A DNA stretch of 64,000 nucleotides from an uncultured Clostridia bacterium. GTDB lineage: Bacteria; Bacillota; Clostridia; UBA1381. Below, one piece after another: positions 1-64,000 of this stretch; positions within the stretch are counted from its first letter, which is position 1; each line of letters begins with the position of its first letter. The notes beneath the pieces are model-generated. The model saw nothing but the letters and a program-made list of their open reading frames with translations, searched no databases and was not told where the DNA came from. Both the position numbers and the translations under genes were made by a program. Location of the stretch: contig CANQJC010000002.1 in assembly GCA_947624165.1 (NCBI GenBank), forward strand, positions 1 through 64,000, written 5' to 3'.

Positions 1-129
1 CGCGTTTACGTCCACGCGCCGGAGAAAATAAACGGCAAACGGACACAGCAAATTGACATTTATTACGACTTGGTAGGATTTCTGCCAATGTCGCTGTTTC
101 AAAATGAAAAGCAGGGTAAGGTCGCATAA
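1..129 (+). CDS. C-terminal fragment of a large serine recombinase (partial at window edge)
   Basis: Only the last 42 codons are present; the reading frame is open from base 1 to TAA at 127-129. The residues VHAPEKINGKRTQQIDIYY followed by DLVGFLP resemble the conserved C-terminal tail (DUF4368 type) of large serine site-specific recombinases of Clostridial integrative elements and prophages. Such enzymes integrate and excise an element through att sites and are often encoded at its very end, so the element, if present, lies mainly to the left of the window. The stop codon sits inside the loop of an 11-bp perfect inverted repeat. The catalytic N-terminus cannot be seen, so the call rests on this tail alone. 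Confidence 0.7.
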   Translation, partial: RVYVHAPEKINGKRTQQIDIYYDLVGFLPMSLFQNEKQGKVA

Positions 130-142
130 TACGACCTTACCC
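114..142. repeat. Perfect 11-bp inverted repeat around the recombinase stop codon
   Basis: GGGTAAGGTCG at 114-124 and CGACCTTACCC at 132-142 are exact inverted copies separated by 7 nt that contain the recombinase stop codon. No long T-run follows on either strand. It could be a transcript-stabilising hairpin, a weak terminator or a recombinase binding site. Confidence 0.65.
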
Positions 143-174
143 CGCAAAAACATACCTTACTGTTTTATTTCACG

Positions 175-196
175 CCGCCCTTGGGAGCGGTTTTTT
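175..196 (+). terminator. Intrinsic terminator downstream of the recombinase
   Basis: CCGC at 175-178 pairs with GCGG at 187-190, extended by CC/GG around a short loop, followed by six T residues at 191-196. It would end the recombinase transcript before the convergent gene at 202-702. Confidence 0.6.
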
Positions 197-201
197 ATGT
201 C

Positions 202-702
202 TTAAAAAATCGCCTGAAGTATACCGAACGACAGCAAGGACATTATCAGTCCTGCGGTCATTACTCCGAGAAGCACCGAAACGAACGATTTTTTCAGATT
301 CATTCCCAGAAGCACCGCCAGCAGACTGCCGGTCCACGCGCCCGTACCGGGAAACGGTATGGCGACAAAGCAAAACAGCCCGAAATAACCGTATTTTTCT
401 ATCTGCTCGGATTTTGACATCGCTTTTTTTTCTATCCATTCGGGGATTTTATGCAATCGCCTGCTTTTTTTCATCACCGTGAATATTTTTTCTATGAACA
501 GCAATATAAACGGTATCGGAAGCATATTGCCGATGACGGCGGCTGTGTATGTGGGAAGAAACCTCATACCGTCCAGAAATCCTGCGGCGAGTATGCTGCC
601 GCGCAGCTCCAAAAGAGGGATCATCGACACGAGAAACACGATGAATTCTTTTGATATTTTGCCGCTCAGCCCCTCTACGATCGAATGTACAATTGTATCC
701 AT
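202..702 (-). CDS. Small multidrug export protein family membrane protein (COG2426-like)
   Basis: A 166-residue integral membrane protein with about four hydrophobic segments (roughly residues 20-40, 49-75, 104-131 and 137-165). The PLLELRGSI motif at residues 29-37 and PFPGTGAWTG near residue 118 match the Sm_multidrug_ex / COG2426 family, whose substrate is poorly defined. Family members sit in the cytoplasmic membrane, and the export role is inferred from the family name only. It runs on the minus strand after the lipid kinase gene with 19 nt between them, so the two are probably co-transcribed from the promoter near 1688-1716. Length is usual for the family and no defect is visible. Confidence 0.75.
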   Translation of the reverse strand: MDTIVHSIVEGLSGKISKEFIVFLVSMIPLLELRGSILAAGFLDGMRFLPTYTAAVIGNMLPIPFILLFIEKIFTVMKKSRRLHKIPEWIEKKAMSKSEQIEKYGYFGLFCFVAIPFPGTGAWTGSLLAVLLGMNLKKSFVSVLLGVMTAGLIMSLLSFGILQAIF

Positions 703-721
703 ATTATGTCTCCTTAACGAA

Positions 722-1657
722 TTATTTGTTCGCCGCCGCGCCGCCTATCGCGTCCGCGCTTTCTTCGTCGACTATGAACGAAACCGCCGACGGCAGCACT
801 TTTATCTCGGCGCGCGATGTTTCGCCGCCGTATTCGCCGTCAAGAGTCCATTTTATTCCTTCGGACGATGTAATTTCAAAACGTGACGATTTGACTATCG
901 TGTATCCTTCGCCCTCGCTCTCGCCTTTCAGGAGCGAAGCGAGTACGGATTGCACCTCGAGCGGGTTGACCGTGCGGCGAAAAACGAGCATTTCAAACAA
1001 TCCGTCGCACAGACTGACGCGCATAAGCCGTTCCGTGCTGAGAAAGCCCGCGAGCGACGTGGCGTTCAGTATAATACAGAGGAACACGTCCTCGTCTATT
1101 TCTCCTCCGTCATACTTTATTTTTACCCGATACGACGGAAGGCTCGGCAGACGTTTTATGCCTTCGATGAGATAAGCGGCGTGTCCTATCGCGTTTTTGA
1201 TCTCCTGAGGAGTGTCGTAAGACACGTCCGTGAACGCGCCGAACGCCGCGACATAATTAAAAGTTTTACCGTTGAAGTCTCCTATGTCGCATGCAAACGG
1301 TATGCCGGACGCTGCGAGATGCGCGGCCTTCTCCATGTTTTTCGGAATGTTCAGCGTTGCCGCAAAGTCGTTGGCGGTACCCGCGGGAATGTAGCCTATC
1401 GGCTTGCGTTCCGTCTGCGGGAAGCTCATCATACCCTTAACGCCCTCGTTAAGCGTTCCGTCGCCGCCGGAAATTACTATCCTGTCGTATTCGCCGGCGT
1501 TGGCGCATATGTAATCGTAAGCGTCAAGCTTTGCCTGCGTAGGACGTACCGTAACATCGTAGCCCGATTTTGTGAAAATATCGAGTATTTCAAGTATATG
1601 ATTTTTGATTAAACCCTTTCCAGAGCGGGGATTGAATATAAACAGAAGTTTCGCCAT
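722..1657 (-). CDS. Diacylglycerol kinase-type lipid kinase (YegS/BmrU family)
   Basis: The protein starts MAKLLFIFNPRSG, a typical opening of the diacylglycerol kinase catalytic domain, with the nucleotide-binding GGDGTLNE motif at about residues 64-71. Members phosphorylate diacylglycerol or related lipids on the inner face of the membrane and recycle lipid from cell-wall polymer synthesis. The ATG at 1657 is preferred over one six codons upstream because GGAGGCGG lies just before it on the minus strand. The C-terminal half (ITSSEGIKWTLDGEYG) is the usual beta-sandwich domain with the DGE motif. The exact lipid substrate cannot be read from the sequence. Confidence 0.85.
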   Translation of the reverse strand: MAKLLFIFNPRSGKGLIKNHILEILDIFTKSGYDVTVRPTQAKLDAYDYICANAGEYDRIVISGGDGTLNEGVKGMMSFPQTERKPIGYIPAGTANDFAATLNIPKNMEKAAHLAASGIPFACDIGDFNGKTFNYVAAFGAFTDVSYDTPQEIKNAIGHAAYLIEGIKRLPSLPSYRVKIKYDGGEIDEDVFLCIILNATSLAGFLSTERLMRVSLCDGLFEMLVFRRTVNPLEVQSVLASLLKGESEGEGYTIVKSSRFEITSSEGIKWTLDGEYGGETSRAEIKVLPSAVSFIVDEESADAIGGAAANK

Positions 1658-1687
1658 ACAAACCGCCTCCGTCATGATTTGTATATT

Positions 1688-1716
1688 ATTATATAATTTA
1701 TATTACGCATAGTCAA
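1688..1716 (-). promoter_or_regulatory. Sigma-A promoter for the lipid kinase and exporter genes
   Basis: Reading the minus strand, TTGACT (1716-1711) and TATAAT (1693-1688) are separated by 17 nt. Transcription would begin near 1681, about 24 nt before the kinase start. Confidence 0.75.
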
Positions 1717-1726
1717 GAGAAAAATG

Positions 1727-1755
1727 TTGCGCTGCGGCAAAATCGGCGTTATAAT
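1727..1755 (+). promoter_or_regulatory. Sigma-A promoter for ruvX
   Basis: TTGCGC at 1727-1732 and a consensus TATAAT at 1750-1755 are separated by 17 nt, about 30 nt before the ruvX start. Confidence 0.6.
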
Positions 1756-1785
1756 ATATATAAGAAAAAACGGAGGGAAAAATAA

Positions 1786-2202
1786 ATGAGGATACTTGGC
1801 ATAGATTACGGAGACGCGCGCGTGGGAGTTGCGGTGAGCGATCCGCTGGGTATTACGGCACAGGGCGTACGCACGATAAAAAACAAATCGAGAAAAGCGT
1901 TGCTGTCTGAGCTTGACGGCGTTATAAAGGAATACGCTGCGGAAAAGATAGTGATCGGTCTGCCGAAAAACATGGACGGCAGCGAGGGCTTCCGCACCGA
2001 TGAAACGTATAAATTTGCGGACGCTCTCAAGAAGATCTACGGAGGTGAAATAGTCTTTTACGACGAACGTCTTTCCTCCGTCGGGGCGAAAAGATACCTC
2101 AATGAGACGAGCACGTTCGGGAAGAAGCGCAAAGACGTATTGGACACCGTCGCCGCGTGCATAATACTTGAAGGATATCTTGCGTCGCATAATAATTTTT
2201 GA
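1786..2202 (+). CDS. ruvX: Putative pre-16S rRNA nuclease / Holliday junction resolvase RuvX (YqgF)
   Basis: A 138-residue RNase H-fold protein that opens MRILGIDYGDARVGVAVSD, the first acidic motif of YqgF/RuvX, with the later DERLSS motif and a C-terminal DTVAACIILEGYL helix supplying the other acidic residues. The family processes the 5' end of pre-16S rRNA in E. coli and has been proposed to resolve Holliday junctions. GGAGGG lies 8-9 nt before the ATG. In Bacillus the gene (yrrK) precedes the DUF1292 gene yrzB, and the same order is kept here. The separate promoter before the next gene suggests only partial coupling. Confidence 0.9.
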   Translation: MRILGIDYGDARVGVAVSDPLGITAQGVRTIKNKSRKALLSELDGVIKEYAAEKIVIGLPKNMDGSEGFRTDETYKFADALKKIYGGEIVFYDERLSSVGAKRYLNETSTFGKKRKDVLDTVAACIILEGYLASHNNF

Positions 2203-2208
2203 AAGATA

Positions 2209-2237
2209 TTGACAATTCGGGCGGTATATATTACAAT
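2209..2237 (+). promoter_or_regulatory. Consensus sigma-A promoter for the DUF1292 gene
   Basis: A perfect TTGACA at 2209-2214 and TACAAT at 2232-2237 with a 17-nt spacer, starting just after the ruvX stop. Confidence 0.8.
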
Positions 2238-2269
2238 ATATCCGATAAAAAAGAAAGGAATAATTGATT

Positions 2270-2542
2270 ATGGAAAATAACATAATAATGTTGGAAGACG
2301 AACACGGCTGCATGATAGAGTTTGAGACGATAGACGTGTTTGAGTTTGAGGGCGTAACATATTTCGCGCTTGTCGAGGTAATGCCCGAGGGACAGGAGAG
2401 CGACGAGGTGCTTATAATGCAGGTCGAGGGCGATATCGAGAGCGAGGAAGCGGAGCTTGTGATGGTAGACGACGACGCGCGTCTCGAAGCCGCCTTCAAC
2501 GAGTTTTTGAGACGTGACGAGGAGATGGCTCAAGAGGAATAA
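2270..2542 (+). CDS. DUF1292 family protein (YrzB-like)
   Basis: A 90-residue, strongly acidic cytosolic protein. The segment FETIDVFEFEGVTYFALV followed by an acidic patch and a C-terminal helix (ARLEAAFNEFLRRDEEM) matches the DUF1292 family, which is common in Firmicutes next to ruvX. No biochemical function is established. The ATG at 2270 follows AAAGGAA with proper spacing; a TTG two codons upstream is less likely. It has its own strong promoter, and the 6S-like RNA follows it. Confidence 0.8.
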   Translation: MENNIIMLEDEHGCMIEFETIDVFEFEGVTYFALVEVMPEGQESDEVLIMQVEGDIESEEAELVMVDDDARLEAAFNEFLRRDEEMAQEE

Positions 2543-2579
2543 AAAAAGCAAAATTTTATAAAAAAAACTGTTTTGCCTA

Positions 2580-2608
2580 TTGAATTTATTCTTAAATTAT
2601 GCTATCAT
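2580..2608 (+). promoter_or_regulatory. Sigma-A promoter for the 6S-like RNA
   Basis: TTGAAT at 2580-2585 and TATCAT at 2603-2608 are 17 nt apart. The predicted start near 2615 lies just before the closing stem of the structured RNA. Confidence 0.65.
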
Positions 2609-2615
2609 ATAATTA

Positions 2616-2828
2616 GAAAAAAGTTAATAGCCCATTACCCTGGGATTTCGCGTTAAAAAGTCTTTTTTTTACCAACAAATCTTATAAGGGACGCTTACTT
2701 CGGCTGCGGCGTATACGCCTCCTTTCCTTCGGGAATGCCAGTGGACATATAAAGCATCCGAGAAGCGACCCACCTGCATGGGCAGGTAGAAACTCGGCTT
2801 TTGCGGACGGTTATCCCGGGGTTTTTTT
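2616..2828 (+). ncRNA. ssrS: Probable 6S RNA (SsrS)
   Basis: A non-coding interval of about 210 nt has its own promoter and a closing stem: CCCTGGGAT at 2638-2646 pairs with ATCCCGGGG near 2813-2821, followed by a run of seven T residues. The 5' side (CTGGGATTTCGCG) and 3' side (a small CCTGC/GCAGG hairpin, then GTAGAAACTCGG and TGCGG) have the layout of bacterial 6S RNA: terminal stem, central bubble and an inner arm. 6S RNA binds housekeeping RNA polymerase and changes promoter use in stationary phase. Boundaries are estimates. The call is from pattern recognition, without a covariance search. Confidence 0.7.
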
Positions 2829-2948
2829 ATGTCTTTTTTTTCGCTCTTTTTTCGGTTTCGACAAAGGTTCCCGATTTTCGCCAAAGGATAAATAAGGTAA
2901 AACACAGAAATAAAATATAGCAGGATCAAAATACAGGAGGAAAAGAGC

Positions 2949-3296
2949 ATGGAATTATTTTTATCGGGTAAGCATCATACGCTTATAGTCAAAATATACG
3001 GCGAGCTTGACCATCATGCGGCGGTCGGTATAAAAGAAAACGTGGACAGAGAGCTTGCGCGTACCGGCGCGAGGAACGTTGCGTTTGATATGAGCCGCGT
3101 CTCGTTTATGGACAGTTCGGGAATAGGCGTTATAATGGGACGCTACAAGGTCGCAAAGTCGCTCGGCGGCAGAGTGATCATTTACGGCGCGTCGGAGGAC
3201 GTGGGACGCATACTCGCCATGTCGGGCATAAAGGATATCGCAGTGATAGCGGACAGCGTTGAGGACGGCATGAGGGAGGTGGAAGCAAATGTATAA
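2949..3296 (+). CDS. spoIIAA: Anti-sigma-F factor antagonist SpoIIAA
   Basis: A 115-residue STAS-domain protein. The GELDHH motif near residue 18 and FMDSSGIGVIMGRYK near residue 53 are diagnostic for SpoIIAA. Ser56 corresponds to the serine that SpoIIAB phosphorylates. Dephosphorylated SpoIIAA binds SpoIIAB and frees sigma-F in the forespore. It is the first gene of the three-gene spoIIA operon, with AGGAGG 10 nt before the ATG and an 8-nt overlap with spoIIAB. A sporulation promoter is expected upstream but I could not identify it confidently. Confidence 0.95.
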   Translation: MELFLSGKHHTLIVKIYGELDHHAAVGIKENVDRELARTGARNVAFDMSRVSFMDSSGIGVIMGRYKVAKSLGGRVIIYGASEDVGRILAMSGIKDIAVIADSVEDGMREVEANV

Positions 3297-3708
3297 AAAC
3301 AGTATGAGGGTGGAGTTCCCCGGCAGCTCCGATAACGAGCGTTTTGCGAGAAGCGTCGCGGCGGCGTTTATTTTGGAGCTTGACCCGACGATAGACCAGC
3401 TTTCCGAAATCAAAACGGCGGTGTCCGAGGCGGTCACGAACGCCATAATACACGGTTACGACGGCTGCGAGGGTAACGTTACCATGGAAGGGAAGATAGA
3501 GGACGATACGGTCACCTTTACAGTATCGGACGACGGCGTCGGCATACCCGACGTGAAGCGCGCACGCGAACCGCTTTTTACCGGCAAGCCGGAACTGGAA
3601 CGCTCGGGCATGGGCTTTACGATAATGGAGACGTTTATGGATTCTCTCGATGTAAAAAGCGAATCGGGTAAGGGTACCACTATCACAATGACAAAAAAAT
3701 TGGAATAG
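3289..3708 (+). CDS. spoIIAB: Anti-sigma-F factor / serine kinase SpoIIAB
   Basis: A 139-residue GHKL-fold ATPase with the N-box SEAVTNAIIHGY at residues 46-57, the G1 box DDGVGIPD at 81-88 and the G2-type SGMGFTIMETFMD near 111-123. It binds sigma-F and keeps it inactive, and it phosphorylates SpoIIAA. It overlaps spoIIAA by 8 nt with GGAGG inside the upstream gene, which indicates translational coupling and balanced stoichiometry. Length and motifs are normal. Confidence 0.95.
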   Translation: MYKNSMRVEFPGSSDNERFARSVAAAFILELDPTIDQLSEIKTAVSEAVTNAIIHGYDGCEGNVTMEGKIEDDTVTFTVSDDGVGIPDVKRAREPLFTGKPELERSGMGFTIMETFMDSLDVKSESGKGTTITMTKKLE

Positions 3709-3734
3709 ACGAAAGGATTTGACGGTCAATAGCT

Positions 3735-4451
3735 ATGCGTGACAATGCTGCTTTAATCGAACGCGCCCGCGAGGGGGACAAGCAGGCGGAAAACACGCTG
3801 GTGGAAAATAATATGGGGCTTGTTTACAGTATTGTGAAGCGTTACGCAAACAGGGGATACGAGACGGAGGACCTTACGCAGATAGGCGCGATAGGGCTGA
3901 TCAAGGCTGTAAAAAAATTCGACCCGCAGTATAACGTGCAGTTTTCTACATACGCCGTACCGATGATCGCGGGCGAGATAAAACGATTCCTGCGTGACGA
4001 CGGCGCGGTCAAGATAAGCAGGACGCTTAAGGAAAACGCCATGAAGGGCTGGCGCAGCGAAGAAACGCTCAGGAAAACTCTTAACCGCGAACCGACTATC
4101 AACGAAATAGCCGAGGAATGCGGAGTGGACGCGGAAAGTCTTTTGGAAGCTTTCGAAGCGGCCGCGCCGCCGGAGAGTATTTACGAAAGCGTGTACGATA
4201 ACGGCGAAAAGGAGATACGGCTCGTCGATGTGATCGCGGGTGATGCGATAGAGGACGGCGTTATCAACAAGGTCATGATAGACGATATCCTGAGCCGATT
4301 GACCCCGCGCGAAAAAGAAATAATATTGCTGCGGTATTTTCGCGGCAAAACGCAGTCGGAAATCGCGAAAATTATCGGAGTGTCCCAGGTGCAGGTTTCG
4401 AGGATAGAGAAAAAAGCGATAGAACGCGTAAAAAAAGAGCTTCCGCTTTAA
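3735..4451 (+). CDS. sigF: RNA polymerase sporulation sigma factor SigF
   Basis: A 238-residue sigma-70 family protein. Region 2 (GYETEDLTQIGAIGLIKAV, then FSTYAVPMIAGEIKRFLRDD) and the C-terminal helix-turn-helix (SEIAKIIGVSQVQVSRIEKK) closely match SigF/SpoIIAC, the first forespore-specific sigma factor. It is the third gene of spoIIA, 26 nt after spoIIAB. The ribosome binding site (AAAGGA near 3713) is unusually far from the ATG at 3735, and the in-frame stop at 3720-3722 leaves no obvious upstream start. The next gene, an alpha-galactosidase, has its own promoter. Confidence 0.95.
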   Translation: MRDNAALIERAREGDKQAENTLVENNMGLVYSIVKRYANRGYETEDLTQIGAIGLIKAVKKFDPQYNVQFSTYAVPMIAGEIKRFLRDDGAVKISRTLKENAMKGWRSEETLRKTLNREPTINEIAEECGVDAESLLEAFEAAAPPESIYESVYDNGEKEIRLVDVIAGDAIEDGVINKVMIDDILSRLTPREKEIILLRYFRGKTQSEIAKIIGVSQVQVSRIEKKAIERVKKELPL

Positions 4452-4475
4452 AGCCGCATACGGCGGCGTTCGTGC

Positions 4476-4504
4476 TTGACTTCACGTTTCAGCCGTGATA
4501 TTAT
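4476..4504 (+). promoter_or_regulatory. Sigma-A promoter for the alpha-galactosidase gene
   Basis: TTGACT at 4476-4481 and TATTAT at 4499-4504 with a 17-nt spacer, about 60 nt before the gene. Confidence 0.7.
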
Positions 4505-4564
4505 ATTTAAAAATATCGCCGCGTAAAACGACGTCGAAAAAGCGATTGCGGAAGGAGAAAATAC

Positions 4565-6652
4565 ATGATCGAGGAAATTTATTCGGCTGTGCTCGGTAAT
4601 ATGCGCGTCGCGTACAGTCTCGATACGGACACGCGCCTTATAGGCTTGTGCGTTTTGCCGCTTACCGACAAGACGATGTATGAAAGACGCGCGCGCGTTC
4701 ACTCGCTTGCCGAAGCGAAGATAATAGGGGACGATTATCCGGACGGTTATTTCGGCGGCGAGTCGATGAAATACGGTGAGACGACGCTTTCTTTAAAATT
4801 CGACGCTCAGGAGGTCGAGGAGAAAGACGGCGAAACTCGTATAACGACGCGTCTTGCGTCCGATAAGGGACTTAAAATAAATCATATACTGACGCACCGC
4901 GCCGGACGCGGTTATGTTAAAATAAAAACGGAGCTTGAAAACGGTACCGGCGACGATATACGCCTTGAAATGCTTTCAACCTTCGCGCTGTGGAACATTT
5001 CTCCTTATCTTGACGGCTCCGGCGAGAATTCAATGCTGCTCCACCGCATACGGGGAAAATGGAGCTGCGAGGGGAGACTTGTCAGTGAAACGCTTGAGGA
5101 TTTGCAGCTTGAGGAATGTTGGTGCGGAGCAAATTCAAAAAGCGTGCGCTTCGGTCAGGTAGGCTCGATGCCGGTCAAGGGATATTTCCCGTTCGCGGCT
5201 GTCGAGGATGTGAAGAACGGCGTTATATGGGGCGTACAAATGCAGGCTCCGTCGTCGTGGCAAATGGAAGCGACGCGCGCGGACGACGGCGTGTGTATTT
5301 CGGGAGGACTTGCCGATAGGGAATTCGGACATTGGATAAAGACGGTGAAAAAGGGAGAAACCTTTTCGGGTATGGAAGCCGCGGTAAGCGCGTGTCTCGG
5401 TGGGATCGACGATGTGTGTGCCGCTCTGACGGAAGCTCAGGAGGACGCGCTGTGCGTGCCGGACTGCGAGGAAAGCCTGCCGGTGATTTTTAACGAATAC
5501 TGTACGACATGGGGAAACCCGTCACATGAAAATGTTGCGCGTATTCTCGACGCGCTCGACGGACGCGGCATAGATTATTTTGTGATAGACTGCGGCTGGT
5601 TCAAGAAGGACGGAGTACGATGGGATATAAGCATGGGCGACTACGTGCCGTCAGATACTCTTTTCCCCGAAGGAATAGATAAAACCGCCGAGCTTATAAC
5701 CGCTCACGGTATGCGCGCCGGAATATGGTTTGAGATAGAAAATGTCGGGCGCATGACCGAAGCGTATAATAATACCGCGCATCTTTTAAAGCGCGACGGT
5801 CTGACGCTCACAACGCGAAGCCGACGTTTTTGGGATATGAACGACGAATGGGTGACGCGTTATCTTGACGAACGTGTGATAGAATTTTTAAAGAGAAACA
5901 AATTCGGCTACATAAAGGTCGATTACAACGACACGATAGGTATAGGCTGTGACGACGAGGACAGTCTCGGCGAGGGGCTCAGGAAAAACATGCTCGCGTC
6001 AGCCGAATATTTTAAACGAATGAGGAAGGAGATCCCCGACCTTGTAATAGAAAACTGCGCGTCGGGCGGCAACAGGCTGGAGCCGTACTTTATGTCGCTT
6101 TCGTCGATGGCGTCGTTTTCCGACGCGCATGAGTGCGTCGAAATACCAATTATCGCCGCGAGTCTGCATAGAGTTGTGCTGCCGCGTCAGTGTCAGATCT
6201 GGTGCGTTATACGCAAGGACGACAGCCTGAAAAGAATAGCGTATTCCGTCAGTGCGGCGTTTCTGGGCAGAATGTGCCTGTCGGGCGACGTTACGGAGCT
6301 TTCCGAGGTCCAGTGGGACATGATACGGCACGGGATCGATTTTTACAAAAAAGCCGTTCCGATAATCAAACGCGGCAAGACAAGGATCCTCGGTACGAGG
6401 ATACGCAGCTTCCGTCATCCTGACGGATATATGGCGGTCGTGAGAGAAAACGACGACGGCGCGCTTATCGTCGTTCACTGTTTCGAGAACGCGCCGAGTG
6501 AGGTTCGCGTCGACATACGCGGTTTTTCCGTAAAAGACGTTTACCCGCCGACTGCGGACATTCGTCTTTGCGCCGACGGAGCCGTAATACGCCGAACGGA
6601 GGATTGGAGCGGATACGGCGTTCTTCTGACGCGTTCGGAAAAAAGTAAATAA
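4565..6652 (+). CDS. Alpha-galactosidase, glycoside hydrolase family 36-like
   Basis: A 695-residue clan GH-D enzyme with an N-terminal beta-sandwich domain (about 1-290), a TIM barrel (about 300-600) and a small C-terminal beta domain. The barrel strand YFVIDCGWF, the IKVDYND motif with putative nucleophile Asp453, ENCASGGNRLEPY, and FSDAHE with putative acid/base Asp520 fit a GH36-type retaining alpha-galactosidase. There is no signal peptide, so it would act in the cytosol on imported raffinose-type sugars. IKVD replaces the more usual KWD, so this is a divergent subfamily and exact substrate is uncertain. No sugar transporter or regulator lies next to it. It has its own promoter at 4476-4504. 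Confidence 0.85.
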   Translation: MIEEIYSAVLGNMRVAYSLDTDTRLIGLCVLPLTDKTMYERRARVHSLAEAKIIGDDYPDGYFGGESMKYGETTLSLKFDAQEVEEKDGETRITTRLASDKGLKINHILTHRAGRGYVKIKTELENGTGDDIRLEMLSTFALWNISPYLDGSGENSMLLHRIRGKWSCEGRLVSETLEDLQLEECWCGANSKSVRFGQVGSMPVKGYFPFAAVEDVKNGVIWGVQMQAPSSWQMEATRADDGVCISGGLADREFGHWIKTVKKGETFSGMEAAVSACLGGIDDVCAALTEAQEDALCVPDCEESLPVIFNEYCTTWGNPSHENVARILDALDGRGIDYFVIDCGWFKKDGVRWDISMGDYVPSDTLFPEGIDKTAELITAHGMRAGIWFEIENVGRMTEAYNNTAHLLKRDGLTLTTRSRRFWDMNDEWVTRYLDERVIEFLKRNKFGYIKVDYNDTIGIGCDDEDSLGEGLRKNMLASAEYFKRMRKEIPDLVIENCASGGNRLEPYFMSLSSMASFSDAHECVEIPIIAASLHRVVLPRQCQIWCVIRKDDSLKRIAYSVSAAFLGRMCLSGDVTELSEVQWDMIRHGIDFYKKAVPIIKRGKTRILGTRIRSFRHPDGYMAVVRENDDGALIVVHCFENAPSEVRVDIRGFSVKDVYPPTADIRLCADGAVIRRTEDWSGYGVLLTRSEKSK

Positions 6653-6678
6653 AATCTGTAAATAAGCAAATATTAGTC

Positions 6679-6707
6679 TTGACAAACTTTTTTCACTGTG
6701 CTAAAAT
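6679..6707 (+). promoter_or_regulatory. Consensus sigma-A promoter for glnA
   Basis: TTGACA at 6679-6684 and TAAAAT at 6702-6707 are 17 nt apart. Transcription should start near 6714, only about 5 nt before a terminator hairpin. Confidence 0.8.
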
Positions 6708-6715
6708 ATAGTGAG

Positions 6716-6758
6716 AGCAAAGGTGTTTCTTTTCTATGGGGAAGAAGTGCCTTTTTTT
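6716..6758 (+). terminator. Promoter-proximal intrinsic terminator (attenuator) in the glnA leader
   Basis: AAAGGTG at 6719-6725 and the following TTTCTTTTC pair with GGGAAGAAG and TGCCTTT (6739-6754) to give about 16 pairs including G-U wobbles, closed by a TATG loop at 6735-6738 and followed by a seven-T run (6752-6758). It lies between the promoter and glnA, so readthrough or antitermination is needed for glnA expression from that promoter. The 5' flank AGCAAAGGTGTTTC (6716-6729) recurs in the gltB leader at 11127. Confidence 0.8.
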
Positions 6759-6823
6759 GATAATACGCGCTTGAACATAAATAATCACATCGGATATATT
6801 TTAATGAAAGGAAAGTGGCTGCG

Positions 6824-8149
6824 ATGACGAAACACGACATTTTAAAGCTGGTTGAGGAGGAAGACGTTCGGTTTGTGCGCCTTCAGTTTACAGACATACT
6901 CGGCACGATGCGGAATATGGCTATTACAACGTCGAGACTTAAGGAAGCACTCAATAACGAGTGTATGTTCGACGGCTCCTCGATAAGAGGATTTGTAAGT
7001 ATAGAGGAAAGCGATTTGTATCTGCATCCCGACCTTGACACGTTCACGATTTTTCCGTGGCGTCCGCATCAGGGAAAGGTTGCGCGTCTTATCTGCGACG
7101 TATACAAGCCCGACGGTAAGCGGCTTGAAAGCGACCCGCGCCGTATTCTTCAGAACGTCGTCGACGAGGCGAAAAAAGAGGGGTATACCTTTGAGGTAGG
7201 TCCCGAATGTGAATTTTTCCTGTTTAATACAGACGAAAGAGGAAATCCCGTTATCGACCCGCATGACAACGCCGGTTATTTTGACCTTGCTCCGCTTGAC
7301 AACGGCGAAAACTGCCGCCGAGAGATATGTCTGACGCTTGAGGAAATGGGATATGCTGTCGAAACGTCGCATCATGAAATGGCACCCGGTCAGCATGAGA
7401 TAACGTTCCGTTACGACGACGCTCTCAAGACAGCCGACAGGATAGTTACGTTCCGCACGGTCGTCAAGACTATCGCGAAGCGCAGCGGACTGCACGCGAC
7501 GTTTATGCCCAAGCCTATGGAGGGTGAAAACGGCAGCGGTATGCACCTGACAATGTCGCTGAAAAAGGACGGAAAAAATGTATTTGCGTCCGATAAGCCC
7601 AACGGCAGACTTTCGGACACGGCATATAAGTTCATAGCGGGACTTTTGAAATACACGCCCGATATGGCGTGTCTGACGAATCCGACGGTCAATTCATACA
7701 AGAGGTTTATACCGGGTTATGAAGCACCGTGTTATATTTCATGGTCGGAGAGCAACCGCAGTCTGCTCGTCCGCGTACCGCCGTCGAGAAACAAGAACGA
7801 CGCGCGCGTGGAGCTTCGTTCGCCCGACCCGACGGCGAACCCTTATCTCGCGCTTGCGGCGTGTCTGAAGGCGGGTCTCGCGGGTATACGCGACAACGAA
7901 GAGCTTCCGCCGAGTATAGACGTAAACATCTACAAGCTGTCCGACAAGGAACGGGAGTATCTGGGAATAAAGAGCCTGCCCATAAGCCTTAACGAAGCGA
8001 TAGCAATAGGACGCAAATCGAAGTTCATATCTGAGCTTTTGGGCGAAAAATTTGCCGCCGGTTACTTTGACGCAAAGCAGGAGGAATACGGAGAATACCG
8101 CCGTACCATCAATCAATGGGAAATTGAAAAATATCTTATAGAATATTAA
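6824..8149 (+). CDS. glnA: Glutamine synthetase, type I
   Basis: A 441-residue GSI-alpha type enzyme (ATP + glutamate + ammonia to glutamine), with FDGSSIRGF near residue 50, metal-binding EVGPECEFFLF near 125, HHEMAPGQHEI near 187 and GSGMHLTMSL near 238. The length is that of the feedback-inhibited Firmicute form and I see no adenylylation-site loop. I chose ATG 6824, 9 nt after AAAGGAAAG, over GTG 6815, which overlaps the binding site. The gene lies behind a promoter-proximal terminator and is followed 27 nt later by an ANTAR regulator, so regulation by transcript termination is likely. Confidence 0.95.
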   Translation: MTKHDILKLVEEEDVRFVRLQFTDILGTMRNMAITTSRLKEALNNECMFDGSSIRGFVSIEESDLYLHPDLDTFTIFPWRPHQGKVARLICDVYKPDGKRLESDPRRILQNVVDEAKKEGYTFEVGPECEFFLFNTDERGNPVIDPHDNAGYFDLAPLDNGENCRREICLTLEEMGYAVETSHHEMAPGQHEITFRYDDALKTADRIVTFRTVVKTIAKRSGLHATFMPKPMEGENGSGMHLTMSLKKDGKNVFASDKPNGRLSDTAYKFIAGLLKYTPDMACLTNPTVNSYKRFIPGYEAPCYISWSESNRSLLVRVPPSRNKNDARVELRSPDPTANPYLALAACLKAGLAGIRDNEELPPSIDVNIYKLSDKEREYLGIKSLPISLNEAIAIGRKSKFISELLGEKFAAGYFDAKQEEYGEYRRTINQWEIEKYLIEY

Positions 8150-8176
8150 ACAATTCCCGATTAGGAGGTAGCGGCG

Positions 8177-8701
8177 GTGGAACGAGTGATACTGGCTTTT
8201 TCAAAGAATGAAACAGCCGACAAAATAAGAAGGATGCTTGACGGCAGCGGCTACGATATTTACGCCGTGTGCCATTCAAAGGCTGAGCTTCTGCGTTCCG
8301 TTACCGATATTGACGAGGTTCTTGTGATCATGGGCTATAAGCTGCCGGACGCCGTCGCGGACGAAGTAATGGACGATCTGAGCGAAGGGCATAAGCTTAT
8401 GAGCATAGTCAGAGCCGACAGGAAGAATGAAATTTACAATCAGGATATTTTCGTTGTAACGCTGCCGGTAAACAGGCAAATGCTTATAAACGCCATAGAA
8501 ACGTTTGTCGGAATTATAGAAAGACGCAAGCACAGAGCGAAGCGCACTCCGCAGGAGGAGAAAATAATAAACGACGCGAAGGCGTACCTGATGGAAAATC
8601 ACATGATGACGGAGGAACAGGCGCATCGTTTCATACAGAAGCGAAGTATGGACACGGGCGCGAAATTCACGGATACAGCGCGGCAGATACTCGGCATATA
8701 A
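8177..8701 (+). CDS. ANTAR-domain transcription antitermination regulator
   Basis: A 174-residue protein with an N-terminal receiver-like domain (about residues 1-110) and a C-terminal ANTAR RNA-binding helical domain (about 115-174; AKAYLMENHMMTEEQAHRFI). ANTAR proteins bind paired hairpins in leader RNA and prevent intrinsic termination, often at nitrogen-metabolism genes. The receiver part lacks a clear phospho-acceptor cluster: the early residues read LAFSKNETADKIRRML rather than an acidic pair. It may therefore sense a ligand or partner instead of phosphorylation. The GTG start at 8177 follows TAGGAGGT by 8 nt. Its position right after glnA makes the glnA and gltB leaders its most likely targets, which is inference. 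Confidence 0.85.
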   Translation: MERVILAFSKNETADKIRRMLDGSGYDIYAVCHSKAELLRSVTDIDEVLVIMGYKLPDAVADEVMDDLSEGHKLMSIVRADRKNEIYNQDIFVVTLPVNRQMLINAIETFVGIIERRKHRAKRTPQEEKIINDAKAYLMENHMMTEEQAHRFIQKRSMDTGAKFTDTARQILGI

Positions 8702-8774
8702 CGCTTTCGGGCGAATATCCCTACGGCGCGTCAAGAAGACGGACGCGATTTGCGGAATAACAGGAGTGTAAAAT

Positions 8775-9620
8775 ATGAATAAATTTAAATTTACGAAAAT
8801 GCAGGGAGCGGGAAACGATTATATTTACGTAAACTGCTTTGAAGAAACATTAAACGACATAAATGCGACGGCAAAAGCGGTGAGCGACAGACATTTCGGG
8901 ATAGGCTCGGACGGACTTGTTCTGATTTGTCCGTCGGACAAAGCGGACTTTCGCATGGATATGTATAACAGCGACGGTACGCAGGCTGAAATGTGCGGCA
9001 ACGCAACGCGCTGCGTCGGTAAGTACGTTCACGACAAGGGGCTTACGGACAAAACGGAGATCACGCTTGAAACGCTTGCCGGAATCAAAATTTTAAAGCT
9101 CAATCTCGATGAAAACGGTATGGTCGACACTGTCTGCGTCAATATGGGAAGTCCCGAGCTTGTGCCGAAGAACATTCCGATAGACTCCGATCTGGACAGA
9201 TTTATCCGGCAGCCTGTCGAGGTCGACGGAAAGGAATATCTTGTGACGGGCGTTTCGATGGGAAATCCGCACGCGGTTACATATATCGACGATGTGGACG
9301 GCTTGGAAATAGAAAAGCTCGGTCCTAAATTCGAAAATCACAAATTATTCCCGAAACGCATTAACACCGAATTTGCTCAAATCGTTGACAGAAAAACGAT
9401 AAAAATGCGCGTATGGGAACGCGGCGCGGGAGAAACTCTTGCCTGCGGCACGGGTGCATGCGCGACTATGGTCGCCGCGAATCTGTCCGAGTTGGTAGGC
9501 GACGAAGCGGATCTCGTTCTGCTCGGAGGAACGCTCCATATACGCTGGGACAAGAAGGAAAACAACGTCTACATGACGGGCCCCGCGAGGTTTGTGTTCG
9601 ACGGCGAAATAGAGGTGTAG
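8775..9620 (+). CDS. dapF: Diaminopimelate epimerase
   Basis: A 281-residue two-lobed PLP-independent epimerase converting LL- to meso-diaminopimelate for lysine and peptidoglycan. The family's catalytic cysteines are Cys74 (MCGNATRC) and Cys224 (ACGTGAC), and MQGAGNDYIYV near residue 9 is the usual N-terminal signature. It lies 73 nt after the ANTAR gene and upstream of dapL, which makes the LL-DAP substrate. An interspersed-repeat region follows its stop. No anomaly in length. Confidence 0.95.
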   Translation: MNKFKFTKMQGAGNDYIYVNCFEETLNDINATAKAVSDRHFGIGSDGLVLICPSDKADFRMDMYNSDGTQAEMCGNATRCVGKYVHDKGLTDKTEITLETLAGIKILKLNLDENGMVDTVCVNMGSPELVPKNIPIDSDLDRFIRQPVEVDGKEYLVTGVSMGNPHAVTYIDDVDGLEIEKLGPKFENHKLFPKRINTEFAQIVDRKTIKMRVWERGAGETLACGTGACATMVAANLSELVGDEADLVLLGGTLHIRWDKKENNVYMTGPARFVFDGEIEV

Positions 9621-9637
9621 AACCATAGGGGTTTTAT

Positions 9638-9725
9638 GTTAGTCTCTCCTTGAGGAGAGGTGGCAACGGATTTTAATACTGCCTCTCAGTCGCCTTCGCC
9701 GACAGCTCCCCTTAAGAGGAGCCAA
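9638..9725. repeat. Interspersed intergenic palindromic repeat
   Basis: The segment contains small hairpins: CTCTCC-TTGA-GGAGAG, a GTCG/CGAC pair around CCTTCGC, and CTCCCCTTAAGAGGAG. This composition (CCTCTCAGTCG, GCCGACAGCTCCCC) is of a kind I recall as dispersed between genes in many Oscillospirales-type genomes. It does not code and its function is unknown. Confidence 0.6.
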
Positions 9726-9740
9726 ACGATGGGCAGCACA

Positions 9741-9813
9741 TCGTAGGGGCGGTCATTGGCCGCCCGCATTTCAAACGATCCGCCCGTAGGGGCGACCCTC
9801 GCGGCCGCTCGCA
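9741..9813. repeat. Two adjacent GTAGGGGCG-type REP-like units
   Basis: CGTAGGGGCGGTCATTGGC followed by CGCCCGC (9742-9767) and CCGTAGGGGCGACC with CGCGGCCGCTCGC (9784-9812) are related units. A similar sequence, partly inverted, lies in the gltB leader (11167-11233). This looks like a second dispersed repeat family of this genome. Confidence 0.6.
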
Positions 9814-9858
9814 AATAATGTAAAAATTTCAAATTAACATATGAAAGGAACAATCAAA

Positions 9859-11070
9859 ATGGCAAAAATTAACGACAATTACTTGAAGCTCCCGGGAGCA
9901 TATCTGTTTTCGACCGTTGCAAAGAAGTCCGCGCAGTTCGGCGAAGAGCATCCCGATATGGAGATCATCAAAATGAGTATTGGCGACGTCACGAAGCCGC
10001 TCGCGCCCGCCGTGATAGAAGCGATACACAAGGCGACGGACGAAATGGGAACAGCGGAAGGGTTCAGAGGTTACGGTCCCGAGCAGGGCTATGATTTCCT
10101 GAGGAATAAAATAGTTGAAAAGGATTATAAAGCGAGGGGGATAGACATTCTTCCCGACGAGGTTTTCATTTCCGACGGAGCGAAGTCCGACTGCGGTAAC
10201 ATAGGAGATATTTTCTCCGTTGACAACAAGGTGGCGGTATGCGATCCCGTATATCCCGTTTATGTCGATACAAACGCTATGGCGGGACGCGCGGGAGATT
10301 TTGTTTCGGAGCACTGGACAAACCTTTACTACATGCCGTGTACCGAAGAGAACGGCTTTATGCCGGAGCTTCCGAAGGAAAAGGTCGACATTATCTACCT
10401 CTGTTTCCCCAACAACCCGACCGGAGTCGCGGCGACGAGAGAGCAGCTGAAACCGTGGGTCGAGTACGCGAAGGAAAACGGCTCGGTAATTCTTTACGAC
10501 AGCGCGTATGAAGCGTTTATAACGAATCCCGACGTGCCGCACAGCATATATGAAATAGAAGGCGCGAAAGAAGTGGCGATAGAGTTTCGGAGCTTCTCAA
10601 AAACGGCGGGCTTCACAGGTACGCGCTGCGCGTACACCGTTGTGCCGCACGACCTTAAAATCGACGGGACGGAGCTGAACGCGCTGTGGAACAGACGTCA
10701 ATGCACGAAATTCAACGGTGTTCCTTACATAATACAGCGCGCCGCCGAAGCGGTTTACTCGGACGAGGGTCAAAAGCAGACGAAGGAAGCCGTTGCGTAT
10801 TATCTTGAGAACGCGAAAATTATCCGCGAGTCGCTCACGGAAGCCGGACTTAAGGTTTACGGCGGCGAGAACGCGCCGTACATATGGGCAAAAGCTCCGA
10901 ACGGTATGAAATCGTGGGAATTCTTCGATAAAATTCTCGCGGAAACAGGCGTTGTGACGACCCCCGGCTCGGGATTCGGTCCGAGCGGCGAAGGATACGT
11001 AAGACTTACGGCATTTTCCACGAAGGAAAATACTATAAAGGCTATGGAAAAAATCAAATCAATTTTGTAG
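9859..11070 (+). CDS. dapL: LL-diaminopimelate aminotransferase
   Basis: A 403-residue fold-type I PLP aminotransferase that converts tetrahydrodipicolinate directly to LL-DAP, bypassing the succinylase and acetylase branches. The N-terminus [20 protein letters not shown] is characteristic of DapL. The PLP lysine is Lys248 in [17 protein letters not shown] 9859 sits 8 nt after AAAGGA; the ATG at 9841 overlaps that binding site and is rejected. With dapF just upstream, the two genes supply meso-DAP for the cell wall. A repeat-rich leader lies in front. Confidence 0.93.
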
Positions 11071-11080
11071 AATATCTCAG

Positions 11081-11109
11081 TAGACATGGGAATGTCGGTG
11101 TGATAGAAT
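11081..11109 (+). promoter_or_regulatory. Possible promoter for gltBD
   Basis: TAGACA at 11081-11086 and TAGAAT at 11104-11109 with a 17-nt spacer. It is weaker than the glnA promoter but correctly placed ahead of the leader foldback. Confidence 0.5.
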
Positions 11110-11126
11110 ATTTATAAGCATAACGA

Positions 11127-11276
11127 AGCAAAGGCGTTTCGGTCGGAAATGTTACATTTCAAATATGCAGGTACGGTCATTGACCGCCCGTACCCGATAT
11201 GATATCGGAGGGCGGCGGCGGTCGCCCCTACGAATGAGAAATTCAGTGTAACATATCTCGATTGAAACGTCTTTTT
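11127..11276 (+). promoter_or_regulatory. gltB leader foldback with glnA-like 5' arm and repeat insert
   Basis: AAGGCGTTTCGGTCG (11131-11145) pairs over 15 nt, with wobbles, with CGATTGAAACGTCTT (11259-11273). Inside it, ATGTTACA (11149-11156) pairs with TGTAACAT (11247-11254). A TTTTT run ends the structure. The 5' arm AGCAAAGGCGTTTC (11127-11140) matches the glnA leader element at 13 of 14 bases. The loop of about 90 nt contains a REP-like GTACGG...CCGTAC palindrome and a GGTCGCCCCTAC unit. It may be an attenuator whose loop was enlarged by a repeat, or a MITE-like element. Confidence 0.6.
11167..11233. repeat. REP-like repeat within the gltB leader
   Basis: Contains a CGGTC-ATT-GACCG hairpin nested in GGTAC/GTACC, a GATATGATATC palindrome and GGTCGCCCCTACG. 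The last is the inverted form of the GTAGGGGCGACC unit downstream of dapF. The repeat relationship is seen by eye between 9741-9813 and this segment. Confidence 0.55.
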
Positions 11277-11302
11277 ATGTATTGAAAGGGGAATTTAAGC
11301 AA

Positions 11303-14300
11303 ATGGAATACAACGGACTGCCGGAAAAGCAGGGTCTTTACGACCCGAAGTTTGAACATGACGCGTGCGGAATAGGCTTTATCGCGAATATCAAGGGTAA
11401 AACGTCTCACGCAATCATAAATCAGGCGATTCAGATTTTGAGAAATCTTGCTCATCGCGGCGGCGTAGGCTCTGAGCCGGACACGGGCGACGGCGCGGGT
11501 ATTCTTATTCAGATGCCGCACGCGTTCATGAAAAAGGTGTGCGGAAACGAGGGAATAAAGCTGCCGAAAAAGGGAGATTACGGCGTAGGTATGCTCTTTC
11601 TTTCGCCCGACGAGGACACGAGAGAGGAAAGCCTTAAGTCTCTTTCCAACATTATAGAACGCGAGGGACAGACGCTCCTGGGCATACGCGAGGTGCCTGT
11701 GTATGAGGTATGCATAGGTAACAGCGCGCGCGAAGCCATGCCGCATATTGTGCAGGTGTTTATAGGCAAAGGCTCAAAAATGAGCGCGGATGATTTTGAA
11801 AGACGTCTTTATGTAATCGGCAAGCTTGCCGAGAAGGAAATCAGAAAAACGGGAAACGACAATTACTTCTATTTCGCGTCGCTTTCGGCGAGAACGCTCG
11901 TGTACAAGGGTATGCTCACGCCCGACCAGGTCAACGAGTTTTATCTCGATTTGAAGGACGTCGATATGGAAACGGCTATCGCGCTCGTTCATTCGCGTTT
12001 CTCGACGAATACGTTCCCGTCGTGGGAAAGGGCGCATCCGAACAGATACATCATACATAACGGTGAAATCAACACGATACGCGGCAATGTAAACTGGGTA
12101 AAGGCGAGGGAGAGAATGTTCGCGACGCCCGAGTTTGAGGGCGACATGGATAAGATCCTGCCCGTAATAAATGAGGACGGCTCGGACAGCGCGATGCTGG
12201 ATAACTATTTGCAGTTCCTTCATCTTTCGGGATTTTCTCTGCCGCGCGCGGTCATGATGACGATACCCGAGCCGTGGGAGAACAACGATTCCATGGACCC
12301 CGAAATGAAGGCGTTTTATGAATATCATTCATGTATAACCGAACCGTGGGACGGTCCCGCAGCGGTCGCGTTTACGGACGGACGCTTCGTCGGCGCGACG
12401 CTTGACAGAAACGGTCTGCGTCCCGCGCGTTATTACCTGACCGACGACGATATGATTATCCTTTCGTCCGAGGTAGGCGTCGCGGACGTGGAGGAATCCG
12501 CAATTATACGCAAGGAACGTCTGCATCCGGGTAAAATGCTGCTCATAGATACGGAAAAGGGTAAAATAATTTCCGATGAGGAAATCAAGAAATATGAAGC
12601 GAAGCATAAGCCGTACAGTAAATGGGTAAAGAAAACGCTTGTGGAGCTTGACGATTTACCCGCGGAAAGCGGCAAGAAGGGAGACGCGTGGCACGACCTC
12701 GTGCGCCGTTTAAAGGAAAGCACAAACGGCGCAAGCGAGCATTTGATGCTCAAACATTTTATCGCGCTTGAAAATATGTTCGTTAACCGTGAGAACGGCG
12801 AGGACACTCTGCCGCTTCTTACCCGACAGAAGATATTCGGCTACACGTGGGAGGACGTGAATATGACGATCAAATCGATCGTTGAAAACGCAGACGACCC
12901 GATAGGAGCCATGGGTACCGATATACCGCTTGCCGCGCTGTCCGAAAAGCCGCAGCTTTTGTACAACTATTTCAAGCAGCTTTTCGCACAGGTGACAAAC
13001 CCGCCGATAGATGCGATAAGAGAACAGATAGTGACTTCGACGTATACGCTTTTCGGCTGCGAACAGAATCTTCTCACCTCCTCCGAGCTCAACTGCCGTA
13101 AGGTAAGAGCGTTAAGCCCGCTGCTTACGAACGAGGAGCTTAAAAAGCTCCGCGATATAGATCTTGAGGGCTTCCGTTCCATAACCATACCGTCGCTGTT
13201 CAACAAGAATCAGGAAAACGATATGGAGACGGCTATGGACACGATATTCGAAGCCGCTGATATAGCGATAGAAAACGGATATAACATAATCATACTTTCA
13301 GACAGAGGTTCCGACAGGAACAAGGCTCCGATACCCGCGCTGCTCGTATCGTCGGGACTGCATCATCATTTGATACGTAAGGGTACGCGCATGAAGGTGT
13401 CGATCGTGCTTGAATCGGGCGAACCGAGAGAAGTACATCATTTCGCATGTCTTATAGGTTACGGCGCGAACGGAGTAAATCCGTACATGGCTTACGAGAC
13501 TATCGAGGAGCTTGTTAACGAGAAGCTTCTCTCATGCACCGCCGAGGAGGGCGTTAAGCGTTTCAACAAGGCATGTACAAAGGGAATAGTAAAGGTAATG
13601 TCCAAAATGGGTATTTCCACAATACAGTCGTATCAGGGCGCGCAGATTTTTGAAGCACTCGGCATAGCGCAGAGCGTGACCGAGAAATATTTCACGGGTA
13701 CGACGACGCGTATCGGCGGCATAGGACTTGAACATATCCAAAGAGAAACTCTTATGCGTCACGCCGAAGCGTTCGACAAGGTAAACGGCAAAAAGGCATT
13801 AAAAACGGGCGGCGAATATAAATGGAGAGCCAAGGGCGAATACCATATGTTCAATCCCGAGAGTATTTATAAACTTCAGATGGCGTGCCGCAAGGGCGAC
13901 TATAAGCTCTATAAGGAATACGCGCGTGAAATGGACGCGCATCAGCAGCGTCAGTGTACAATACGCGGTATGCTCGATATAAAGACTATCGACAAGCCGA
14001 TAGCGATAGACAAGGTTGAAAGCGTCGAAAGCATCGTAAAGCGTTTCAAAACGGGCGCGATGTCCTACGGCTCGATATCGCTCGAAGCTCATGAATGTCT
14101 GGCGATAGCGATGAACCGTTTGGGCGGCAAGTCGAACAGCGGCGAGGGCGGCGAGAACCCAGAACGTTACATACCCGATGAAAACGGAGACAGCCGCTCA
14201 AGCGCGATAAAACAGGTCGCGTCGGGAAGATTCGGCGTGCATATTCACTATTTGCAGAATGCGAAAGAAATTCAAATCAAGATGGCGCAGGGCGCGAAGC

Positions 14301-15994
14301 CCGGCGAGGGCGGTCACCTGCCCGGCGGCAAGGTATATCCGTGGATAGCCAAGGCGAGACATTCGACGCCCGGAGTGGGACTTATCTCACCGCCGCCGCA
14401 TCACGATATATATTCGATAGAGGATCTGGCGCAGCTTATCCACGACCTTAAAAACGCGAACCGCGACGCGCGCGTTACGGTAAAGCTCGTATCGGAAGCC
14501 GGAGTGGGAACTATCGCCGTGGGCGTTGCGAAAGGCCGCGCCGACGTAATACTTGTATCCGGCTATGACGGCGGCACGGGCGCGGCTCCGAGAACAAGCG
14601 TAAGACACGCGGGACTTCCGTGGGAACTCGGCGTTGCGGAAACGCATCAGGCACTTTTGATGAACAACCTCAGAAACAGAGTAGTTATAGAGACGGACGG
14701 CAAGCTTTTGACGGGACGCGACGTGGCGGTCGCCGCGCTTTTGGGAGCGGAGGAATTCGGCTTTGCCACAGGTCCGCTGATTGCGATAGGCTGCGTAATG
14801 ATGCGCGTATGTAACCTCGATACGTGTCCCGTGGGCGTGGCGACGCAGAATCCGAAGCTGAGGAAACGTTTCTGCGGCAAGCCCGAATATGTGGAAAACT
14901 TCATGCGCTTTATCGCTCAGGATCTAAGGGAATGGATGGCGAAAATCGGCGTCAAGACTGTCGATGAAATGATCGGACACGTTGAAAGACTGAGCCAGAG
15001 AGTAATAGAAGACAATTGGAAGGCCAAGGAGGTAGACCTGTCGTCGCTTTTGTACCAGCCGAAAATATGTTCGAACGACTTCGAGCGTTATCATAACGTG
15101 ACGCAGGATCACGAGCTTTACAAAACGCTCGATATGAACACGCTGCTGAAATTGTGCGAACCGGCGATAAGAAACGGCAAGAAAATAGAAGCGAAGCTTA
15201 AAATCACGAATATAAACCGCGTCACGGGAACGATCCTTTCGTCCGAAATCGCGAGAGCGCACGGCGAAGAGGGATTGCCGGACGACAGCATAAAGCTGCA
15301 CTTTGTAGGAAGCGCGGGACAAAGCTTCGGCGCGTTCCTTGCCCCCGGCGTGACAATGAAGCTTGAGGGCGACAGTAACGACTATATAGGCAAGGGACTT
15401 TCGGGCGGCAAGATAATAGCGGTGCCGCCGTCGGACGTAAAATTCACGCCGTCGGAAAACGTAATCATAGGCAACGTCGCGTTCTACGGCGCGATAAAGG
15501 GCGAGGCTTATATACGCGGCTGCGCGGGAGAGCGTTTTTGCGTGCGTAACAGCGGTATGAGCGCGGTCGTCGAAGGTATAGGCGATCACGGATGCGAATA
15601 CATGACGGGCGGCTGCGTCGCCGTCATAGGAAAAACGGGCAGAAACTTTGCCGCAGGTATGTCAGGCGGTACCGCTTACGTTTACGACAAGGACGGCGAG
15701 CTTGACAAAAACTGTAACAAGGAACTTGTTCTCTTGGAGAAGCTTGACAAAAAAGATGCGGAAATACTTCGCTCAATGATAGAAAAGCATTACGAATATA
15801 CGAAAAGCGATATCGCAAAGAATATCTTAGACGATTGGGAAAACGAATCGAAACACTTCGTAAAGGTAATACCGAGCGACTATAAAAAGGTTGTGACCGT
15901 GCTTGACGACGAGCTTTCAAAGGGTACGGACCGCGACGCCGCGCTGCTCATGGCGTTCGAAAACGTGACAGGAAAAAAGATAGACGTAGCGTAA
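11303..15994 (+). CDS. gltB: Glutamate synthase, large subunit
   Basis: A 1563-residue glutamate synthase alpha subunit. After a 21-residue propeptide, Cys22 (HDACGIGF) would become the N-terminal nucleophile of the glutaminase domain (about 22-430). A central domain and an FMN-binding TIM barrel (about 820-1250) follow. The [3Fe-4S] cysteines are Cys1164, Cys1170 and Cys1175 (CVMMRVCNLDTCPVG), and a GXGXG beta-helix forms the C-terminus (about 1290-1520). It transfers glutamine amide nitrogen to 2-oxoglutarate. ATG 11303 is chosen over TTG 11282 because GAAAGGGG lies between them. gltD follows 18 nt later. Expression probably depends on the foldback leader. Confidence 0.95.
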   Translation: MEYNGLPEKQGLYDPKFEHDACGIGFIANIKGKTSHAIINQAIQILRNLAHRGGVGSEPDTGDGAGILIQMPHAFMKKVCGNEGIKLPKKGDYGVGMLFLSPDEDTREESLKSLSNIIEREGQTLLGIREVPVYEVCIGNSAREAMPHIVQVFIGKGSKMSADDFERRLYVIGKLAEKEIRKTGNDNYFYFASLSARTLVYKGMLTPDQVNEFYLDLKDVDMETAIALVHSRFSTNTFPSWERAHPNRYIIHNGEINTIRGNVNWVKARERMFATPEFEGDMDKILPVINEDGSDSAMLDNYLQFLHLSGFSLPRAVMMTIPEPWENNDSMDPEMKAFYEYHSCITEPWDGPAAVAFTDGRFVGATLDRNGLRPARYYLTDDDMIILSSEVGVADVEESAIIRKERLHPGKMLLIDTEKGKIISDEEIKKYEAKHKPYSKWVKKTLVELDDLPAESGKKGDAWHDLVRRLKESTNGASEHLMLKHFIALENMFVNRENGEDTLPLLTRQKIFGYTWEDVNMTIKSIVENADDPIGAMGTDIPLAALSEKPQLLYNYFKQLFAQVTNPPIDAIREQIVTSTYTLFGCEQNLLTSSELNCRKVRALSPLLTNEELKKLRDIDLEGFRSITIPSLFNKNQENDMETAMDTIFEAADIAIENGYNIIILSDRGSDRNKAPIPALLVSSGLHHHLIRKGTRMKVSIVLESGEPREVHHFACLIGYGANGVNPYMAYETIEELVNEKLLSCTAEEGVKRFNKACTKGIVKVMSKMGISTIQSYQGAQIFEALGIAQSVTEKYFTGTTTRIGGIGLEHIQRETLMRHAEAFDKVNGKKALKTGGEYKWRAKGEYHMFNPESIYKLQMACRKGDYKLYKEYAREMDAHQQRQCTIRGMLDIKTIDKPIAIDKVESVESIVKRFKTGAMSYGSISLEAHECLAIAMNRLGGKSNSGEGGENPERYIPDENGDSRSSAIKQVASGRFGVHIHYLQNAKEIQIKMAQGAKPGEGGHLPGGKVYPWIAKARHSTPGVGLISPPPHHDIYSIEDLAQLIHDLKNANRDARVTVKLVSEAGVGTIAVGVAKGRADVILVSGYDGGTGAAPRTSVRHAGLPWELGVAETHQALLMNNLRNRVVIETDGKLLTGRDVAVAALLGAEEFGFATGPLIAIGCVMMRVCNLDTCPVGVATQNPKLRKRFCGKPEYVENFMRFIAQDLREWMAKIGVKTVDEMIGHVERLSQRVIEDNWKAKEVDLSSLLYQPKICSNDFERYHNVTQDHELYKTLDMNTLLKLCEPAIRNGKKIEAKLKITNINRVTGTILSSEIARAHGEEGLPDDSIKLHFVGSAGQSFGAFLAPGVTMKLEGDSNDYIGKGLSGGKIIAVPPSDVKFTPSENVIIGNVAFYGAIKGEAYIRGCAGERFCVRNSGMSAVVEGIGDHGCEYMTGGCVAVIGKTGRNFAAGMSGGTAYVYDKDGELDKNCNKELVLLEKLDKKDAEILRSMIEKHYEYTKSDIAKNILDDWENESKHFVKVIPSDYKKVVTVLDDELSKGTDRDAALLMAFENVTGKKIDVA

Positions 15995-16012
15995 AAAAGG
16001 AGGCTGATTATA

Positions 16013-17467
16013 ATGGGAAAACCAACAGGATTTTTAGAATATGACCGTCATCTTCCCGAGGACAGACCTCCGAAGGAAAGAATGAACGACTGGGACGAAT
16101 TTCATACGCATCTCGACATAGAAAAGCTTCGCCTTCAGGGCGCGAGATGCATGGACTGCGGCGTTCCGTTCTGCCATACGGGAAAGCAAATCGGCAGAAC
16201 TTCGATAGGCTGCCCGTTAAACAATCTCATACCCGAATGGAACGACCTCGTTTACAGAGGTGATATTGACGAAGCGTACAGACGGCTCTCGCTCACGAAC
16301 AATTTCCCCGAATTTACGGGAAGAGTATGTCCCGCGCTTTGTGAAGGCTCATGCACGCTCGGTATGCACGACCCCGCCGTTACCATACGAAGCATAGAAT
16401 GTCACATCATAGACACGATGTTCGACGAAGGCAAGGTAGAGGTGAGAATACCCGAAAAATCGACGGAAAAGCGCGTAGCCGTAGTTGGCAGCGGCCCCTC
16501 TGGACTTGCCTGCGCCGACCAGCTTAATCAGATGGGACACCGCGTGACCGTGTTCGAACGCGCAGACAGAGCCGGCGGACTGCTGATGTACGGCATACCT
16601 AACATGAAGCTCGACAAGAGCGTTGTCGCGCGGCGCGTTGCTTTGATGGAGAAGGAGGGAATAACCTTTCGTCTCAACACGGAGATAGGAAAGAATTATC
16701 CCGCTGTAAAACTCGTGAACGAATTTGACGCGGTCGTGCTTTGCTGCGGAGCCACAAAACCGAGACCTTTAAGCGTCGAGGGCGCGTCGCTTAAAGGCGT
16801 GCATTACGCCGTGGATTTCCTCAAGGCGAATACAAAAAGTATGCTCGATTCAAATTTTGAGGACAGAATGTTTATAAACGCGAAGGATAAGCACGTCGTT
16901 GTTATCGGCGGCGGCGATACGGGAACGGATTGCGTTGGTACCGCGATACGTCACGGATGCGCGAGCGTTGCGCAGCTTGAGATAATGCCGGAGCTTTCCG
17001 AGGAGCGGCTCCCGGATAATCCGTGGCCCGAATGGCCGAGGATCAAAAAGACCGATTACGGTCAGGAGGAAGCGATAGAGCTGTACGGACACGATCCCAG
17101 AGAATACCTCACAACGGTTACGAAGATAGACGCCGACGAAAAGGGACAGGTAAAAACCCTTCATACGGTGAAGGTGGATTGGTCGTCGGGTTCGCCCGTA
17201 CCCGTAAAGGGAACGGAGAGCGCGCGTCCGTGCGAGCTGGTGCTTATAGCCATGGGCTTCACAGGTCCCGAGCAGGAGCTTTTGTCACAGCTTACGCTCG
17301 ATACCGACGCGCGCAGCAATATACTCGCGTCGGAGGAGGATTACAAGACAAGTCTGAGAGGTGTTTTCGCCGCGGGAGACTGCCGCAGAGGTCAAAGTCT
17401 CGTCGTCTGGGCGATACGCGAGGGCAGACGCGCCGCCGATGCGGTCGATGAATTTTTAATGAAATAA
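16013..17467 (+). CDS. gltD: Glutamate synthase, small (beta) subunit
   Basis: A 484-residue FAD- and NAD(P)H-binding oxidoreductase with an N-terminal double iron-sulphur region (CMDCGVPFCHTG, GCPLNN, CPALCEGSC). A first dinucleotide fold VAVVGSGPSGLACA lies near residue 155, a second fold VVIGGGDTGTDC near 297, and a C-terminal AAGDCRRGQSLVVWAI motif is present. It passes electrons from NAD(P)H to the FMN of GltB. It forms a two-gene operon with gltB (GGAGG 11 nt before ATG) ending at a strong bidirectional terminator. A paralogue, NfnB, is at 51338. Confidence 0.95.
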   Translation: MGKPTGFLEYDRHLPEDRPPKERMNDWDEFHTHLDIEKLRLQGARCMDCGVPFCHTGKQIGRTSIGCPLNNLIPEWNDLVYRGDIDEAYRRLSLTNNFPEFTGRVCPALCEGSCTLGMHDPAVTIRSIECHIIDTMFDEGKVEVRIPEKSTEKRVAVVGSGPSGLACADQLNQMGHRVTVFERADRAGGLLMYGIPNMKLDKSVVARRVALMEKEGITFRLNTEIGKNYPAVKLVNEFDAVVLCCGATKPRPLSVEGASLKGVHYAVDFLKANTKSMLDSNFEDRMFINAKDKHVVVIGGGDTGTDCVGTAIRHGCASVAQLEIMPELSEERLPDNPWPEWPRIKKTDYGQEEAIELYGHDPREYLTTVTKIDADEKGQVKTLHTVKVDWSSGSPVPVKGTESARPCELVLIAMGFTGPEQELLSQLTLDTDARSNILASEEDYKTSLRGVFAAGDCRRGQSLVVWAIREGRRAADAVDEFLMK

Positions 17468-17496
17468 ATCGACGAACAGTAAAACGTACAATATAA

Positions 17497-17541
17497 AACG
17501 CCTTCTATGGTAATGTCGAAAAACCATAGAGGGCGTTTTTT
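17497..17541. terminator. Bidirectional terminator between gltD and aroA
   Basis: AACGCC-T-TCTATGGT (17497-17511) pairs with ACCATAGA-G-GGCGTT (17523-17537), followed by a T-run on the plus strand and TTTT on the minus strand. It serves the convergent gltD and aroA transcripts. Confidence 0.85.
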
Positions 17542-17565
17542 ACGTTAAAAATACAAGTGTGAATT

Positions 17566-18831
17566 TTATTTTCCCAGAGTACGGAAGTCGTCGAAGAAAT
17601 TCGGGTATGATACCCTCGCGCAATCCGCGTCGTCGAGAGTGGATTCTCCGTAAGCCGCCTGCGCAAGCACGGTCAGGCTCATAGCCATTCTGTGATCGCC
17701 GTAAGTCCTGAAGTCCGCGCCGCGTATATCCGCGCCGCCGTTTATTATCATGCCGTCGTCGGTCTCAGTAATGTCTATTCCGCATTTTGTGAATTCGTCG
17801 ACGACCGCGCGTATTCTGTTCGTTTCCTTGACCTTTAGCTCACGAGCGTCTTTTATAACGGTCGTACCCTCCGCGCACGCCGCGGCGACCGCGATGACGG
17901 GAAGCTCGTCAATAAGACGCGGGATAATTTCGCCGCCTATTACGACGCCTTTAAGAGTAGACGAGCGTACCGTGATGTCGGCTGCTTTTTCGCCCGCGCT
18001 CTCGCGTATGTTTTCGAGCTTGATATCCGCGCCCATATCGCGGAGTACGTCTATAATGCCGGTACGCGTCGGATTCACGCCGACGTTTTCTATCGTCACG
18101 CATGAATTTGGCATGATCGACGCGAGCACCATAAAAAATGCCGCGGAAGATATATCTCCCGGCACGACCGTATTTACGGCTTCGAGTTTGTTCGTTTTGC
18201 CTACCGTTATATCGAGACCGTCGATTTTTATATCCGCGCCCATCGCGCCGAGCATAAGCTCCGTATGGTCGCGGGATTTTTCTTTCTCTCTTATAAGCGT
18301 CACTCCGTCCGCGTAAAGTCCGGCAAGTATAATGGCGGTCTTTACCTGCGCGGACGCTACCGGCATATCGTACTCGATACCGTGCAGACGCGCGCCGTGG
18401 ATGATGAGAGGACAATATTCGTTTTCTATGTTCGCGCCCATAAGCGAGAGCGGTTTTGTGACTCTGCCCATGGGACGCTTCAGTATCGACGCGTCGCCGG
18501 TGATGACGCTGTCAAAATTCTGAGCCGACAATATGCCGCAAAGGAGACGCGTCGTCGTACCGCTGTTACCCGTGTAAAGCGTTTCGAGCGGTTTTTTCAG
18601 TCCCCGCATACCGTTTCCGCGCACAGTCACTTTTTCCGAAGCAACATCTATCCCGACGCCCATTTTTCGAAAACATTCGATGGTCGAAAGACAATCCGCG
18701 CCCATCAAAAAACCTTTTATCTCCGTCACGCCGTCCGCAAGCGAACCGAGCATTACGGCGCGATGAGAAACAGACTTGTCGCCCGGTACGCGCAGCACGC
18801 CGTTTGCCGATGAAATCTTATCTATAAGCAT
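17566..18831 (-). CDS. aroA: 3-phosphoshikimate 1-carboxyvinyltransferase (EPSP synthase)
   Basis: A 421-residue two-domain EPSP synthase joining shikimate-3-phosphate and phosphoenolpyruvate. The signatures are PGDKSVSHRAVMLGSLADG at residues 17-35, LYTGNSGTTTRLLCGIL near 85-101, and the C-terminal RELKVKETNRIRAV and YGDHRMAMSL motifs. The gene stands alone on the minus strand with its own promoter at 18860-18888 and GGAGG before its ATG. The pathway partner aroB is at 30887, so the shikimate genes are scattered in this genome. Confidence 0.95.
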   Translation of the reverse strand: MLIDKISSANGVLRVPGDKSVSHRAVMLGSLADGVTEIKGFLMGADCLSTIECFRKMGVGIDVASEKVTVRGNGMRGLKKPLETLYTGNSGTTTRLLCGILSAQNFDSVITGDASILKRPMGRVTKPLSLMGANIENEYCPLIIHGARLHGIEYDMPVASAQVKTAIILAGLYADGVTLIREKEKSRDHTELMLGAMGADIKIDGLDITVGKTNKLEAVNTVVPGDISSAAFFMVLASIMPNSCVTIENVGVNPTRTGIIDVLRDMGADIKLENIRESAGEKAADITVRSSTLKGVVIGGEIIPRLIDELPVIAVAAACAEGTTVIKDARELKVKETNRIRAVVDEFTKCGIDITETDDGMIINGGADIRGADFRTYGDHRMAMSLTVLAQAAYGESTLDDADCARVSYPNFFDDFRTLGK

Positions 18832-18859
18832 TTTTAAACCTCCGTATTATTCTAAATCC

Positions 18860-18888
18860 ATTATATCACAAATAATATGTAAAGACAA
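18860..18888 (-). promoter_or_regulatory. Sigma-A promoter for aroA
   Basis: On the minus strand TTGTCT (18888-18883) and TATAAT (18865-18860) are 17 nt apart, about 30 nt before the aroA start. Confidence 0.7.
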
Positions 18889-18924
18889 GTTTTAAAATTG
18901 TGAAGGGAGCTTTCTGACACGGAT

Positions 18925-20448
18925 ATGAAAAAACAAAGCTTTTTTACCGGCACTCTGATTCTTATGACGGCGAACGCGGTCTCCAAAATACTCGGCGCGG
19001 TATTTAAAATTCCGCTTACTTACATACTGCGGGAGGAAGGCATGGCGGTGTTCAATATCGCGTTTGAGGTTTACATAATGTTTCTTTCGTTTATAATTTC
19101 AGGTCTTCCGTTCGCCGTATCGAAGCTCGTCGCCGAATCAAATTCAAAAAACGAAACGGCGCGTATGCGTAAAACGGTGAACGTGTCCGCGCTGCTTTTG
19201 ACGCTTGTGGGATTGGCGGGAAGTCTGCTGTTATATGTTCTCGCGCCGTTTTTTGCGGCGGCGATGAAAGAGGAAAAGGCGATTTTCGCGATACGTATGA
19301 TCTCGCCGTCGGTGTTTTTCGTCGCGCTCGGCACCGCGTATAAAAGCTATTATCAGGGAGTGGCGAATATGATACCGACAGCGGTATCCCAGGTAGTGGA
19401 GTCGGTCGTAAAGCTTGCCGCGGGATATTATCTTGCGACGCTCCTCGCGCGCTTCGGAACGGAGATAACGGCGGGCGGCGCGATAATGGGAGTTACGGCG
19501 GGAGAGATCATAGCGACGGCGATACTTATATTCATGTATGTTGCGGAGAAAAAAGAAACGCATGTCAGATCCGAGACGGGCGCGGGGGAGATACTGAAGG
19601 ATCTGACAGCCGTCGCGCTGCCGCTTTTGTGCGCGTCCGTGGTTTCGAACGCGATAGGGATCGCCGACACGACGCTTATACGTTCGCGTCTGCTCGACGG
19701 CGGCTTTTCGCCCGATAAGGCGAGATTCGTATACGGTGCGTACACGGGCTACGCGCTGACCGTGTTTCATCTGCCGGTAGGCATACTTGCGACGCTCGGA
19801 GTAAGCATACTGCCGATAATCGCGGGCGCGCGGGCGGTAAATAATACGCGCAGGGCGCGTCTTGCCGCCGATATGGGAATACGTCTTGCGGTCATGCTGT
19901 CGCTTCCGTGCGCCGTCATAATGTATACGATGAGCGGCGAAATACTGTCGGTGCTTTTCCGAAACGCTACCGCCGCGCCGATGCTTAAAGCGGTCGCGCC
20001 GTGCGCCGTTATGCTCTGCGTAACACAGATGACTTCGGCTATACTTCAATCGTCGGGAATGATAATGCTTCCGTTTTTTACGTCGCTTGCGGGCAGCGCG
20101 GTCAAGCTTACCATGAGCTACTTCTTGATAGCCGTGCCGCAAATCAACATTTACGGCAGCGCGTTAAGCTCCGTTGCCGCATACAGTCTGACCGCCGTGT
20201 TAAATATGATCGCTGTAAGAAGACGTTTGGGCTTGAAGCAGAGCGTCGCGGCGATAATCATAAAACCCTCCGCCGCCGCCGCGCTTATGCTGTTTGTAAT
20301 ACGCCTTGTCCGCGCTCCGTTCGCTTCGATAGGCGAAATAATGTACCCTGCGGCAGTCTGCGCCGTATCGGGAGCGGCGTATATTGCCGCGCTGTTTCTG
20401 ACGGACGCGGTATCCGTGAAGGAGGTAAAAATGATTCTCAAAGGATAG
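18925..20448 (+). CDS. SpoVB/YabM-like MOP-superfamily flippase
   Basis: A 507-residue polytopic protein with about 14 hydrophobic segments. It opens FFTGTLILMTANAVSKILGA, the typical N-terminus of SpoVB-type polysaccharide/lipid flippases (MviN/MATE relatives). SpoVB-like proteins act in spore cortex synthesis, and YabM-type members export lipid-linked precursors; the sequence cannot separate these. Its place before mazG and the yabO-yabR cluster matches Bacillus yabM-yabN. GAAGGGAG lies 15 nt before the ATG, which is long, and no better in-frame start is visible. Confidence 0.85.
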   Translation: MKKQSFFTGTLILMTANAVSKILGAVFKIPLTYILREEGMAVFNIAFEVYIMFLSFIISGLPFAVSKLVAESNSKNETARMRKTVNVSALLLTLVGLAGSLLLYVLAPFFAAAMKEEKAIFAIRMISPSVFFVALGTAYKSYYQGVANMIPTAVSQVVESVVKLAAGYYLATLLARFGTEITAGGAIMGVTAGEIIATAILIFMYVAEKKETHVRSETGAGEILKDLTAVALPLLCASVVSNAIGIADTTLIRSRLLDGGFSPDKARFVYGAYTGYALTVFHLPVGILATLGVSILPIIAGARAVNNTRRARLAADMGIRLAVMLSLPCAVIMYTMSGEILSVLFRNATAAPMLKAVAPCAVMLCVTQMTSAILQSSGMIMLPFFTSLAGSAVKLTMSYFLIAVPQINIYGSALSSVAAYSLTAVLNMIAVRRRLGLKQSVAAIIIKPSAAAALMLFVIRLVRAPFASIGEIMYPAAVCAVSGAAYIAALFLTDAVSVKEVKMILKG

Positions 20449-20450
20449 GC

Positions 20451-20479
20451 TTGTAAAAATCCGCGCAAGGTGGTATAAT
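20451..20479 (+). promoter_or_regulatory. Sigma-A promoter for mazG
   Basis: TTGTAA at 20451-20456 and a consensus TATAAT at 20474-20479 with a 17-nt spacer, immediately after the flippase stop. Confidence 0.75.
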
Positions 20480-20513
20480 CAGATTGATTACAAACAGAGA
20501 GGAAGTAAAGCAT

Positions 20514-21287
20514 ATGAAAAAATATACGATAGTCGATTTACGCTCCATACTTGTTAGACTGCGCGGTGAAAACGGCTGTCCGTGGGACAGAGCGCAGACA
20601 CACCAAAGCATAAAGAAGAGTATGATAGAGGAATGTTACGAAGCGATCGACGCGCTTGACAGCGGAGACGATCATGCTTTTGCGAACGAGCTGGGAGACG
20701 TGCTTTTGCAGGTCGCGTTTCATTCGAGGATAGCCGAGGAAAGGGGCGCGTTCGACTTCGACGACGTTGTAAACGAAATATGCACAAAGCTTATAACGCG
20801 CCATACCCATGTGTTTGGCGGCGACAAGGCGGCGAGCGCGGAGGAGGCACTCGGACAGTGGGAAAAGAATAAAAAGAAAGAAAAAAATCTTGATTCGTAC
20901 ACCGCTATGCTTAAGGACGTACCGCGTTACCTGCCGTCTCTCATGCGAAGCGAGAAGATACAGAAAAAGGCGGCGGGTGTCGGCTTCGACTGGGACGAAA
21001 CGGACGGCGTATACGATAAGATAAACGAGGAAATAGAAGAACTCAAGGAAGCGACCGCGTCGGGCGTAGAGGGAAAAACAGAGGAGGAATTCGGAGATTT
21101 GCTCTTCAGCGTCGTAAACCTTGGCAGACATCTCGGACTTACTCCCGAGATATCGCTTGCGAAAGCGTCGGACAAGTTTATAAACAGATTTGAAAAAATG
21201 GAAGAAAAAGCTTTATCCGAAGGACTTGATTTGGCAAACACGCCGCCGGATAAGCTCGACGAACTTTGGAACAGCGTCAAGAAATAA
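20514..21287 (+). CDS. mazG: Nucleoside triphosphate pyrophosphohydrolase MazG (YabN-like)
   Basis: A 257-residue tandem MazG protein that hydrolyses (d)NTPs to monophosphates and pyrophosphate. The first domain carries GCPWDRAQTHQSIKKSMIEE, EEC-E and ELGDVLLQVAFHSRI; the second carries EEIEELKEA and EEFGDLLFSVVNLGRHLG. The acidic residues in these helices bind magnesium. Bacillus YabN has an additional N-terminal methylase-like domain that is absent here. ATG 20514 follows GAGAGGAAG; an upstream in-frame start at 20484 is rejected. The convergent gene at 21294 ends only 6 nt away with no terminator between. Confidence 0.92.
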   Translation: MKKYTIVDLRSILVRLRGENGCPWDRAQTHQSIKKSMIEECYEAIDALDSGDDHAFANELGDVLLQVAFHSRIAEERGAFDFDDVVNEICTKLITRHTHVFGGDKAASAEEALGQWEKNKKKEKNLDSYTAMLKDVPRYLPSLMRSEKIQKKAAGVGFDWDETDGVYDKINEEIEELKEATASGVEGKTEEEFGDLLFSVVNLGRHLGLTPEISLAKASDKFINRFEKMEEKALSEGLDLANTPPDKLDELWNSVKK

Positions 21288-21293
21288 AATATT

Positions 21294-22904
21294 TTATTGA
21301 GTTATGTCTTTTTCGAACACGTATGCGCCGTCCCTGAGGTAAATGTGACCGTACAGCCCGCCGTCTTTTGCGGTAAGGGCAAACGATCCGCTGCCCTCGG
21401 GGACGGCGTATATATTTATAACGCTGTAATTCGGCATAAGCGCGAAGAAACGGCAGCTGTCGGACAGGAGCAGCGTTTCAAAATCAGTCTCGTCACCGGC
21501 GGTCTTAAATTCCGCGCCGTTTTCCACGGGGACGATATGGTTTATATTTCTCGTATTCAACTCGTGCATAAGACACCCCGATAAATCCGCAATACCGCTG
21601 CACGCGGCGCGTATATTTTCGTAATATTCCGTGCTCTCCGTGTCGGGATAATAAGCAACGGTATCGAGCAAATACGCGTGTATGTCGGGCGACATTAAAT
21701 CGTTTGCGAAATCGTCGTCCGTAATATTACGGACGATCTGCGAATCGTGCGCCGACACGTCGTTGTATCGGCTTACTTCGCCCGCTCCCGATACGGTAAA
21801 GACAAACGCCGCGCACGAAAAAATCACGGCGCATATGCCCGTCCTGACTTTACGCGGTATAAGAGAAAGCAGCTCGTCAAACATAACGCCGATACCGACT
21901 GTGAAGAAGAATACGGAACGCAGAGTAAAACGCGTGTCCTCTATCACGAAAAAAATGATTATTCCGCTCAGCGACATAAGAAGCCCGAATACGGCTTTTT
22001 TTATACAAAAACGTTTATCGCGATATCCGCGCGAAGCGCATACGGCGAAAATCACGCATAATACGGACGTGAGTAAAAGAAGCGATCCGTGACCTTTGAC
22101 GAGGACGTTAACGCCGCGTATAAAGCCCGAACAAATCATTTTCGCGTTCAACCGACCGACGACGCGCAGAAACGCGGAGCCTATGAGCACCGTGTGGCTC
22201 GCTATCCCGCTCGTTAGAATACGTCCGCGTTCGCTTATGACTTCGGAGCTGCGGTTTAATATGTAATAAAGTGCTATTGCGGCGGTATGTACGAACGGAA
22301 TCGCCATAGCGCGTTTGCCGGCGTGTCTCGATAGGAGATACAAGCTGAGCAGTATATAAAGCGGTATGACCTGCTCGCAAAATCCCACCGCGAAAAACCC
22401 TGTCAGGAAGTAAAACGCCATGTATCGCTTCTTTTTATATTCGGAATACTTCATAATAAGAAACGCCGACAGAGACACAAAAAACAGCGCGCTTACGCTT
22501 CGTATCGCCGACGCCATCCAGTATGTGGCTTCGATGTTGAGCGGAAACAGGCAAATCATAAGCATCATGAATCCGCGCGGCGTAAATCCGTCCTTATAAA
22601 GTACGTCACAAAGCATGAACGCGGAGGAAACAAGCATCAGACATATAAAAAGCTTCAGCACCCACATCGAGCGGAACATGGGACCGACGATGAATATATC
22701 GGCGAGTCCCGCAAAGGGTCTTATGGAAAATTTTTGATTCGGAATAACATACTGCGTCCATATATCGTCGCACATGTCGCCGTACAAAAACCAATCGTCC
22801 ATGACGGGCATATATTTTATTCCTGCGGCGAATCTCTGAACGAGCAACAGACAAAGGATCGAGCAGACCGCCATATACATATATCCGTTTTCCGTCTTCT
22901 TCAT
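21294..22904 (-). CDS. Polytopic membrane protein, possible GT-C-type glycosyltransferase
   Basis: A 536-residue protein of unknown function with about ten hydrophobic segments across residues 9-380 and a soluble, probably extracytoplasmic, C-terminal part (about 385-536). After the first membrane segment it has a diacidic motif (PVMDDWFLYGD, Asp36-Asp37) in a loop, as in many GT-C glycosyltransferases that use lipid-linked sugars, so a surface-glycan role is possible. The C-terminus ends in a beta-rich AKDGGLYGHIYLRDGAYVF element. GTGGAG precedes the ATG. It interrupts the otherwise Bacillus-like yabN-yabO order and is divergent from an XRE regulator. Confidence 0.5.
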   Translation of the reverse strand: MKKTENGYMYMAVCSILCLLLVQRFAAGIKYMPVMDDWFLYGDMCDDIWTQYVIPNQKFSIRPFAGLADIFIVGPMFRSMWVLKLFICLMLVSSAFMLCDVLYKDGFTPRGFMMLMICLFPLNIEATYWMASAIRSVSALFFVSLSAFLIMKYSEYKKKRYMAFYFLTGFFAVGFCEQVIPLYILLSLYLLSRHAGKRAMAIPFVHTAAIALYYILNRSSEVISERGRILTSGIASHTVLIGSAFLRVVGRLNAKMICSGFIRGVNVLVKGHGSLLLLTSVLCVIFAVCASRGYRDKRFCIKKAVFGLLMSLSGIIIFFVIEDTRFTLRSVFFFTVGIGVMFDELLSLIPRKVRTGICAVIFSCAAFVFTVSGAGEVSRYNDVSAHDSQIVRNITDDDFANDLMSPDIHAYLLDTVAYYPDTESTEYYENIRAACSGIADLSGCLMHELNTRNINHIVPVENGAEFKTAGDETDFETLLLSDSCRFFALMPNYSVINIYAVPEGSGSFALTAKDGGLYGHIYLRDGAYVFEKDITQ

Positions 22905-22947
22905 AATTACTCCACCCCGTCTATCGCATTAGCAATAACATTATATA

Positions 22948-22980
22948 TCTATAAATATTATTTGTCAACTCTATAAATAT
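22948..22980. promoter_or_regulatory. 11-bp direct repeat, possible operator for the XRE regulator
   Basis: TCTATAAATAT occurs at 22948-22958 and again at 22970-22980, exactly 22 bp (two helical turns) apart, in the divergent gap between the membrane-protein gene and the XRE gene. This spacing suits binding of two regulator dimers on one face. Confidence 0.45.
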
Positions 22981-23028
22981 AATTCTTTTTCACTGTTGAT
23001 GTTATACTGTATGCGGAGGTATTTATCT

Positions 23029-23331
23029 ATGAATGTGGGACTTAGAATAAAGGCTTTGCGCGAACAAAAAGGTATTACGGTGAACAAGCTCGCGAATTTG
23101 GCGGGCATTTCTCAGAGTTATCTGCGCGATGTTGAACTTGAGAACAAAAATCCGACAGTTGAAACTCTTTCTTACTTCTGCGACGCTCTGGGCGTTACGC
23201 TCAGGGACTTTTTTGACACGGAGGATTTTGCGGAAAGCAAGATCAGCATATTCTTAAAGCCCGAAATCGAAAAACTTAGCATTGAGCAACAAATGCGCCT
23301 TGCGGATTTCCTGAAGACACTGAAATTATAA
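23029..23331 (+). CDS. XRE-family helix-turn-helix regulator
   Basis: A 100-residue protein with an N-terminal HTH_3 domain (about residues 1-62; LAGISQSYLRDVELENKNPT is the recognition region) and a short C-terminal helical tail (IEKLSIEQQMRLADFLKTL) that may dimerise. This plan resembles SinR/SlrR-type repressors. ATG 23029 follows GCGGAGG by 9 nt. It is divergent from the membrane protein at 21294-22904 across a gap with a phased direct repeat, so it may control itself and that gene. The target is unknown. Confidence 0.8.
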   Translation: MNVGLRIKALREQKGITVNKLANLAGISQSYLRDVELENKNPTVETLSYFCDALGVTLRDFFDTEDFAESKISIFLKPEIEKLSIEQQMRLADFLKTLKL

Positions 23332-23369
23332 TTTTTTTAGGAAAATTGGCTTAAAATGGCGTAAAAGTC

Positions 23370-23398
23370 TTGACATATCGAAAAAAATGTAATAAAAT
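23370..23398 (+). promoter_or_regulatory. Consensus sigma-A promoter for hup
   Basis: TTGACA at 23370-23375 and TAAAAT at 23393-23398 with a 17-nt spacer. A leader of about 70 nt follows. Confidence 0.8.
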
Positions 23399-23407
23399 TA
23401 TCCATGA

Positions 23408-23454
23408 ACGAGCATTTCTGTGAAAAATGTTCGTAAGAACAAAAAATTTTTTTT
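23408..23454 (+). promoter_or_regulatory. Leader hairpin of hup
   Basis: ACGAGCATTT (23408-23417) pairs with AAATGTTCGT (23425-23434) with one G-U pair, then GTTC-GTAA-GAAC overlaps it, and A6T8 follows at 23441-23454. The hairpin and T-run are 12 nt apart, so it is not a classical terminator. It may stabilise or regulate the mRNA. Confidence 0.45.
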
Positions 23455-23475
23455 GAATGATTAGGAGGAAAAATC

Positions 23476-23751
23476 ATGAACAAAACAGAATTGGTAGCAG
23501 CAGTTGCTCAGAAAGCAGAATTGTCAAAGAAGGACGCTGAAAAGGCGTTGGCAGCGGTTACGGCATCTATAACGGAAGCTCTTACCGCCGGCGAAAAGGT
23601 ACAGCTTGTTGGATTCGGCACATTTGAAGTAAGAAAAAGAGACGCAAGAACGGGTAAGAATCCCCGTACGGGCGAGACGATCAAGATCGCTGCTTCAAAG
23701 GTTCCTGCTTTCAAGGCGGGCAAGGCTCTTAAGGACGTTGTAAATAAGTAA
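23476..23751 (+). CDS. hup: DNA-binding protein HU
   Basis: A 91-residue HU/IHF-family nucleoid protein. It starts [20 protein letters not shown], followed by the [21 protein letters not shown] region that forms the DNA-embracing beta arms. HU dimers bend and compact DNA. AGGAGG lies 7 nt before the ATG and a consensus promoter lies upstream, as expected for an abundant protein. Its own strong terminator separates it from rqcP. Its location inside the yab cluster resembles gene orders in other Clostridia. Confidence 0.95.
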
Positions 23752-23765
23752 TAGAGCATTTATAA

Positions 23766-23802
23766 AAATACGGGCGGCGCGTATAACGCGCCGCCCGTAT
23801 TT
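23766..23802. terminator. Terminator after hup
   Basis: AAATACGGGCGGCGCG (23766-23781) and its exact inverse CGCGCCGCCCGTATTT (23787-23802) form a 16-bp perfect stem with a 5-nt loop. The T-tail is short but the stem is very stable. Confidence 0.75.
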
Positions 23803-23844
23803 CATAACATGGATTGTATATTTCGAAGGGAGTTTTCCGAAAAA

Positions 23845-24087
23845 ATGAGAATAGACAAGTATCTTAAGGTTTCAAGACTTATAAAAAGACGCTCCGTGGC
23901 AAACGAAGCGTGCGACTGCGGAAGGATAACGGTGAACGGAAAAATCGTCAAAGCGTCCTACGACGTAAAGGAAAATGACATAATCGAGATAAAAATGGGA
24001 GAAAGGACCGTAAAGGTACAGGTCGCGTCGATTGCCGAGCACGTCCTGAAAAATGATGCTTCGACGCTGTATAAACCGCTTGTGTAA
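23845..24087 (+). CDS. rqcP: S4-domain RNA-binding protein RqcP (YabO)
   Basis: An 80-residue S4 domain protein opening MRIDKYLKVSRLIKRRSVANEAC, typical of RqcP/YabO and Hsp15. RqcP works with RqcH on stalled 50S subunits in ribosome quality control, stabilising P-site tRNA during alanine tailing. ATG 23845 follows AAGGGAG; the upstream start at 23809 is rejected. It is followed by yabP, yabQ, divIC and an S1 protein, as in Bacillus. Confidence 0.88.
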   Translation: MRIDKYLKVSRLIKRRSVANEACDCGRITVNGKIVKASYDVKENDIIEIKMGERTVKVQVASIAEHVLKNDASTLYKPLV

Positions 24088-24151
24088 TACTTTGCCCGAC
24101 ATTCTCATATAATTTATACTGACGAAAGCGTGAAACGGGGAGGTCGGGGAA

Positions 24152-24409
24152 ATGGAAAGAGCCGAGCATATAATCACGATAAAGAACAGGGCGCACATGT
24201 CGCTGTCGGGAGTAAAGGACGTGTCGGAATTTTCCGACACGCGCGTAATACTGAAAACGTCGATGGGCGGACTTGTGATAAAGGGCAAGAAACTCAGCAT
24301 AAGTCAGCTTAATACCGATTCGGGGACGCTTGAGGTGAGCGGAGAGCTCCAGTCGGCGCAGTATAACAGCGCGGCGGGCGAGGGCTTTTTCGCCGGACTT
24401 TTCAAATGA
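24152..24409 (+). CDS. yabP: Sporulation protein YabP
   Basis: An 85-residue protein with repeated beta strands (HIITIKNRAHMSLSGVKDV, MGGLVIKGKKL, LNTDSGTLEVSG) matching YabP, a sporulation-specific protein of unknown mechanism. A GGGGAGGTCGGGG-rich stretch precedes the ATG. It overlaps yabQ by 4 nt, so the two are translationally coupled. Related to the YqfC family. Confidence 0.9.
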   Translation: MERAEHIITIKNRAHMSLSGVKDVSEFSDTRVILKTSMGGLVIKGKKLSISQLNTDSGTLEVSGELQSAQYNSAAGEGFFAGLFK

Positions 24410-24852
24410 TGAACAAAGACCTTTTGGTTTTTATCGTTATGATATGCTGCGGCGCAGCCGTTTCGCTTTTTTTCGACCTGCTGCGTGCCGTCCGCATGAC
24501 GTTTAAACCGCCGTCCGTTCTGGTGGCTGTGAGCGACGTGGTTTTTACGGCGGCGGCGGTGTTTGCGGTCATGGCGTGCGTATGGAATTTCAACAGCGGT
24601 ATATTCAGAGCGTATGAGCCGATAGGGCTTCTTTTGGGCGGGATTTTTTATTTTCTGCTCGCGAGCAGATGGATTTTGAAGCTTTTTTTGCTCATAATCG
24701 AAAATATTTTGAAATTTGTCGGGTTTATTTTCAAAATACTCTTGACACCGTCGATGTTTTTGTATAAAATTTTAGTAGTACCCGTAGCGGGACAAATAAA
24801 AAAACTGATACAAAGGAGCCGCGACGCATATGCTAAGCGAATACAAAAATAA
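24406..24852 (+). CDS. yabQ: Spore cortex biosynthesis protein YabQ
   Basis: A 148-residue membrane protein with about four hydrophobic segments in residues 5-120 and a basic C-terminus (IKKLIQRSRDAYAKRIQK). It matches YabQ by position after yabP and by FFDLLRAVRMTFKPPS after the first segment. In Bacillus YabQ is needed for spore cortex formation and sits in the outer forespore membrane. Two ATG codons stand in tandem at 24406 and 24409. The gene overlaps divIC by 23 nt. Confidence 0.85.
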   Translation: MMNKDLLVFIVMICCGAAVSLFFDLLRAVRMTFKPPSVLVAVSDVVFTAAAVFAVMACVWNFNSGIFRAYEPIGLLLGGIFYFLLASRWILKLFLLIIENILKFVGFIFKILLTPSMFLYKILVVPVAGQIKKLIQRSRDAYAKRIQK

Positions 24853-25150
24853 AATAGTCGATTTTGTGATAAAGCATAATAAGAAAATCAAGATAGCCGT
24901 ACTCATATTGCTTGTGGGCGGCATGGCGTTCAAGGGGCTTATGCAAATTCCGCAGATAAGAGCGTCGAAAGTCGAGATCGCACAGCTCAACGAACGCATA
25001 GAATATGAGAAGGAACGCCAGAAGGAAGTCGAAATACTGAAAACAAAGGTAAATACCGACGAGTACATAGAAAAAATAGCAAGTGAAAAGCTCGGTCTCG
25101 TAAAGAGCAACGCCAAGATTTTTATAGACGTATCCGGCGAACAGCAATAA
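24830..25150 (+). CDS. divIC: Septum formation initiator DivIC/FtsB
   Basis: A 106-residue bitopic protein: a short basic cytoplasmic N-terminus, one membrane helix (about residues 21-40), an extracytoplasmic coiled coil (about 47-72, ASKVEIAQLNERIEYEKERQ) and the conserved IEKIASEKLGLVK tail. DivIC joins FtsL and DivIB in the divisome to activate septal wall synthesis. GGAGCC within yabQ is the binding site and the 23-nt overlap suggests coupling. Position between yabQ and the S1 gene matches Bacillus. Confidence 0.9.
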   Translation: MLSEYKNKIVDFVIKHNKKIKIAVLILLVGGMAFKGLMQIPQIRASKVEIAQLNERIEYEKERQKEVEILKTKVNTDEYIEKIASEKLGLVKSNAKIFIDVSGEQQ

Positions 25151-25179
25151 ACGAATAAGAGAGGACAAACAAAACAATT

Positions 25180-25632
25180 ATGATTTCAGTTGGTAGTATC
25201 GTGGACGGCAGAGTAGTAAGCGTTATGAAATTCGGTGCGTTCGTGGACATAGGGAACAATCGGTCGGGACTTGTGCATATATCGGAAATATCGTCGCAGT
25301 ACGTCGCCGATATAAACGAATGTGTAAAAAAGGGCGATAAGGTACGGGTCAAGATAATAAAGATAGAGGACGGAAAGATCAGTCTTTCAATCAGACAAGC
25401 CGACGAGCATAACGAAAAGCATCGCGGTACGCATACGCCGAAACAAGAAAAAACGGGCAGGATACGTCCGGCTGAAATAGACTGGAGCGAGCCGCAGGCG
25501 TCCTCGCTTTCGTTCGAGGATAAGCTGTCGAAATTCAAGCAGGACAGCGACGAAAAAATGCAGACGCTCAGACGCAGCAACGATTCAAAGCGTTCGGGAG
25601 GATACAGCCGAAAGAGCAGTCATTTATTTTAA
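25180..25632 (+). CDS. S1 RNA-binding domain protein (YabR-like)
   Basis: A 150-residue protein with one S1 domain (about residues 3-72: GSIVDGRVVSVMKFGAFVDI and SGLVHISEIS, KISLSIRQ) and a low-complexity charged C-terminal tail with a predicted helix. This is the YabR/general stress protein 13 group, associated with ribosomes or RNA. It is the last gene of the yab operon, followed by a clear terminator. Confidence 0.85.
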   Translation: MISVGSIVDGRVVSVMKFGAFVDIGNNRSGLVHISEISSQYVADINECVKKGDKVRVKIIKIEDGKISLSIRQADEHNEKHRGTHTPKQEKTGRIRPAEIDWSEPQASSLSFEDKLSKFKQDSDEKMQTLRRSNDSKRSGGYSRKSSHLF

Positions 25633-25645
25633 ATAGAATTTGTCG

Positions 25646-25672
25646 GGCGGAAACTTTTCCGCCTGTTTTGTT
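25646..25672 (+). terminator. Terminator of the rqcP-yabR operon
   Basis: GGCGGAAA (25646-25653) and TTTCCGCC (25656-25663) form an 8-bp stem around a very short loop, followed by TGTTTTGTTT. Confidence 0.75.
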
Positions 25673-25734
25673 TAAAGCGGATATATGCGGTGAAAAAGGC
25701 TTAGCGCAAAGAAACGGAAATTCGGGAGGGGAAT

Positions 25735-27816
25735 ATGATTTCATTCAAAGAGAACAAAAGAATATTTCCCCTTGTGGGTGCGATAATCGTGTTTTTACTG
25801 TCGTTTTCCGTACTTTACATGGGCGAGAACATAGGCTTGTCGGACAACGGCGATTTCAGACGCGTGCTGCTCGTCAACAATATGGAGTACGCCGACGAGG
25901 ATAATTATTATTATCTGTTTAAGCAAAATTACAAGATGAACGTGGAGGGGGACACATTTTGGGAAAAGGCGTCGTACCTGTGTACGAACAACGGCGACGA
26001 AGAAATATATTCTTCGCCGCAGTTTATCATAATCAAAGCCTCCAAGCTAATGAATTTTGTTGCCAATACCGTCTTTGTACGCGACGAAACCGATTACAAC
26101 ATAGCGTATCTCGCGTTTATCTACATACTTATGCTTTCCGCGGCGGCGTGGGGTATATTCACGTTTTTCGCGGATCACAGTATGAAAATAAGAGTTGCCG
26201 TGTTTGTCTTGTTTGTCGTGATGTTCTGCGACGCGGGATACATACTTTATTTCAACTCGTTCTACGGCGAACCGCTTCAATATGTGTCGCTGATGATGCT
26301 TATCGCGCTTGGACTGCTTATTTACAAGCGTCCGACCATACCGAAAATAGCGTGCTTCTTCGTGTCGCTGTATCTGTTTGCCGGCTCAAAGCTCGCGAAC
26401 GTTCCTTACGCGGTCATCGTGTCATTGTTGGCGTTCTCGTTCGTATTCCTCAGGAAGGACAAGCTTTATCGCATAGGTATAGCCGTTTCGGTAATACTTG
26501 CGGCGGTATGTATAGCCAATCTTTACGTGAGTATTCCGGCGTGGATGCATAACGACACAACATACCAGTCGGTATTCTTCGGCGCACTGAAGGAAACGGA
26601 AACGCCGGAAAAGGATCTGGAGCAGCTCGGTATAGACGAAAAATACGAACCGCTTATCAATACGCACGCGTATATGGACGCCGACGAGTATCCGATAGAC
26701 ATAACGACGCCGGAATTTCAGCATGATTTTTACGACAAGGTGTCAAAGGTCGATGTGTTGTTTTTCTACATTCGTCACCCCGTGCGCTTTGTGCATAAAG
26801 TCGCGTTCGCGATAGAGAACGCGTCGTCTCTGCGCCCGCTTAACTGCGGAAATTCCGAGACGACGCTAATGTATTATTCCGACCGTTACAGCGGCTGGAG
26901 CAATCTGCGCGTCGCGTCGAGGTTTTTGTATAATCCGCTGATAGTGTTTATCATGGCACTCATTATGACGATTTACGTCGTGCTTGTGCATATTTATCTT
27001 GTCCGAAGCGGAAGCGGCACGAATGAGAAACGTCTGTACATCATTATGGCGATGTACGTCCTAATAGTCGGGCTGTGGATAAACATGTGCCTTCCGATAC
27101 TCGGCAACGGCGAAGCGGATATTATGAAGCATATGTTTCTGTTTACGAATTTTATGGATATAGTATTCGCCGCGATAATAATAAGCATAGTCAATATGCG
27201 TATGCGCGGAAGAATTATTTCCGTTACGGCTCTTGCCGCCGCCGTCATAGGACTTCAGATAGAGCCGCCGAAGGAAAGCGTGACGTTCGGCACATACGCG
27301 GGCGAGCCTATCAAGTGGGAGATAATGGAGGAATATTCGGACGGCACTGTGGAGCTTGTGACAAGGGAATGTGTGACACAAAGCGTATTCGACGCAGAAA
27401 GCAACATGTGGGAGACGAGCGATTTGCGTCAATGGCTGAACAGCGATTTTATAAACGAATTTACAATGGACGAGCTTGCGAGGATAGTTCCGACGAGCAA
27501 CGAGGTAATGCTTACCTACAACGACCGCGCGCTTGCGGAATCGGGAGATCATACTCACTTTTGGAGCGCGACTCGTAAGGAGGTCGCCGATTTGAGCGAA
27601 ACGGCGTTTAAGCATCATGTGGACGACATGATATATATTCCGACGCTCAGCATGATGGAGGATATAGACGTTAACGGTTCGTACTGGATTTTGTGTCCCT
27701 ACGGCTATAACGATAAAATGCAGAGGTATATGAAAAACGACGGCTTTATTCTGCACACAAATGTGGATAACGTATACGGCGTCCGCGCCGCGGTCAGAAT
27801 CAAAACAGAACAATAG
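25735..27816 (+). CDS. Membrane protein with GT-C-like N-terminus fused to a DUF6273-like domain
   Basis: A 693-residue protein not recognised as any named enzyme. Residues about 1-500 contain 11-12 hydrophobic segments with an extracytoplasmic loop after the first one carrying GLSDNGDFRR, a possible catalytic acidic site as in GT-C transferases. A large loop near 275-345 follows. Residues about 513-690 form a soluble beta-rich domain (VTFGTYAGEPIKWEIMEEYSDG, TSDLRQWLNSDFINEF, SYWILCPYG) like the DUF6273 domains found in many secreted Clostridial proteins. The call is from pattern only. GGGAGG precedes the ATG, and tsaC follows 16 nt later. Confidence 0.55.
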   Translation: MISFKENKRIFPLVGAIIVFLLSFSVLYMGENIGLSDNGDFRRVLLVNNMEYADEDNYYYLFKQNYKMNVEGDTFWEKASYLCTNNGDEEIYSSPQFIIIKASKLMNFVANTVFVRDETDYNIAYLAFIYILMLSAAAWGIFTFFADHSMKIRVAVFVLFVVMFCDAGYILYFNSFYGEPLQYVSLMMLIALGLLIYKRPTIPKIACFFVSLYLFAGSKLANVPYAVIVSLLAFSFVFLRKDKLYRIGIAVSVILAAVCIANLYVSIPAWMHNDTTYQSVFFGALKETETPEKDLEQLGIDEKYEPLINTHAYMDADEYPIDITTPEFQHDFYDKVSKVDVLFFYIRHPVRFVHKVAFAIENASSLRPLNCGNSETTLMYYSDRYSGWSNLRVASRFLYNPLIVFIMALIMTIYVVLVHIYLVRSGSGTNEKRLYIIMAMYVLIVGLWINMCLPILGNGEADIMKHMFLFTNFMDIVFAAIIISIVNMRMRGRIISVTALAAAVIGLQIEPPKESVTFGTYAGEPIKWEIMEEYSDGTVELVTRECVTQSVFDAESNMWETSDLRQWLNSDFINEFTMDELARIVPTSNEVMLTYNDRALAESGDHTHFWSATRKEVADLSETAFKHHVDDMIYIPTLSMMEDIDVNGSYWILCPYGYNDKMQRYMKNDGFILHTNVDNVYGVRAAVRIKTEQ

Positions 27817-27832
27817 AAATCGGTAAAAGGCT

Positions 27833-28852
27833 ATGGAAACAAAAATACTCAAAACAACTGAAAACGATATAAACACCGCCGGAGAAATCATACGCGCGGG
27901 CGGTCTTGTAGCGTTTCCTACGGAAACGGTGTACGGGCTCGGAGCGTCGGCTTTCGACGCGGCTGCGGCAAAAAAAATATACGCCGCGAAGGGGAGACCC
28001 TCGGACAACCCTCTTATAGTACACGTATGCGGCGTCGAACAGATAAGCGAGGTCGCGCGCGAAATACCCGCCGACGCAAGGCGCGTTATGGACGCGTTTA
28101 TGCCCGGTCCCGTGACTATAATATTGAAAAGAAACGATATTATCCCGAATACCGTGACGGCGGGACTTGATACCGTTGCGATAAGATGTCCCGATAATGA
28201 TACGGCGCGTCGGTTTATAAAAGCGGCGGGAGTGCCTGTCGCCGCGCCGAGCGCGAATCTGTCCGGCAAGCCCAGTCCCACAAAAGCCGAACACGTAATA
28301 AAGGATATGATAGGCAGGATAGACGCGGTGATTTGCGGCGGCTCGTGCGAGGTGGGCGTTGAATCGACTATCGTGGATTTTTCGTCGGACGTACCTGTAA
28401 TACTGCGCCCCGGTGCCGTTACGCGTACCGATCTCGAAAAAATCGGCGTTCACGCTCTAAACGACGCGAATATACTAAAAGAGGTTTCGCCGGACGATGT
28501 TCCCAAATGCCCTGGTACGAAGTATAAACATTACGCGCCCGACGCGCAGGTGATCGTCGTGGAGGGCGAGAAGGAAGCTGTGCAAAGTAAAATAAAGGAG
28601 CTTCTTCAAGAGTGTAAAGGAAAAATAACCGGCGTTCTTGCGATGTACGGCGCGGAGTATGACGACGCTGTGATACTCAGCGCGGGCGAAAGCAATCGCG
28701 AATACGCCAGAAATTTATTCGCCGCCCTCAGAGAGTTCGACGAGCTTGGAGCCGACATAGTATTCGCGGAGTTCTGCGAACGGGACGGTTACGGCGCGGC
28801 GGTAAAAAACAGATTATATAAGGCGGCTTCTCACAACGTAATACACGTTTAA
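27833..28852 (+). CDS. tsaC: L-threonylcarbamoyladenylate synthase (TsaC/Sua5)
   Basis: A 339-residue long-form Sua5: an N-terminal YrdC domain (residues 10-205; GGLVAFPTETVYGLG, AKGRPSDNPLIVH, SANLSGKPSPT) and a C-terminal Sua5 domain (about 240-339). It makes threonylcarbamoyl-AMP from threonine, bicarbonate and ATP, the first step of t6A37 tRNA modification. It has only a weak binding site (GGTAAAAGG). The second-step enzyme TsaD is encoded three genes later (29861). Confidence 0.93.
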   Translation: METKILKTTENDINTAGEIIRAGGLVAFPTETVYGLGASAFDAAAAKKIYAAKGRPSDNPLIVHVCGVEQISEVAREIPADARRVMDAFMPGPVTIILKRNDIIPNTVTAGLDTVAIRCPDNDTARRFIKAAGVPVAAPSANLSGKPSPTKAEHVIKDMIGRIDAVICGGSCEVGVESTIVDFSSDVPVILRPGAVTRTDLEKIGVHALNDANILKEVSPDDVPKCPGTKYKHYAPDAQVIVVEGEKEAVQSKIKELLQECKGKITGVLAMYGAEYDDAVILSAGESNREYARNLFAALREFDELGADIVFAEFCERDGYGAAVKNRLYKAASHNVIHV

Positions 28853-28887
28853 CGCCGTTTTTAACCTTGTCGAAGGGAGTAAGAACG

Positions 28888-29340
28888 ATGAATATACTTT
28901 TTATATGCACGGGAAATACGTGCAGAAGCGCGATGGCGGCGGCGATGATGGACAAAATCGCCGTGGACAGAAATCTTGATATCCGCATCGAATCGGCGGG
29001 GCTTTGCGCGCCCGACGGCAGGGCGGCAAGCGAAAACGCGATACGGGCGGCGCGCGCTTACGGCGCGGATTTGTCGAATCACAGAGCAAAGACGGTTACA
29101 AAAGAGCTTATAGACGCAAGCGACTTGATTTTGACTATGACCTCGGAGCATAAACGCGCGCTTGAACCGATGGCTTCGGGCAAGGTTTTTACGCTTGCCG
29201 AATATGTGTCGCGGACGGACGATGTGCCGGACCCTTACGGCGAGAGTGAGGAAGTGTATAAAAAATGTGCGGATATGATTTACGCTCTGCTTGTTCCTCT
29301 CGCGGATAAGCTGGAGGGCGGCGGTGAGAAAAATGATTGA
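28888..29340 (+). CDS. Low-molecular-weight phosphatase, probable protein-arginine phosphatase (YwlE-like)
   Basis: A 150-residue LMW-PTP-fold protein. The P-loop CTGNTCRS at residues 7-14 has Thr11, the residue that favours phosphoarginine over phosphotyrosine in Bacillus YwlE (classical tyrosine phosphatases have Ile there). The general acid lies in VPDPYGESEEVY. YwlE counters the McsB arginine kinase, which marks proteins for ClpCP. The order tsaC-ywlE also matches Bacillus ywlC-ywlE. ATG 28888 follows AAGGGAG; the TTG at 28867 is rejected. It overlaps rimI by 8 nt. Confidence 0.85.
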   Translation: MNILFICTGNTCRSAMAAAMMDKIAVDRNLDIRIESAGLCAPDGRAASENAIRAARAYGADLSNHRAKTVTKELIDASDLILTMTSEHKRALEPMASGKVFTLAEYVSRTDDVPDPYGESEEVYKKCADMIYALLVPLADKLEGGGEKND

Positions 29341-29773
29341 AATATGTCGAATGAGCGCGGACGACGTAGGCGAGGTCGCGCGTATCGAGGAATGTTGCTT
29401 TGCTTCGCCGTGGTCGGAAAAATCCTTGCGTGAGGAAATGTCGAACCGACTTGCCGTATATTTCACGGCGAAAGAGAACGGCCGCTGCATCGGTTACGCG
29501 GGATTTTGGAACGTGTCCGGCGAAGGCGGCATAACGAACGTGGCGGTACATCCCGATCACAGACGGCAGGGAATAGGAAGTATGCTTATCGAAGCGATGA
29601 TAAAATCCGCGCGCGAAAAAAAGCTCGATCTACTCACGCTCGAGGTACGCAAAAGCAATATCGCCGCTCAAAGCCTATACGAGAAATACGGCTTCGTCCC
29701 TATCGGGGCGCGGAAGCGTTATTACAGCGATAACGACGAGGACGCGATCATAATGACAAAGCCGCTCGATTAA
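29333..29773 (+). CDS. rimI: Ribosomal-protein-alanine N-acetyltransferase RimI
   Basis: A 146-residue GNAT acetyltransferase. The acetyl-CoA motif VAVHPDHRRQGIGSMLI and the C-terminal NIAAQSLYEKYGFVPIGARK are typical of RimI, which acetylates the N-terminal alanine of S18 and in some species other substrates. ATG 29333 lies inside the end of the phosphatase gene. It sits in the usual rimI-tsaD pair, but tsaE and tsaB, often just upstream in Firmicutes, are missing here. Confidence 0.88.
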   Translation: MIEICRMSADDVGEVARIEECCFASPWSEKSLREEMSNRLAVYFTAKENGRCIGYAGFWNVSGEGGITNVAVHPDHRRQGIGSMLIEAMIKSAREKKLDLLTLEVRKSNIAAQSLYEKYGFVPIGARKRYYSDNDEDAIIMTKPLD

Positions 29774-29860
29774 AATCGTTCGCGCGTCAAAAACCTTTGA
29801 CGCGTGCGGCGTTCGTTCCGACGGGAATATATGGATTTTCTTTTGGACATAGGAGGAAGA

Positions 29861-30871
29861 ATGAAGGACATACTGATTTTGGGAATAGAAAGCTCGTGCG
29901 ACGAGACGGCGGCTGCCGTCGTTAAAAACGGGCGCGGGATAATGTCGAACGTGATAAACACGCAGATAGAGCTTCATAAGAAATACGGCGGGGTAGTGCC
30001 GGAGGTCGCGTCCAGACGGCATATAGAAACGATAGACGTTGTAATCGACGAAGCACTTGCGGACGCGGGAGTTACTTTTGACGACATAGACGCGATAGCG
30101 GTAACATACGGACCGGGTCTTATAGGCGCGCTCTTGGTGGGCGTGTCGACCGCAAAGGCACTTGCGTACGCGCTCGGCAAGCCGCTTGTACCAGTGCATC
30201 ACATAAAGGGACATATAATGGCAAATTTCGTGGCTCATCCCGATTTGGAGCCGCCCTTCGTATGTCTTGTCGCGTCGGGAGGACACAGTCATATTGTGGA
30301 AGTGAAGGATTATTTGCATTTTGAAATAATGGGCAGAACGCGCGACGACGCGGCGGGCGAGGCATTTGACAAAATCGCGCGCGTGCTTGGGCTTGGCTAC
30401 CCGGGCGGTCCGCTTATAGACAAGCTTGCGAAAGAAGGCGATCCCGACGCGGTACAGTTTCCGCGCGTGAGAATGGATAATAATTCGCTCGATTTCTCGT
30501 TCAGCGGCGTTAAAACGGCTGTTATAAACTATCTGCACAAGCTCGACCAAAACGGTGAAACGTACAATAAAGCCGACATAGCAGCGAGCTTTCAGAACGC
30601 CGTGACCGACGTTTTATGCGAGCATACGATCAAAGCGGCTTTAAAAACGGGAAATAAAACGATAGCGATAGCGGGCGGCGTTGCGGCGAACAGCGCGCTT
30701 AGAGCAAAAATGACGGATCGGGCGAAAAAGCGCGGGATAGACGTGATATACCCGCCGCCGACGCTGTGTACAGACAACGCGGTAATGATAGCCTGCGCGG
30801 GCTATTACGGCTATTGCGAAGGCGATTTCGCCGACATGACGCTTAACGCCGTCGCGGCGTTGAAATTGTAA
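29861..30871 (+). CDS. tsaD: tRNA N6-adenosine threonylcarbamoyltransferase TsaD
   Basis: A 336-residue ASKHA-fold enzyme that transfers the threonylcarbamoyl group to A37 of ANN-decoding tRNAs. Signatures are [14 protein letters not shown] at residues 8-21, the metal-binding [18 protein letters not shown], and [12 protein letters not shown] near the C-terminus. AGGAGG lies 5 nt before ATG 29861; an upstream start at 29804 is rejected. It normally needs TsaB and TsaE, which must be encoded elsewhere. aroB follows 15 nt later. Confidence 0.95.
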
Positions 30872-30886
30872 AAGGAGAAATCAATC

Positions 30887-31972
30887 ATGGAAAAATTATA
30901 TGTTGATTTGGGCGAACGCTCGTATGATATAAAATTCTCGTCGGACTTCGCGGGACTGCCCGCCGCCATGGCGGAAATTAACGCTCCCAAAAAAATTTTG
31001 ATAGTAACCGACACAAACGTTGAAAAGCTTTACGCGGACGAGGTCCGCGCTCTTTTGCGCGATAACGGCTATGACGCCGCCGTGTATGCGTTTGAAGCGG
31101 GCGAGGAACACAAGAACATGGATTCTATTCTCGGCATATGCAATGCCTGTATCGAGCATGGACTTGACAGAAAAAGCATGATAGCCGCGCTCGGCGGCGG
31201 CGTTGTCGGCGATATGGCGGGCTTCGCGGCGGCGATTTTTATGCGCGGTATCGACTTTATTCAGATTCCGACTACGCTTCTTTCACAGTCTGACAGCTCT
31301 GTGGGCGGTAAAACGGGTATTGATTTTGCCGGAAGCAAAAATATTTTGGGCGCGTTCCATCAGCCGAAATTGGTTTACATAAATGTAAACACGCTGAAAA
31401 CCCTTCCCGAGGAGCAGTTTGTCTCGGGTATGGGCGAGGTCATAAAGCACGGCATTATCCGCGACGCGGAATTTTTCGGTTATCTTTGCGACAACGCGGA
31501 CACGATAAAGGCTCTCGACAGCGATGTGCTTATCAGAATGGCGAAAACCAACTGCGCGATAAAAGCCGACGTTGTTATGCATGACGAGCGGGAAAACGGA
31601 CTGCGCGCGATTTTGAATTTCGGTCACACTATCGGTCATGCGGTCGAGTCGGCGTATGATTTTCAGATGACGCACGGCGAATGTGTCGGTATAGGCATGA
31701 TAGGGGCTGCGTATATCGCACAAAAACGCGGCATGCTCACGGCTGACGATCTGAAACGGATAGAGGACACGCTTTTACTTTACGGCTTCCGCACGCGCGT
31801 GAAGCTGCCCGAAAACGATATTGTTATGGGCTATATGCAGAAGGACAAGAAAAAGCTGATGGGTAAGCTGAAATTTGTTTTGCCCGTTAAAATCGGCGAG
31901 GTCATGCAGACAACGGACGTGACGCAGGATGAGATTTACGGTGCGTTCGATTATATCGGAGGTATATCATGA
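30887..31972 (+). CDS. aroB: 3-dehydroquinate synthase
   Basis: A 361-residue NAD- and metal-dependent enzyme forming 3-dehydroquinate from DAHP. GGGVVGDMAGFAAA near residue 105, QIPTTLLSQSDSSVGGKTGID near 127, and FGHTIGHAVES near 246 provide the nucleotide, substrate and metal sites. AAAGGAG precedes the ATG, and the gene overlaps lspA by 4 nt (ATGA). aroA is elsewhere (17566, minus strand). Confidence 0.95.
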   Translation: MEKLYVDLGERSYDIKFSSDFAGLPAAMAEINAPKKILIVTDTNVEKLYADEVRALLRDNGYDAAVYAFEAGEEHKNMDSILGICNACIEHGLDRKSMIAALGGGVVGDMAGFAAAIFMRGIDFIQIPTTLLSQSDSSVGGKTGIDFAGSKNILGAFHQPKLVYINVNTLKTLPEEQFVSGMGEVIKHGIIRDAEFFGYLCDNADTIKALDSDVLIRMAKTNCAIKADVVMHDERENGLRAILNFGHTIGHAVESAYDFQMTHGECVGIGMIGAAYIAQKRGMLTADDLKRIEDTLLLYGFRTRVKLPENDIVMGYMQKDKKKLMGKLKFVLPVKIGEVMQTTDVTQDEIYGAFDYIGGIS

Positions 31973-32445
31973 TTTGGCTTGTAATCACGCTTCTGATAAC
32001 AGCCGCAGACCAGGCTGCGAAATACCTGATCGCGGCGAACGCCGAAATCGGCGAAACGATATTTTCGCTCAAAAATGTATTTTCACTGACGCACATTCAT
32101 AACACCGGCGCGGCGTTTTCCGTAATGAGCGGTAAGATGTCCGTTTTGAGTATTATTTCCGTCGCGTTCTGCGTCGGGGTGGTTTTTTACTGGATACGGA
32201 AGAAACCGTCGAAGCCGCTTTTTTGCGTGTCGCTCACGATGATGTTTGCGGGAGCGTTCTCGAACGCTATCGACAGGATATTCCGCGGCTTTGTCGAGGA
32301 TTATATCCGAGTGACGTTTATCGACTTTCCCGTTTTCAATATCGCCGACGCCGCCATAACGGCGGGAGCGGCGTTGCTTGTAATATATTTTATATTTTTT
32401 GATAAAGAGGATAAAAATGCGGAAAATAACACTCAATCCGACTGA
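31969..32445 (+). CDS. lspA: Lipoprotein signal peptidase II
   Basis: A 158-residue inner-membrane aspartic protease with four hydrophobic helices. Catalytic residues are Asp102 (FSNAIDRI) and Asp127 (VFNIADAAI), and HNTGAAFS near residue 44 is the third conserved motif. It removes signal peptides from prolipoproteins such as the one at 56513. It overlaps aroB by 4 nt and rluD by 29 nt. As in many Firmicutes it precedes a RluD-type gene. Confidence 0.95.
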   Translation: MIWLVITLLITAADQAAKYLIAANAEIGETIFSLKNVFSLTHIHNTGAAFSVMSGKMSVLSIISVAFCVGVVFYWIRKKPSKPLFCVSLTMMFAGAFSNAIDRIFRGFVEDYIRVTFIDFPVFNIADAAITAGAALLVIYFIFFDKEDKNAENNTQSD

Positions 32446-33352
32446 GGAAAACGAGCTTGAACGAGTTGACAAATTCATATCGGACAATTCGGATATTTCT
32501 CGAAGCTACGCGGCGCGGCTGTGCGAAATGGGACTTGTTACGTGTGAGGGTAAGCCTATCGGAAAAAAAAGCCGCGTAAAAAAAGACTGCGCAATAGAGA
32601 TAGAATTGCCGCAAACGGAGGAGATGTCAGCCGAGCCCGAAAACATACCGCTTGACGTGGTCTATGAGGACGACGACGTGATAGTGGTGAACAAGCCGCA
32701 GGGAATGGTAGTTCATCCGGCGGCGGGCAACGCGAGCGGCACGCTCGTGAACGCCTTGATGTATCACTGTCGCGGCGGTCTTTCGGCGATAAACGGCGTA
32801 ATACGCCCCGGAATCGTGCATAGGATAGACAAGGACACATCGGGTCTTATCGTTGCGGCAAAGAACAACGAAGCGCATCTCGCGCTGTCGGCGCAGCTCA
32901 AGGAGCGTAAGGCGTTAAGGAAATATATCGCGCTCGTGAACGGTATAATAAAAGACGACGAAGGCACGGTTAACAAGCCCATAGCGAGAAGCGCGGCGGA
33001 TCGCAAGAAAATGGCGGTACGCGCCGACGGGCGCGACGCTGTTACTCATTACCGCGTTATTGAACGCTTCCCGAACAGAAACGGCGCGTCGTACACGCTT
33101 GTAGAGTGCGTGCTCGAAACGGGCAGAACGCATCAGATACGCGTCCATATGGCTTCGATAGGGCATAGCATTGTCGGAGATAAAAAGTATGGAATAAAGA
33201 AGGAAAAATTCAATTTGAACGGACAGCTTCTCCACGCCCGTACAATTGGATTTACGCATCCTTCGACAGGCGTTGCAATGGAATTTACGAGCGAGCTTCC
33301 GAGCTATTTTTCCGAGATAATAGAATGGCTCGGAGGAAATATTAACTTTTGA
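32417..33352 (+). CDS. rluD: RluD-type 23S rRNA pseudouridine synthase
   Basis: A 311-residue enzyme with an N-terminal S4 domain (about residues 10-75) and a RluA-family catalytic domain. The HRIDKDTSGLIV motif (near residue 140) carries the catalytic Asp, and LETGRTHQIRVHMA is near residue 240. It probably isomerises uridines of helix 69 in 23S rRNA, inferred from similarity. ATG 32417 follows AAAGAGG and lies within lspA. A second RluA-family gene is at 49497. Confidence 0.88.
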   Translation: MRKITLNPTEENELERVDKFISDNSDISRSYAARLCEMGLVTCEGKPIGKKSRVKKDCAIEIELPQTEEMSAEPENIPLDVVYEDDDVIVVNKPQGMVVHPAAGNASGTLVNALMYHCRGGLSAINGVIRPGIVHRIDKDTSGLIVAAKNNEAHLALSAQLKERKALRKYIALVNGIIKDDEGTVNKPIARSAADRKKMAVRADGRDAVTHYRVIERFPNRNGASYTLVECVLETGRTHQIRVHMASIGHSIVGDKKYGIKKEKFNLNGQLLHARTIGFTHPSTGVAMEFTSELPSYFSEIIEWLGGNINF

Positions 33353-33372
33353 TTAAAAATGTACGCTAATAC

Positions 33373-33401
33373 TTGCTTTTTTTTGTCGAAAAGCGTATTA
33401 T
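33373..33401 (+). promoter_or_regulatory. Promoter for the ddl-murI-ctpA operon
   Basis: TTGCTT at 33373-33378 and TATTAT at 33396-33401 with a 17-nt spacer, 25 nt before the ddl start. Confidence 0.55.
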
Positions 33402-33425
33402 AGATAATGGGGAGTGATTTATGAA

Positions 33426-34484
33426 ATGAAAGAGCTGTGCGTAATATTCGGAGGACGCTCGCCGGAGCATGAAATCTCGAGAAAATCGGTCACATCTGTT
33501 TTAAATAATCTTGATAAAAACAAATATAACGTCACGCTTATCGGAATAACGAAAAGCGGCGAATGGTACCTTTACACGGGCGATCGTTGTGAAATCGAAA
33601 ACGGCGGCTGGGAAAAGGACGCGGATAATCTGAAGAAAGCCGTTATTTCGCCCGACGCATCGGATAAATCGATAATTGTTTTCGAAAACGGCGAATATAA
33701 AAAGATACATATCGACGTTGTATTTCCCGTGCTTCACGGCGAATACGGCGAGGACGGCACGATACAGGGACTTTTCGAGCTTGCGGATATTCCTTACGTC
33801 GGTATGGGAGTTATGGCGTCCGCAAACAGCATGGACAAAACATCGTCGAAAATCGTGTTCGCGGACGCGGGTATACCGCAGGCGGACTGGGTCGTTGTAA
33901 ATTCCTCGGACGATTTTGAAAAAAAGGCCGACGAGATAGAGAAAAAATTAGGCTATCCTTGTTTTGTAAAGCCCGCGAGAACGGGTTCGTCCGTCGGCGT
34001 GGGTAAGGCTCATGACAGAGCGGAGCTTCTTTCCGCGCTTTCCAACGCCGCGCGGTTTGACAGAAAAATTCTCGTTGAGGAAAATATCGACGGACACGAG
34101 GTAGAGTGCGCCGTGCTCGGAAACGACGACCCCAAGGCTACCACCGTGGGAGAGATCGTGCCGACGGTTGAATTTTATGATTTTGACGCGAAGTATAACG
34201 ATAATTCCACAATACTGAAAATTCCTGCCGAGATCCCAAAGGAAACTATCGAAACGATACGTTCCTACGCGATCAAGGCGTTTAAAGCCCTTGACGGAAG
34301 CGGCTTGTCGAGGGTGGACTTCTTTGTAAAGCACAGTGACGGAAGCGTTGTGCTTAATGAGATAAACACGCTTCCGGGTTTTACAAACATAAGTATGTAC
34401 CCGAAGCTGTGGGGCGCGGAGGGAATAGAATACGGCAGGCTTCTTGACACTCTTATAGAGCTTGCGGAAAAGAGAGTAAAGTAA
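33426..34484 (+). CDS. ddl: D-alanine--D-alanine ligase
   Basis: A 352-residue ATP-grasp ligase making D-Ala-D-Ala for peptidoglycan. It starts MKELCVIFGGRSPEHEIS, with ATP-grasp KPARTGSSVGVGKA near residue 184 and EINTLPGFTNISMYPKLW near 317. I chose ATG 33426 (GGGGAG 11 nt upstream) over GTG 33414, which overlaps that site. It overlaps murI by 1 nt, so the operon supplies both D-alanine dipeptide and D-glutamate. Confidence 0.95.
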   Translation: MKELCVIFGGRSPEHEISRKSVTSVLNNLDKNKYNVTLIGITKSGEWYLYTGDRCEIENGGWEKDADNLKKAVISPDASDKSIIVFENGEYKKIHIDVVFPVLHGEYGEDGTIQGLFELADIPYVGMGVMASANSMDKTSSKIVFADAGIPQADWVVVNSSDDFEKKADEIEKKLGYPCFVKPARTGSSVGVGKAHDRAELLSALSNAARFDRKILVEENIDGHEVECAVLGNDDPKATTVGEIVPTVEFYDFDAKYNDNSTILKIPAEIPKETIETIRSYAIKAFKALDGSGLSRVDFFVKHSDGSVVLNEINTLPGFTNISMYPKLWGAEGIEYGRLLDTLIELAEKRVK

Positions 34485-35293
34485 TGAACAACAAAAGCAT
34501 AGGTGTATTCGATTCGGGACTGGGAGGACTGACGGCTGTAAAGCAGATAATGAACGAATTGCCGAACGAAAGCATAATCTATTTCGGCGATACGGGCAGA
34601 GTGCCTTACGGAACGCGTTCGCGCGATACGATTTTGAAATATACGCGCGGAGACATACGCTTTTTGAAAACCTTCGACGTAAAAATTATCGTGATAGCCT
34701 GCGGAACCGCTTCGAGCGCAGCTCTCCCGATGATAAAAGATGAATTTGACGTGCCTATCGTCGGAGTTATAGATGCTGCGGTCTATGCCGCGGTCCGCGC
34801 GACGAAAAACAAAAGGATAGGCGTTATAGGAACGCAGGGGACGATCAGAAGCGGCGAGTATGAAAAGCAGATCACGGCGTATGACCCCGAAATGAAAGTA
34901 TTTAACCGCGCGTGTCCGATGTTTGTGCCGCTTGTTGAGAACGGCTATTTCGATACGCCGGTAACGAAGCTTATCGTCGAGGAATATCTTGAGGAAATAC
35001 GCGACGAGGGCGTTGATACGCTTATCCTGGGCTGTACGCATTATCCTCTCCTTGCTAAAGCTATCGGCGAATATATGGGCGACGGAGTGAAGCTTATAAA
35101 TTCCGGCGCGGAGGTCGCGAAGTACCTCAAGAAAAAACTTCACGATGAAACGGCGCACAGTGAAAATACGGACGAAACGCAGTATCGGTATTATGTAAGC
35201 GATGATGTTGCCGGCTTTGAGGAGCTCGGCTCGATATTCCTTGAAAGAGAGATCAACGGGCAGGTGAGCAAGATTGACATCGAAAGGTACTGA
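34484..35293 (+). CDS. murI: Glutamate racemase
   Basis: A 269-residue cofactor-independent racemase providing D-glutamate for the cell wall. It starts with IGVFDSGLGGLTAVKQI and carries the two catalytic cysteines in IACGTASS (near residue 74) and LGCTHYPLL (near 186). GDTGRVPYGTRS binds substrate. It is coupled to ddl by a TAATG overlap and its end overlaps the next gene by 20 nt. Confidence 0.95.
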   Translation: MNNKSIGVFDSGLGGLTAVKQIMNELPNESIIYFGDTGRVPYGTRSRDTILKYTRGDIRFLKTFDVKIIVIACGTASSAALPMIKDEFDVPIVGVIDAAVYAAVRATKNKRIGVIGTQGTIRSGEYEKQITAYDPEMKVFNRACPMFVPLVENGYFDTPVTKLIVEEYLEEIRDEGVDTLILGCTHYPLLAKAIGEYMGDGVKLINSGAEVAKYLKKKLHDETAHSENTDETQYRYYVSDDVAGFEELGSIFLEREINGQVSKIDIERY

Positions 35294-35699
35294 TAACGAT
35301 TACCGCATCATAGTCAGGAACAAGCAAAGCGCGGACGGCGAGACAAGCGTCATTGAGGAAATGGCTTACGGCACGCTTTACGCGCGCGGCTCAAAATTTT
35401 ATATAATATACAAAACGGAGAACGACGGAGACAGCGTTTCGTCGCTTATAAAAATCGACAACGATACGGTTTCGATAAAGCGGGGCGGCAGTATTAACGC
35501 GTCGATCGTATATAAAAGCGGCGAGAAACGCGCCTTTGTTTACAAAACCGTGTACGGCGGTATAGAAATGGAAACGAATACTCACCGAGTATACTGCGAT
35601 ATGGACGAGGACGGCGGAAGCGTGGAACTTGTTTATACGCTCGTCATACAAGGCGAGGAATATTTTAATGATATGAAAATAACTGTGGTTAAGAGGTAG
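35274..35699 (+). CDS. DUF1934 family beta-barrel protein (YwiB-like)
   Basis: A 141-residue protein of alternating beta strands (EEMAYGTLYARGSKFYIIY, NTHRVYCDMDEDGGSVELVY) matching DUF1934, a calycin-like family with no established function. TTG 35274 is the likely start, 5 nt after AGGTGA inside murI; no ATG exists near the N-terminus. It belongs to the ddl-murI-ctpA operon. In Bacillus ywiB has a different neighbourhood. Confidence 0.75.
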   Translation: MTSKGTDNDYRIIVRNKQSADGETSVIEEMAYGTLYARGSKFYIIYKTENDGDSVSSLIKIDNDTVSIKRGGSINASIVYKSGEKRAFVYKTVYGGIEMETNTHRVYCDMDEDGGSVELVYTLVIQGEEYFNDMKITVVKR

Positions 35700-35705
35700 A
35701 TGCCA

Positions 35706-37175
35706 ATGAATATAAAAAAAGTAACGGCTGCGCTGACAGCCGCGGCGTTGTTCTTCATGAATGCGGCGTATGCCGCGCCGGCGACCGATTCTAAGACAGA
35801 TGACGAGTCCCCGCAGATCGAATACAGCGGCGGTTACTTATCCTTTGAGCAGATCGCGGAGGGCATAGCGGAGCGATACATAGACGACAGATATACGAAA
35901 GAGGATATTATGTCCATGGGCTTATCCAAGCTGCTCGACGGAGACGAGGAGCTTCTTATAGAGCTGCTCAAGGCGACTTTGAGCAGTATGGACGATTACA
36001 GTGAATATTTCACGAGCGACGAGTATCGGGATTTCCTCGACAATATGAACAACACGTTCTACGGCATCGGCATAAAAATGCGCGAGAACGAGGAGACAGG
36101 ATACGTTGAAATTACAGATTACGCCGAAGACAGCGACAACGCCGAAAAAGCGGGACTGAAGATAGGCGATATAATTTATAAAGTAAACGGCGAGGATATG
36201 ACGGGACACGGTCTCAGCGCGGTGCGCACAAAGATAGTCGGCGAAGAGGGGACCACGGTCGAGATAACCGTCCTGCGCGACGGCGAGGAGCTGACGTTTA
36301 ACGTAAAGCGCGTTGCCGTAAGCACGACCACCGTCACAGGCAGCATTTTGAAGGACGACGTCGGTTATATTAAAATAACGTCGTTCAACGATACGACCGC
36401 CGATGACTTTACGTACACTCTCGGCACCATGCGTGAACAGAATGTGAAAAAAATCATTCTCGACCTGCGCAATAACGGCGGCGGCGTTACGGCGGCGGCG
36501 ATCGACGTGGCTGAACAGATAGTTCCGAAGGGAAAAATCATAGACGTAAAATTCCGCGACAAGTCGTATGACGCGACGTATAATTCGACGCTCGACAAGA
36601 AGGAGTTTGATTTCGCGGTGCTCGTAAACGGCAACACCGCTTCCGCATCCGAAATCCTTGCGAGCGCGATCCAGGATTCGAAAGCCGGCAAGCTTGTCGG
36701 AACAAATACCTTCGGCAAAGCGGTAATACAGAATATATTCCCGCTCAAAAACGGCTCCGTATTCAAGCTTACCACCGGAGAATATATAACGCGCGACGGC
36801 AGACAGATAAACGGCGTCGGACTTGAACCCGACGTTTATGTGGACAATATTGCGGAACCTGTCGACGTGAGCCAATATACGCCGTTTGACTTTGTGACTT
36901 CATGCTCGCTCGGCTCGCGTCATCAAAATGTCAAAGCCGTCAAGGAGCGTCTTGCTCTTATGGGATATTACGACGGCGATACCGAAAGCGACTTGTTCGA
37001 TGTAAAACTCAAGGACGCGTTAAAGACGGTACAGCAGCTGCTGGATATCTTTTCATACGGCGTGCTTGACACTGCTACGCAGCAAATGCTCGATGACGTG
37101 TTCTCGAAGCTTCAGATATCGAACGACGACCAGTTTGACGCGGCTTACAAGCTGCTCGGCGGCACTATCGAATAA
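35706..37175 (+). CDS. ctpA: Carboxyl-terminal processing protease (S41) with PDZ and peptidoglycan-binding domains
   Basis: A 489-residue secreted or membrane-anchored protease. A signal peptide (residues 1-24, AAYA-AP) is followed by a PDZ domain (about 110-190; IGIKMRENEETGYVEI, AGLKIGDIIYKVNGED) and the S41 core. A putative catalytic dyad is Ser313 (NTASASE) with Lys338 (FGKAVIQ) and Gln342. A C-terminal PG_binding_1 domain (about 395-470; NVKAVKERLALMGYYDGD) follows. In sporulating bacteria such enzymes process wall or signalling proteins such as SpoIVFA. ATG 35706 follows AGAGGTAG. A terminator ends the operon. Confidence 0.92.
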   Translation: MNIKKVTAALTAAALFFMNAAYAAPATDSKTDDESPQIEYSGGYLSFEQIAEGIAERYIDDRYTKEDIMSMGLSKLLDGDEELLIELLKATLSSMDDYSEYFTSDEYRDFLDNMNNTFYGIGIKMRENEETGYVEITDYAEDSDNAEKAGLKIGDIIYKVNGEDMTGHGLSAVRTKIVGEEGTTVEITVLRDGEELTFNVKRVAVSTTTVTGSILKDDVGYIKITSFNDTTADDFTYTLGTMREQNVKKIILDLRNNGGGVTAAAIDVAEQIVPKGKIIDVKFRDKSYDATYNSTLDKKEFDFAVLVNGNTASASEILASAIQDSKAGKLVGTNTFGKAVIQNIFPLKNGSVFKLTTGEYITRDGRQINGVGLEPDVYVDNIAEPVDVSQYTPFDFVTSCSLGSRHQNVKAVKERLALMGYYDGDTESDLFDVKLKDALKTVQQLLDIFSYGVLDTATQQMLDDVFSKLQISNDDQFDAAYKLLGGTIE

Positions 37176-37211
37176 AGAGGTATAAAATACATAATATTGT
37201 AAATAATGGTA

Positions 37212-37238
37212 AGGCGGTGCGTAATGCGCCGCCTTTTG
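37212..37238 (+). terminator. Terminator after ctpA
   Basis: AAGGCGGTGC (37212-37221) pairs with GCGCCGCCTT (37227-37236) around GTAAT with one wobble, followed by TTTT. Confidence 0.75.
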
Positions 37239-37294
37239 AAATATATGTAACAAAAAAGTAACAATCTGTTTACAAGTTGTCAATCGTTTTTTTA

Positions 37295-37323
37295 TTGACG
37301 TGACGCTGGTTAAATGGTATAAT
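37295..37323 (+). promoter_or_regulatory. Sigma-A promoter for the LCP gene
   Basis: TTGACG at 37295-37300 and consensus TATAAT at 37318-37323 with a 17-nt spacer. The leader of about 80 nt contains a CCGCGC/GCGCGG hairpin. Confidence 0.8.
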
Positions 37324-37408
37324 AAGTTAAAATAACCGCGCGTATTATGGCTTAAGCGGCGCGGGATTTTATCCGAAATTCGTATATGTTAAATTACGGA
37401 GGTAAACT

Positions 37409-38698
37409 GTGAAAGTCAAATTCAATGTAAAAAAATATTTTCAGGTCCTCGGCATATCGCTTGCGATCATCATAGCGGGTGCCGCCATATGTATGGGTAT
37501 TGATTTTTCATCTCTTACGGATCATACGCCGCTCACGGACGACACCTCGATCGTTCAGGCGGAGGGCGGAAAAATCAACGTACTGCTGATGTGTACCGAT
37601 ATGGACGGGCTTCGTACCGACGCGATCATTCTCGCGCAATACGACACCGATACAAACATGGTAAACATGCTTTCCGTACCGAGAGACACGAGAATGTACG
37701 TGGGTAACCGTTATCAGAAAATAAACGCGGCGCACGCGTATATGACCGACGGGAAAATAGGCGGCGCGGAAGCGACAGTGGAAGCCGTCACAAGGATCAC
37801 GGGAATACCGATAAATTATTATATTGATTTCTCGCTTGACGGAGTGGCGCACGTCATAAACGAAATAGGACCTATTGAATTTACGATTCCCGATATATGC
37901 GGAGACGGTCTCGGTATGGTATACGACGATCCCGTTCAAAGTCTTCACATAAATCTCCCGCCCGGAACATACGAGCTGAACGGTACGCAGGCGGTATGGC
38001 TGATGCGTTTCCGTCACGGAAACTGGGATTATGACCTGAATAACGGACAGGGCGGTTTCAGAGGTTATATAGACGGCGACGGAAGCAGAATGGAATTGCA
38101 GCAGGAATTCATCAAGGCTGTCGTCGACCAGAAGGTCAACGCGTCTCTCGTTCTCAAGATCCCGTCTATCTTTAAGGCGGTAAGCGAGGAAGTAAAGACA
38201 AACCTATCCGTACGCGATGTTGTGAAATATTCGAAGTATGTCGGTAATCTGACAAGCGCGAACATAAACTCTTACGGTCTCCCCGGCGAATTTGATACCG
38301 CCATTCTTGACGGTGCCACCCAGGACGTGTGGGAGGTCGATCTTGACGAGACGCGCAATCTTGTCCAATCCGTGTTCGGTTATCCCGCCGACAATATTAC
38401 GATAAAGAATCCGAAAGCTATGTATGACGACGATGACGACGAGCAGTCGGACGGTACGTCCGACCGCAGCCGTGATTACGATTCGTCAAGCGATACGTCT
38501 TCAACCTCCAAGTCGTCGGATACGTCGTCAAGCAATTCGTCGTCCTCGGTTTACGAGAGTGATGACGGCGACAGCTACGATTCGGAAAATGGATACGACT
38601 CCTATAACGACGACGAAAGTTCAGCCGACAGCTATGATGATTCGTCTGCTTCGTACGATTATGACGAAACCGATTATACATATGACGAAGAGGAATAA
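37409..38698 (+). CDS. LytR-CpsA-Psr (LCP) family cell-wall ligase with acidic low-complexity tail
   Basis: A 429-residue protein: a short basic cytoplasmic N-terminus, one membrane helix (about residues 13-31), and an LCP domain (about 57-300; DGLRTDAIILAQYD, LSVPRDTRMYVGNRYQKINAAHA, GTQAVWLMRFRH). LCP enzymes attach teichoic acids or capsular glycans from lipid carriers to peptidoglycan. From about residue 343 the protein turns into a Ser/Asp/Glu/Tyr tail of some 85 residues (DDDDDEQSD, then many Ser-Asp and Tyr-Asp units) outside the cell, which is unusual. Start is GTG after CGGAGG. Confidence 0.88.
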   Translation: MKVKFNVKKYFQVLGISLAIIIAGAAICMGIDFSSLTDHTPLTDDTSIVQAEGGKINVLLMCTDMDGLRTDAIILAQYDTDTNMVNMLSVPRDTRMYVGNRYQKINAAHAYMTDGKIGGAEATVEAVTRITGIPINYYIDFSLDGVAHVINEIGPIEFTIPDICGDGLGMVYDDPVQSLHINLPPGTYELNGTQAVWLMRFRHGNWDYDLNNGQGGFRGYIDGDGSRMELQQEFIKAVVDQKVNASLVLKIPSIFKAVSEEVKTNLSVRDVVKYSKYVGNLTSANINSYGLPGEFDTAILDGATQDVWEVDLDETRNLVQSVFGYPADNITIKNPKAMYDDDDDEQSDGTSDRSRDYDSSSDTSSTSKSSDTSSSNSSSSVYESDDGDSYDSENGYDSYNDDESSADSYDDSSASYDYDETDYTYDEEE

Positions 38699-38762
38699 AA
38701 TCACGTTATAAAAAACGGTGCGTTTCCGGCTGATTTCCATAAAACAGTAATACTTTAATTTT

Positions 38763-38794
38763 AGCAACGGCATAGTTTCGGCTATGCCGTTGCT
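38763..38794 (+). terminator. Terminator after the LCP gene
   Basis: AGCAACGGCATAG (38763-38775) and CTATGCCGTTGCT (38782-38794) form a perfect 13-bp stem with a 6-nt loop. The following tail is only T-rich (TGCTTG). Confidence 0.7.
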
Positions 38795-38930
38795 TGCTTG
38801 AACATAAATTTAAATATACCGCCTTCTCACCGACGGAAAACACAGTCTGTCAAAGGACAGCGAATCGCTATCCTGAGAAATATATGGCGTAGCGTATTTG
38901 TATAACAGATTAAAGGGGGAGGAAATTAAA

Positions 38931-39716
38931 ATGTGCAGACAAAAAATTGAATGTATAAAATCGATAGGAATAAAATGGACTGCCAATGAAGAAGTTATTA
39001 AAGAGCTTACGGGATACGGACTTGGGGAATTATATGAAGCGGAAAAAGAAAAAATTACTCCCATAAATTATTCTTCGGAGGAATGTTGTATTTTTGATTG
39101 CTCAACATTTAATTTTCATCTTTATCCCGCCAATGAACAAGAAATGAAAAGAATCGCGGACGAAATATCGGACATAAGAAAAAAACTACTTGAGGAGCTA
39201 AAAAACAGAAGTGACGTCGAGGTAGTTAAAAGTAAGGAGTTTTTGAACATTCAAGACAATAGGAAGATATACGTTGCCGATGGTATAGGAAGCAGGGGCC
39301 ACATTGTACCGTTAAGAGGAGATACACGCTATGGCAAAACGGGCGCAAATCAATTATACCGTTTTATTACGGCAAAAAAGAATAACAGACTGTATAATTT
39401 AAATTTCATGCGCTTCTTTACAGATAATGATAAAAAGGTAAACTGTATTCTGAAAGCAATACAATTTGACCGATGCACGGGAGGATCTGTCAACGAGGAC
39501 GGAATATGCTATCCGAAAAGCACGATCGAGGAAGAAACAGAAATATTAAAGACGCATAAGGAAAAGAAGTTTCATGCCGAAGAATTTAAAGAAGAATTTG
39601 AAAACGGTAAAAGCTTCTGCTTCGATCCCTGCGTGAGTTTTCATTCTGAAGATGATATTGCGACCGCATTTATCACCTTTATAGACGAATGTGATAAACA
39701 GATTAAAGAAAATTAA
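38931..39716 (+). CDS. Hypothetical protein, AT-rich orphan
   Basis: A 261-residue soluble protein that I do not recognise. There is no signal peptide or membrane segment. It is charged and helical in the middle (RIADEISDIRKKLLEELKNR), has a Cys-rich patch (EECCIFDCSTF near residue 56), and a Gly/Arg-rich loop (GIGSRGHIVPLRGDTRYGKTG near 121-142) followed by a central alpha/beta part and an acidic C-terminus. GGGGGAGG before ATG 38931 supports translation. Its A/T-rich codons (many AAA, GAA, TTT, ATT) differ sharply from the GCG/CGC-rich neighbours, suggesting recent transfer. It lies alone between the LCP gene and a convergent fumarase subunit. Confidence 0.6.
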   Translation: MCRQKIECIKSIGIKWTANEEVIKELTGYGLGELYEAEKEKITPINYSSEECCIFDCSTFNFHLYPANEQEMKRIADEISDIRKKLLEELKNRSDVEVVKSKEFLNIQDNRKIYVADGIGSRGHIVPLRGDTRYGKTGANQLYRFITAKKNNRLYNLNFMRFFTDNDKKVNCILKAIQFDRCTGGSVNEDGICYPKSTIEEETEILKTHKEKKFHAEEFKEEFENGKSFCFDPCVSFHSEDDIATAFITFIDECDKQIKEN

Positions 39717-39742
39717 GTAAAGCATTGAAAATAAGAGGAAAT

Positions 39743-39809
39743 GCCCGGGCTTGGATCAAAGCACGGTAGACCGATCGTTACGCCCGCGCGGGCTTAATGA
39801 TAATTTTTT
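39743..39809 (+). other. GC-rich palindromic segment after the orphan gene
   Basis: GCCCGGGC (39743-39750) and GCCCGCGCGGGC (39782-39793) flank a CGG-TAGA-CCG mini-hairpin, and a six-T run lies at 39804-39809. It may work as a terminator for the orphan gene, but the T-run is 10 nt beyond the stem. No coding potential is evident. Confidence 0.35.
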
Positions 39810-39850
39810 CTCCTTACCGGCATAAATATCAACACGAATGAGCATATTAT

Positions 39851-39886
39851 AAAGTTTTTCTAAACTTTTCCGCCGCCGCACGGAAA
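39851..39886. terminator. Possible terminator region after fumA
   Basis: Two small stems lie here: AAAGTTT/AAACTTT (39851-39857 with 39862-39868) and TTTCCG/CGGAAA (39867-39872 with 39881-39886). The T-tails are weak, so the assignment is tentative. Confidence 0.35.
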
Positions 39887-39893
39887 TCGTTTT

Positions 39894-40736
39894 TTATATT
39901 ATTTCGGTTGCGTGGCGCGTTGCGTGGCAGTTAATATTGACGGCAACGGGCAATCCCGCGATATGCGTCGGAAATACTTCGATATTCACCGCGAGCGCGG
40001 TGACTGTGCCGCCCATGCCCTGCGGACCTATGCCGAGCTTGTTTATTCTCTCGAGCAGCTTGTCCTCGAGAGAAGCGTAAAATTCATCCGAATTTCTGAC
40101 GTCTATACTGCGCGTCAGTGCTTTCTTTGCGATTTGAGCCGCCTTATCCATTGTGCCGCCGATACCGACCCCGACGACCATGGGGGGACACGGATTCGCA
40201 CCCGCCTTTCTTACCGTCTCCGTAACAAAGTCCACTATACCGTCGAGACCGTCTGAGGGATTAAGCATTTTGACCGCGCTTTTATTTTCACTTCCGAATC
40301 CCTTCGGCGCGAACGTAATTTTTATTTTGTCGCCGCGCGTAAATTCATAATAAATGACGGCAGGCGTATTATCCTTTGTGTTGACGCGCCTGAGAGGATC
40401 GGCGACGACCGACTTGCGCAGGTATCCCTCCGTATAGCCGAGCGCGACGCCCTTATTAACGGCGTCCGTAACGGTATCGCCCTCGACATGGACCTCGTTT
40501 CCGATTTCGATAAAGAATACCGCCATGCCGGTATCCTGACAAATCGGAACCTCCTTATCACGCGCTATGTCGGCGTTTTTCAGCAGATTGGAAAGCACCG
40601 TGCGTGACACGTCGGACTTTTCTTCAATTTCGGCTTTTTCGAGCGCGTCTCTTATGTCGCTGTTGATATAGCAGTTGGCGCGGACGCACATACGCCTGAC
40701 TGCGTTTACGATTTCCTCCGAATTAACGATACGCAT
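39894..40736 (-). CDS. fumA: Fumarate hydratase, class I, alpha subunit
   Basis: A 280-residue subunit corresponding to the N-terminal domain of class I iron-sulphur fumarases (and tartrate dehydratase TtdA). The [4Fe-4S] cysteines are likely those in [11 protein letters not shown] (near residue 66), [16 protein letters not shown] (near 185) and NCHATRHA (near 270). The enzyme interconverts fumarate and malate but normally needs the beta subunit, which usually follows directly. Here the next 157 nt hold no such gene and a convergent orphan lies beyond. It lies 13 nt after the PMT gene, so the two are probably co-transcribed. Confidence 0.9.
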
Positions 40737-40749
40737 AGTTTATTCTCCC

Positions 40750-43700
40750 TTAAATCAATACCCATGTATTGAACCATCTCAGATAATTTTTTACATAATC
40801 CACGTTGCACGGCTGACCGGAAAGCACCGGATAGAACATTACGAACAGCCATATAACCAGCGCGGCATATATAAACGCAGCATACATGACATTTTTCTTG
40901 TTTTTTGTCTCTTCATAAATACAGTATATCGAATAGCCTATCATAAGCGTGAGGAACGGCACGCAGGGGAAGTAATGATAAATAAACGTAACTCTCGAAA
41001 CGCCCATCCATGATACAAGCTGCGCGAGATATGCTATTATGAGGAAGAGTGAATTTTTGTCTTTGTTTTTGAAAATACGGTACGCCATATACATAAAAGC
41101 GGGGATGCCTACCCACCATACGAGCGGATTTCCGAACGCGCTTATGCCTTCTTTCACGCCGTCCGAAACGCTTCCCGTATAGTACCAGATCGGCCGCTTC
41201 ATTATTATCCATTCGTACCAGCGTGAAGAATATGAATGTTCCGCGTCCAGATGCGAATGGTATGCGAGCATGGATTTTTGATTTGATATTATCGCGCCGA
41301 TACCGTTCTGACCGGGCGTATTGAGATACGGAATATAAGACAGTCCGTAAATCAGAAGCGGCACAGCCACAAAGAATATAACGCACCATAAAAACGTTTT
41401 CAACATGTCGGAGCGAAAATTATACGCGATAAGACCGTTGCTTACGCCGTTCGTCTCACCGCTCGGGTCCTTCAGCACGGCGCGGTATTCTTTATAACGG
41501 CGGTATACCGTTATAAAGAACAGTACGGCAAGTCCCAGCGAGGCGTATATGCCGTTCCATTTTGACGAGACGGCAAACCCCATGAAAATCCCGCTGAACG
41601 CGAGATAAGAAAGATCCTTTTTCAATGGAGTGCCGAGACTTGACGAGTAATACTTGTACATAAAGTAATACATCAGCATTATAAAGAAGGTAACGTATAC
41701 GTCGATCGTCGCGATACGCGTCTGGGCAAAGTGCATAAAGTCAAACGTGAACAAAATACACGTCACGACGGCGAGCCACGTTTTCTTCAAAAGTCTCTTT
41801 GCGAACAGATAAATTATCGGAACCATTATAATTCCGAACACAGTGCCGGCGATTCTCCAGCCGAAGGGACACATACCGAACAGAAGTATTCCGAGCGCGA
41901 TGATGAGCTTTCCGAGCGGGGGATGCGTCCATTCGTAAACGCTGAGACCGTGTACGAATTCATAGGCTGTGCGCGCATGATATACTTCGTCAAAATATGT
42001 TCCGTTTCGGAAGGTCGAACGGTCGGGCACTTCATCTTGTTCGTCAAAAATTGTACCTGCGGCGTCGGGAGACGCCGAAACGGGCGTAATGACCGTGCCG
42101 TCGTCGCTTACAAACCCGATTTCCTTTAACGAAAATTTATCGCCGTTTGTCGACAGCGTTACGTATCTCATACTTACGTTCGGAGCTTTTTCGCTCCAGT
42201 GGAACACATCGCCGTCCGTGATAGTTTCGGAGTAAACGTTTTTACCCGCGCTGTCCTTTGCTCTTATCGACAGGTTACGGTTCGCCGACAGCTCGTAGGA
42301 ACCGAGAAAGTATTTGATTTTATTTATTTGGTAATCGTTTCCGAGGTCGAGCGTAACGGGCGCGTCGGACAGCGTATATTCCGTTTCCGGCGCGTGCATA
42401 TCGCCGAGGTCGCGCAGAGCGATTCCCGAATATACGGCGGTTATGATTATCATCGCGATAATATCCGCTCTTGTTATTTTCGGAATAATGTTCTTTATTT
42501 CGACCGTCTTTTTTTCGACCTTGTCTTTTTTTGAAGCGGACGCTTTGCTTTTGGACGCACCGCTCAAAGGCTTGCCCGAAACAAGATCGTTCTCTATATA
42601 AAGACGATACGAACGCTGCGCCGCATAAATAAGCAGAGCTATATTTATAAGCGACGCCACGACTATTACGGGCGATTGATAATATTTGTTCATATCGGTT
42701 TGATACACGAACAGGACCCATGCGGTGTTGAAAAACTGTGAAAGCGATATCAACCCGTACATGACGTATTCATGAAAATTGAACGTCAGCGCGAACGCCG
42801 CTATCATGAGGACCATCGACGGGAAAGCGTAGCGGTCGTGCATTTTTACCGACAGCATATACACGAAGAAAGCCAGTACCGCGCCGGACACGTAGAACCT
42901 TGATTTGTCCTTGCTTTTGATTATTATAAAGAACGAATAAATGGCGCAGGCGGCAAGCAGGATATAGCTTAAAACGCTTGCGGGTATCGTCAGGTCCTCC
43001 CAATTCATACCAAGCGCGCCCCAAAGATTAAAGGCGTTGACGGTCATATGCGGATACGAAGCGAGCGTAGCCTTGTACTGCTCGAACACATTCGCTATGC
43101 CGAACGGCAGGGCGAGAAGGAATACCAGCGCGATCGCCGCCGCGCCGGCACCGAGGTTTTTCAAAAATTTTTTACGGGTGAAATCGTCGCGGAACACATT
43201 CTCAACTATACCTCCGATAAGCACGGGCGCGAATATAAACGCCTGCGGCTTGACGAGTATACAAAGCGCGAACATGAAATACGAGATCGTCATCTTTTTT
43301 TCGCTTATGAAGTAAATCATAAGAAGTATAAGAAGCGCGTAAACCGCATCGACCTGACCCCACAGCGCGCTGTTGAGTATCGCGGCGGGATTGAAGAGAT
43401 AGAGCGACGCGATGAGCGCGGAGGACATGTCGGAAAACTTGTTTTTTGCGATTTTATAAATTATTACGCCCGCCGCCGCGTCGCACAGGAGCGCGGGAAG
43501 CTTGACGAGCAAATACTGCGCTCCGTCGACGGGAGAAAATAATTTCTGCGCCGCGCCTATGACGTAAAGCACATACATATATCCCGGCGGATAGTCGTGG
43601 AACATATCGAGCGTGTAAAATTTACCGAATCCGTTTTCAAAAACAGCGTTCGACCAGGCTATAAAGCAATTCATATCCGTTTCGTGTCCCTTATATACGG

Positions 43701-43866
43701 CGGATAAAACAAAACGAAGCAAAAGAGCCGCAGCCACGGCTATGATAATATATATACGCCCCGGCGCGCCGACGCGTTTTTTTCCCATCTGAGGAGCAAG
43801 AGAATAGTTCCACGCGGCGTACAATGCCACAAGCGCAAAGAAGATTGTAACCAGGATCCCAGCCAT
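40750..43866 (-). CDS. Large GT-C glycosyltransferase with PMT-type C-terminal half
   Basis: A 1038-residue polytopic membrane protein made of two GT-C-like halves. Residues 1-430 hold about 11 membrane segments with HETDMNCFIAWSNAVFENG and HDYPPGYMYVLYVIG in the first loops. Residues 470-600 form an inserted soluble beta domain (F5/8-like: VTLDLGNDYQINKIKYFLGS, FSLKEIGFVS). From about 620 a dolichyl-phosphate-mannose protein mannosyltransferase domain follows (FDEVYHARTAYEFVHG, EWTHPPLGK, SSKWNGIY). It probably transfers polyprenyl-linked sugar to proteins or glycans outside the membrane. Own promoter at 43903-43931. Confidence 0.82.
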   Translation of the reverse strand: MAGILVTIFFALVALYAAWNYSLAPQMGKKRVGAPGRIYIIIAVAAALLLRFVLSAVYKGHETDMNCFIAWSNAVFENGFGKFYTLDMFHDYPPGYMYVLYVIGAAQKLFSPVDGAQYLLVKLPALLCDAAAGVIIYKIAKNKFSDMSSALIASLYLFNPAAILNSALWGQVDAVYALLILLMIYFISEKKMTISYFMFALCILVKPQAFIFAPVLIGGIVENVFRDDFTRKKFLKNLGAGAAAIALVFLLALPFGIANVFEQYKATLASYPHMTVNAFNLWGALGMNWEDLTIPASVLSYILLAACAIYSFFIIIKSKDKSRFYVSGAVLAFFVYMLSVKMHDRYAFPSMVLMIAAFALTFNFHEYVMYGLISLSQFFNTAWVLFVYQTDMNKYYQSPVIVVASLINIALLIYAAQRSYRLYIENDLVSGKPLSGASKSKASASKKDKVEKKTVEIKNIIPKITRADIIAMIIITAVYSGIALRDLGDMHAPETEYTLSDAPVTLDLGNDYQINKIKYFLGSYELSANRNLSIRAKDSAGKNVYSETITDGDVFHWSEKAPNVSMRYVTLSTNGDKFSLKEIGFVSDDGTVITPVSASPDAAGTIFDEQDEVPDRSTFRNGTYFDEVYHARTAYEFVHGLSVYEWTHPPLGKLIIALGILLFGMCPFGWRIAGTVFGIIMVPIIYLFAKRLLKKTWLAVVTCILFTFDFMHFAQTRIATIDVYVTFFIMLMYYFMYKYYSSSLGTPLKKDLSYLAFSGIFMGFAVSSKWNGIYASLGLAVLFFITVYRRYKEYRAVLKDPSGETNGVSNGLIAYNFRSDMLKTFLWCVIFFVAVPLLIYGLSYIPYLNTPGQNGIGAIISNQKSMLAYHSHLDAEHSYSSRWYEWIIMKRPIWYYTGSVSDGVKEGISAFGNPLVWWVGIPAFMYMAYRIFKNKDKNSLFLIIAYLAQLVSWMGVSRVTFIYHYFPCVPFLTLMIGYSIYCIYEETKNKKNVMYAAFIYAALVIWLFVMFYPVLSGQPCNVDYVKNYLRWFNTWVLI

Positions 43867-43902
43867 TGAATATTCACCTCAAAAATAAATTCTCAATTAT
43901 AT

Positions 43903-43931
43903 ATTTTACTATATATTTGCGGCTTTGGCAA
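43903..43931 (-). promoter_or_regulatory. Promoter for the PMT-fumA transcript
   Basis: On the minus strand TTGCCA (43931-43926) and TAAAAT (43908-43903) are 17 nt apart. Confidence 0.65.
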
Positions 43932-43956
43932 GTAAAAACAAAAAAAGACGAAAAAT

Positions 43957-43986
43957 TTGTTTAAAGTGTCCGTTCGGGGGTATATA
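43957..43986 (+). promoter_or_regulatory. Possible promoter for hpf
   Basis: TTGTTT at 43957-43962 with TATATA from 43981 (18-nt spacer). The following leader is about 45 nt. Other sigma factors could also read this region. Confidence 0.45.
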
Positions 43987-44035
43987 TATACTAACAGGGA
44001 ATAAATTCCCGAATAACCTACAAGGAGTGAGACTT

Positions 44036-44575
44036 ATGAAGTTTAACATTATCGGCAGAAAGTACAATATGACGGACAGAATCAAGGAATACGTCGAGAA
44101 AAAGCTTTCAAAGCTTGACAAATTTTTCCGCGACGAATCGGAGGCGAGAGTTGTAATCGGAACTATCAAGGATAACGATTATATCGAAGCGACAATATAC
44201 GCCGGAGGAATGATATACAGAGCGGAAGCGTCGGACAGAGAGATTTTCGCCGCGATAGATAAAATAGTGGACGTTATCGAAAGACAGATAAGAAAGAATA
44301 AGACGCGTCTCGAAAAGAAGATAAAGAGAGACGCAACTCTCGACGATATGCTGATAAGCGGCGTTCCGTACAAGGGCGGCGAGGAGGAAAAGGAATTTGA
44401 GATCGTAAAGACAAAAAGATTTGTCGTTAAGCCGATGAGCAGCGAGGAAGCCGTATTGCAGATGAACCTTCTCGGTCACAGCTTTTTCGTATTCAAGAAT
44501 CAGGATACGGACGAGATGAATATCGTTTATAAAAGAAAAGACGGCAAATACGCCATTATAGAATCGATAGAATAA
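44036..44575 (+). CDS. hpf: Ribosome hibernation promoting factor, long form (HPF/RaiA)
   Basis: A 179-residue protein with an N-terminal RaiA domain (about residues 1-100; MKFNIIGRKYNMTDRIKEYVEKKLSKLDKFF) and a C-terminal dimerisation domain (about 120-179; RFVVKPMSSEEAVLQMNLLGHSFFVFKN). The long form pairs 70S ribosomes into inactive 100S dimers in stationary phase. AAGGAG lies 9 nt before ATG 44036; an upstream start at 43925 is rejected because the extra residues do not belong to the family. It shares a bidirectional terminator with the convergent RNase J gene. Confidence 0.93.
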   Translation: MKFNIIGRKYNMTDRIKEYVEKKLSKLDKFFRDESEARVVIGTIKDNDYIEATIYAGGMIYRAEASDREIFAAIDKIVDVIERQIRKNKTRLEKKIKRDATLDDMLISGVPYKGGEEEKEFEIVKTKRFVVKPMSSEEAVLQMNLLGHSFFVFKNQDTDEMNIVYKRKDGKYAIIESIE

Positions 44576-44587
44576 TATTGAATATAA

Positions 44588-44617
44588 AAAAACCCACGGA
44601 ATATTCCGTGGGTTTTT
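44588..44617. terminator. Bidirectional terminator between hpf and rnj
   Basis: AAACCCACGGAA and TTCCGTGGGTTT form a perfect palindrome around TA, flanked by an A-run on the left and a T-run on the right, so it works in both directions. Confidence 0.85.
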
Positions 44618-44620
44618 ATG

Positions 44621-46288
44621 TTAGATCTCTTCGATTATGGGCAGTATCATAGGCGAACGTTTAGTCTGTTCGTAGATATACCGCGCGACTGCGGATTTCA
44701 TGGAACTTTTAAGAGTCGACCAATCTATACTGCGTTTGCCGAGACACGTTTCAATACTGTCCGCGGCGACGGAACGAACGCCGTCTATAAGCGTTTCCGC
44801 TTCACGCACGTATACGAATCCGCGTGAAATTACGTCGGGTCGGGAAATCATCTCTTTGCTGTCGTGCGAGATCGTTGCGACGACAATTATAAGACCATCC
44901 TCCGAAAGATGCTTTCTGTCGCGCAGGACGATGTTTCCGACGTCGCCCACGCCGAGACCGTCCACAAGTATTTTGCCCGCGGGTACCGTTCCCGTGATTT
45001 TCGCGCTTTTTGCGTCAAGCTCGAGGACTTGACCGTTGGACAGAACAAAGCTGTTCTTTTCGGGTATTCCGACATTTGCGGCAAGCTCTTTATGCAGTAC
45101 GAGATGTCTGTGCTCTCCGTGAACGGGAATGAAAAATCTCGGCTTTGTGAGAGCAAGTATAAGCTTAAGCTCCTCCTGACAAGCGTGTCCCGAAACATGT
45201 ACGTCGGTAAGCGCGCTGTATACGACCTCGCAGCCGATTTTGAACAATTCGTTTATGACGCTTGAAACCGATTTTTCGTTGCCCGGTATAGGCGTCGCGC
45301 TGATTATGATAAGATCGTCTTTTGTGACCTCAACCTGGCGGTGGTCGGAAAATGCCATGCGCGTAAGCGCGCTCATCGGTTCGCCCTGCGAACCCGTTGT
45401 AATAATAACCACCTGATTCGGTCTGTATTTTTTGATATTGTCAATGTTGATCAAAACGCCCTCCGGCACCTTCATATATCCGAGAAGAATGGAGATCTCA
45501 ACGATATTTTCCATACTGCGTCCCGAAACGGCGACTTTACGCCCGTTTTTCGCTGCCGCGTCAATAATTTGCTGAACTCTGTGAACGTTTGACGCAAACG
45601 TAGCCACAATAATACGTTTGTTGCAGCCCTTGAAAATCTGTTCAAATCTTTCTCCGACGCTTCTTTCGCTCATCGTATAGCCCTGCCGTTCAACGTTCGT
45701 ACTGTCCGACATGAGCGCGAGAACGCCCTCCTTGCCAAGCTCGCCGAGCCTTGCCAAATCTATTACGTCGCCGACTATCGGCGTTGTGTCGATTTTGAAG
45801 TCTCCCATGTGAATTACCGTTCCGACGGGAGTTTTGATTGCAAGCGCGGCACTGTCGGCGATAGAGTGGTTGGTACGGATAAATTCGACGGAGAAATTCT
45901 GCCCCGCCTTTATCACGTTTCCGTGCTTGACACGCACGAGCTTTACGCTCGATAAGAGATTGTGTTCCTTAAGCTTATGTTCAACAAGTCCGATCGTAAG
46001 TCTCGTTCCGTAGACCGGCACGTTTATTGATTTAAGGAAATACGGCAGACCGCCGATGTGGTCTTCGTGACCGTGAGTAAGAAAAATGCCCTTTATTTTC
46101 GACCAGTTTTTTTCGAGATATGTTATGTCGTTTATAACCATATCCACGCCGGGCATATCGTCATCGGGGAAAGCCATACCGCAATCTACCATTATGATCT
46201 CATTTCCGAACTCGACTGCGGTCAGATTTTTTCCGATCTCATCAAGACCGCCCAATGGTATGATTTTCAGTTTTTTAGCTTTTGCCAC
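44621..46288 (-). CDS. rnj: Ribonuclease J
   Basis: A 555-residue metallo-beta-lactamase/beta-CASP ribonuclease with endonuclease and 5'-3' exonuclease activity in mRNA decay and rRNA maturation. The zinc motif THGHEDHIGG gives His72, His74, Asp76 and His77. DSTNVERQGYTMSE near residue 190, HVSGHACQEELKL near 365 and PVHGEHRHL near 389 complete the site. A C-terminal domain follows. The GTG start is preceded by GGAGGTGAAATA. A promoter lies at 46377-46406, and the leader of about 80 nt between has potential hairpins. Confidence 0.95.
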   Translation of the reverse strand: MAKAKKLKIIPLGGLDEIGKNLTAVEFGNEIIMVDCGMAFPDDDMPGVDMVINDITYLEKNWSKIKGIFLTHGHEDHIGGLPYFLKSINVPVYGTRLTIGLVEHKLKEHNLLSSVKLVRVKHGNVIKAGQNFSVEFIRTNHSIADSAALAIKTPVGTVIHMGDFKIDTTPIVGDVIDLARLGELGKEGVLALMSDSTNVERQGYTMSERSVGERFEQIFKGCNKRIIVATFASNVHRVQQIIDAAAKNGRKVAVSGRSMENIVEISILLGYMKVPEGVLINIDNIKKYRPNQVVIITTGSQGEPMSALTRMAFSDHRQVEVTKDDLIIISATPIPGNEKSVSSVINELFKIGCEVVYSALTDVHVSGHACQEELKLILALTKPRFFIPVHGEHRHLVLHKELAANVGIPEKNSFVLSNGQVLELDAKSAKITGTVPAGKILVDGLGVGDVGNIVLRDRKHLSEDGLIIVVATISHDSKEMISRPDVISRGFVYVREAETLIDGVRSVAADSIETCLGKRSIDWSTLKSSMKSAVARYIYEQTKRSPMILPIIEEI

Positions 46289-46376
46289 TATTTCACCTCC
46301 GTTATTAAATTTGATTATACGCCGCCTTTTTGTTCGCCGGCGGACGTATGTGTCCGATCATTATTACAACAATTAT

Positions 46377-46406
46377 ATTTTACCATAACTGCAAGTTAAT
46401 AGTCAA
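46377..46406 (-). promoter_or_regulatory. Promoter for rnj
   Basis: On the minus strand TTGACT (46406-46401) and TAAAAT (46382-46377) with an 18-nt spacer. Confidence 0.65.
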
Positions 46407-46434
46407 CCTAAATGTGAAAATATTTTTGACGCAC

Positions 46435-46463
46435 TTGATAAATCACGTTCTATATATTATAAT
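46435..46463 (+). promoter_or_regulatory. Sigma-A promoter for hydE
   Basis: TTGATA at 46435-46440 and consensus TATAAT at 46458-46463 with a 17-nt spacer, 20 nt before the hydE start. Confidence 0.75.
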
Positions 46464-46483
46464 GGTATACGGAGGAAATACCC

Positions 46484-47500
46484 ATGGATATAAAAACGAT
46501 GAACGCACAAGATATCGCCTGCGTTATAGAGGATAATAAAAACGGACCGAGCGATGAACTTCTTGCCGCCGCGGCGCAAACGCGCGATAAATATTACGGC
46601 AGGGAAATATTCGTGCGCGGTCTTATAGAGTTTACAAATTACTGCAAAAACGGCTGCTATTACTGCGGCATACGGGCGCAAAACAAAAACGCGCATCGTT
46701 ACCGCCTTACCGAGACGGAAATAATGGAGTGCGTCGACCAAGGACACAGACTGGGCTTTCGCACGTTCGTTCTTCAGGGCGGCGAGGATAAATATTTTAC
46801 AGACGAGCGTATCTGCGGTATAATTTACGCCGTCAAGTCGAAATATCCCGAATGTGCCGTGACCCTCTCGATAGGCGAAAAGACGAAGGAAAGCTACCGC
46901 GCTTACAGAGACGCGGGCGCGGACAGGTATCTCCTGCGGCACGAGACTGCCGACGAAGCGCATTACGCGAAGCTTCATCCCCAAAGTATGTCTCTCGAAA
47001 ACAGAAAAAAATGTCTCTACACTCTGCGCGAGCTGGGCTATCAGGTCGGAGCGGGATTTATGGTAGGCTCGCCGTATCAAACGAGCAGGGAGCTTGCGTC
47101 CGATCTGCTCTTTCTGAAGGATTTAAAACCGCATATGGTGGGGATAGGTCCTTTCATACCGCATTCAATGACGCCGTTTGCACACGAAAGCGGCGGCAGC
47201 GTGGCTCTCACGCTCACAATGCTCGCGCTGACGCGGCTCATGCTGCCCAAGACCCTCATTCCCTCCACGACCGCGCTCGGGACTGCCGACGCGATGGGAC
47301 GCGAAAAGGGCTTCGCGGCGGGGGCGAATGTCGTAATGCCGAATCTTTCGCCCGTATCGGTGCGCGCGGACTATTCGCTCTACGACAATAAAATCTGTAC
47401 GGGAGACGAAGCGGCCCAATGTATCGTGTGTCTGAAAAATCGTATCGAGCGCGCGGGATATGAAATGAATATGGGACGCGGCGACTCGCTTATGGATTAA
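46484..47500 (+). CDS. hydE: [FeFe] hydrogenase maturase HydE (radical SAM)
   Basis: A 338-residue radical SAM enzyme with the C-X3-C-X2-C cluster site CKNGCYYC at Cys54, Cys58 and Cys61. FVLQGGEDKYFTDERI, LRHETADEAHYAKLHP and VGIGPFIPHSMTPF are typical of HydE rather than BioB or PylB. HydE helps to build the 2Fe subcluster of [FeFe] hydrogenase with HydF and HydG, which are not in this window. It heads an apparent operon with a PLP lyase, a CpXC protein and a pseudouridine synthase. CGGAGG precedes the ATG. Confidence 0.88.
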   Translation: MDIKTMNAQDIACVIEDNKNGPSDELLAAAAQTRDKYYGREIFVRGLIEFTNYCKNGCYYCGIRAQNKNAHRYRLTETEIMECVDQGHRLGFRTFVLQGGEDKYFTDERICGIIYAVKSKYPECAVTLSIGEKTKESYRAYRDAGADRYLLRHETADEAHYAKLHPQSMSLENRKKCLYTLRELGYQVGAGFMVGSPYQTSRELASDLLFLKDLKPHMVGIGPFIPHSMTPFAHESGGSVALTLTMLALTRLMLPKTLIPSTTALGTADAMGREKGFAAGANVVMPNLSPVSVRADYSLYDNKICTGDEAAQCIVCLKNRIERAGYEMNMGRGDSLMD

Positions 47501-47520
47501 AAACGGAAAGGAATCGACAA

Positions 47521-48801
47521 ATGAATAAGAATGAATTTATAAAAAACAGCTTCGGTATATGCGACAAGGCTATCGCCGTTGTCGAAGAAGCGGAAAACGA
47601 GGTGCGCGGCAGGTTTAAACATATAGACGACAATGCGGAAATAAATCAGTTTCGCGTAATGAAGGCGTTTTCCGACAACCGCGTGTCCGACAGCCATTTC
47701 GTCGAAACGACGGGCTACGGTTACGACGACGCGGGACGAGACACTCTCGACAGGGTGTACGCGGATATATTCGGCGCGGAGGACGCTCTCGTGCGTCATA
47801 ATTTTATTTCCGGCACGCACACGATATCGACCGCGCTGTTCGGCGTGCTTCGTCCGGGCGACACGCTTATGAGCGTAACGGGAAAGCCGTACGATACTCT
47901 CGGCGAAGTGATAGGAACGGAGGGCGGCGAAGGCAACGGCTCGCTTAAGGATTTCGGTGTGGAATATTTACAGACCGAGCTTAGGAGCGACGGCACGCCC
48001 GATTTTGACGCGATCAAAGACGCTCTTGAAAAGAAAGAGATAAAAGCCGTCGCAATACAGCGTTCGAGGGGGTACGGCAGACGACCGACATACAGCGCGA
48101 GGGAGATCGGAGATATAGTTTCGTTTGTAAAAGGTATATCCCCGAAAACCGTGTGCATAGTCGACAATTGTTACGGCGAGTTTGTCGACACGGAGGAGCC
48201 GACGGCTTTCGGAGCGGATATCGCCGCGGGCTCGCTGATAAAAAATCCCGGGGGAGGACTTGCGCTTACCGGCGGTTATATAGCGGGAAAGAAAAAATAC
48301 GTCGAGCTTTGCGCTTACAGACTAACGTCTGTCGGTATAGGCAGAGAAGCGGGAGCTTCGCTCGGCTTTAACCGACGTATGTATCAGGGACTTTTTACCG
48401 CTCCGCATACGGTCGCGCAGGCTCTTAAAGCCGCCGTGCTTTGCGGCGCGGTGTTTGAAAAGCTCGGTTTTGAAACCGAACCCAAGCCGACGGAGGAACG
48501 TCACGATATCATTCAGTCCGTGATATTTGGCAGCAAGGAAAGACTGTGCGCTTTCTGCGAAGGAATACAGAAGGGCGCGCCTGTTGACAGCTTCGTTACG
48601 CCCGAACCGTGGGACATGCCAGGATACAGCTCGCAGGTCATAATGGCGGCGGGGGCGTTCGTACAGGGCGCGTCGATCGAGCTGAGCGCGGACGCGCCTA
48701 TCAGACCGCCGTATATCGCGTATATGCAGGGCGGCTTGACATATGAAAGCGCGAAGCTCGGCATAACGGTCGCGGCGGATAAAATAATCAACATGGAATG
48801 A
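47521..48801 (+). CDS. Methionine gamma-lyase family / aluminium-resistance-like PLP protein
   Basis: A 426-residue fold-type I PLP enzyme of the YnbB group, annotated as methionine gamma-lyase family or aluminium resistance protein. RVSDSHFVETTGYGYDDAGRD near residue 55, HNFISGTHTISTALFGVLRPGD near 97, VDNCYGEFVDTEEPT near 213 and the putative PLP lysine in GSLIKNPGGGLA near 242 are characteristic. The reaction is not established for most members. It lies 20 nt after hydE with AAAGG before the ATG. Confidence 0.85.
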   Translation: MNKNEFIKNSFGICDKAIAVVEEAENEVRGRFKHIDDNAEINQFRVMKAFSDNRVSDSHFVETTGYGYDDAGRDTLDRVYADIFGAEDALVRHNFISGTHTISTALFGVLRPGDTLMSVTGKPYDTLGEVIGTEGGEGNGSLKDFGVEYLQTELRSDGTPDFDAIKDALEKKEIKAVAIQRSRGYGRRPTYSAREIGDIVSFVKGISPKTVCIVDNCYGEFVDTEEPTAFGADIAAGSLIKNPGGGLALTGGYIAGKKKYVELCAYRLTSVGIGREAGASLGFNRRMYQGLFTAPHTVAQALKAAVLCGAVFEKLGFETEPKPTEERHDIIQSVIFGSKERLCAFCEGIQKGAPVDSFVTPEPWDMPGYSSQVIMAAGAFVQGASIELSADAPIRPPYIAYMQGGLTYESAKLGITVAADKIINME

Positions 48802-48831
48802 CGCTATTTGCGTTACGGAGGTAATTTTATA

Positions 48832-49497
48832 ATGAGTCTTAATTCAAAACGCGAGGTCCAATGCCCGCGATGTTCGCAGTTTACCGAAGTGACGGTCTGG
48901 GATTCCGTGACCGTGCGCGACAGCGCGGACTTAAAGCGTGATCTGCTTTCGGGAAAAATCAATATGTTTCGATGCCCGTCCTGTTCGTACAGCGCGCTGA
49001 TGCCCGACCCCATGCTTTATCACGACGAGGACAGAAAGCTTATGATATCCTTTTCACCGTGCGCCGACGACGATGTAAAGCGCAGGCTTTACGAAAACGT
49101 TGTTAAGACCTCCGAGAAATCGGGGGAACTGAAAAAGCTCGAAGGCTATAATCTCAGGTTTGTAACGGATTATAACGAGCTTCTCGAAAAAATTCTTATA
49201 TTCGACAACGATCTCAGCGACAAGACGGTAGAGGTGATAAAGCTGATGATTTTGTCGCAGGACGCAGACAAAGCGGATAACCGTGTCTGCCGCTTCGGAA
49301 AGTGTGAAAACGGAGTTATGGAATTTATGATTTATGATTCGAAAGAAGCCATGACATATACTTCATCGGTCCCGTCGGAAACATACGACGCGGTAAACGC
49401 CGGCTTGCGCGAGTCGGGCGTGAAACCGTACAGCTTCGGTTGGGAGATAGTGGACGCATCATACGCCGCGAGACTTCTCACGGGCTTTAACGGCTGA
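48832..49497 (+). CDS. CpXC domain protein
   Basis: A 221-residue cytosolic protein with two CPxC pairs in its first 60 residues (CPRC near 12 and CPSC near 49) matching the CpXC domain, a probable zinc-binding module of unknown function. The C-terminal half is alpha/beta with no recognisable enzyme motif. ATG 48832 follows CGGAGG. Its stop overlaps the start of the pseudouridine synthase by 1 nt. Related CpXC proteins are scattered in gut Clostridia. Confidence 0.75.
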   Translation: MSLNSKREVQCPRCSQFTEVTVWDSVTVRDSADLKRDLLSGKINMFRCPSCSYSALMPDPMLYHDEDRKLMISFSPCADDDVKRRLYENVVKTSEKSGELKKLEGYNLRFVTDYNELLEKILIFDNDLSDKTVEVIKLMILSQDADKADNRVCRFGKCENGVMEFMIYDSKEAMTYTSSVPSETYDAVNAGLRESGVKPYSFGWEIVDASYAARLLTGFNG

Positions 49498-50402
49498 TGG
49501 AAAGGGTAATAAGCCGCAGAGTTTCGGCGGAGCTTGACGGAGTTAACGTGCTCACGGTGCTGAAAAAAGAGCTGGGTATGTCGACGAGTCTCATTAAAGA
49601 ATTGAAAAAGAGCGTCGACGGACTGCTTTTAAACGGCGTGAGGACGCGTACCGTGGACGCTGTGAAGGAAGGCGACGTTGTGAGCGTGACGCTGCGCGAC
49701 GAAAAAGGCGCGGCTATACCGCCCGCCGACATTCGCTTCGGCGTGGCTTACGAAGACGAGGATATTATGGTAGTCGTCAAGCCGGCGGGAATACCGACGC
49801 ATCCCGTACCGGGAAATTACGAAAATACGCTTGCGAACGGCGTAATACGATATTATTTAAACAAGGGCGAGGAACGCGTTTTCCGTGCCGTCAATCGTCT
49901 TGACAAGGATACGTCGGGACTTATGGTCACGACGAAAAACGCGTATGCCCAGGCGCGTCTTTGCGCTATGCTGCATACAAATGACTTTGTAAGGAAATAC
50001 CGATGTATCGTATGCGGAGACGTCGAAAGGGGAGGGACTGTCGACGCGCCGATCGCCGTAAGAGACGGCGCGCTTAAACGCGTGATATCCGAGGAGGGCA
50101 AGCGCGCGGTCACGCATTACAAAACTCTGGAACGCTTAAACGGCTACACGCTGCTTGAGGTCGCGCTTGAAACGGGACGCACGCATCAGATACGCGCTCA
50201 TATGGCGCATATCGGTCACCCGATTGCCGGAGACTGGCTTTACGGGACGGAGGATAAGGAAAACATACCGCGTCAGATGCTTCATTCCTCATACTTAAGC
50301 TTTGTCCACCCCGTAAGCGGGGAAAAGCTTGTGATTGAAAGTGATATTCCACAGGATATGCAGGATTTTATCGAAAAAACTTTTTTAAAGTTATTGAAAT
50401 AA
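49497..50402 (+). CDS. RluA-family pseudouridine synthase
   Basis: A 301-residue pseudouridine synthase. A short S4-like N-terminus is followed by DEDIMVVVKPAGIPTHPVPG, the catalytic NRLDKDTSGLMV (near residue 131), and LETGRTHQIRAHMAHIGHPI (near 225). It modifies rRNA or tRNA, but target cannot be assigned by sequence. It overlaps the CpXC gene by one base (TGATG), so it is the last gene of the hydE transcript. It is a paralogue of rluD at 32417. Confidence 0.88.
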   Translation: MERVISRRVSAELDGVNVLTVLKKELGMSTSLIKELKKSVDGLLLNGVRTRTVDAVKEGDVVSVTLRDEKGAAIPPADIRFGVAYEDEDIMVVVKPAGIPTHPVPGNYENTLANGVIRYYLNKGEERVFRAVNRLDKDTSGLMVTTKNAYAQARLCAMLHTNDFVRKYRCIVCGDVERGGTVDAPIAVRDGALKRVISEEGKRAVTHYKTLERLNGYTLLEVALETGRTHQIRAHMAHIGHPIAGDWLYGTEDKENIPRQMLHSSYLSFVHPVSGEKLVIESDIPQDMQDFIEKTFLKLLK

Positions 50403-50422
50403 TTTAAAAAATATGATATTAT
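50394..50422 (+). promoter_or_regulatory. Sigma-A promoter for nfnAB
   Basis: TTGAAA at 50394-50399 (inside the end of the previous gene) and TATTAT at 50417-50422 with a 17-nt spacer. Confidence 0.65.
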
Positions 50423-50471
50423 AAATTTCGGTGTGAATACAGTTAAAAAATAAAATTTAAGAGGTGATATA

Positions 50472-51323
50472 ATGGGTTACAAAATTGTTAAAAAAGACGT
50501 ACTCAACCCGCAGATCTTTTTGATGGAGGTCGAAGCTCCTCTGATCGCCAAGAAAGCGGAGCCGGGTCAGTTCATAATTTTGAGAATTGACGAGTACGGC
50601 GAGAGAGTTCCTTTCACGATTGCCGATTATGACCGTGAAAAGGGAACCGTTACGATCATTGTACAAATTGTCGGCAAGACGACGAGAGACCTTGCGCAGG
50701 TAGAGGAGGGAGCGGAGCTTCTCGATTTCGCCGGTCCTTTGGGTATGCCGACGCCGCTGGAGGGATTGAAGAAGGTCGCCGTGATAGGCGGCGGTCTCGG
50801 TACGGCTATCGCTTACCCGCAGGCTAAGAAGCTGCATAAGCTCGGCGCGGACGTGACCGTTATCACAGGCTTCAGAAACAAGGAGCTTATTATCCTTGAG
50901 GACGAGCTGAAAGCCGTTTCAAATAAGCTTATCGTCGCGACGGACGACGGCTCGAACGGCAACAAGGGCTTCGTGACCGATATGCTCCAGAAGGAGATCG
51001 ACGCGGGAGAAAAGTTTGACGAGGTTATCGCCATAGGCCCGCTCGTAATGATGAAGTTCGTGTGCAAGCTGACGGAAAAGTACGATATTCCCACAACGGT
51101 TTCCATGAACCCCGTTATGATCGACGGTACGGGTATGTGCGGCGGCTGCCGTATAACCGTAGACGGTGAAACGAAATTCGCGTGCGTGGATGGCCCCGAC
51201 TTCGACGGACATAAAATCGATTGGGACAGCGCAATGAAACGCGGCGGAATGTTTAAGGAATATGAAAAGAAATCATGCGAGGAAGGTCGCTGTCGTATCG
51301 GCAGAACCAACGCGCAGGACTAA
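50472..51323 (+). CDS. nfnA: NfnA: NADH-dependent reduced ferredoxin:NADP+ oxidoreductase, FAD/[2Fe-2S] subunit
   Basis: A 283-residue ferredoxin-NADP reductase-like subunit: FAD domain (residues 1-98; PGQFIILRIDEYGERVPFTIADYD), NAD domain (99-220; VAVIGGGLGTAIAYPQAKKL) and a C-terminal [2Fe-2S] site (MCGGCRITV and FACVDG near residues 217-240). With NfnB it couples NADH and reduced ferredoxin to NADPH formation by flavin-based electron bifurcation in anaerobes. The same fold occurs in dihydroorotate dehydrogenase PyrK, but the adjacent GltD-like gene identifies the Nfn pair. GAGGTG precedes the ATG. Confidence 0.88.
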   Translation: MGYKIVKKDVLNPQIFLMEVEAPLIAKKAEPGQFIILRIDEYGERVPFTIADYDREKGTVTIIVQIVGKTTRDLAQVEEGAELLDFAGPLGMPTPLEGLKKVAVIGGGLGTAIAYPQAKKLHKLGADVTVITGFRNKELIILEDELKAVSNKLIVATDDGSNGNKGFVTDMLQKEIDAGEKFDEVIAIGPLVMMKFVCKLTEKYDIPTTVSMNPVMIDGTGMCGGCRITVDGETKFACVDGPDFDGHKIDWDSAMKRGGMFKEYEKKSCEEGRCRIGRTNAQD

Positions 51324-51337
51324 GGAGGGGTTGAGTT

Positions 51338-52729
51338 ATGCCTAATATGAGACCGGACAAAAATCCGATGCCGGAACAGTGTCCCAATGTGAGAAACAAA
51401 AACTTTCTCGAGGTAACGACGGGTTACACCGAAGAAATGGCGATAGACGAGGCACAGAGATGCCTTAACTGCAAGAATAAGCCTTGTATGGAGGGTTGCC
51501 CCGTAAGCGTAAAGATTCCCGAATTTATCGCGTTCATCGTGCAGGGCGAATTTGAAAAGGCTTATCAAAAAATAAAGGAGACAAACGCGCTTCCCGCCGT
51601 ATGCGGCAGAGTATGTCCTCAGGAAAAACAGTGCGAATCAAAGTGCGTAAGAGGTATAAAGCATGAAAGCGTCGGCATAGGCAGATTGGAAAGATTTGTC
51701 GCCGACTGGCATATGGCTAACGTGGAAGAAAAAATCGAGGTCCCGAAGCCGAACGGCAAAAAGGTCGCCGTTGTCGGCAGCGGTCCCTCGGGTCTTACCG
51801 TCGCGGGAGACCTTGCAAAGAGAGGATATAAGGTAACGGTATTTGAAGCGTTCCATACCGCCGGCGGCGTACTTATGTACGGTATTCCCGAATTCAGACT
51901 TCCTAAGGATATCGTGCAGAAGGAGATATCAAACCTCAAAGCCATGGGCGTCGATATTCAGACAAACGTAATCATCGGCAAGACGATCATGGTAGACGAG
52001 CTTTTTGACGAAATGGGCTATGACGCGGTTTATATAGGCAGCGGCGCGGGTCTGCCGTCCTTTATGGGAATAGAGGGCGAAAGCCTGAACGGCGTGTACA
52101 GCGCGAACGAATTTTTAACGAGAATAAACCTTATGAAGGGATATAAATTCCCCGAGTATGACACGCCCGTTTACGTCGGTAAAAACGTTGCCGTCCTGGG
52201 CGGCGGAAACGTTGCCATGGATGCGGCGAGAAGCGCGAAGAGACTTGGCGCGGAGAATGTGTACATCGTATACAGACGCGGCAAGGAGGAGCTTCCGGCA
52301 AGAAAGGAAGAGGTTTTCCACGCCGAGGAGGAAGGAATCATATTCAAGCTTCTGCAAAATCCGACAAAGTTTATCGGTAACGACGAGGGCTGGGTCACAA
52401 ATATGGAGGTTATCCATATGGAACTGGGCGAGCCGGACGCAAGCGGCAGACGTCGTCCCGTACCCGTAAAGGGCAGCGAGGAGATCCTCGATATCGACAC
52501 CGTTGTCGTTGCTATCGGACAAACGCCGAACCCGCTTATCAGAAAGACAACAAAAGGTCTTGAAACAAACAGCCACGGCTGTATTATAGCCGATGAAGCG
52601 ACAGGCAAGACCTCAAAAGAACACGTATACGCCGGAGGAGACGTTGTGACCGGCGCGGCTACCGTTATTCTCGCAATGGGTGCGGGCAAAGCGGCCGCCG
52701 AAGCTATCGACAAGGAGCTTAACGCGTAA
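51338..52729 (+). CDS. nfnB: NfnB: NADPH-dependent ferredoxin oxidoreductase, GltD-like subunit
   Basis: A 463-residue flavoprotein of the homotetrameric-GltA/GltD group. The N-terminal [4Fe-4S] region (CLNCKNKPCMEGCPV, CGRVCPQEKQCESKC) binds two clusters. FAD (VAVVGSGPSGLTVAGDLAKRG) and NADPH (VAVLGGGNVAMDAARSAKRLG) folds follow, then YAGGDVVTGAATVILAMGAGKAAA. Next to NfnA it is the bifurcating FAD subunit rather than a glutamate synthase small chain; the true GltD is at 16013. GGAGGGG lies 9 nt before the ATG. Often annotated as glutamate synthase NADPH. Confidence 0.88.
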   Translation: MPNMRPDKNPMPEQCPNVRNKNFLEVTTGYTEEMAIDEAQRCLNCKNKPCMEGCPVSVKIPEFIAFIVQGEFEKAYQKIKETNALPAVCGRVCPQEKQCESKCVRGIKHESVGIGRLERFVADWHMANVEEKIEVPKPNGKKVAVVGSGPSGLTVAGDLAKRGYKVTVFEAFHTAGGVLMYGIPEFRLPKDIVQKEISNLKAMGVDIQTNVIIGKTIMVDELFDEMGYDAVYIGSGAGLPSFMGIEGESLNGVYSANEFLTRINLMKGYKFPEYDTPVYVGKNVAVLGGGNVAMDAARSAKRLGAENVYIVYRRGKEELPARKEEVFHAEEEGIIFKLLQNPTKFIGNDEGWVTNMEVIHMELGEPDASGRRRPVPVKGSEEILDIDTVVVAIGQTPNPLIRKTTKGLETNSHGCIIADEATGKTSKEHVYAGGDVVTGAATVILAMGAGKAAAEAIDKELNA

Positions 52730-52740
52730 AACAAACTGTA

Positions 52741-52770
52741 AAAGAGACCGTTTCTTGCGGTCTCTTTTTT
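52741..52770 (+). terminator. Terminator after nfnB
   Basis: AAAGAGACCG (52741-52750) pairs with CGGTCTCTTT (52758-52767) around TTTCTTG and runs into a T-tract. Confidence 0.9.
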
Positions 52771-52816
52771 CGTTTCGCACAAATGAGGAATATCCGAAAA
52801 TAATCATAAAAAACAG

Positions 52817-52845
52817 TTGTTTTTTTCGTCCGTTTGAGATATAAT
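52817..52845 (+). promoter_or_regulatory. Sigma-A promoter for the cysS operon
   Basis: TTGTTT at 52817-52822 and consensus TATAAT at 52840-52845 with a 17-nt spacer. The leader is only about 30 nt, too short for a T-box. Confidence 0.7.
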
Positions 52846-52883
52846 TATTATAATTGGTATAATTATGAAAGGGAAGGAATGTT

Positions 52884-54293
52884 ATGAGAATATACAACAC
52901 GCTCACAAGACAGAAGCAGGAATTTGTCCCGATAGACAAAAACGAGATAAAAATATACGCCTGCGGACCGACCGTGTACAATTATATTCATATCGGAAAC
53001 GCAAGACCGCTTATAATATTCGACACGCTTCGCAGATACATGGAATACCGTGGAATGAATGTGAAATTTGTTCAGAATTTTACCGACGTGGACGACAAGA
53101 TGATCAACCGCGCGCGTGAAGAAAAAACGACGGTCAAAGAGCTTGGCGACCGATTTATAGCGGAATATTTCAGCGACGCGCGCGCACTCGGCGTGCATGC
53201 CGCGACGATCCACCCGAAGGCAACGGAGAATATAGACGCCATCATAGACGTTATAAAGAAGCTTGAGGACAACGGCTACGCTTACAATGTCGACGGCGAC
53301 GTGTATTTCGCTGCCAAGAAATTTAACGAATACGGAAAGCTGTCCAAGCAGCCGCTGGAGGATCTGGAAGCGGGCGCGCGTATCGAGGTGGGCGAAAAGA
53401 AGCGCGACCCTATGGATTTCGCTCTTTGGAAGAAACAGAAGGAAGAGGACGAGCCTGCGTGGGAAAGTCCGTGGGGCATGGGCAGACCGGGGTGGCATAT
53501 CGAGTGCAGCGCGATGGTCAACAAGTATCTCGGCGAGACGATAGATATACACGCGGGCGGACAGGATTTGATTTTTCCGCACCACGAAAACGAGATAGCC
53601 CAGTCGGAATGTGCGAACAACAAGCCTTTCGCAAATTACTGGATGCATAACGGATATATAAACGTCGACAACCGCAAGATGAGCAAGTCACTCGGAAATT
53701 TCTTTACCGTCCGCGACGTGCTTAAAAAGTACGACGGCGAGACCGTGCGTTTTTTCATGCTCAGCGCGCACTACCGCAATCCGATAAACTTTTCCGATAC
53801 GCTTATGGAACAGGCGAAGTCGGGACTTGAGCGTATATATACCTGTATAGACAATCTTGAATTTTTGCTTAAAAACAGCGATCTCAGACCGCTCTCGTCC
53901 GAGGAGGAGGAATACGTAAACAGACTTAACGTCCTCAAACAAAAATTTATCGACGCGATGGACGACGATTTAAACACCGCGGACGCTATCTCGGTGGTAT
54001 TCGATATAGTTTACGCTTCAAACACCTCGCTGTCCGCCGAAAACAAAAACGCGCGTGAAGCGGTCGAGAAAACGCTTGAACTTATACGCGAAATAGGCTC
54101 CGTGCTCGGTCTTTTTCAGAAGACGAACGACAGATCGCTCGACGCCGAGGTGGAAGCCCTTATCAGCGAACGCGCCGAAGCGCGTAACGCAAAGGATTGG
54201 GCAAGAGCCGACGCGATACGCGACAAGCTCAAGGAAATGAACATAGAGTTAAAGGATACTCCGATGGGCGTAAAGTGGAGCTACAAGGAATAG
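52884..54293 (+). CDS. cysS: Cysteinyl-tRNA synthetase
   Basis: A 469-residue class I synthetase that charges tRNA-Cys. ACGPTVYNYIHIGNARPL near residue 28 contains the HIGH-like HIGN motif, GWHIECSAM and FPHHENEIAQSE provide zinc ligands, and NRKMSKSLGN near 264 is the KMSKS loop. A C-terminal DALR-type helical domain with SERAEARNAKDWARADAIRD follows. AAGGAA lies 7 nt before the ATG. The downstream neighbour, mrnC, is the same as in Bacillus. Confidence 0.96.
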   Translation: MRIYNTLTRQKQEFVPIDKNEIKIYACGPTVYNYIHIGNARPLIIFDTLRRYMEYRGMNVKFVQNFTDVDDKMINRAREEKTTVKELGDRFIAEYFSDARALGVHAATIHPKATENIDAIIDVIKKLEDNGYAYNVDGDVYFAAKKFNEYGKLSKQPLEDLEAGARIEVGEKKRDPMDFALWKKQKEEDEPAWESPWGMGRPGWHIECSAMVNKYLGETIDIHAGGQDLIFPHHENEIAQSECANNKPFANYWMHNGYINVDNRKMSKSLGNFFTVRDVLKKYDGETVRFFMLSAHYRNPINFSDTLMEQAKSGLERIYTCIDNLEFLLKNSDLRPLSSEEEEYVNRLNVLKQKFIDAMDDDLNTADAISVVFDIVYASNTSLSAENKNAREAVEKTLELIREIGSVLGLFQKTNDRSLDAEVEALISERAEARNAKDWARADAIRDKLKEMNIELKDTPMGVKWSYKE

Positions 54294-54296
54294 GCT

Positions 54297-54692
54297 ATGG
54301 AAAATAAAAAGAAACCGTCTCAATATTCGCCGCTCGTCCTCGCTTATATAGGCGACGGCGTGTACGAGCTTTTTGTCAGGACAAGAGTTATCGAGGATCA
54401 TGAAGATCTTCCGGCGGGGAAACTCCATAACCATACCGTGAAATACGTCAAGGCTTCGGCACAGGCACGGAGCTTCGGGGCGATAGAGGAGCTTCTCAGC
54501 GAAGACGAAAAAGCCGTTTATCGGCGCGGCAGGAATACGAAGCTCAACACGGTGGCGAAAAACGCGTCGCTTACCGATTACCGTAAGGCGACGGGATTCG
54601 AAGCCGTGATAGGTTATCTTTATATTTCGGGAGATAACGAGCGGCTCAACGAAATTATGAATGTAGCGTATGAAAATGCGTTAGATAAATAA
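54297..54692 (+). CDS. mrnC: Mini-ribonuclease III
   Basis: A 131-residue RNase III domain lacking the dsRNA-binding domain. YSPLVLAYIGDGVYELFVRT near residue 11 carries the first acidic catalytic residues, KLNTVAKNASLTDYRKATGFEAVIGYLY the second set. In Bacillus MrnC matures 23S rRNA ends. It begins 3 nt after cysS, an arrangement conserved in Firmicutes. No separate binding site is obvious beyond AAGGAA inside cysS, so translation may be coupled. Confidence 0.92.
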   Translation: MENKKKPSQYSPLVLAYIGDGVYELFVRTRVIEDHEDLPAGKLHNHTVKYVKASAQARSFGAIEELLSEDEKAVYRRGRNTKLNTVAKNASLTDYRKATGFEAVIGYLYISGDNERLNEIMNVAYENALDK

Positions 54693-54716
54693 TAATTAAG
54701 GGAGGATATAAGATAC

Positions 54717-55565
54717 ATGGACAAGAAAAGAGTCACGGAACTTTCGATCATAGCGAACAAGGTCCGCAAAAATGCTTTGACTGCCGTATATAACGCAGCG
54801 TCGGGGCATCCGGGCGGCTCGCTGTCGATAGCGGACGTGCTGACGTTACTTTATTTTGAGGTCATGAACGTTGACCCAAAGGATCCGAAGATGGAAAACA
54901 GGGACAGATTTGTGCTGTCTAAGGGACACACCGCTCCCGCGCTTTACGGAACGCTTGCCGAGAGGGGCTTTATTCCGAAAGAGGACGTAAAGACCTTCAG
55001 AAGCATAGGCAGCTACCTCCAGGGACATCCCGACATGAATAAGGTACCGGGAGTAGATATGTCGACAGGCTCTCTCGGACAGGGTGTTTCGGTAGCCGGA
55101 GGTATGGCTTTGGCGGCTAAGCTTGACAACAAGGATTACAGAGTATATTCTATTCTCGGCGACGGCGAGCTTGAGGAAGGACAGGTTTGGGAACAGGCGA
55201 TGTTCGCTCCGCATTACAAGCTCGATAACTTTACAATTTTCATCGACAACAACGGCTTGCAGATAGACGGCGACATAACCAAGGTCATGAATCCCACGCC
55301 GATAGACAAAAAGTTTGAAGCGTTCGGCTGGCATGTGATAAACTGTGACGCGCACGATTTCAACGCTCTCGAAGCGGCTGTAAACGAAGCGAAGGCTACA
55401 AAAGGCAAGCCGACGGCTATCATAATGAAATCGGTAAAGGGCAAGAACGTGTCCTTTATGGAAAACAATCCCGCATGGCACGGGGCGGCTCCCAAGGAAG
55501 ACGACTACAGTAAAGCCATTGCGGAGCTTGACGCGATTATTGAAAGATTGGAGGCGAGCTTATAA
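54717..55565 (+). CDS. tktN: Transketolase, N-terminal subunit
   Basis: A 282-residue polypeptide corresponding to the thiamine-diphosphate-binding half of transketolase. SGHPGGSLSIADVLTLLYF near residue 28, SKGHTAPALYGTLAERG near 69, and the ThDP motif GDGELEEGQ with the downstream DNNGLQIDG are present. With the C-terminal subunit it exchanges two-carbon units in the pentose phosphate pathway. Split transketolases are common in anaerobes. GGGAGG precedes the ATG, and the stop overlaps the next start by one base. Confidence 0.92.
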   Translation: MDKKRVTELSIIANKVRKNALTAVYNAASGHPGGSLSIADVLTLLYFEVMNVDPKDPKMENRDRFVLSKGHTAPALYGTLAERGFIPKEDVKTFRSIGSYLQGHPDMNKVPGVDMSTGSLGQGVSVAGGMALAAKLDNKDYRVYSILGDGELEEGQVWEQAMFAPHYKLDNFTIFIDNNGLQIDGDITKVMNPTPIDKKFEAFGWHVINCDAHDFNALEAAVNEAKATKGKPTAIIMKSVKGKNVSFMENNPAWHGAAPKEDDYSKAIAELDAIIERLEASL

Positions 55566-56500
55566 TGGCAAAACAGGCTACAAGAGTATCTTACGGACAA
55601 GCACTTGTTAAGTACGGCATACCGAATAAAAATGTCGTTGTGCTTGACGCGGATCTTTCCAAATCAACAATGACGACCATGTTCAAAGCCGAATGTCCCG
55701 AAAGATTTATAAATATGGGTATAGCCGAAGCGAATATGATGTGCGTGGCGGCGGGTCTTGCCGCTTCCGGCAAAATCGCGTTTGCTTCGACGTTCGCGAT
55801 GTTCGCGGCGGGCAGAGCGTTCGAGCAGGTGAGAAATTCCATAGGCTACACGCACTTAAACGTGAAAATAGGCGCGACGCACGCGGGAATTTCCGTCGGC
55901 GAGGACGGCGCGTCCCACCAGTGCCTTGAAGATATCGCCCTCATGCGTACAATACCGGGTATGACGATAATAAATCCCGCGGACGATATCGAAGCTCAAA
56001 TGGCTGTTAAAGCCGCTATGGAGCTTGACGGACCCGTTTATATGCGTTTCGGCAGACTTGCCGTAGACGATATCAACGGAGCGGACTATAAATTTGAACT
56101 CGGAAAGGGCGTTGAGCTGCGTACCGGCTCAGACGTATCTATCATAGCCACGGGACTTATGGTCGGAAAAGCACTCGAAGCCGCGGAAAAACTCGCGGAC
56201 GAAGGTATAAACGCAAGAGTTATAAACATTCATACAATAAAGCCGATAGATGAGGAAATAATTATAAAAGCGGCGATGGAAACGGGCGCGATAGTGACAG
56301 CCGAGGAGCATTATATCATGGGCGGTCTCGGAAGCGCGGTAAGCGAAGTCGTCTGCGCCGCCGCACCGTGTCCCGTAAAGATAATAGGTACGGACAGATT
56401 CGGAAAATCGGGAAAACCCGCCGAACTGTTCGAGGAATACGGTCTTACCGCAGAAAACATTGTTAAGAAGTCCAAAGAGGCAGTTTCGATGAAAAAATAG
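55565..56500 (+). CDS. tktC: Transketolase, C-terminal subunit
   Basis: A 311-residue subunit with the pyrimidine-binding domain (RFINMGIAEANMMCVAAGLA near residue 43, with catalytic Glu; FAMFAAGRAFEQVRNSI near 77) and the C-terminal transketolase domain (about 190-305). It pairs with the upstream subunit, with which it overlaps by one base (TAATG). The relative DXP synthase is excluded because the two halves together are too short and the N-terminal subunit carries transketolase motifs. Confidence 0.92.
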   Translation: MAKQATRVSYGQALVKYGIPNKNVVVLDADLSKSTMTTMFKAECPERFINMGIAEANMMCVAAGLAASGKIAFASTFAMFAAGRAFEQVRNSIGYTHLNVKIGATHAGISVGEDGASHQCLEDIALMRTIPGMTIINPADDIEAQMAVKAAMELDGPVYMRFGRLAVDDINGADYKFELGKGVELRTGSDVSIIATGLMVGKALEAAEKLADEGINARVINIHTIKPIDEEIIIKAAMETGAIVTAEEHYIMGGLGSAVSEVVCAAAPCPVKIIGTDRFGKSGKPAELFEEYGLTAENIVKKSKEAVSMKK

Positions 56501-56512
56501 GAGGTAACGCTC

Positions 56513-57058
56513 ATGAAGAAAATATTAACCGCCGCCGTATGCCTTGCATCGGCAATTATGCTCTGTTCATGCGGCTCGGGAGGAGGACTTTTTGCAAAAC
56601 CCGAACCTACGCCCGTACCGCAGATAGATCCCGCCGCTTTGATAACGGCTGACGATGTGGCTGTCAATGCGGGTTACACGCCCGTGATCGAACAGTCGCA
56701 GACTACGCGTACAGACAATACTGCGACGGTAATGTACAGAAGCGAGCCGGTAGGACAGAACGACCCCGTGATCGTAACCGTAACGCAGTACACGGATACG
56801 ATAGGCTACGAGCAGATTTTCGCGCAGTACGAGCAGGACAAAGCGGCGCGCACGACAGCCGAGCTTGTCGAGGGAGTAGGTCAGGAGACGTTCATCGCGT
56901 TCCCGTCGATACATGTGTATGACAGAGGATGTCTGATCGATATAACCGCCGGTTCCGGCTCCGACGACACGCAGAAAAATCTTTTAAAGAATCTTGCTAT
57001 AACGGCGGCGGGCAGACTTGAAACGATAATACCCGACCAGACGGGCGGCAAAGAATGA
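56513..57058 (+). CDS. Lipoprotein of unknown function
   Basis: A 181-residue predicted lipoprotein: a basic N-terminus, a hydrophobic stretch and lipobox LCSC with modified Cys20, then a Gly/Pro-rich linker (residues 21-40, GSGGGLFAKPEPTPVPQ). The mature domain (about 41-170) is mixed alpha/beta with VMYRSEPVGQNDPVIVTVTQY and HVYDRGCLIDITAG. I do not recognise a family. GGAGGT lies before the ATG, and it starts 12 nt after the transketolase gene, so it is probably the last gene of the cysS transcript. LspA (31969) would process it. Confidence 0.7.
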   Translation: MKKILTAAVCLASAIMLCSCGSGGGLFAKPEPTPVPQIDPAALITADDVAVNAGYTPVIEQSQTTRTDNTATVMYRSEPVGQNDPVIVTVTQYTDTIGYEQIFAQYEQDKAARTTAELVEGVGQETFIAFPSIHVYDRGCLIDITAGSGSDDTQKNLLKNLAITAAGRLETIIPDQTGGKE

Positions 57059-57067
57059 TAACAATGA

Positions 57068-57093
57068 AAAAAGCGGTCGCATGACCGCTTTTT
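57068..57093. terminator. Bidirectional terminator between the lipoprotein and PBP1A genes
   Basis: AAAAAGCGGTC (57068-57078) and GACCGCTTTTT (57083-57093) form a perfect 11-bp stem with loop GCAT, with A and T flanks that suit both strands. Confidence 0.9.
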
Positions 57094-57102
57094 GTTTTGG
57101 TA

Positions 57103-59697
57103 TTATTCATTTTCCACAGTGACATCGGACGGCTCTGTTCCCGATGAATCGTCAACATCGCCTTCGTCGGACGGCGGCGTGTACGCTTCGTCGGAATCGT
57201 CATCGTCGGGTACGGTATCGTCCGAATTCGACACGCTGTTATCCGAAACCGACGGCGACGTGGAGCCGTTTGACGTGCCTGTTCCGGCGTTGCCTTGCGG
57301 CGCGTATGTGACGGTCGGCGCGGCAGTCGGAAGCGTCGTCGGTTCGGGAGTAGGCGTTGCAGACGCCGCGGGAGTCGGAGTCGGCTCCTGTTTTCTTGAA
57401 TGTGATATGTCGTCGCAGTATGACTTGGGCTGAGTACCCTCGACAAAGAATCCGCTTGTGGTGGGACATGAGCTTGTGGCAAGAAGACCGGAATATTCAC
57501 ATACATCGGCTTCGACAACGTTGGCGGGCTTGGGAAGCTCTTTTATGTTCAGCGATTCATGTATGCGTTCCATTACGAGGTTCCACGCCGTGACGGTCGG
57601 ATTGCCTGAAACTCCCGCCGCCGACAGCGACGACGGATTATCAAAGCCGTACCAGCACGCGCCGACATAATACGGAGTAAATCCGACAAACCACTTGTCG
57701 CAGTCATCGTCGGTCGTTCCCGTTTTGCCGTAGCTGGGCATACCCGATTCAAGTCTTGCTCCTTTACCTGTTCCGACGGGCGACTCGACAACGCCCGAAA
57801 GCAAATCAGCCGTTATATATGCCGAAGCCGCGCTGATAGCCTGCGTCGAGTCGGCGTTGTTTTGCAGTATGACCTGTCCGGTCGAGTCAAGCACCTGAGT
57901 ATACGTGTAAGGAGCGATGTATTTTCCGCTGTTTACAAAGGTCGAATAAGCCGCCGCCATATCCTCGACCGTAACGCCGTGCGTGAGACCGCCCAATGCA
58001 AGCGAACTGTAATTCTTGTCCTCATCGACGAGCGTGTCAAGGTGGAATTTATTTTGAAGATAACCGAACGAGGTGGATATGCCTACCATATCGAGCACCT
58101 TTACGGCGGGTATGTTCGACGAGCGCGCGACGGCTTCTTTGACCGTCATATCGCCCAGGAAGCCGGAATACGAGTTTTTCGGCTTCCAATGATCGTTGCC
58201 TATCGTTATTTCTTCGTCGACGATAGACGTTACCTCGGTTATTTTTCCCGTATCTATTGCCGGAGCGTATACGGACAGCGGTTTTATCGACGAACCGGGC
58301 TGACGCACGGTCTGCGTCGCTCTGTTCCAGCCGCGTATATCCGTTTTTTCTCCCAAACCGCCGACCAGTCCGCGAACCTTGCCGGTATACGGATCCACAA
58401 CTACCATTGCCGACTGCGCGCCTTTGCCGGTATACGGGAAATTCGACGTATCCGTGAATACGTCCTCCATGATTTGCTGTATATGCGGGTCTATGGTGGA
58501 ATAAATTTTGAGACCGCCGTTATATACCTGCTGCTCCGCAAAATCGGGAGAGTAACCCTTTTGTTCCACGAGATCCGTGATCACGTCCGTAACGACCTGA
58601 TCCACAAAGTACGACGTTATTCTGCCCTGATTTTCGATATGCGCGTTGCTTACTTTCAAATCGCTTGCCGACGCGGCGGCGTACTGCGCCTCGTCAATGT
58701 AGCCGAGCTCGAGCATTTTGCCGAGTACGATATTTCTCTTTTCGATGTTTTTATCGGGATGCACAAACGGGTCGAACTCCGACGGGAACTGCGTGATCCC
58801 GGCGATCGAAGCCGCTTCCTCGAGAGTAAGCTCGGACGCGCTCTTGTTAAAGTACGTTTTCGCCGCCGCTTCAACGCCGTTACAGCTGTTGGCGAAAAAC
58901 ACGATGTTCAGATACATTGTCAGTATTTCGTCCTTCGTAAGCTGTTTTTCAAGCGCGACCGCGCGCATCATTTCCTTGATTTTACGCGAGGGCTTGTTTT
59001 CCTTTTCGTTCGTTATATTCTTTATTACCTGCTGCGTTATCGTGGAACCGCCGTAGCTTGACGAGCCTATTCCCATTTTCGCAAGCACCCATTTTGCCGT
59101 CGCGCCCGCGGTACGCTTTATGTCGACGCCGTGATGCTTATAGAAACGCTCGTCCTCTATGGACACCATCGCGTCTTTCATAACCTGAGGTATCTGCGAT
59201 GAGTCTATCCATATACGGTTGTCCTCGCCTTGTATCTGTTCAAGCTCCTGAGGGTTGCCGCCCTCGTCCTCATAATAGATGAAAGAGGAGTAATTAAGCG
59301 CGAGAGACTGTATGTTCATGTCCTTGATCTCGCGCGATACAGCCGCGTACATGCCGATAGTCATACCGGCTGTTATCACGGCGAATATAAACACCGCCGC
59401 GAGTATAGTCAGCTTGAAGCTCCGTCTGAAGCGGATCTGCTTCTCGGTGAGCTGCTTTCTGCGCTTACGCTTTTTTGTGTTGGCGCGGCGTCTCGGCGCG
59501 GGATTACCCTCGGCGCGGCGCGGCGCGTTCGCGGGACGGGTCGGAGCCGGCGGCTGGTTTGCCGGACGCGTGCCGCGTCTGGAACGTCTGGAAAGCGTCG
59601 AGTTGCCCGACGTCATCATATCATATTCTTCCCAGTTAAAATCATCGTTTGATGTGTATCCGGAGTTTCGTCTGTTTCTCTCGTTATTATCCGACAT
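57103..59697 (-). CDS. ponA: Penicillin-binding protein 1A, bifunctional transglycosylase/transpeptidase
   Basis: An 864-residue class A PBP. A basic N-terminus (about residues 20-90, Arg/Pro-rich) precedes one membrane helix (about 92-115). The GT51 domain (about 150-330) has SIEDERFYKHHGVDIKRT with the catalytic Glu and GGSTITQQVIKN. The transpeptidase domain (about 410-690) has SSIKPL (active Ser), SSN and KTGTTDD. An extracellular tail of about 100 residues is rich in Thr, Pro, Asp and Ser. It polymerises and cross-links peptidoglycan. GGAGGAG precedes the ATG; promoter at 59735-59763. Confidence 0.93.
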   Translation of the reverse strand: MSDNNERNRRNSGYTSNDDFNWEEYDMMTSGNSTLSRRSRRGTRPANQPPAPTRPANAPRRAEGNPAPRRRANTKKRKRRKQLTEKQIRFRRSFKLTILAAVFIFAVITAGMTIGMYAAVSREIKDMNIQSLALNYSSFIYYEDEGGNPQELEQIQGEDNRIWIDSSQIPQVMKDAMVSIEDERFYKHHGVDIKRTAGATAKWVLAKMGIGSSSYGGSTITQQVIKNITNEKENKPSRKIKEMMRAVALEKQLTKDEILTMYLNIVFFANSCNGVEAAAKTYFNKSASELTLEEAASIAGITQFPSEFDPFVHPDKNIEKRNIVLGKMLELGYIDEAQYAAASASDLKVSNAHIENQGRITSYFVDQVVTDVITDLVEQKGYSPDFAEQQVYNGGLKIYSTIDPHIQQIMEDVFTDTSNFPYTGKGAQSAMVVVDPYTGKVRGLVGGLGEKTDIRGWNRATQTVRQPGSSIKPLSVYAPAIDTGKITEVTSIVDEEITIGNDHWKPKNSYSGFLGDMTVKEAVARSSNIPAVKVLDMVGISTSFGYLQNKFHLDTLVDEDKNYSSLALGGLTHGVTVEDMAAAYSTFVNSGKYIAPYTYTQVLDSTGQVILQNNADSTQAISAASAYITADLLSGVVESPVGTGKGARLESGMPSYGKTGTTDDDCDKWFVGFTPYYVGACWYGFDNPSSLSAAGVSGNPTVTAWNLVMERIHESLNIKELPKPANVVEADVCEYSGLLATSSCPTTSGFFVEGTQPKSYCDDISHSRKQEPTPTPAASATPTPEPTTLPTAAPTVTYAPQGNAGTGTSNGSTSPSVSDNSVSNSDDTVPDDDDSDEAYTPPSDEGDVDDSSGTEPSDVTVENE

Positions 59698-59734
59698 AAC
59701 TTCTCCTCCATCCTTAAGATAATTATATATCTTA

Positions 59735-59763
59735 ATTATATCCTAAAATGTATAATTTTGCAA
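59735..59763 (-). promoter_or_regulatory. Sigma-A promoter for ponA
   Basis: On the minus strand TTGCAA (59763-59758) and TATAAT (59740-59735) with a 17-nt spacer. Confidence 0.75.
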
Positions 59764-59846
59764 CATTTATTTTTTTACCGCGTTTTGTGAATAAATCGCC
59801 GCTTAACGGGGAAGAATTTATAAAAATTATATCAGGAGGAAATATT

Positions 59847-60212
59847 ATGAAAAATATGAAGAATACGTTAATTATTTCATCATATTTATTACTTATAGCT
59901 TTGTTTTTTTCGGGAGGATATGTACTTGGCGGACATAACGGAACGAACGACGCGCCGCCGCCCGAGCCGAGCGCGGCGGTAATGAGTATGTCCTCTCACG
60001 GCGGCGGGGACAACAGCCCGCAGTATGAGGTCATAATCGAGGACGGAGTTTTGAAAATATATAAGTGCATAGGTGAAAACAAAACGATGATCATGAGCGA
60101 GGAAATAAGCGAGAGCGTGTTTCCGTCCGGCGACGTCGAGGACCTGAAAAAGGGCGTCAGATTTCCGCGTCTCGAAGCGGCTCAGCAGCTTTTTGAAAAC
60201 TTTGTGAGCTGA
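59847..60212 (+). CDS. Small membrane-anchored protein with a BofC-C-like domain
   Basis: A 121-residue protein with one N-terminal membrane segment (about residues 8-27), a Pro/Ser/Gly-rich linker (about 33-54), and a C-terminal domain (about 58-119: YEVIIEDGVLKIYKCIG, ISESVFPSGDVEDLKKGVRF, LEAAQQLFENF). It resembles the C-terminal part of BofC (bypass-of-forespore-C), as seen in many short Clostridial proteins. A regulatory or wall-related extracytoplasmic role is a guess. AGGAGG lies 7 nt before ATG 59847; an earlier start at 59748 is rejected. Confidence 0.6.
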   Translation: MKNMKNTLIISSYLLLIALFFSGGYVLGGHNGTNDAPPPEPSAAVMSMSSHGGGDNSPQYEVIIEDGVLKIYKCIGENKTMIMSEEISESVFPSGDVEDLKKGVRFPRLEAAQQLFENFVS

Positions 60213-60370
60213 TTTAGGCGACTTTTCGGATTCTTTATGAACAAATTGTTAAAACGTAAAAAGTATGATAATTAAAGTATATATAAGAAAAATAATGAAA
60301 ACGAGAGAAAATAATACAAAATATACAGAAAACGGACTTTGCAGAATGATATAAAATGGCACATAATAGC

Positions 60371-60720
<350 letters not shown>

Positions 60721-60738
60721 TGTTTTAGGAGGTTATGA

Positions 60739-62367
<1,629 letters not shown>

Positions 62368-62463
62368 TAACGCACCGTAACATGAATATGTATTTTGTGC
62401 ATAATTACCATTTGAAAATATAAAAGGATCATGTTAAAATAATATTATCATCGTGTAGCGAAT

Positions 62464-62505
62464 CGGCGCGTAAATCCAGATTGGATTTACGCGCCGGTTT
62501 TTTTT
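62464..62505 (+). terminator. Strong terminator after groEL
   Basis: CGGCGCGTAAATCC (62464-62477) and GGATTTACGCGCCG (62483-62496) form a perfect 14-bp stem with a 5-nt loop, followed by eight T residues. Confidence 0.95.
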
Positions 62506-62535
62506 AAGAAATTTTATTGAAAGGAAAAGAAAAAT

Positions 62536-63972
62536 ATGGAAAAATCAAACGCTTATCTCGCCGAGGAAAGGGTGGGAATACTTATGAGGAAGTACGCCGC
62601 GCCGTGCATTATTTCGCTGCTTGTCGCCGCGCTCTACAACATTGTCGACCAAATCTTCATAGCCAACGCCGACTATCTCGGCTCATACGGGAACGCGGCT
62701 AATACCGTCGTGTTCCCGCTCACCGTGATCGCGCTTGCCTTTGCGGTCATGATAGGAGACGGCTGCTGCGCTTTTGTGAGCCTTAGTCTCGGCAGGAACA
62801 GAAGAAACGACGCGGAAGCGAGTATAGGAAATTCCGTCGTACTGTCAATCATCGGAGGAGTAATTATTTGCGCCGTATATCTTATATTTCAAAACGCGAT
62901 AATAGCGGCGTTCGGAGGGACGGTCAACGCGGAAACGTTCGATTACTCAAAGGAATATTTCTTTTATATAACGCTCGGGATACCGTTTTATGTGTTCGGT
63001 CAGGCGATGAACCCCGTCATACGTTCCGACGGCAGTCCAAAATTCGCGATGGCTTCAACGCTTGCCGGCGCGGCGGCGAATATTGTTCTTGATCCGATTT
63101 TTATATTCATTTTCAAATGGGGAATGATGGGAGCGGCTGTCGCGACCGTCGCGGGACAAATCATAACGGCCGCGCTTGCCGTGTGGTATCTGTTCCGCAC
63201 AAAGACGGTGAAGCTTACGCGCCGCAGCTTTTCGCTCAAATTTCGTATAATCGCCAAAATCATACCGCTCGGAATATGCAGCTTTCTGTCGCAGATATCT
63301 CTTGTTGCCGCTATGGCGGTCATCAACAACATGATAAGAAAATACGGCGCGCGCGACGAGATATTTTCTATGTCGCAGTACGCGCAGATACCTATGGCGG
63401 TCGTGGGAATAGTTATGAAATTTTTCCAGATCGTAATATCTGTCGTAGTGGGTATGGCGGCTGGCTGTATACCGATAGTCGGTTTCAATATGGGCGCGGG
63501 CGAAAAAGCACGGGTGAAGAAGCTTTTCACAATGCTGCTCGTGTGTGAAGCCGCCGTTGGAGCCGCCGCTCTGCTTATCGTCGAATTATTCCCGAACAAG
63601 CTTATCGCCGTGTTCGGAGCGGCGAACGAGAGCGCGTATTACACGGATTTCGCGCTTAAGGCGTTCAGAATATACCTGTGCATGATGATTTTCGCCTGCG
63701 TCAACAAGGCGGCGTTCATATTCCTTCAGGCTATGGGAAAAGCCGCGGCGTCGACTATGCTGTCAATGGTAAGAGAAATAATTTTCGGCGTCGGCTTCGC
63801 GCTGATTTTGCCTGTTTATTTTGGATTGGACGGCGTACTTTATTCAATGCCGGTTTCGGATATACTGACATTTATAATATCCGCCGCCGTGATAATCTCG
63901 ACATACAGAGCCTTGTCAAGACCGTATGCCGAAGCCGCGCCGTCGCTTGCCGCAGACCCGGGACGCGCTTGA
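62536..63972 (+). CDS. MATE family efflux transporter
   Basis: A 478-residue membrane protein with 12 hydrophobic segments in the MATE pattern: LMRKYAAPCIISLLVAALYNIVDQIFI at the start, GNAANTVVFPL, and the second-half repeat beginning near residue 240 with ICSFLSQISLVAAMAVINN. Members are cation-coupled exporters of drugs, flavins or other metabolites. Substrate cannot be inferred. GAAAGG precedes the ATG, and the gene lies alone between the groEL terminator and the window end. Confidence 0.88.
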   Translation: MEKSNAYLAEERVGILMRKYAAPCIISLLVAALYNIVDQIFIANADYLGSYGNAANTVVFPLTVIALAFAVMIGDGCCAFVSLSLGRNRRNDAEASIGNSVVLSIIGGVIICAVYLIFQNAIIAAFGGTVNAETFDYSKEYFFYITLGIPFYVFGQAMNPVIRSDGSPKFAMASTLAGAAANIVLDPIFIFIFKWGMMGAAVATVAGQIITAALAVWYLFRTKTVKLTRRSFSLKFRIIAKIIPLGICSFLSQISLVAAMAVINNMIRKYGARDEIFSMSQYAQIPMAVVGIVMKFFQIVISVVVGMAAGCIPIVGFNMGAGEKARVKKLFTMLLVCEAAVGAAALLIVELFPNKLIAVFGAANESAYYTDFALKAFRIYLCMMIFACVNKAAFIFLQAMGKAAASTMLSMVREIIFGVGFALILPVYFGLDGVLYSMPVSDILTFIISAAVIISTYRALSRPYAEAAPSLAADPGRA

Positions 63973-63980
63973 CGATATAT

Positions 63981-64000
63981 AAAAGGAGCAGCCGTTTGAC
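63981..64000 (+). other. Possible ribosome binding site of the next gene at the window edge
   Basis: AAAAGGAG at 63981-63988 is followed after 7 nt by a TTG codon at 63996. A downstream gene may start here, but only five bases remain. Confidence 0.3.

Follow-up and report, generated by a model that had tools for sequence, protein, structure and literature searches.

The window, that is, the whole stretch of 64,000 nucleotides analysed here, carries a type I glutamine synthetase gene (glnA) and the genes for the large and small subunits of glutamate synthase (gltB and gltD). A gene for a NitR-like ANTAR protein lies directly 3' of glnA; in Clostridium saccharobutylicum, glnA and nitR are presumably neighbours too. 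The genes and the predicted signals ahead of them are the following:

6679..6707, + strand, glnA promoter, TTGACA-17-TAAAAT with a TG before the -10 (11/12 consensus matches)
6715..6728, + strand, ANTAR-type hairpin of the glnA leader, GAGC[AAAGGU]GUUU (hexaloop 6719-6724; A1 = 6719, G4 = 6722)
6719..6758, + strand, intrinsic terminator of the glnA leader, overlapping the loop and 3' arm of the hairpin (16 pairs, 6719-6754; T-run 6752-6758)
6824..8149, + strand, glnA, type I glutamine synthetase (ATG at 6824 chosen; the open reading frame list starts at GTG 6815)
8177..8701, + strand, nitR-like ANTAR gene, product of 174 aa (PF03861, E 7.8e-15; alignments to EutV and AmiR)
11081..11109, + strand, gltB promoter-like site, TAGACA-17-TAGAAT (10/12 matches; the -10 ends 20 nt before the hexaloop)
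11124..11141, + strand, ANTAR-type hairpin of the gltB leader, CGAAGC[AAAGGC]GUUUCG (6 bp; hexaloop 11130-11135)
11130..11276, + strand, intrinsic terminator of the gltB leader, overlapping the hairpin (long stem with a structured insert in the loop; T-run 11272-11276)
11169..11232, + strand, palindromic repeat-like insert in the loop of the gltB terminator
11303..15994, + strand, gltB, glutamate synthase large subunit (the open reading frame list starts at TTG 11282)
16013..17467, + strand, gltD, glutamate synthase small subunit

Transcription is estimated to start at about 6713-6714 for glnA and about 11116 for gltB. An earlier sequence-only reading had pointed to two similar 14-mers, at 6716-6729 and 11127-11140, each lying shortly after a predicted promoter. 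Both are located as it claimed, both are preceded by the promoters listed above, and AGCAAAGGYGTTTC has no other exact match in the window (0/100 dinucleotide shuffles). In the whole genome (1.76 Mb, 40 contigs), the same two sites are again the only exact matches, while a reversed control pattern gives one; with 2 mismatches allowed, AGCAAAGGYGTTTC alone is not significant (2 seen vs 0.96 expected). Across both strands of the window, a compound motif (a hexaloop hairpin of which the loop and 3' arm are complementary to a downstream segment that runs into T's) was found at exactly the glnA and gltB leader sites, 100 shuffled windows averaging 0.06 matches and never reaching 2, the search expression having been derived from these two leaders themselves.

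The 14-mer had been described as the 5' arm of a terminator, which is correct in both leaders but incomplete, as it also forms most of a small hexaloop hairpin. Similarly, the statement that no canonical paired hexaloop could be identified stands for the second hexaloop, which was not found, but not for the element itself, which forms a hairpin with an A1/G4 hexaloop and is similar to the 13-mer AGCAANGRRGCUY of the EutV-bound eut RNAs of Enterococcus faecalis (PMC3369931). In the definition of PMC3369931, three structural traits characterise an ANTAR target: (i) a hairpin with a stem of 3 bp or more and a hexaloop bearing A1 and G4; (ii) an intrinsic terminator that overlaps this hairpin and is mutually exclusive with it; and (iii) two such hairpins separated by a short linker. 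Both leaders of the window have the first two. For the third, the strict scan of the glnA and gltB leaders remained at or below chance, and the permissive scan exceeded chance for glnA alone, at scattered places (counts below). The glnA stem of the window is weak (4 bp, two of them G-U). The covariance model R1 matches the glnA leader at 6711-6760 with 49.9 bits, this sequence being part of its training set, and the gltB leader, which is outside that set, at 11122-11280 with 26.2 bits (E 2e-4; 23.1 bits and E 0.035 in a genome-wide run). Neither window leader matched an Rfam family at E up to 1, and four related loci were unmatched at the gathering score.

Absence of the element before glnA and gltB orthologues had been set as a refutation of the earlier proposal; the element is in fact present in 44/48 glnA and 32/44 gltB leader rows, some gltB leaders, including three from genus g2, being without it. 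That C, A1, A2, G4 and the closing G never vary in the leader alignments is not evidence, because the search expression demands those letters. Hairpin covariation is clear for gltB and weak for glnA, and the excluded terminator covaries as well. In 28 gltB leaders (26 distinct), 91% of the hairpin cells are paired and 5/6 pairs vary on both sides, with a covariation score of 0.529 vs 0.288 in shuffles (reached by 0/500) and at most 0.245 when the hairpin is slid. For the terminator (46 chosen leaders), 95.5% of cells are paired, 7/12 pairs vary on both sides and the score is 0.499 vs 0.292 in shuffles (0/500). In the 44 glnA leaders, 72.9% of the hairpin cells pair, some leaders having just 2-3 bp, and two measures were not above shuffles (127/500 and 470/500). 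A scan assuming no loop sequence found a hairpin with a 6-nt loop overlapping the terminator in 25/39 gltB leaders, with A1 and G4 in 24 of these 25; among the glnA leaders, 6-nt loops (9/47) were no commoner than 4-nt loops (12/47). The covariance model built from relatives also matches glnN leaders, and 25 of 39 further, hand-picked sites in the host's family sit upstream of a type III glutamine synthetase. Two other, weak matches, one before purF in the host's own genome (L188; no visible terminator) and one before a DtxR-type gene (L170), are regarded as probable chance.

The NitR-like protein consists of a degenerate receiver-like N-terminal part, in which Pfam (E up to 0.001) recognised no receiver domain, and a C-terminal ANTAR domain alignable with those of EutV, AmiR and NasR. 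Where the EutV and Rv1626 chains have the Asp that is phosphorylated in EutV, the alignment shows Gly53, a residue that does not vary among 22 sequences of the family. Invariant Lys, Glu and Met residues are found at the positions of EutV Lys149, Glu160 and Met172; the EutV Tyr164 position is occupied by His, as in AmiR, which counts against our main reading. NCBIfam assigned no family to the ANTAR protein or to GlnN. Orthologues of nitR, as judged by the gap in E-values, occur in 51/70 genomes of the host's family (any match, 59/70). Among the 19 genomes without an orthologue, 9 have a glnA match; these glnA genes are divergent (45-48% identity), 8 of the 9 adjoin another ANTAR gene, and no comparable element was found in their leaders (L298 being cut at 47 nt). 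Two 4-bp A1/G4 hairpins in L303 were taken as chance. Since their glnA loci are too different, the nitR-lacking genomes are unfit as a clean control.

Outside the host's family, an ANTAR protein of some kind is encoded in 75/87 element-bearing genomes vs 97/289 element-less ones (odds ratio 12, Fisher p 1.3e-18, relatedness ignored), the other 12/87 having no detected ANTAR protein. When matches are limited to E up to 1e-4, 27/29 genomes have an ANTAR protein. An ANTAR gene is found no more than 15 kb away from at least 29 of the 114 matches outside the family, a raw count with no chance level alongside. A scan of 30 glnA regions that adjoin NitR-like genes outside the family flagged an A1/G4 hairpin plus a terminator-like arm in 12, of which 7 are convincing, and gave no A1/G4 hexaloop hairpin in 14.

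ANTAR control of GS/GOGAT is already in print: NitR of C. saccharobutylicum NCP262 is an ANTAR protein that, when nitrogen is limiting, induces the GS/GOGAT genes through antitermination (PMC6316151, reviewing Stutz et al. 2007). The ANTAR gene of the window is encoded with glnA. An ANTAR antitermination regulon of glnA and gltBD, which the sequence-only reading had put forward, is well supported at the level of sequence, because of the conservation, the covarying exclusive helices, the glnN leaders and the ANTAR co-occurrence in Clostridia. We consider it probable that glnA, gltBD and glnN, the last located elsewhere in the genome, form an antitermination regulon of the NitR-like protein in which one hexaloop suffices. 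Sequence comparison establishes both the hairpin and the terminator, the fact that they exclude each other, their conservation, the covariation (strong for gltB, weak for glnA) and the ANTAR co-occurrence, and the mechanism may be pictured as follows. By default, the nascent leader would fold the terminator and RNA polymerase would halt ahead of the gene. In the active state, presumably under nitrogen limitation, the NitR-like protein would bind the A1/G4 hexaloop of the short hairpin and the operon would be transcribed, the terminator being blocked because the short hairpin occupies its 5' arm. The single hexaloop, near the 5' end in the glnA transcript, would replace the two needed in eut. 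Since the receiver-like domain lacks a phosphorylation site, nitrogen (or glutamine) status is probably signalled by a protein partner or a metabolite rather than by a kinase.

The likeness to the EutV RNAs lies in the A1/G4 hexaloop hairpin over the 5' part of the terminator, and in the resemblance of the 13-mer to AGCAAAGGYGTTTC (PMC3369931, PMC8934654). In contrast, EutV uses two hexaloops 5-12 nt apart, both required in vivo according to the same sources, and its receiver is phosphorylated; the leaders analysed here yielded one hexaloop, and the protein has Gly instead of that Asp. AmiR of Pseudomonas aeruginosa, which is regulated through protein contact with AmiC (PMC8934654), shares the pseudo-receiver joined to an ANTAR domain. 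Its target, in contrast, is a dual hairpin (PMC3369931), and nitR adjoins glnA and dapF, with no adjacent AmiC-like gene.

The strongest competitor, although rather unlikely in our judgement, is a canonical dual hexaloop whose second hairpin the scan did not recognise, for instance in the apical loop of the terminator. The targets in the two ANTAR-RNA surveys consulted are dual (PMC3369931, PMC8164766), relatives L241, L258/L328 and L321 carry a hexaloop in the terminator tip, and leaders L308, L310 and L312 of family f53 look dual. However, at 4 bp a second hexaloop is absent from the gltB leaders, and in the glnA leaders it is rare and variable in position (2 to 12 of 44, depending on the stringency). 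The gltB leaders gave 0/28 at 4 bp (1.6-2.7 expected) and 2/28 at 3 bp (4.3-5.5 expected), and the glnA leaders 2/44 (1.7-2.2 expected) for stems of 4 bp with one G-U. Once permissive stems of 3 bp with any G-U were allowed, the glnA count rose to 12/44 vs 5.5 expected, which favours the dual arrangement, but these extra hexaloops stand at scattered offsets (-35 to +27), several drawing on the T-run, and the window's glnA leader has none even so. The strict scan is more telling for gltB, because there it recovers the known first hairpin in 26/28 leaders, against just 22/44 for glnA. As a positive control, the scan recovered a textbook dual element in L267, the control being thin because 1/30 PduV-EutP loci gave a dual element. 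Furthermore, the -10 ends 9-17 nt upstream of the hexaloop in 39/44 glnA leaders of the host's family, and the predicted starts lie about 3-11 nt upstream of the loop, leaving little room there.

Attenuation by some other factor (a small RNA, a ribosomal protein or another ligand), the ANTAR neighbour being incidental, is improbable. The element-bearing genomes without a detected ANTAR protein and the glnA regions beside NitR-like genes without the hairpin are what it would explain, but the loop letters fit the ANTAR rule and the EutV 13-mer, the ANTAR association is strong, and Rfam gave no match to either leader at E up to 1. Somewhat less probable still is that these are ordinary terminators of upstream transcripts located after promoters, the hexaloop arising incidentally where a terminator starts with A's. 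A's pairing with the U-tract do often open a terminator, and the weak glnA hairpin agrees with this, as does a 10/12 promoter before the element in just 11/28 gltB leaders; such a promoter, nevertheless, precedes it in 38/44 glnA leaders, and covariation links the outer 5' stem arm of the gltB hairpin, which is outside the terminator, to the 5' arm of that terminator. Moreover, in 19/28 gltB leaders, 23-37 nt separate the end of the terminator arm from the start codon, and a 10/12 promoter between terminator and start codon is found in 0/28 gltB leaders and 1/44 glnA leaders. The latter is the window's own, a promoter-like site TTGATA-17-AATAAT (10/12) at 6757-6785, downstream of the glnA terminator, and it counts against antitermination by the NitR-like protein.

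With regard to antitermination through one hexaloop, the structural study of EutV found that the dimer contacts one hexaloop at a time and redefined the minimal site as one hexaloop; it called for bioinformatic work on single-hexaloop sites and suggested their use where the moving polymerase imposes no time limit (PMC8934654). The conserved single-hexaloop candidate described here, instead, overlaps a terminator near the transcript start, where time is shortest, so that the role of the first hexaloop becomes directly testable, and nitrogen control in uncultured Clostridia is extended to glnN. There is, in our estimation, an even chance that a class of single-hexaloop ANTAR antiterminators near the 5' end, driven by a pseudo-receiver, controls nitrogen assimilation across many Clostridia, spanning glnA, gltBD, glnN and, in places, amtB and gatCA. 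If real, this class would contradict the model of an upstream hexaloop first recruiting the protein, and it would have been passed over by the two ANTAR-RNA surveys consulted, because these required two hairpins (PMC3369931, PMC8164766).

A fold of the gltB leader (11122-11285) gives -65.5 kcal/mol (z -6.2). Inserts of comparable size occur in the terminator loops of leaders L042 and L048, and none in L047. Taken as one 123-bp query, the gltB insert matches itself alone in its own genome; pieces of 20-22 nt resemble parts of an intergenic repeat at 9743-9806.

The two 14-nt copies of the element lie where the sequence-only reading had placed them, in front of glnA (6716-6729) and of gltB (11127-11140). 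Promoter-like sites were found upstream of both, and each copy forms, as that reading also held, the 5' arm of a stem that runs into a T-run, that is, of an intrinsic terminator:

6719-6754 plus T-run: glnA intrinsic terminator, with the element copy as its 5' arm
11130 to about 11275: gltB intrinsic terminator, with the element copy as its 5' arm and a structured insert in its loop

As RNA, the gltB copy folds into CGAAGC[AAAGGC]GUUUCG and the glnA copy can fold into GAGC[AAAGGU]GUUU, both with a six-base loop (hexaloop) that has A at position 1 and G at position 4 (A1/G4). Stem, loop length and the two fixed bases correspond to the published description of ANTAR targets (PMC3369931). Furthermore, the element resembles the 13-mer AGCAANGRRGCUY common to EutV sites and, like it, overlaps the 5' part of terminators (PMC3369931). 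Since the loop and 3' arm of the hairpin constitute the 5' arm of the terminator, the two structures are mutually exclusive. The protein encoded directly after glnA (nitR, 8177-8701, forward strand) carries an ANTAR domain (PF03861, E 7.8e-15). The overall reading is that of a probable ANTAR antitermination regulon in which a single hexaloop hairpin would exclude the terminator.

Exact matches to AGCAAAGGYGTTTC number two in the window, where 100 shuffles yielded none, and the same two only in the genome of origin (uncultured Clostridia, 82% complete), where a reversed control pattern gave one; with two mismatches permitted, the pattern alone is unremarkable. A compound scan for hexaloop hairpin, overlapping terminator and T's, using an expression derived from these same leaders, returned, over both strands of the window, the sites in the glnA and gltB leaders and no others, against a mean of 0.06, and never two, in shuffled windows (n=100). 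A palindromic repeat-like insert splits the gltB terminator loop (window 11142-11262). Inserts of similar size, with GGAAATGTTA flanks in common, occur in loci L042 and L048, and none in L047, from the same genus as L048; a structured repeat within a regulatory terminator seems to be tolerated.

The check named in the sequence-only reading, a search for the element across related genomes together with a covariance model (R1), was carried out, and the element is kept in most leaders of the family of the window (70 genomes searched). An ANTAR match was obtained in 59/70 genomes, 51 of which have a nitR orthologue as judged by E-value gap, and a gltB match in 58/70, some of them distant. The upstream sequence of glnA and gltB was taken to a length of at most 260 nt per leader (58 of 59 regions present). 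By sequence expression, 44/48 glnA rows and 32/44 gltB rows contain the element; among the rows without it are three truncated leaders (L078, L034, L038), the gltB leaders L110, L111 and L120 of genus g2 and some further ones, and R1 matches just past the 260-nt limit in L035 (E 0.085) and L037 (E 3.5e-6). Duplicate removal left 44 glnA and 28 gltB leaders.

Because the expression fixes some letters, leaders were rescanned without any loop assumption. In 39 gltB leaders, the terminator-overlapping hairpins with a stem of 5 bp or more had 6-nt loops in 25 cases, 24 of them A1/G4, and loops of 4, 5, 7 and 8 nt in 3, 1, 0 and 14, the 8-nt loops being taken, without individual checks, as the same hairpin minus its closing pair. 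For 47 glnA leaders, loops of 4 to 8 nt numbered 12, 3, 9, 4 and 2 (six-base A1/G4 in 8/9). By these counts, gltB shows a strong signal without a loop assumption, and glnA does not.

Covariation was scored with shuffle statistics that ignore relatedness. In the gltB hairpin (28 leaders, 26 distinct), 91% of cells are paired, 5/6 pairs changed on both sides, and the score is 0.529 vs 0.288 for shuffles (reached by 0/500), slid versions attaining at most 0.245. Support for the glnA hairpin (44 leaders) is weaker: 72.9% paired and 0.362 vs 0.254 (0/500), but neither two-sided pair changes nor further pair types exceed the shuffles (127 and 470 of 500). The terminator is 95.5% paired, with 7/12 pairs changed on both sides and a score of 0.499 vs 0.292, over 46 of 72 leaders chosen by hand, which leave out 14 glnA leaders (mostly near duplicates or leaders whose stem has 2-3 bp) and 12 from gltB, those with long inserts among them.

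EutV requires two hexaloops in vivo, but its dimer touches one at a time, and the study that showed this sets the minimal site at one hexaloop and calls for searches; it also points to an additional lone hexaloop in EutX and to M. tuberculosis sites that at times depart from the dual arrangement (PMC8934654). The sequence-only reading had not identified the canonical paired motif: its element turned out to be an A1/G4 hexaloop hairpin, but no consistent second one was found by scanning for A1/G4 hairpins with a stem of 4 bp or more and no more than one G-U, in the stretch that starts 45 nt upstream and ends at the T-run. Second hexaloops appeared in 2/44 glnA (shuffles 1.7) and 0/28 gltB leaders (shuffles 1.6). 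As a positive control, this strict scan picked up a classical dual element and its terminator in a PduV-EutP locus, L267 (1/30 loci). It detected the first hairpin in 26/28 gltB and only 22/44 glnA leaders, so the scan was loosened. At 4 bp with any G-U and at 3 bp it gave, respectively, 0/28 (expected 2.7) and 2/28 (expected 5.5) for gltB, and 7/44 (expected 2.6) and 12/44 (expected 5.5) for glnA. The extra glnA hexaloops have scattered offsets, several pair with the T-run, and none was found in the glnA leader of the window. In 39/44 glnA leaders, 9-17 nt separate the end of the -10 hexamer from the loop; with a predicted start about 6-7 nt past the hexamer, transcripts would begin about 3-11 nt before the loop, leaving room for one stem arm only. 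The gltB promoters are less clear (a 10/12-match promoter before the element in 11/28 leaders, at varying distances). Other lineages may differ, since second A1/G4 hexaloops occur in the terminator tips of L241 and L258 and, with 4 bp, 87 nt upstream in L250 (all among 21 class loci), as well as in the terminator tip of L321, and leaders L308, L310 and L312 of family f53 look dual.

R1 was built from the 46 leaders with hairpin pairs only. In the window it recovers the gltB leader, which is outside the training set (26.2 bits, E 2e-4; 23.1 bits, E 0.035 in a stricter genome-wide run), and nothing below E 1 besides the glnA and gltB leaders. At E up to 0.1, it matches 58/70 family genomes, training sequences included. 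Among 39 further family sites hand-picked from the R1 list, 25 have directly downstream the type III glutamine synthetase gene glnN, identified by eye on the translated gene starts, with a Pfam match (PF12437) as anchor for the copy in the genome of origin, L187, whose leader matches weakly (E 0.039). A few sites each precede gatCA (2; gatA confirmed in one), amtB, a C26 peptidase and an amino-acid ABC binding protein; a circularly permuted ATP-grasp gene lies behind three (one checked), and a glutamate-synthase domain gene about 1.2 kb behind one. Circularly permuted ATP-grasp genes follow the element in several genera (L157 by Pfam; L174, L178 and L261 by eye). Between glnA-nitR and gltBD, the window holds dapF and a class I/II aminotransferase (8775-11070), presumably of the LL-diaminopimelate type. 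In another family, an R1 match lies 370 nt before a dapF-like gene (L243), hinting that lysine biosynthesis may belong to the nitrogen regulon there.

The regulon is of a known kind, because (i) the ANTAR protein NitR of C. saccharobutylicum, capable of antitermination, induces GS/GOGAT genes on nitrogen limitation (PMC6316151, citing Stutz et al., 2007); and (ii) glutamate and glutamine synthase genes are already among published ANTAR matches, under a dual-hairpin model (PMC3369931). No paper found in the open-access literature describes a terminator class with a single hexaloop or places glnN in a regulon of this type; the novelty is a variant, not the principle.

In an even sample of the class (n=391 genomes), R1 (E up to 0.01) matches 98 and an ANTAR profile (E up to 1e-6; any ANTAR protein, not NitR alone) 185. 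Outside the family (n=376), 75 genomes have element and ANTAR, 12 the element without ANTAR, 97 ANTAR without the element and 192 neither (odds ratio 12.4, p 1.3e-18, relatedness ignored); with R1 at E up to 1e-4, an ANTAR protein is present in 27/29. Of the 114 outside-family matches, at least 29, as a raw count, are within 15 kb of an ANTAR gene among those listed. By eye, GSIII-like proteins follow 10 of the 21 best-scoring new loci and glnA-like ones 2. The reverse test, on 30 glnA regions adjoining NitR-like genes outside the family, gave a mixed picture: an A1/G4 hairpin with terminator-like arm was flagged in 12 (seven convincing: L321, L323, L324, L327, L328, L329, L331), other A1/G4 hairpins only in 4, and no A1/G4 hairpin by scan in 14, including L315 (truncated) and L320 (a 3-bp version by eye).

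Family f53 glnA leaders (L308-L310, L312, L313, L317) have an A1/G4 hexaloop hairpin of 7-10 bp and no clear terminator, and in several a GC-rich hairpin comes next, immediately ahead of the ribosome site; ANTAR control of translation is possible there. Nine genomes of the family of the window without this nitR (L297-L305) have a different glnA (45-48% identity), which in 8/9 stands directly before a longer ANTAR gene with a frame of about 200 aa, forming a diverged second pair of glnA and ANTAR genes. In genus g9, some glnA leaders (L090, L091, L093) carry about 45 extra nt before the element, with a GC-rich hairpin and a common GAGATGATTTTGCAA stretch.

A profile of 22 NitR sequences from the family, compared with solved structures, matches Rv1626, NasR, EutV and, weakly, AmiR. 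All 22 sequences have Gly at the position of EutV's phosphorylated Asp. The EutV RNA contacts Lys149, Glu160 and Met172 (PMC8934654; a numbering offset of 2 between chain and paper was inferred) correspond to invariant Lys, Glu and Met in NitR, and Tyr164 to an invariant His, as in AmiR. This residue comparison with EutV and AmiR suggests that activation of NitR is likely phosphorylation-independent and AmiR-like. Elsewhere in the window, a 6S RNA lies at 2634-2826 (RF00013, 76.1 bits).
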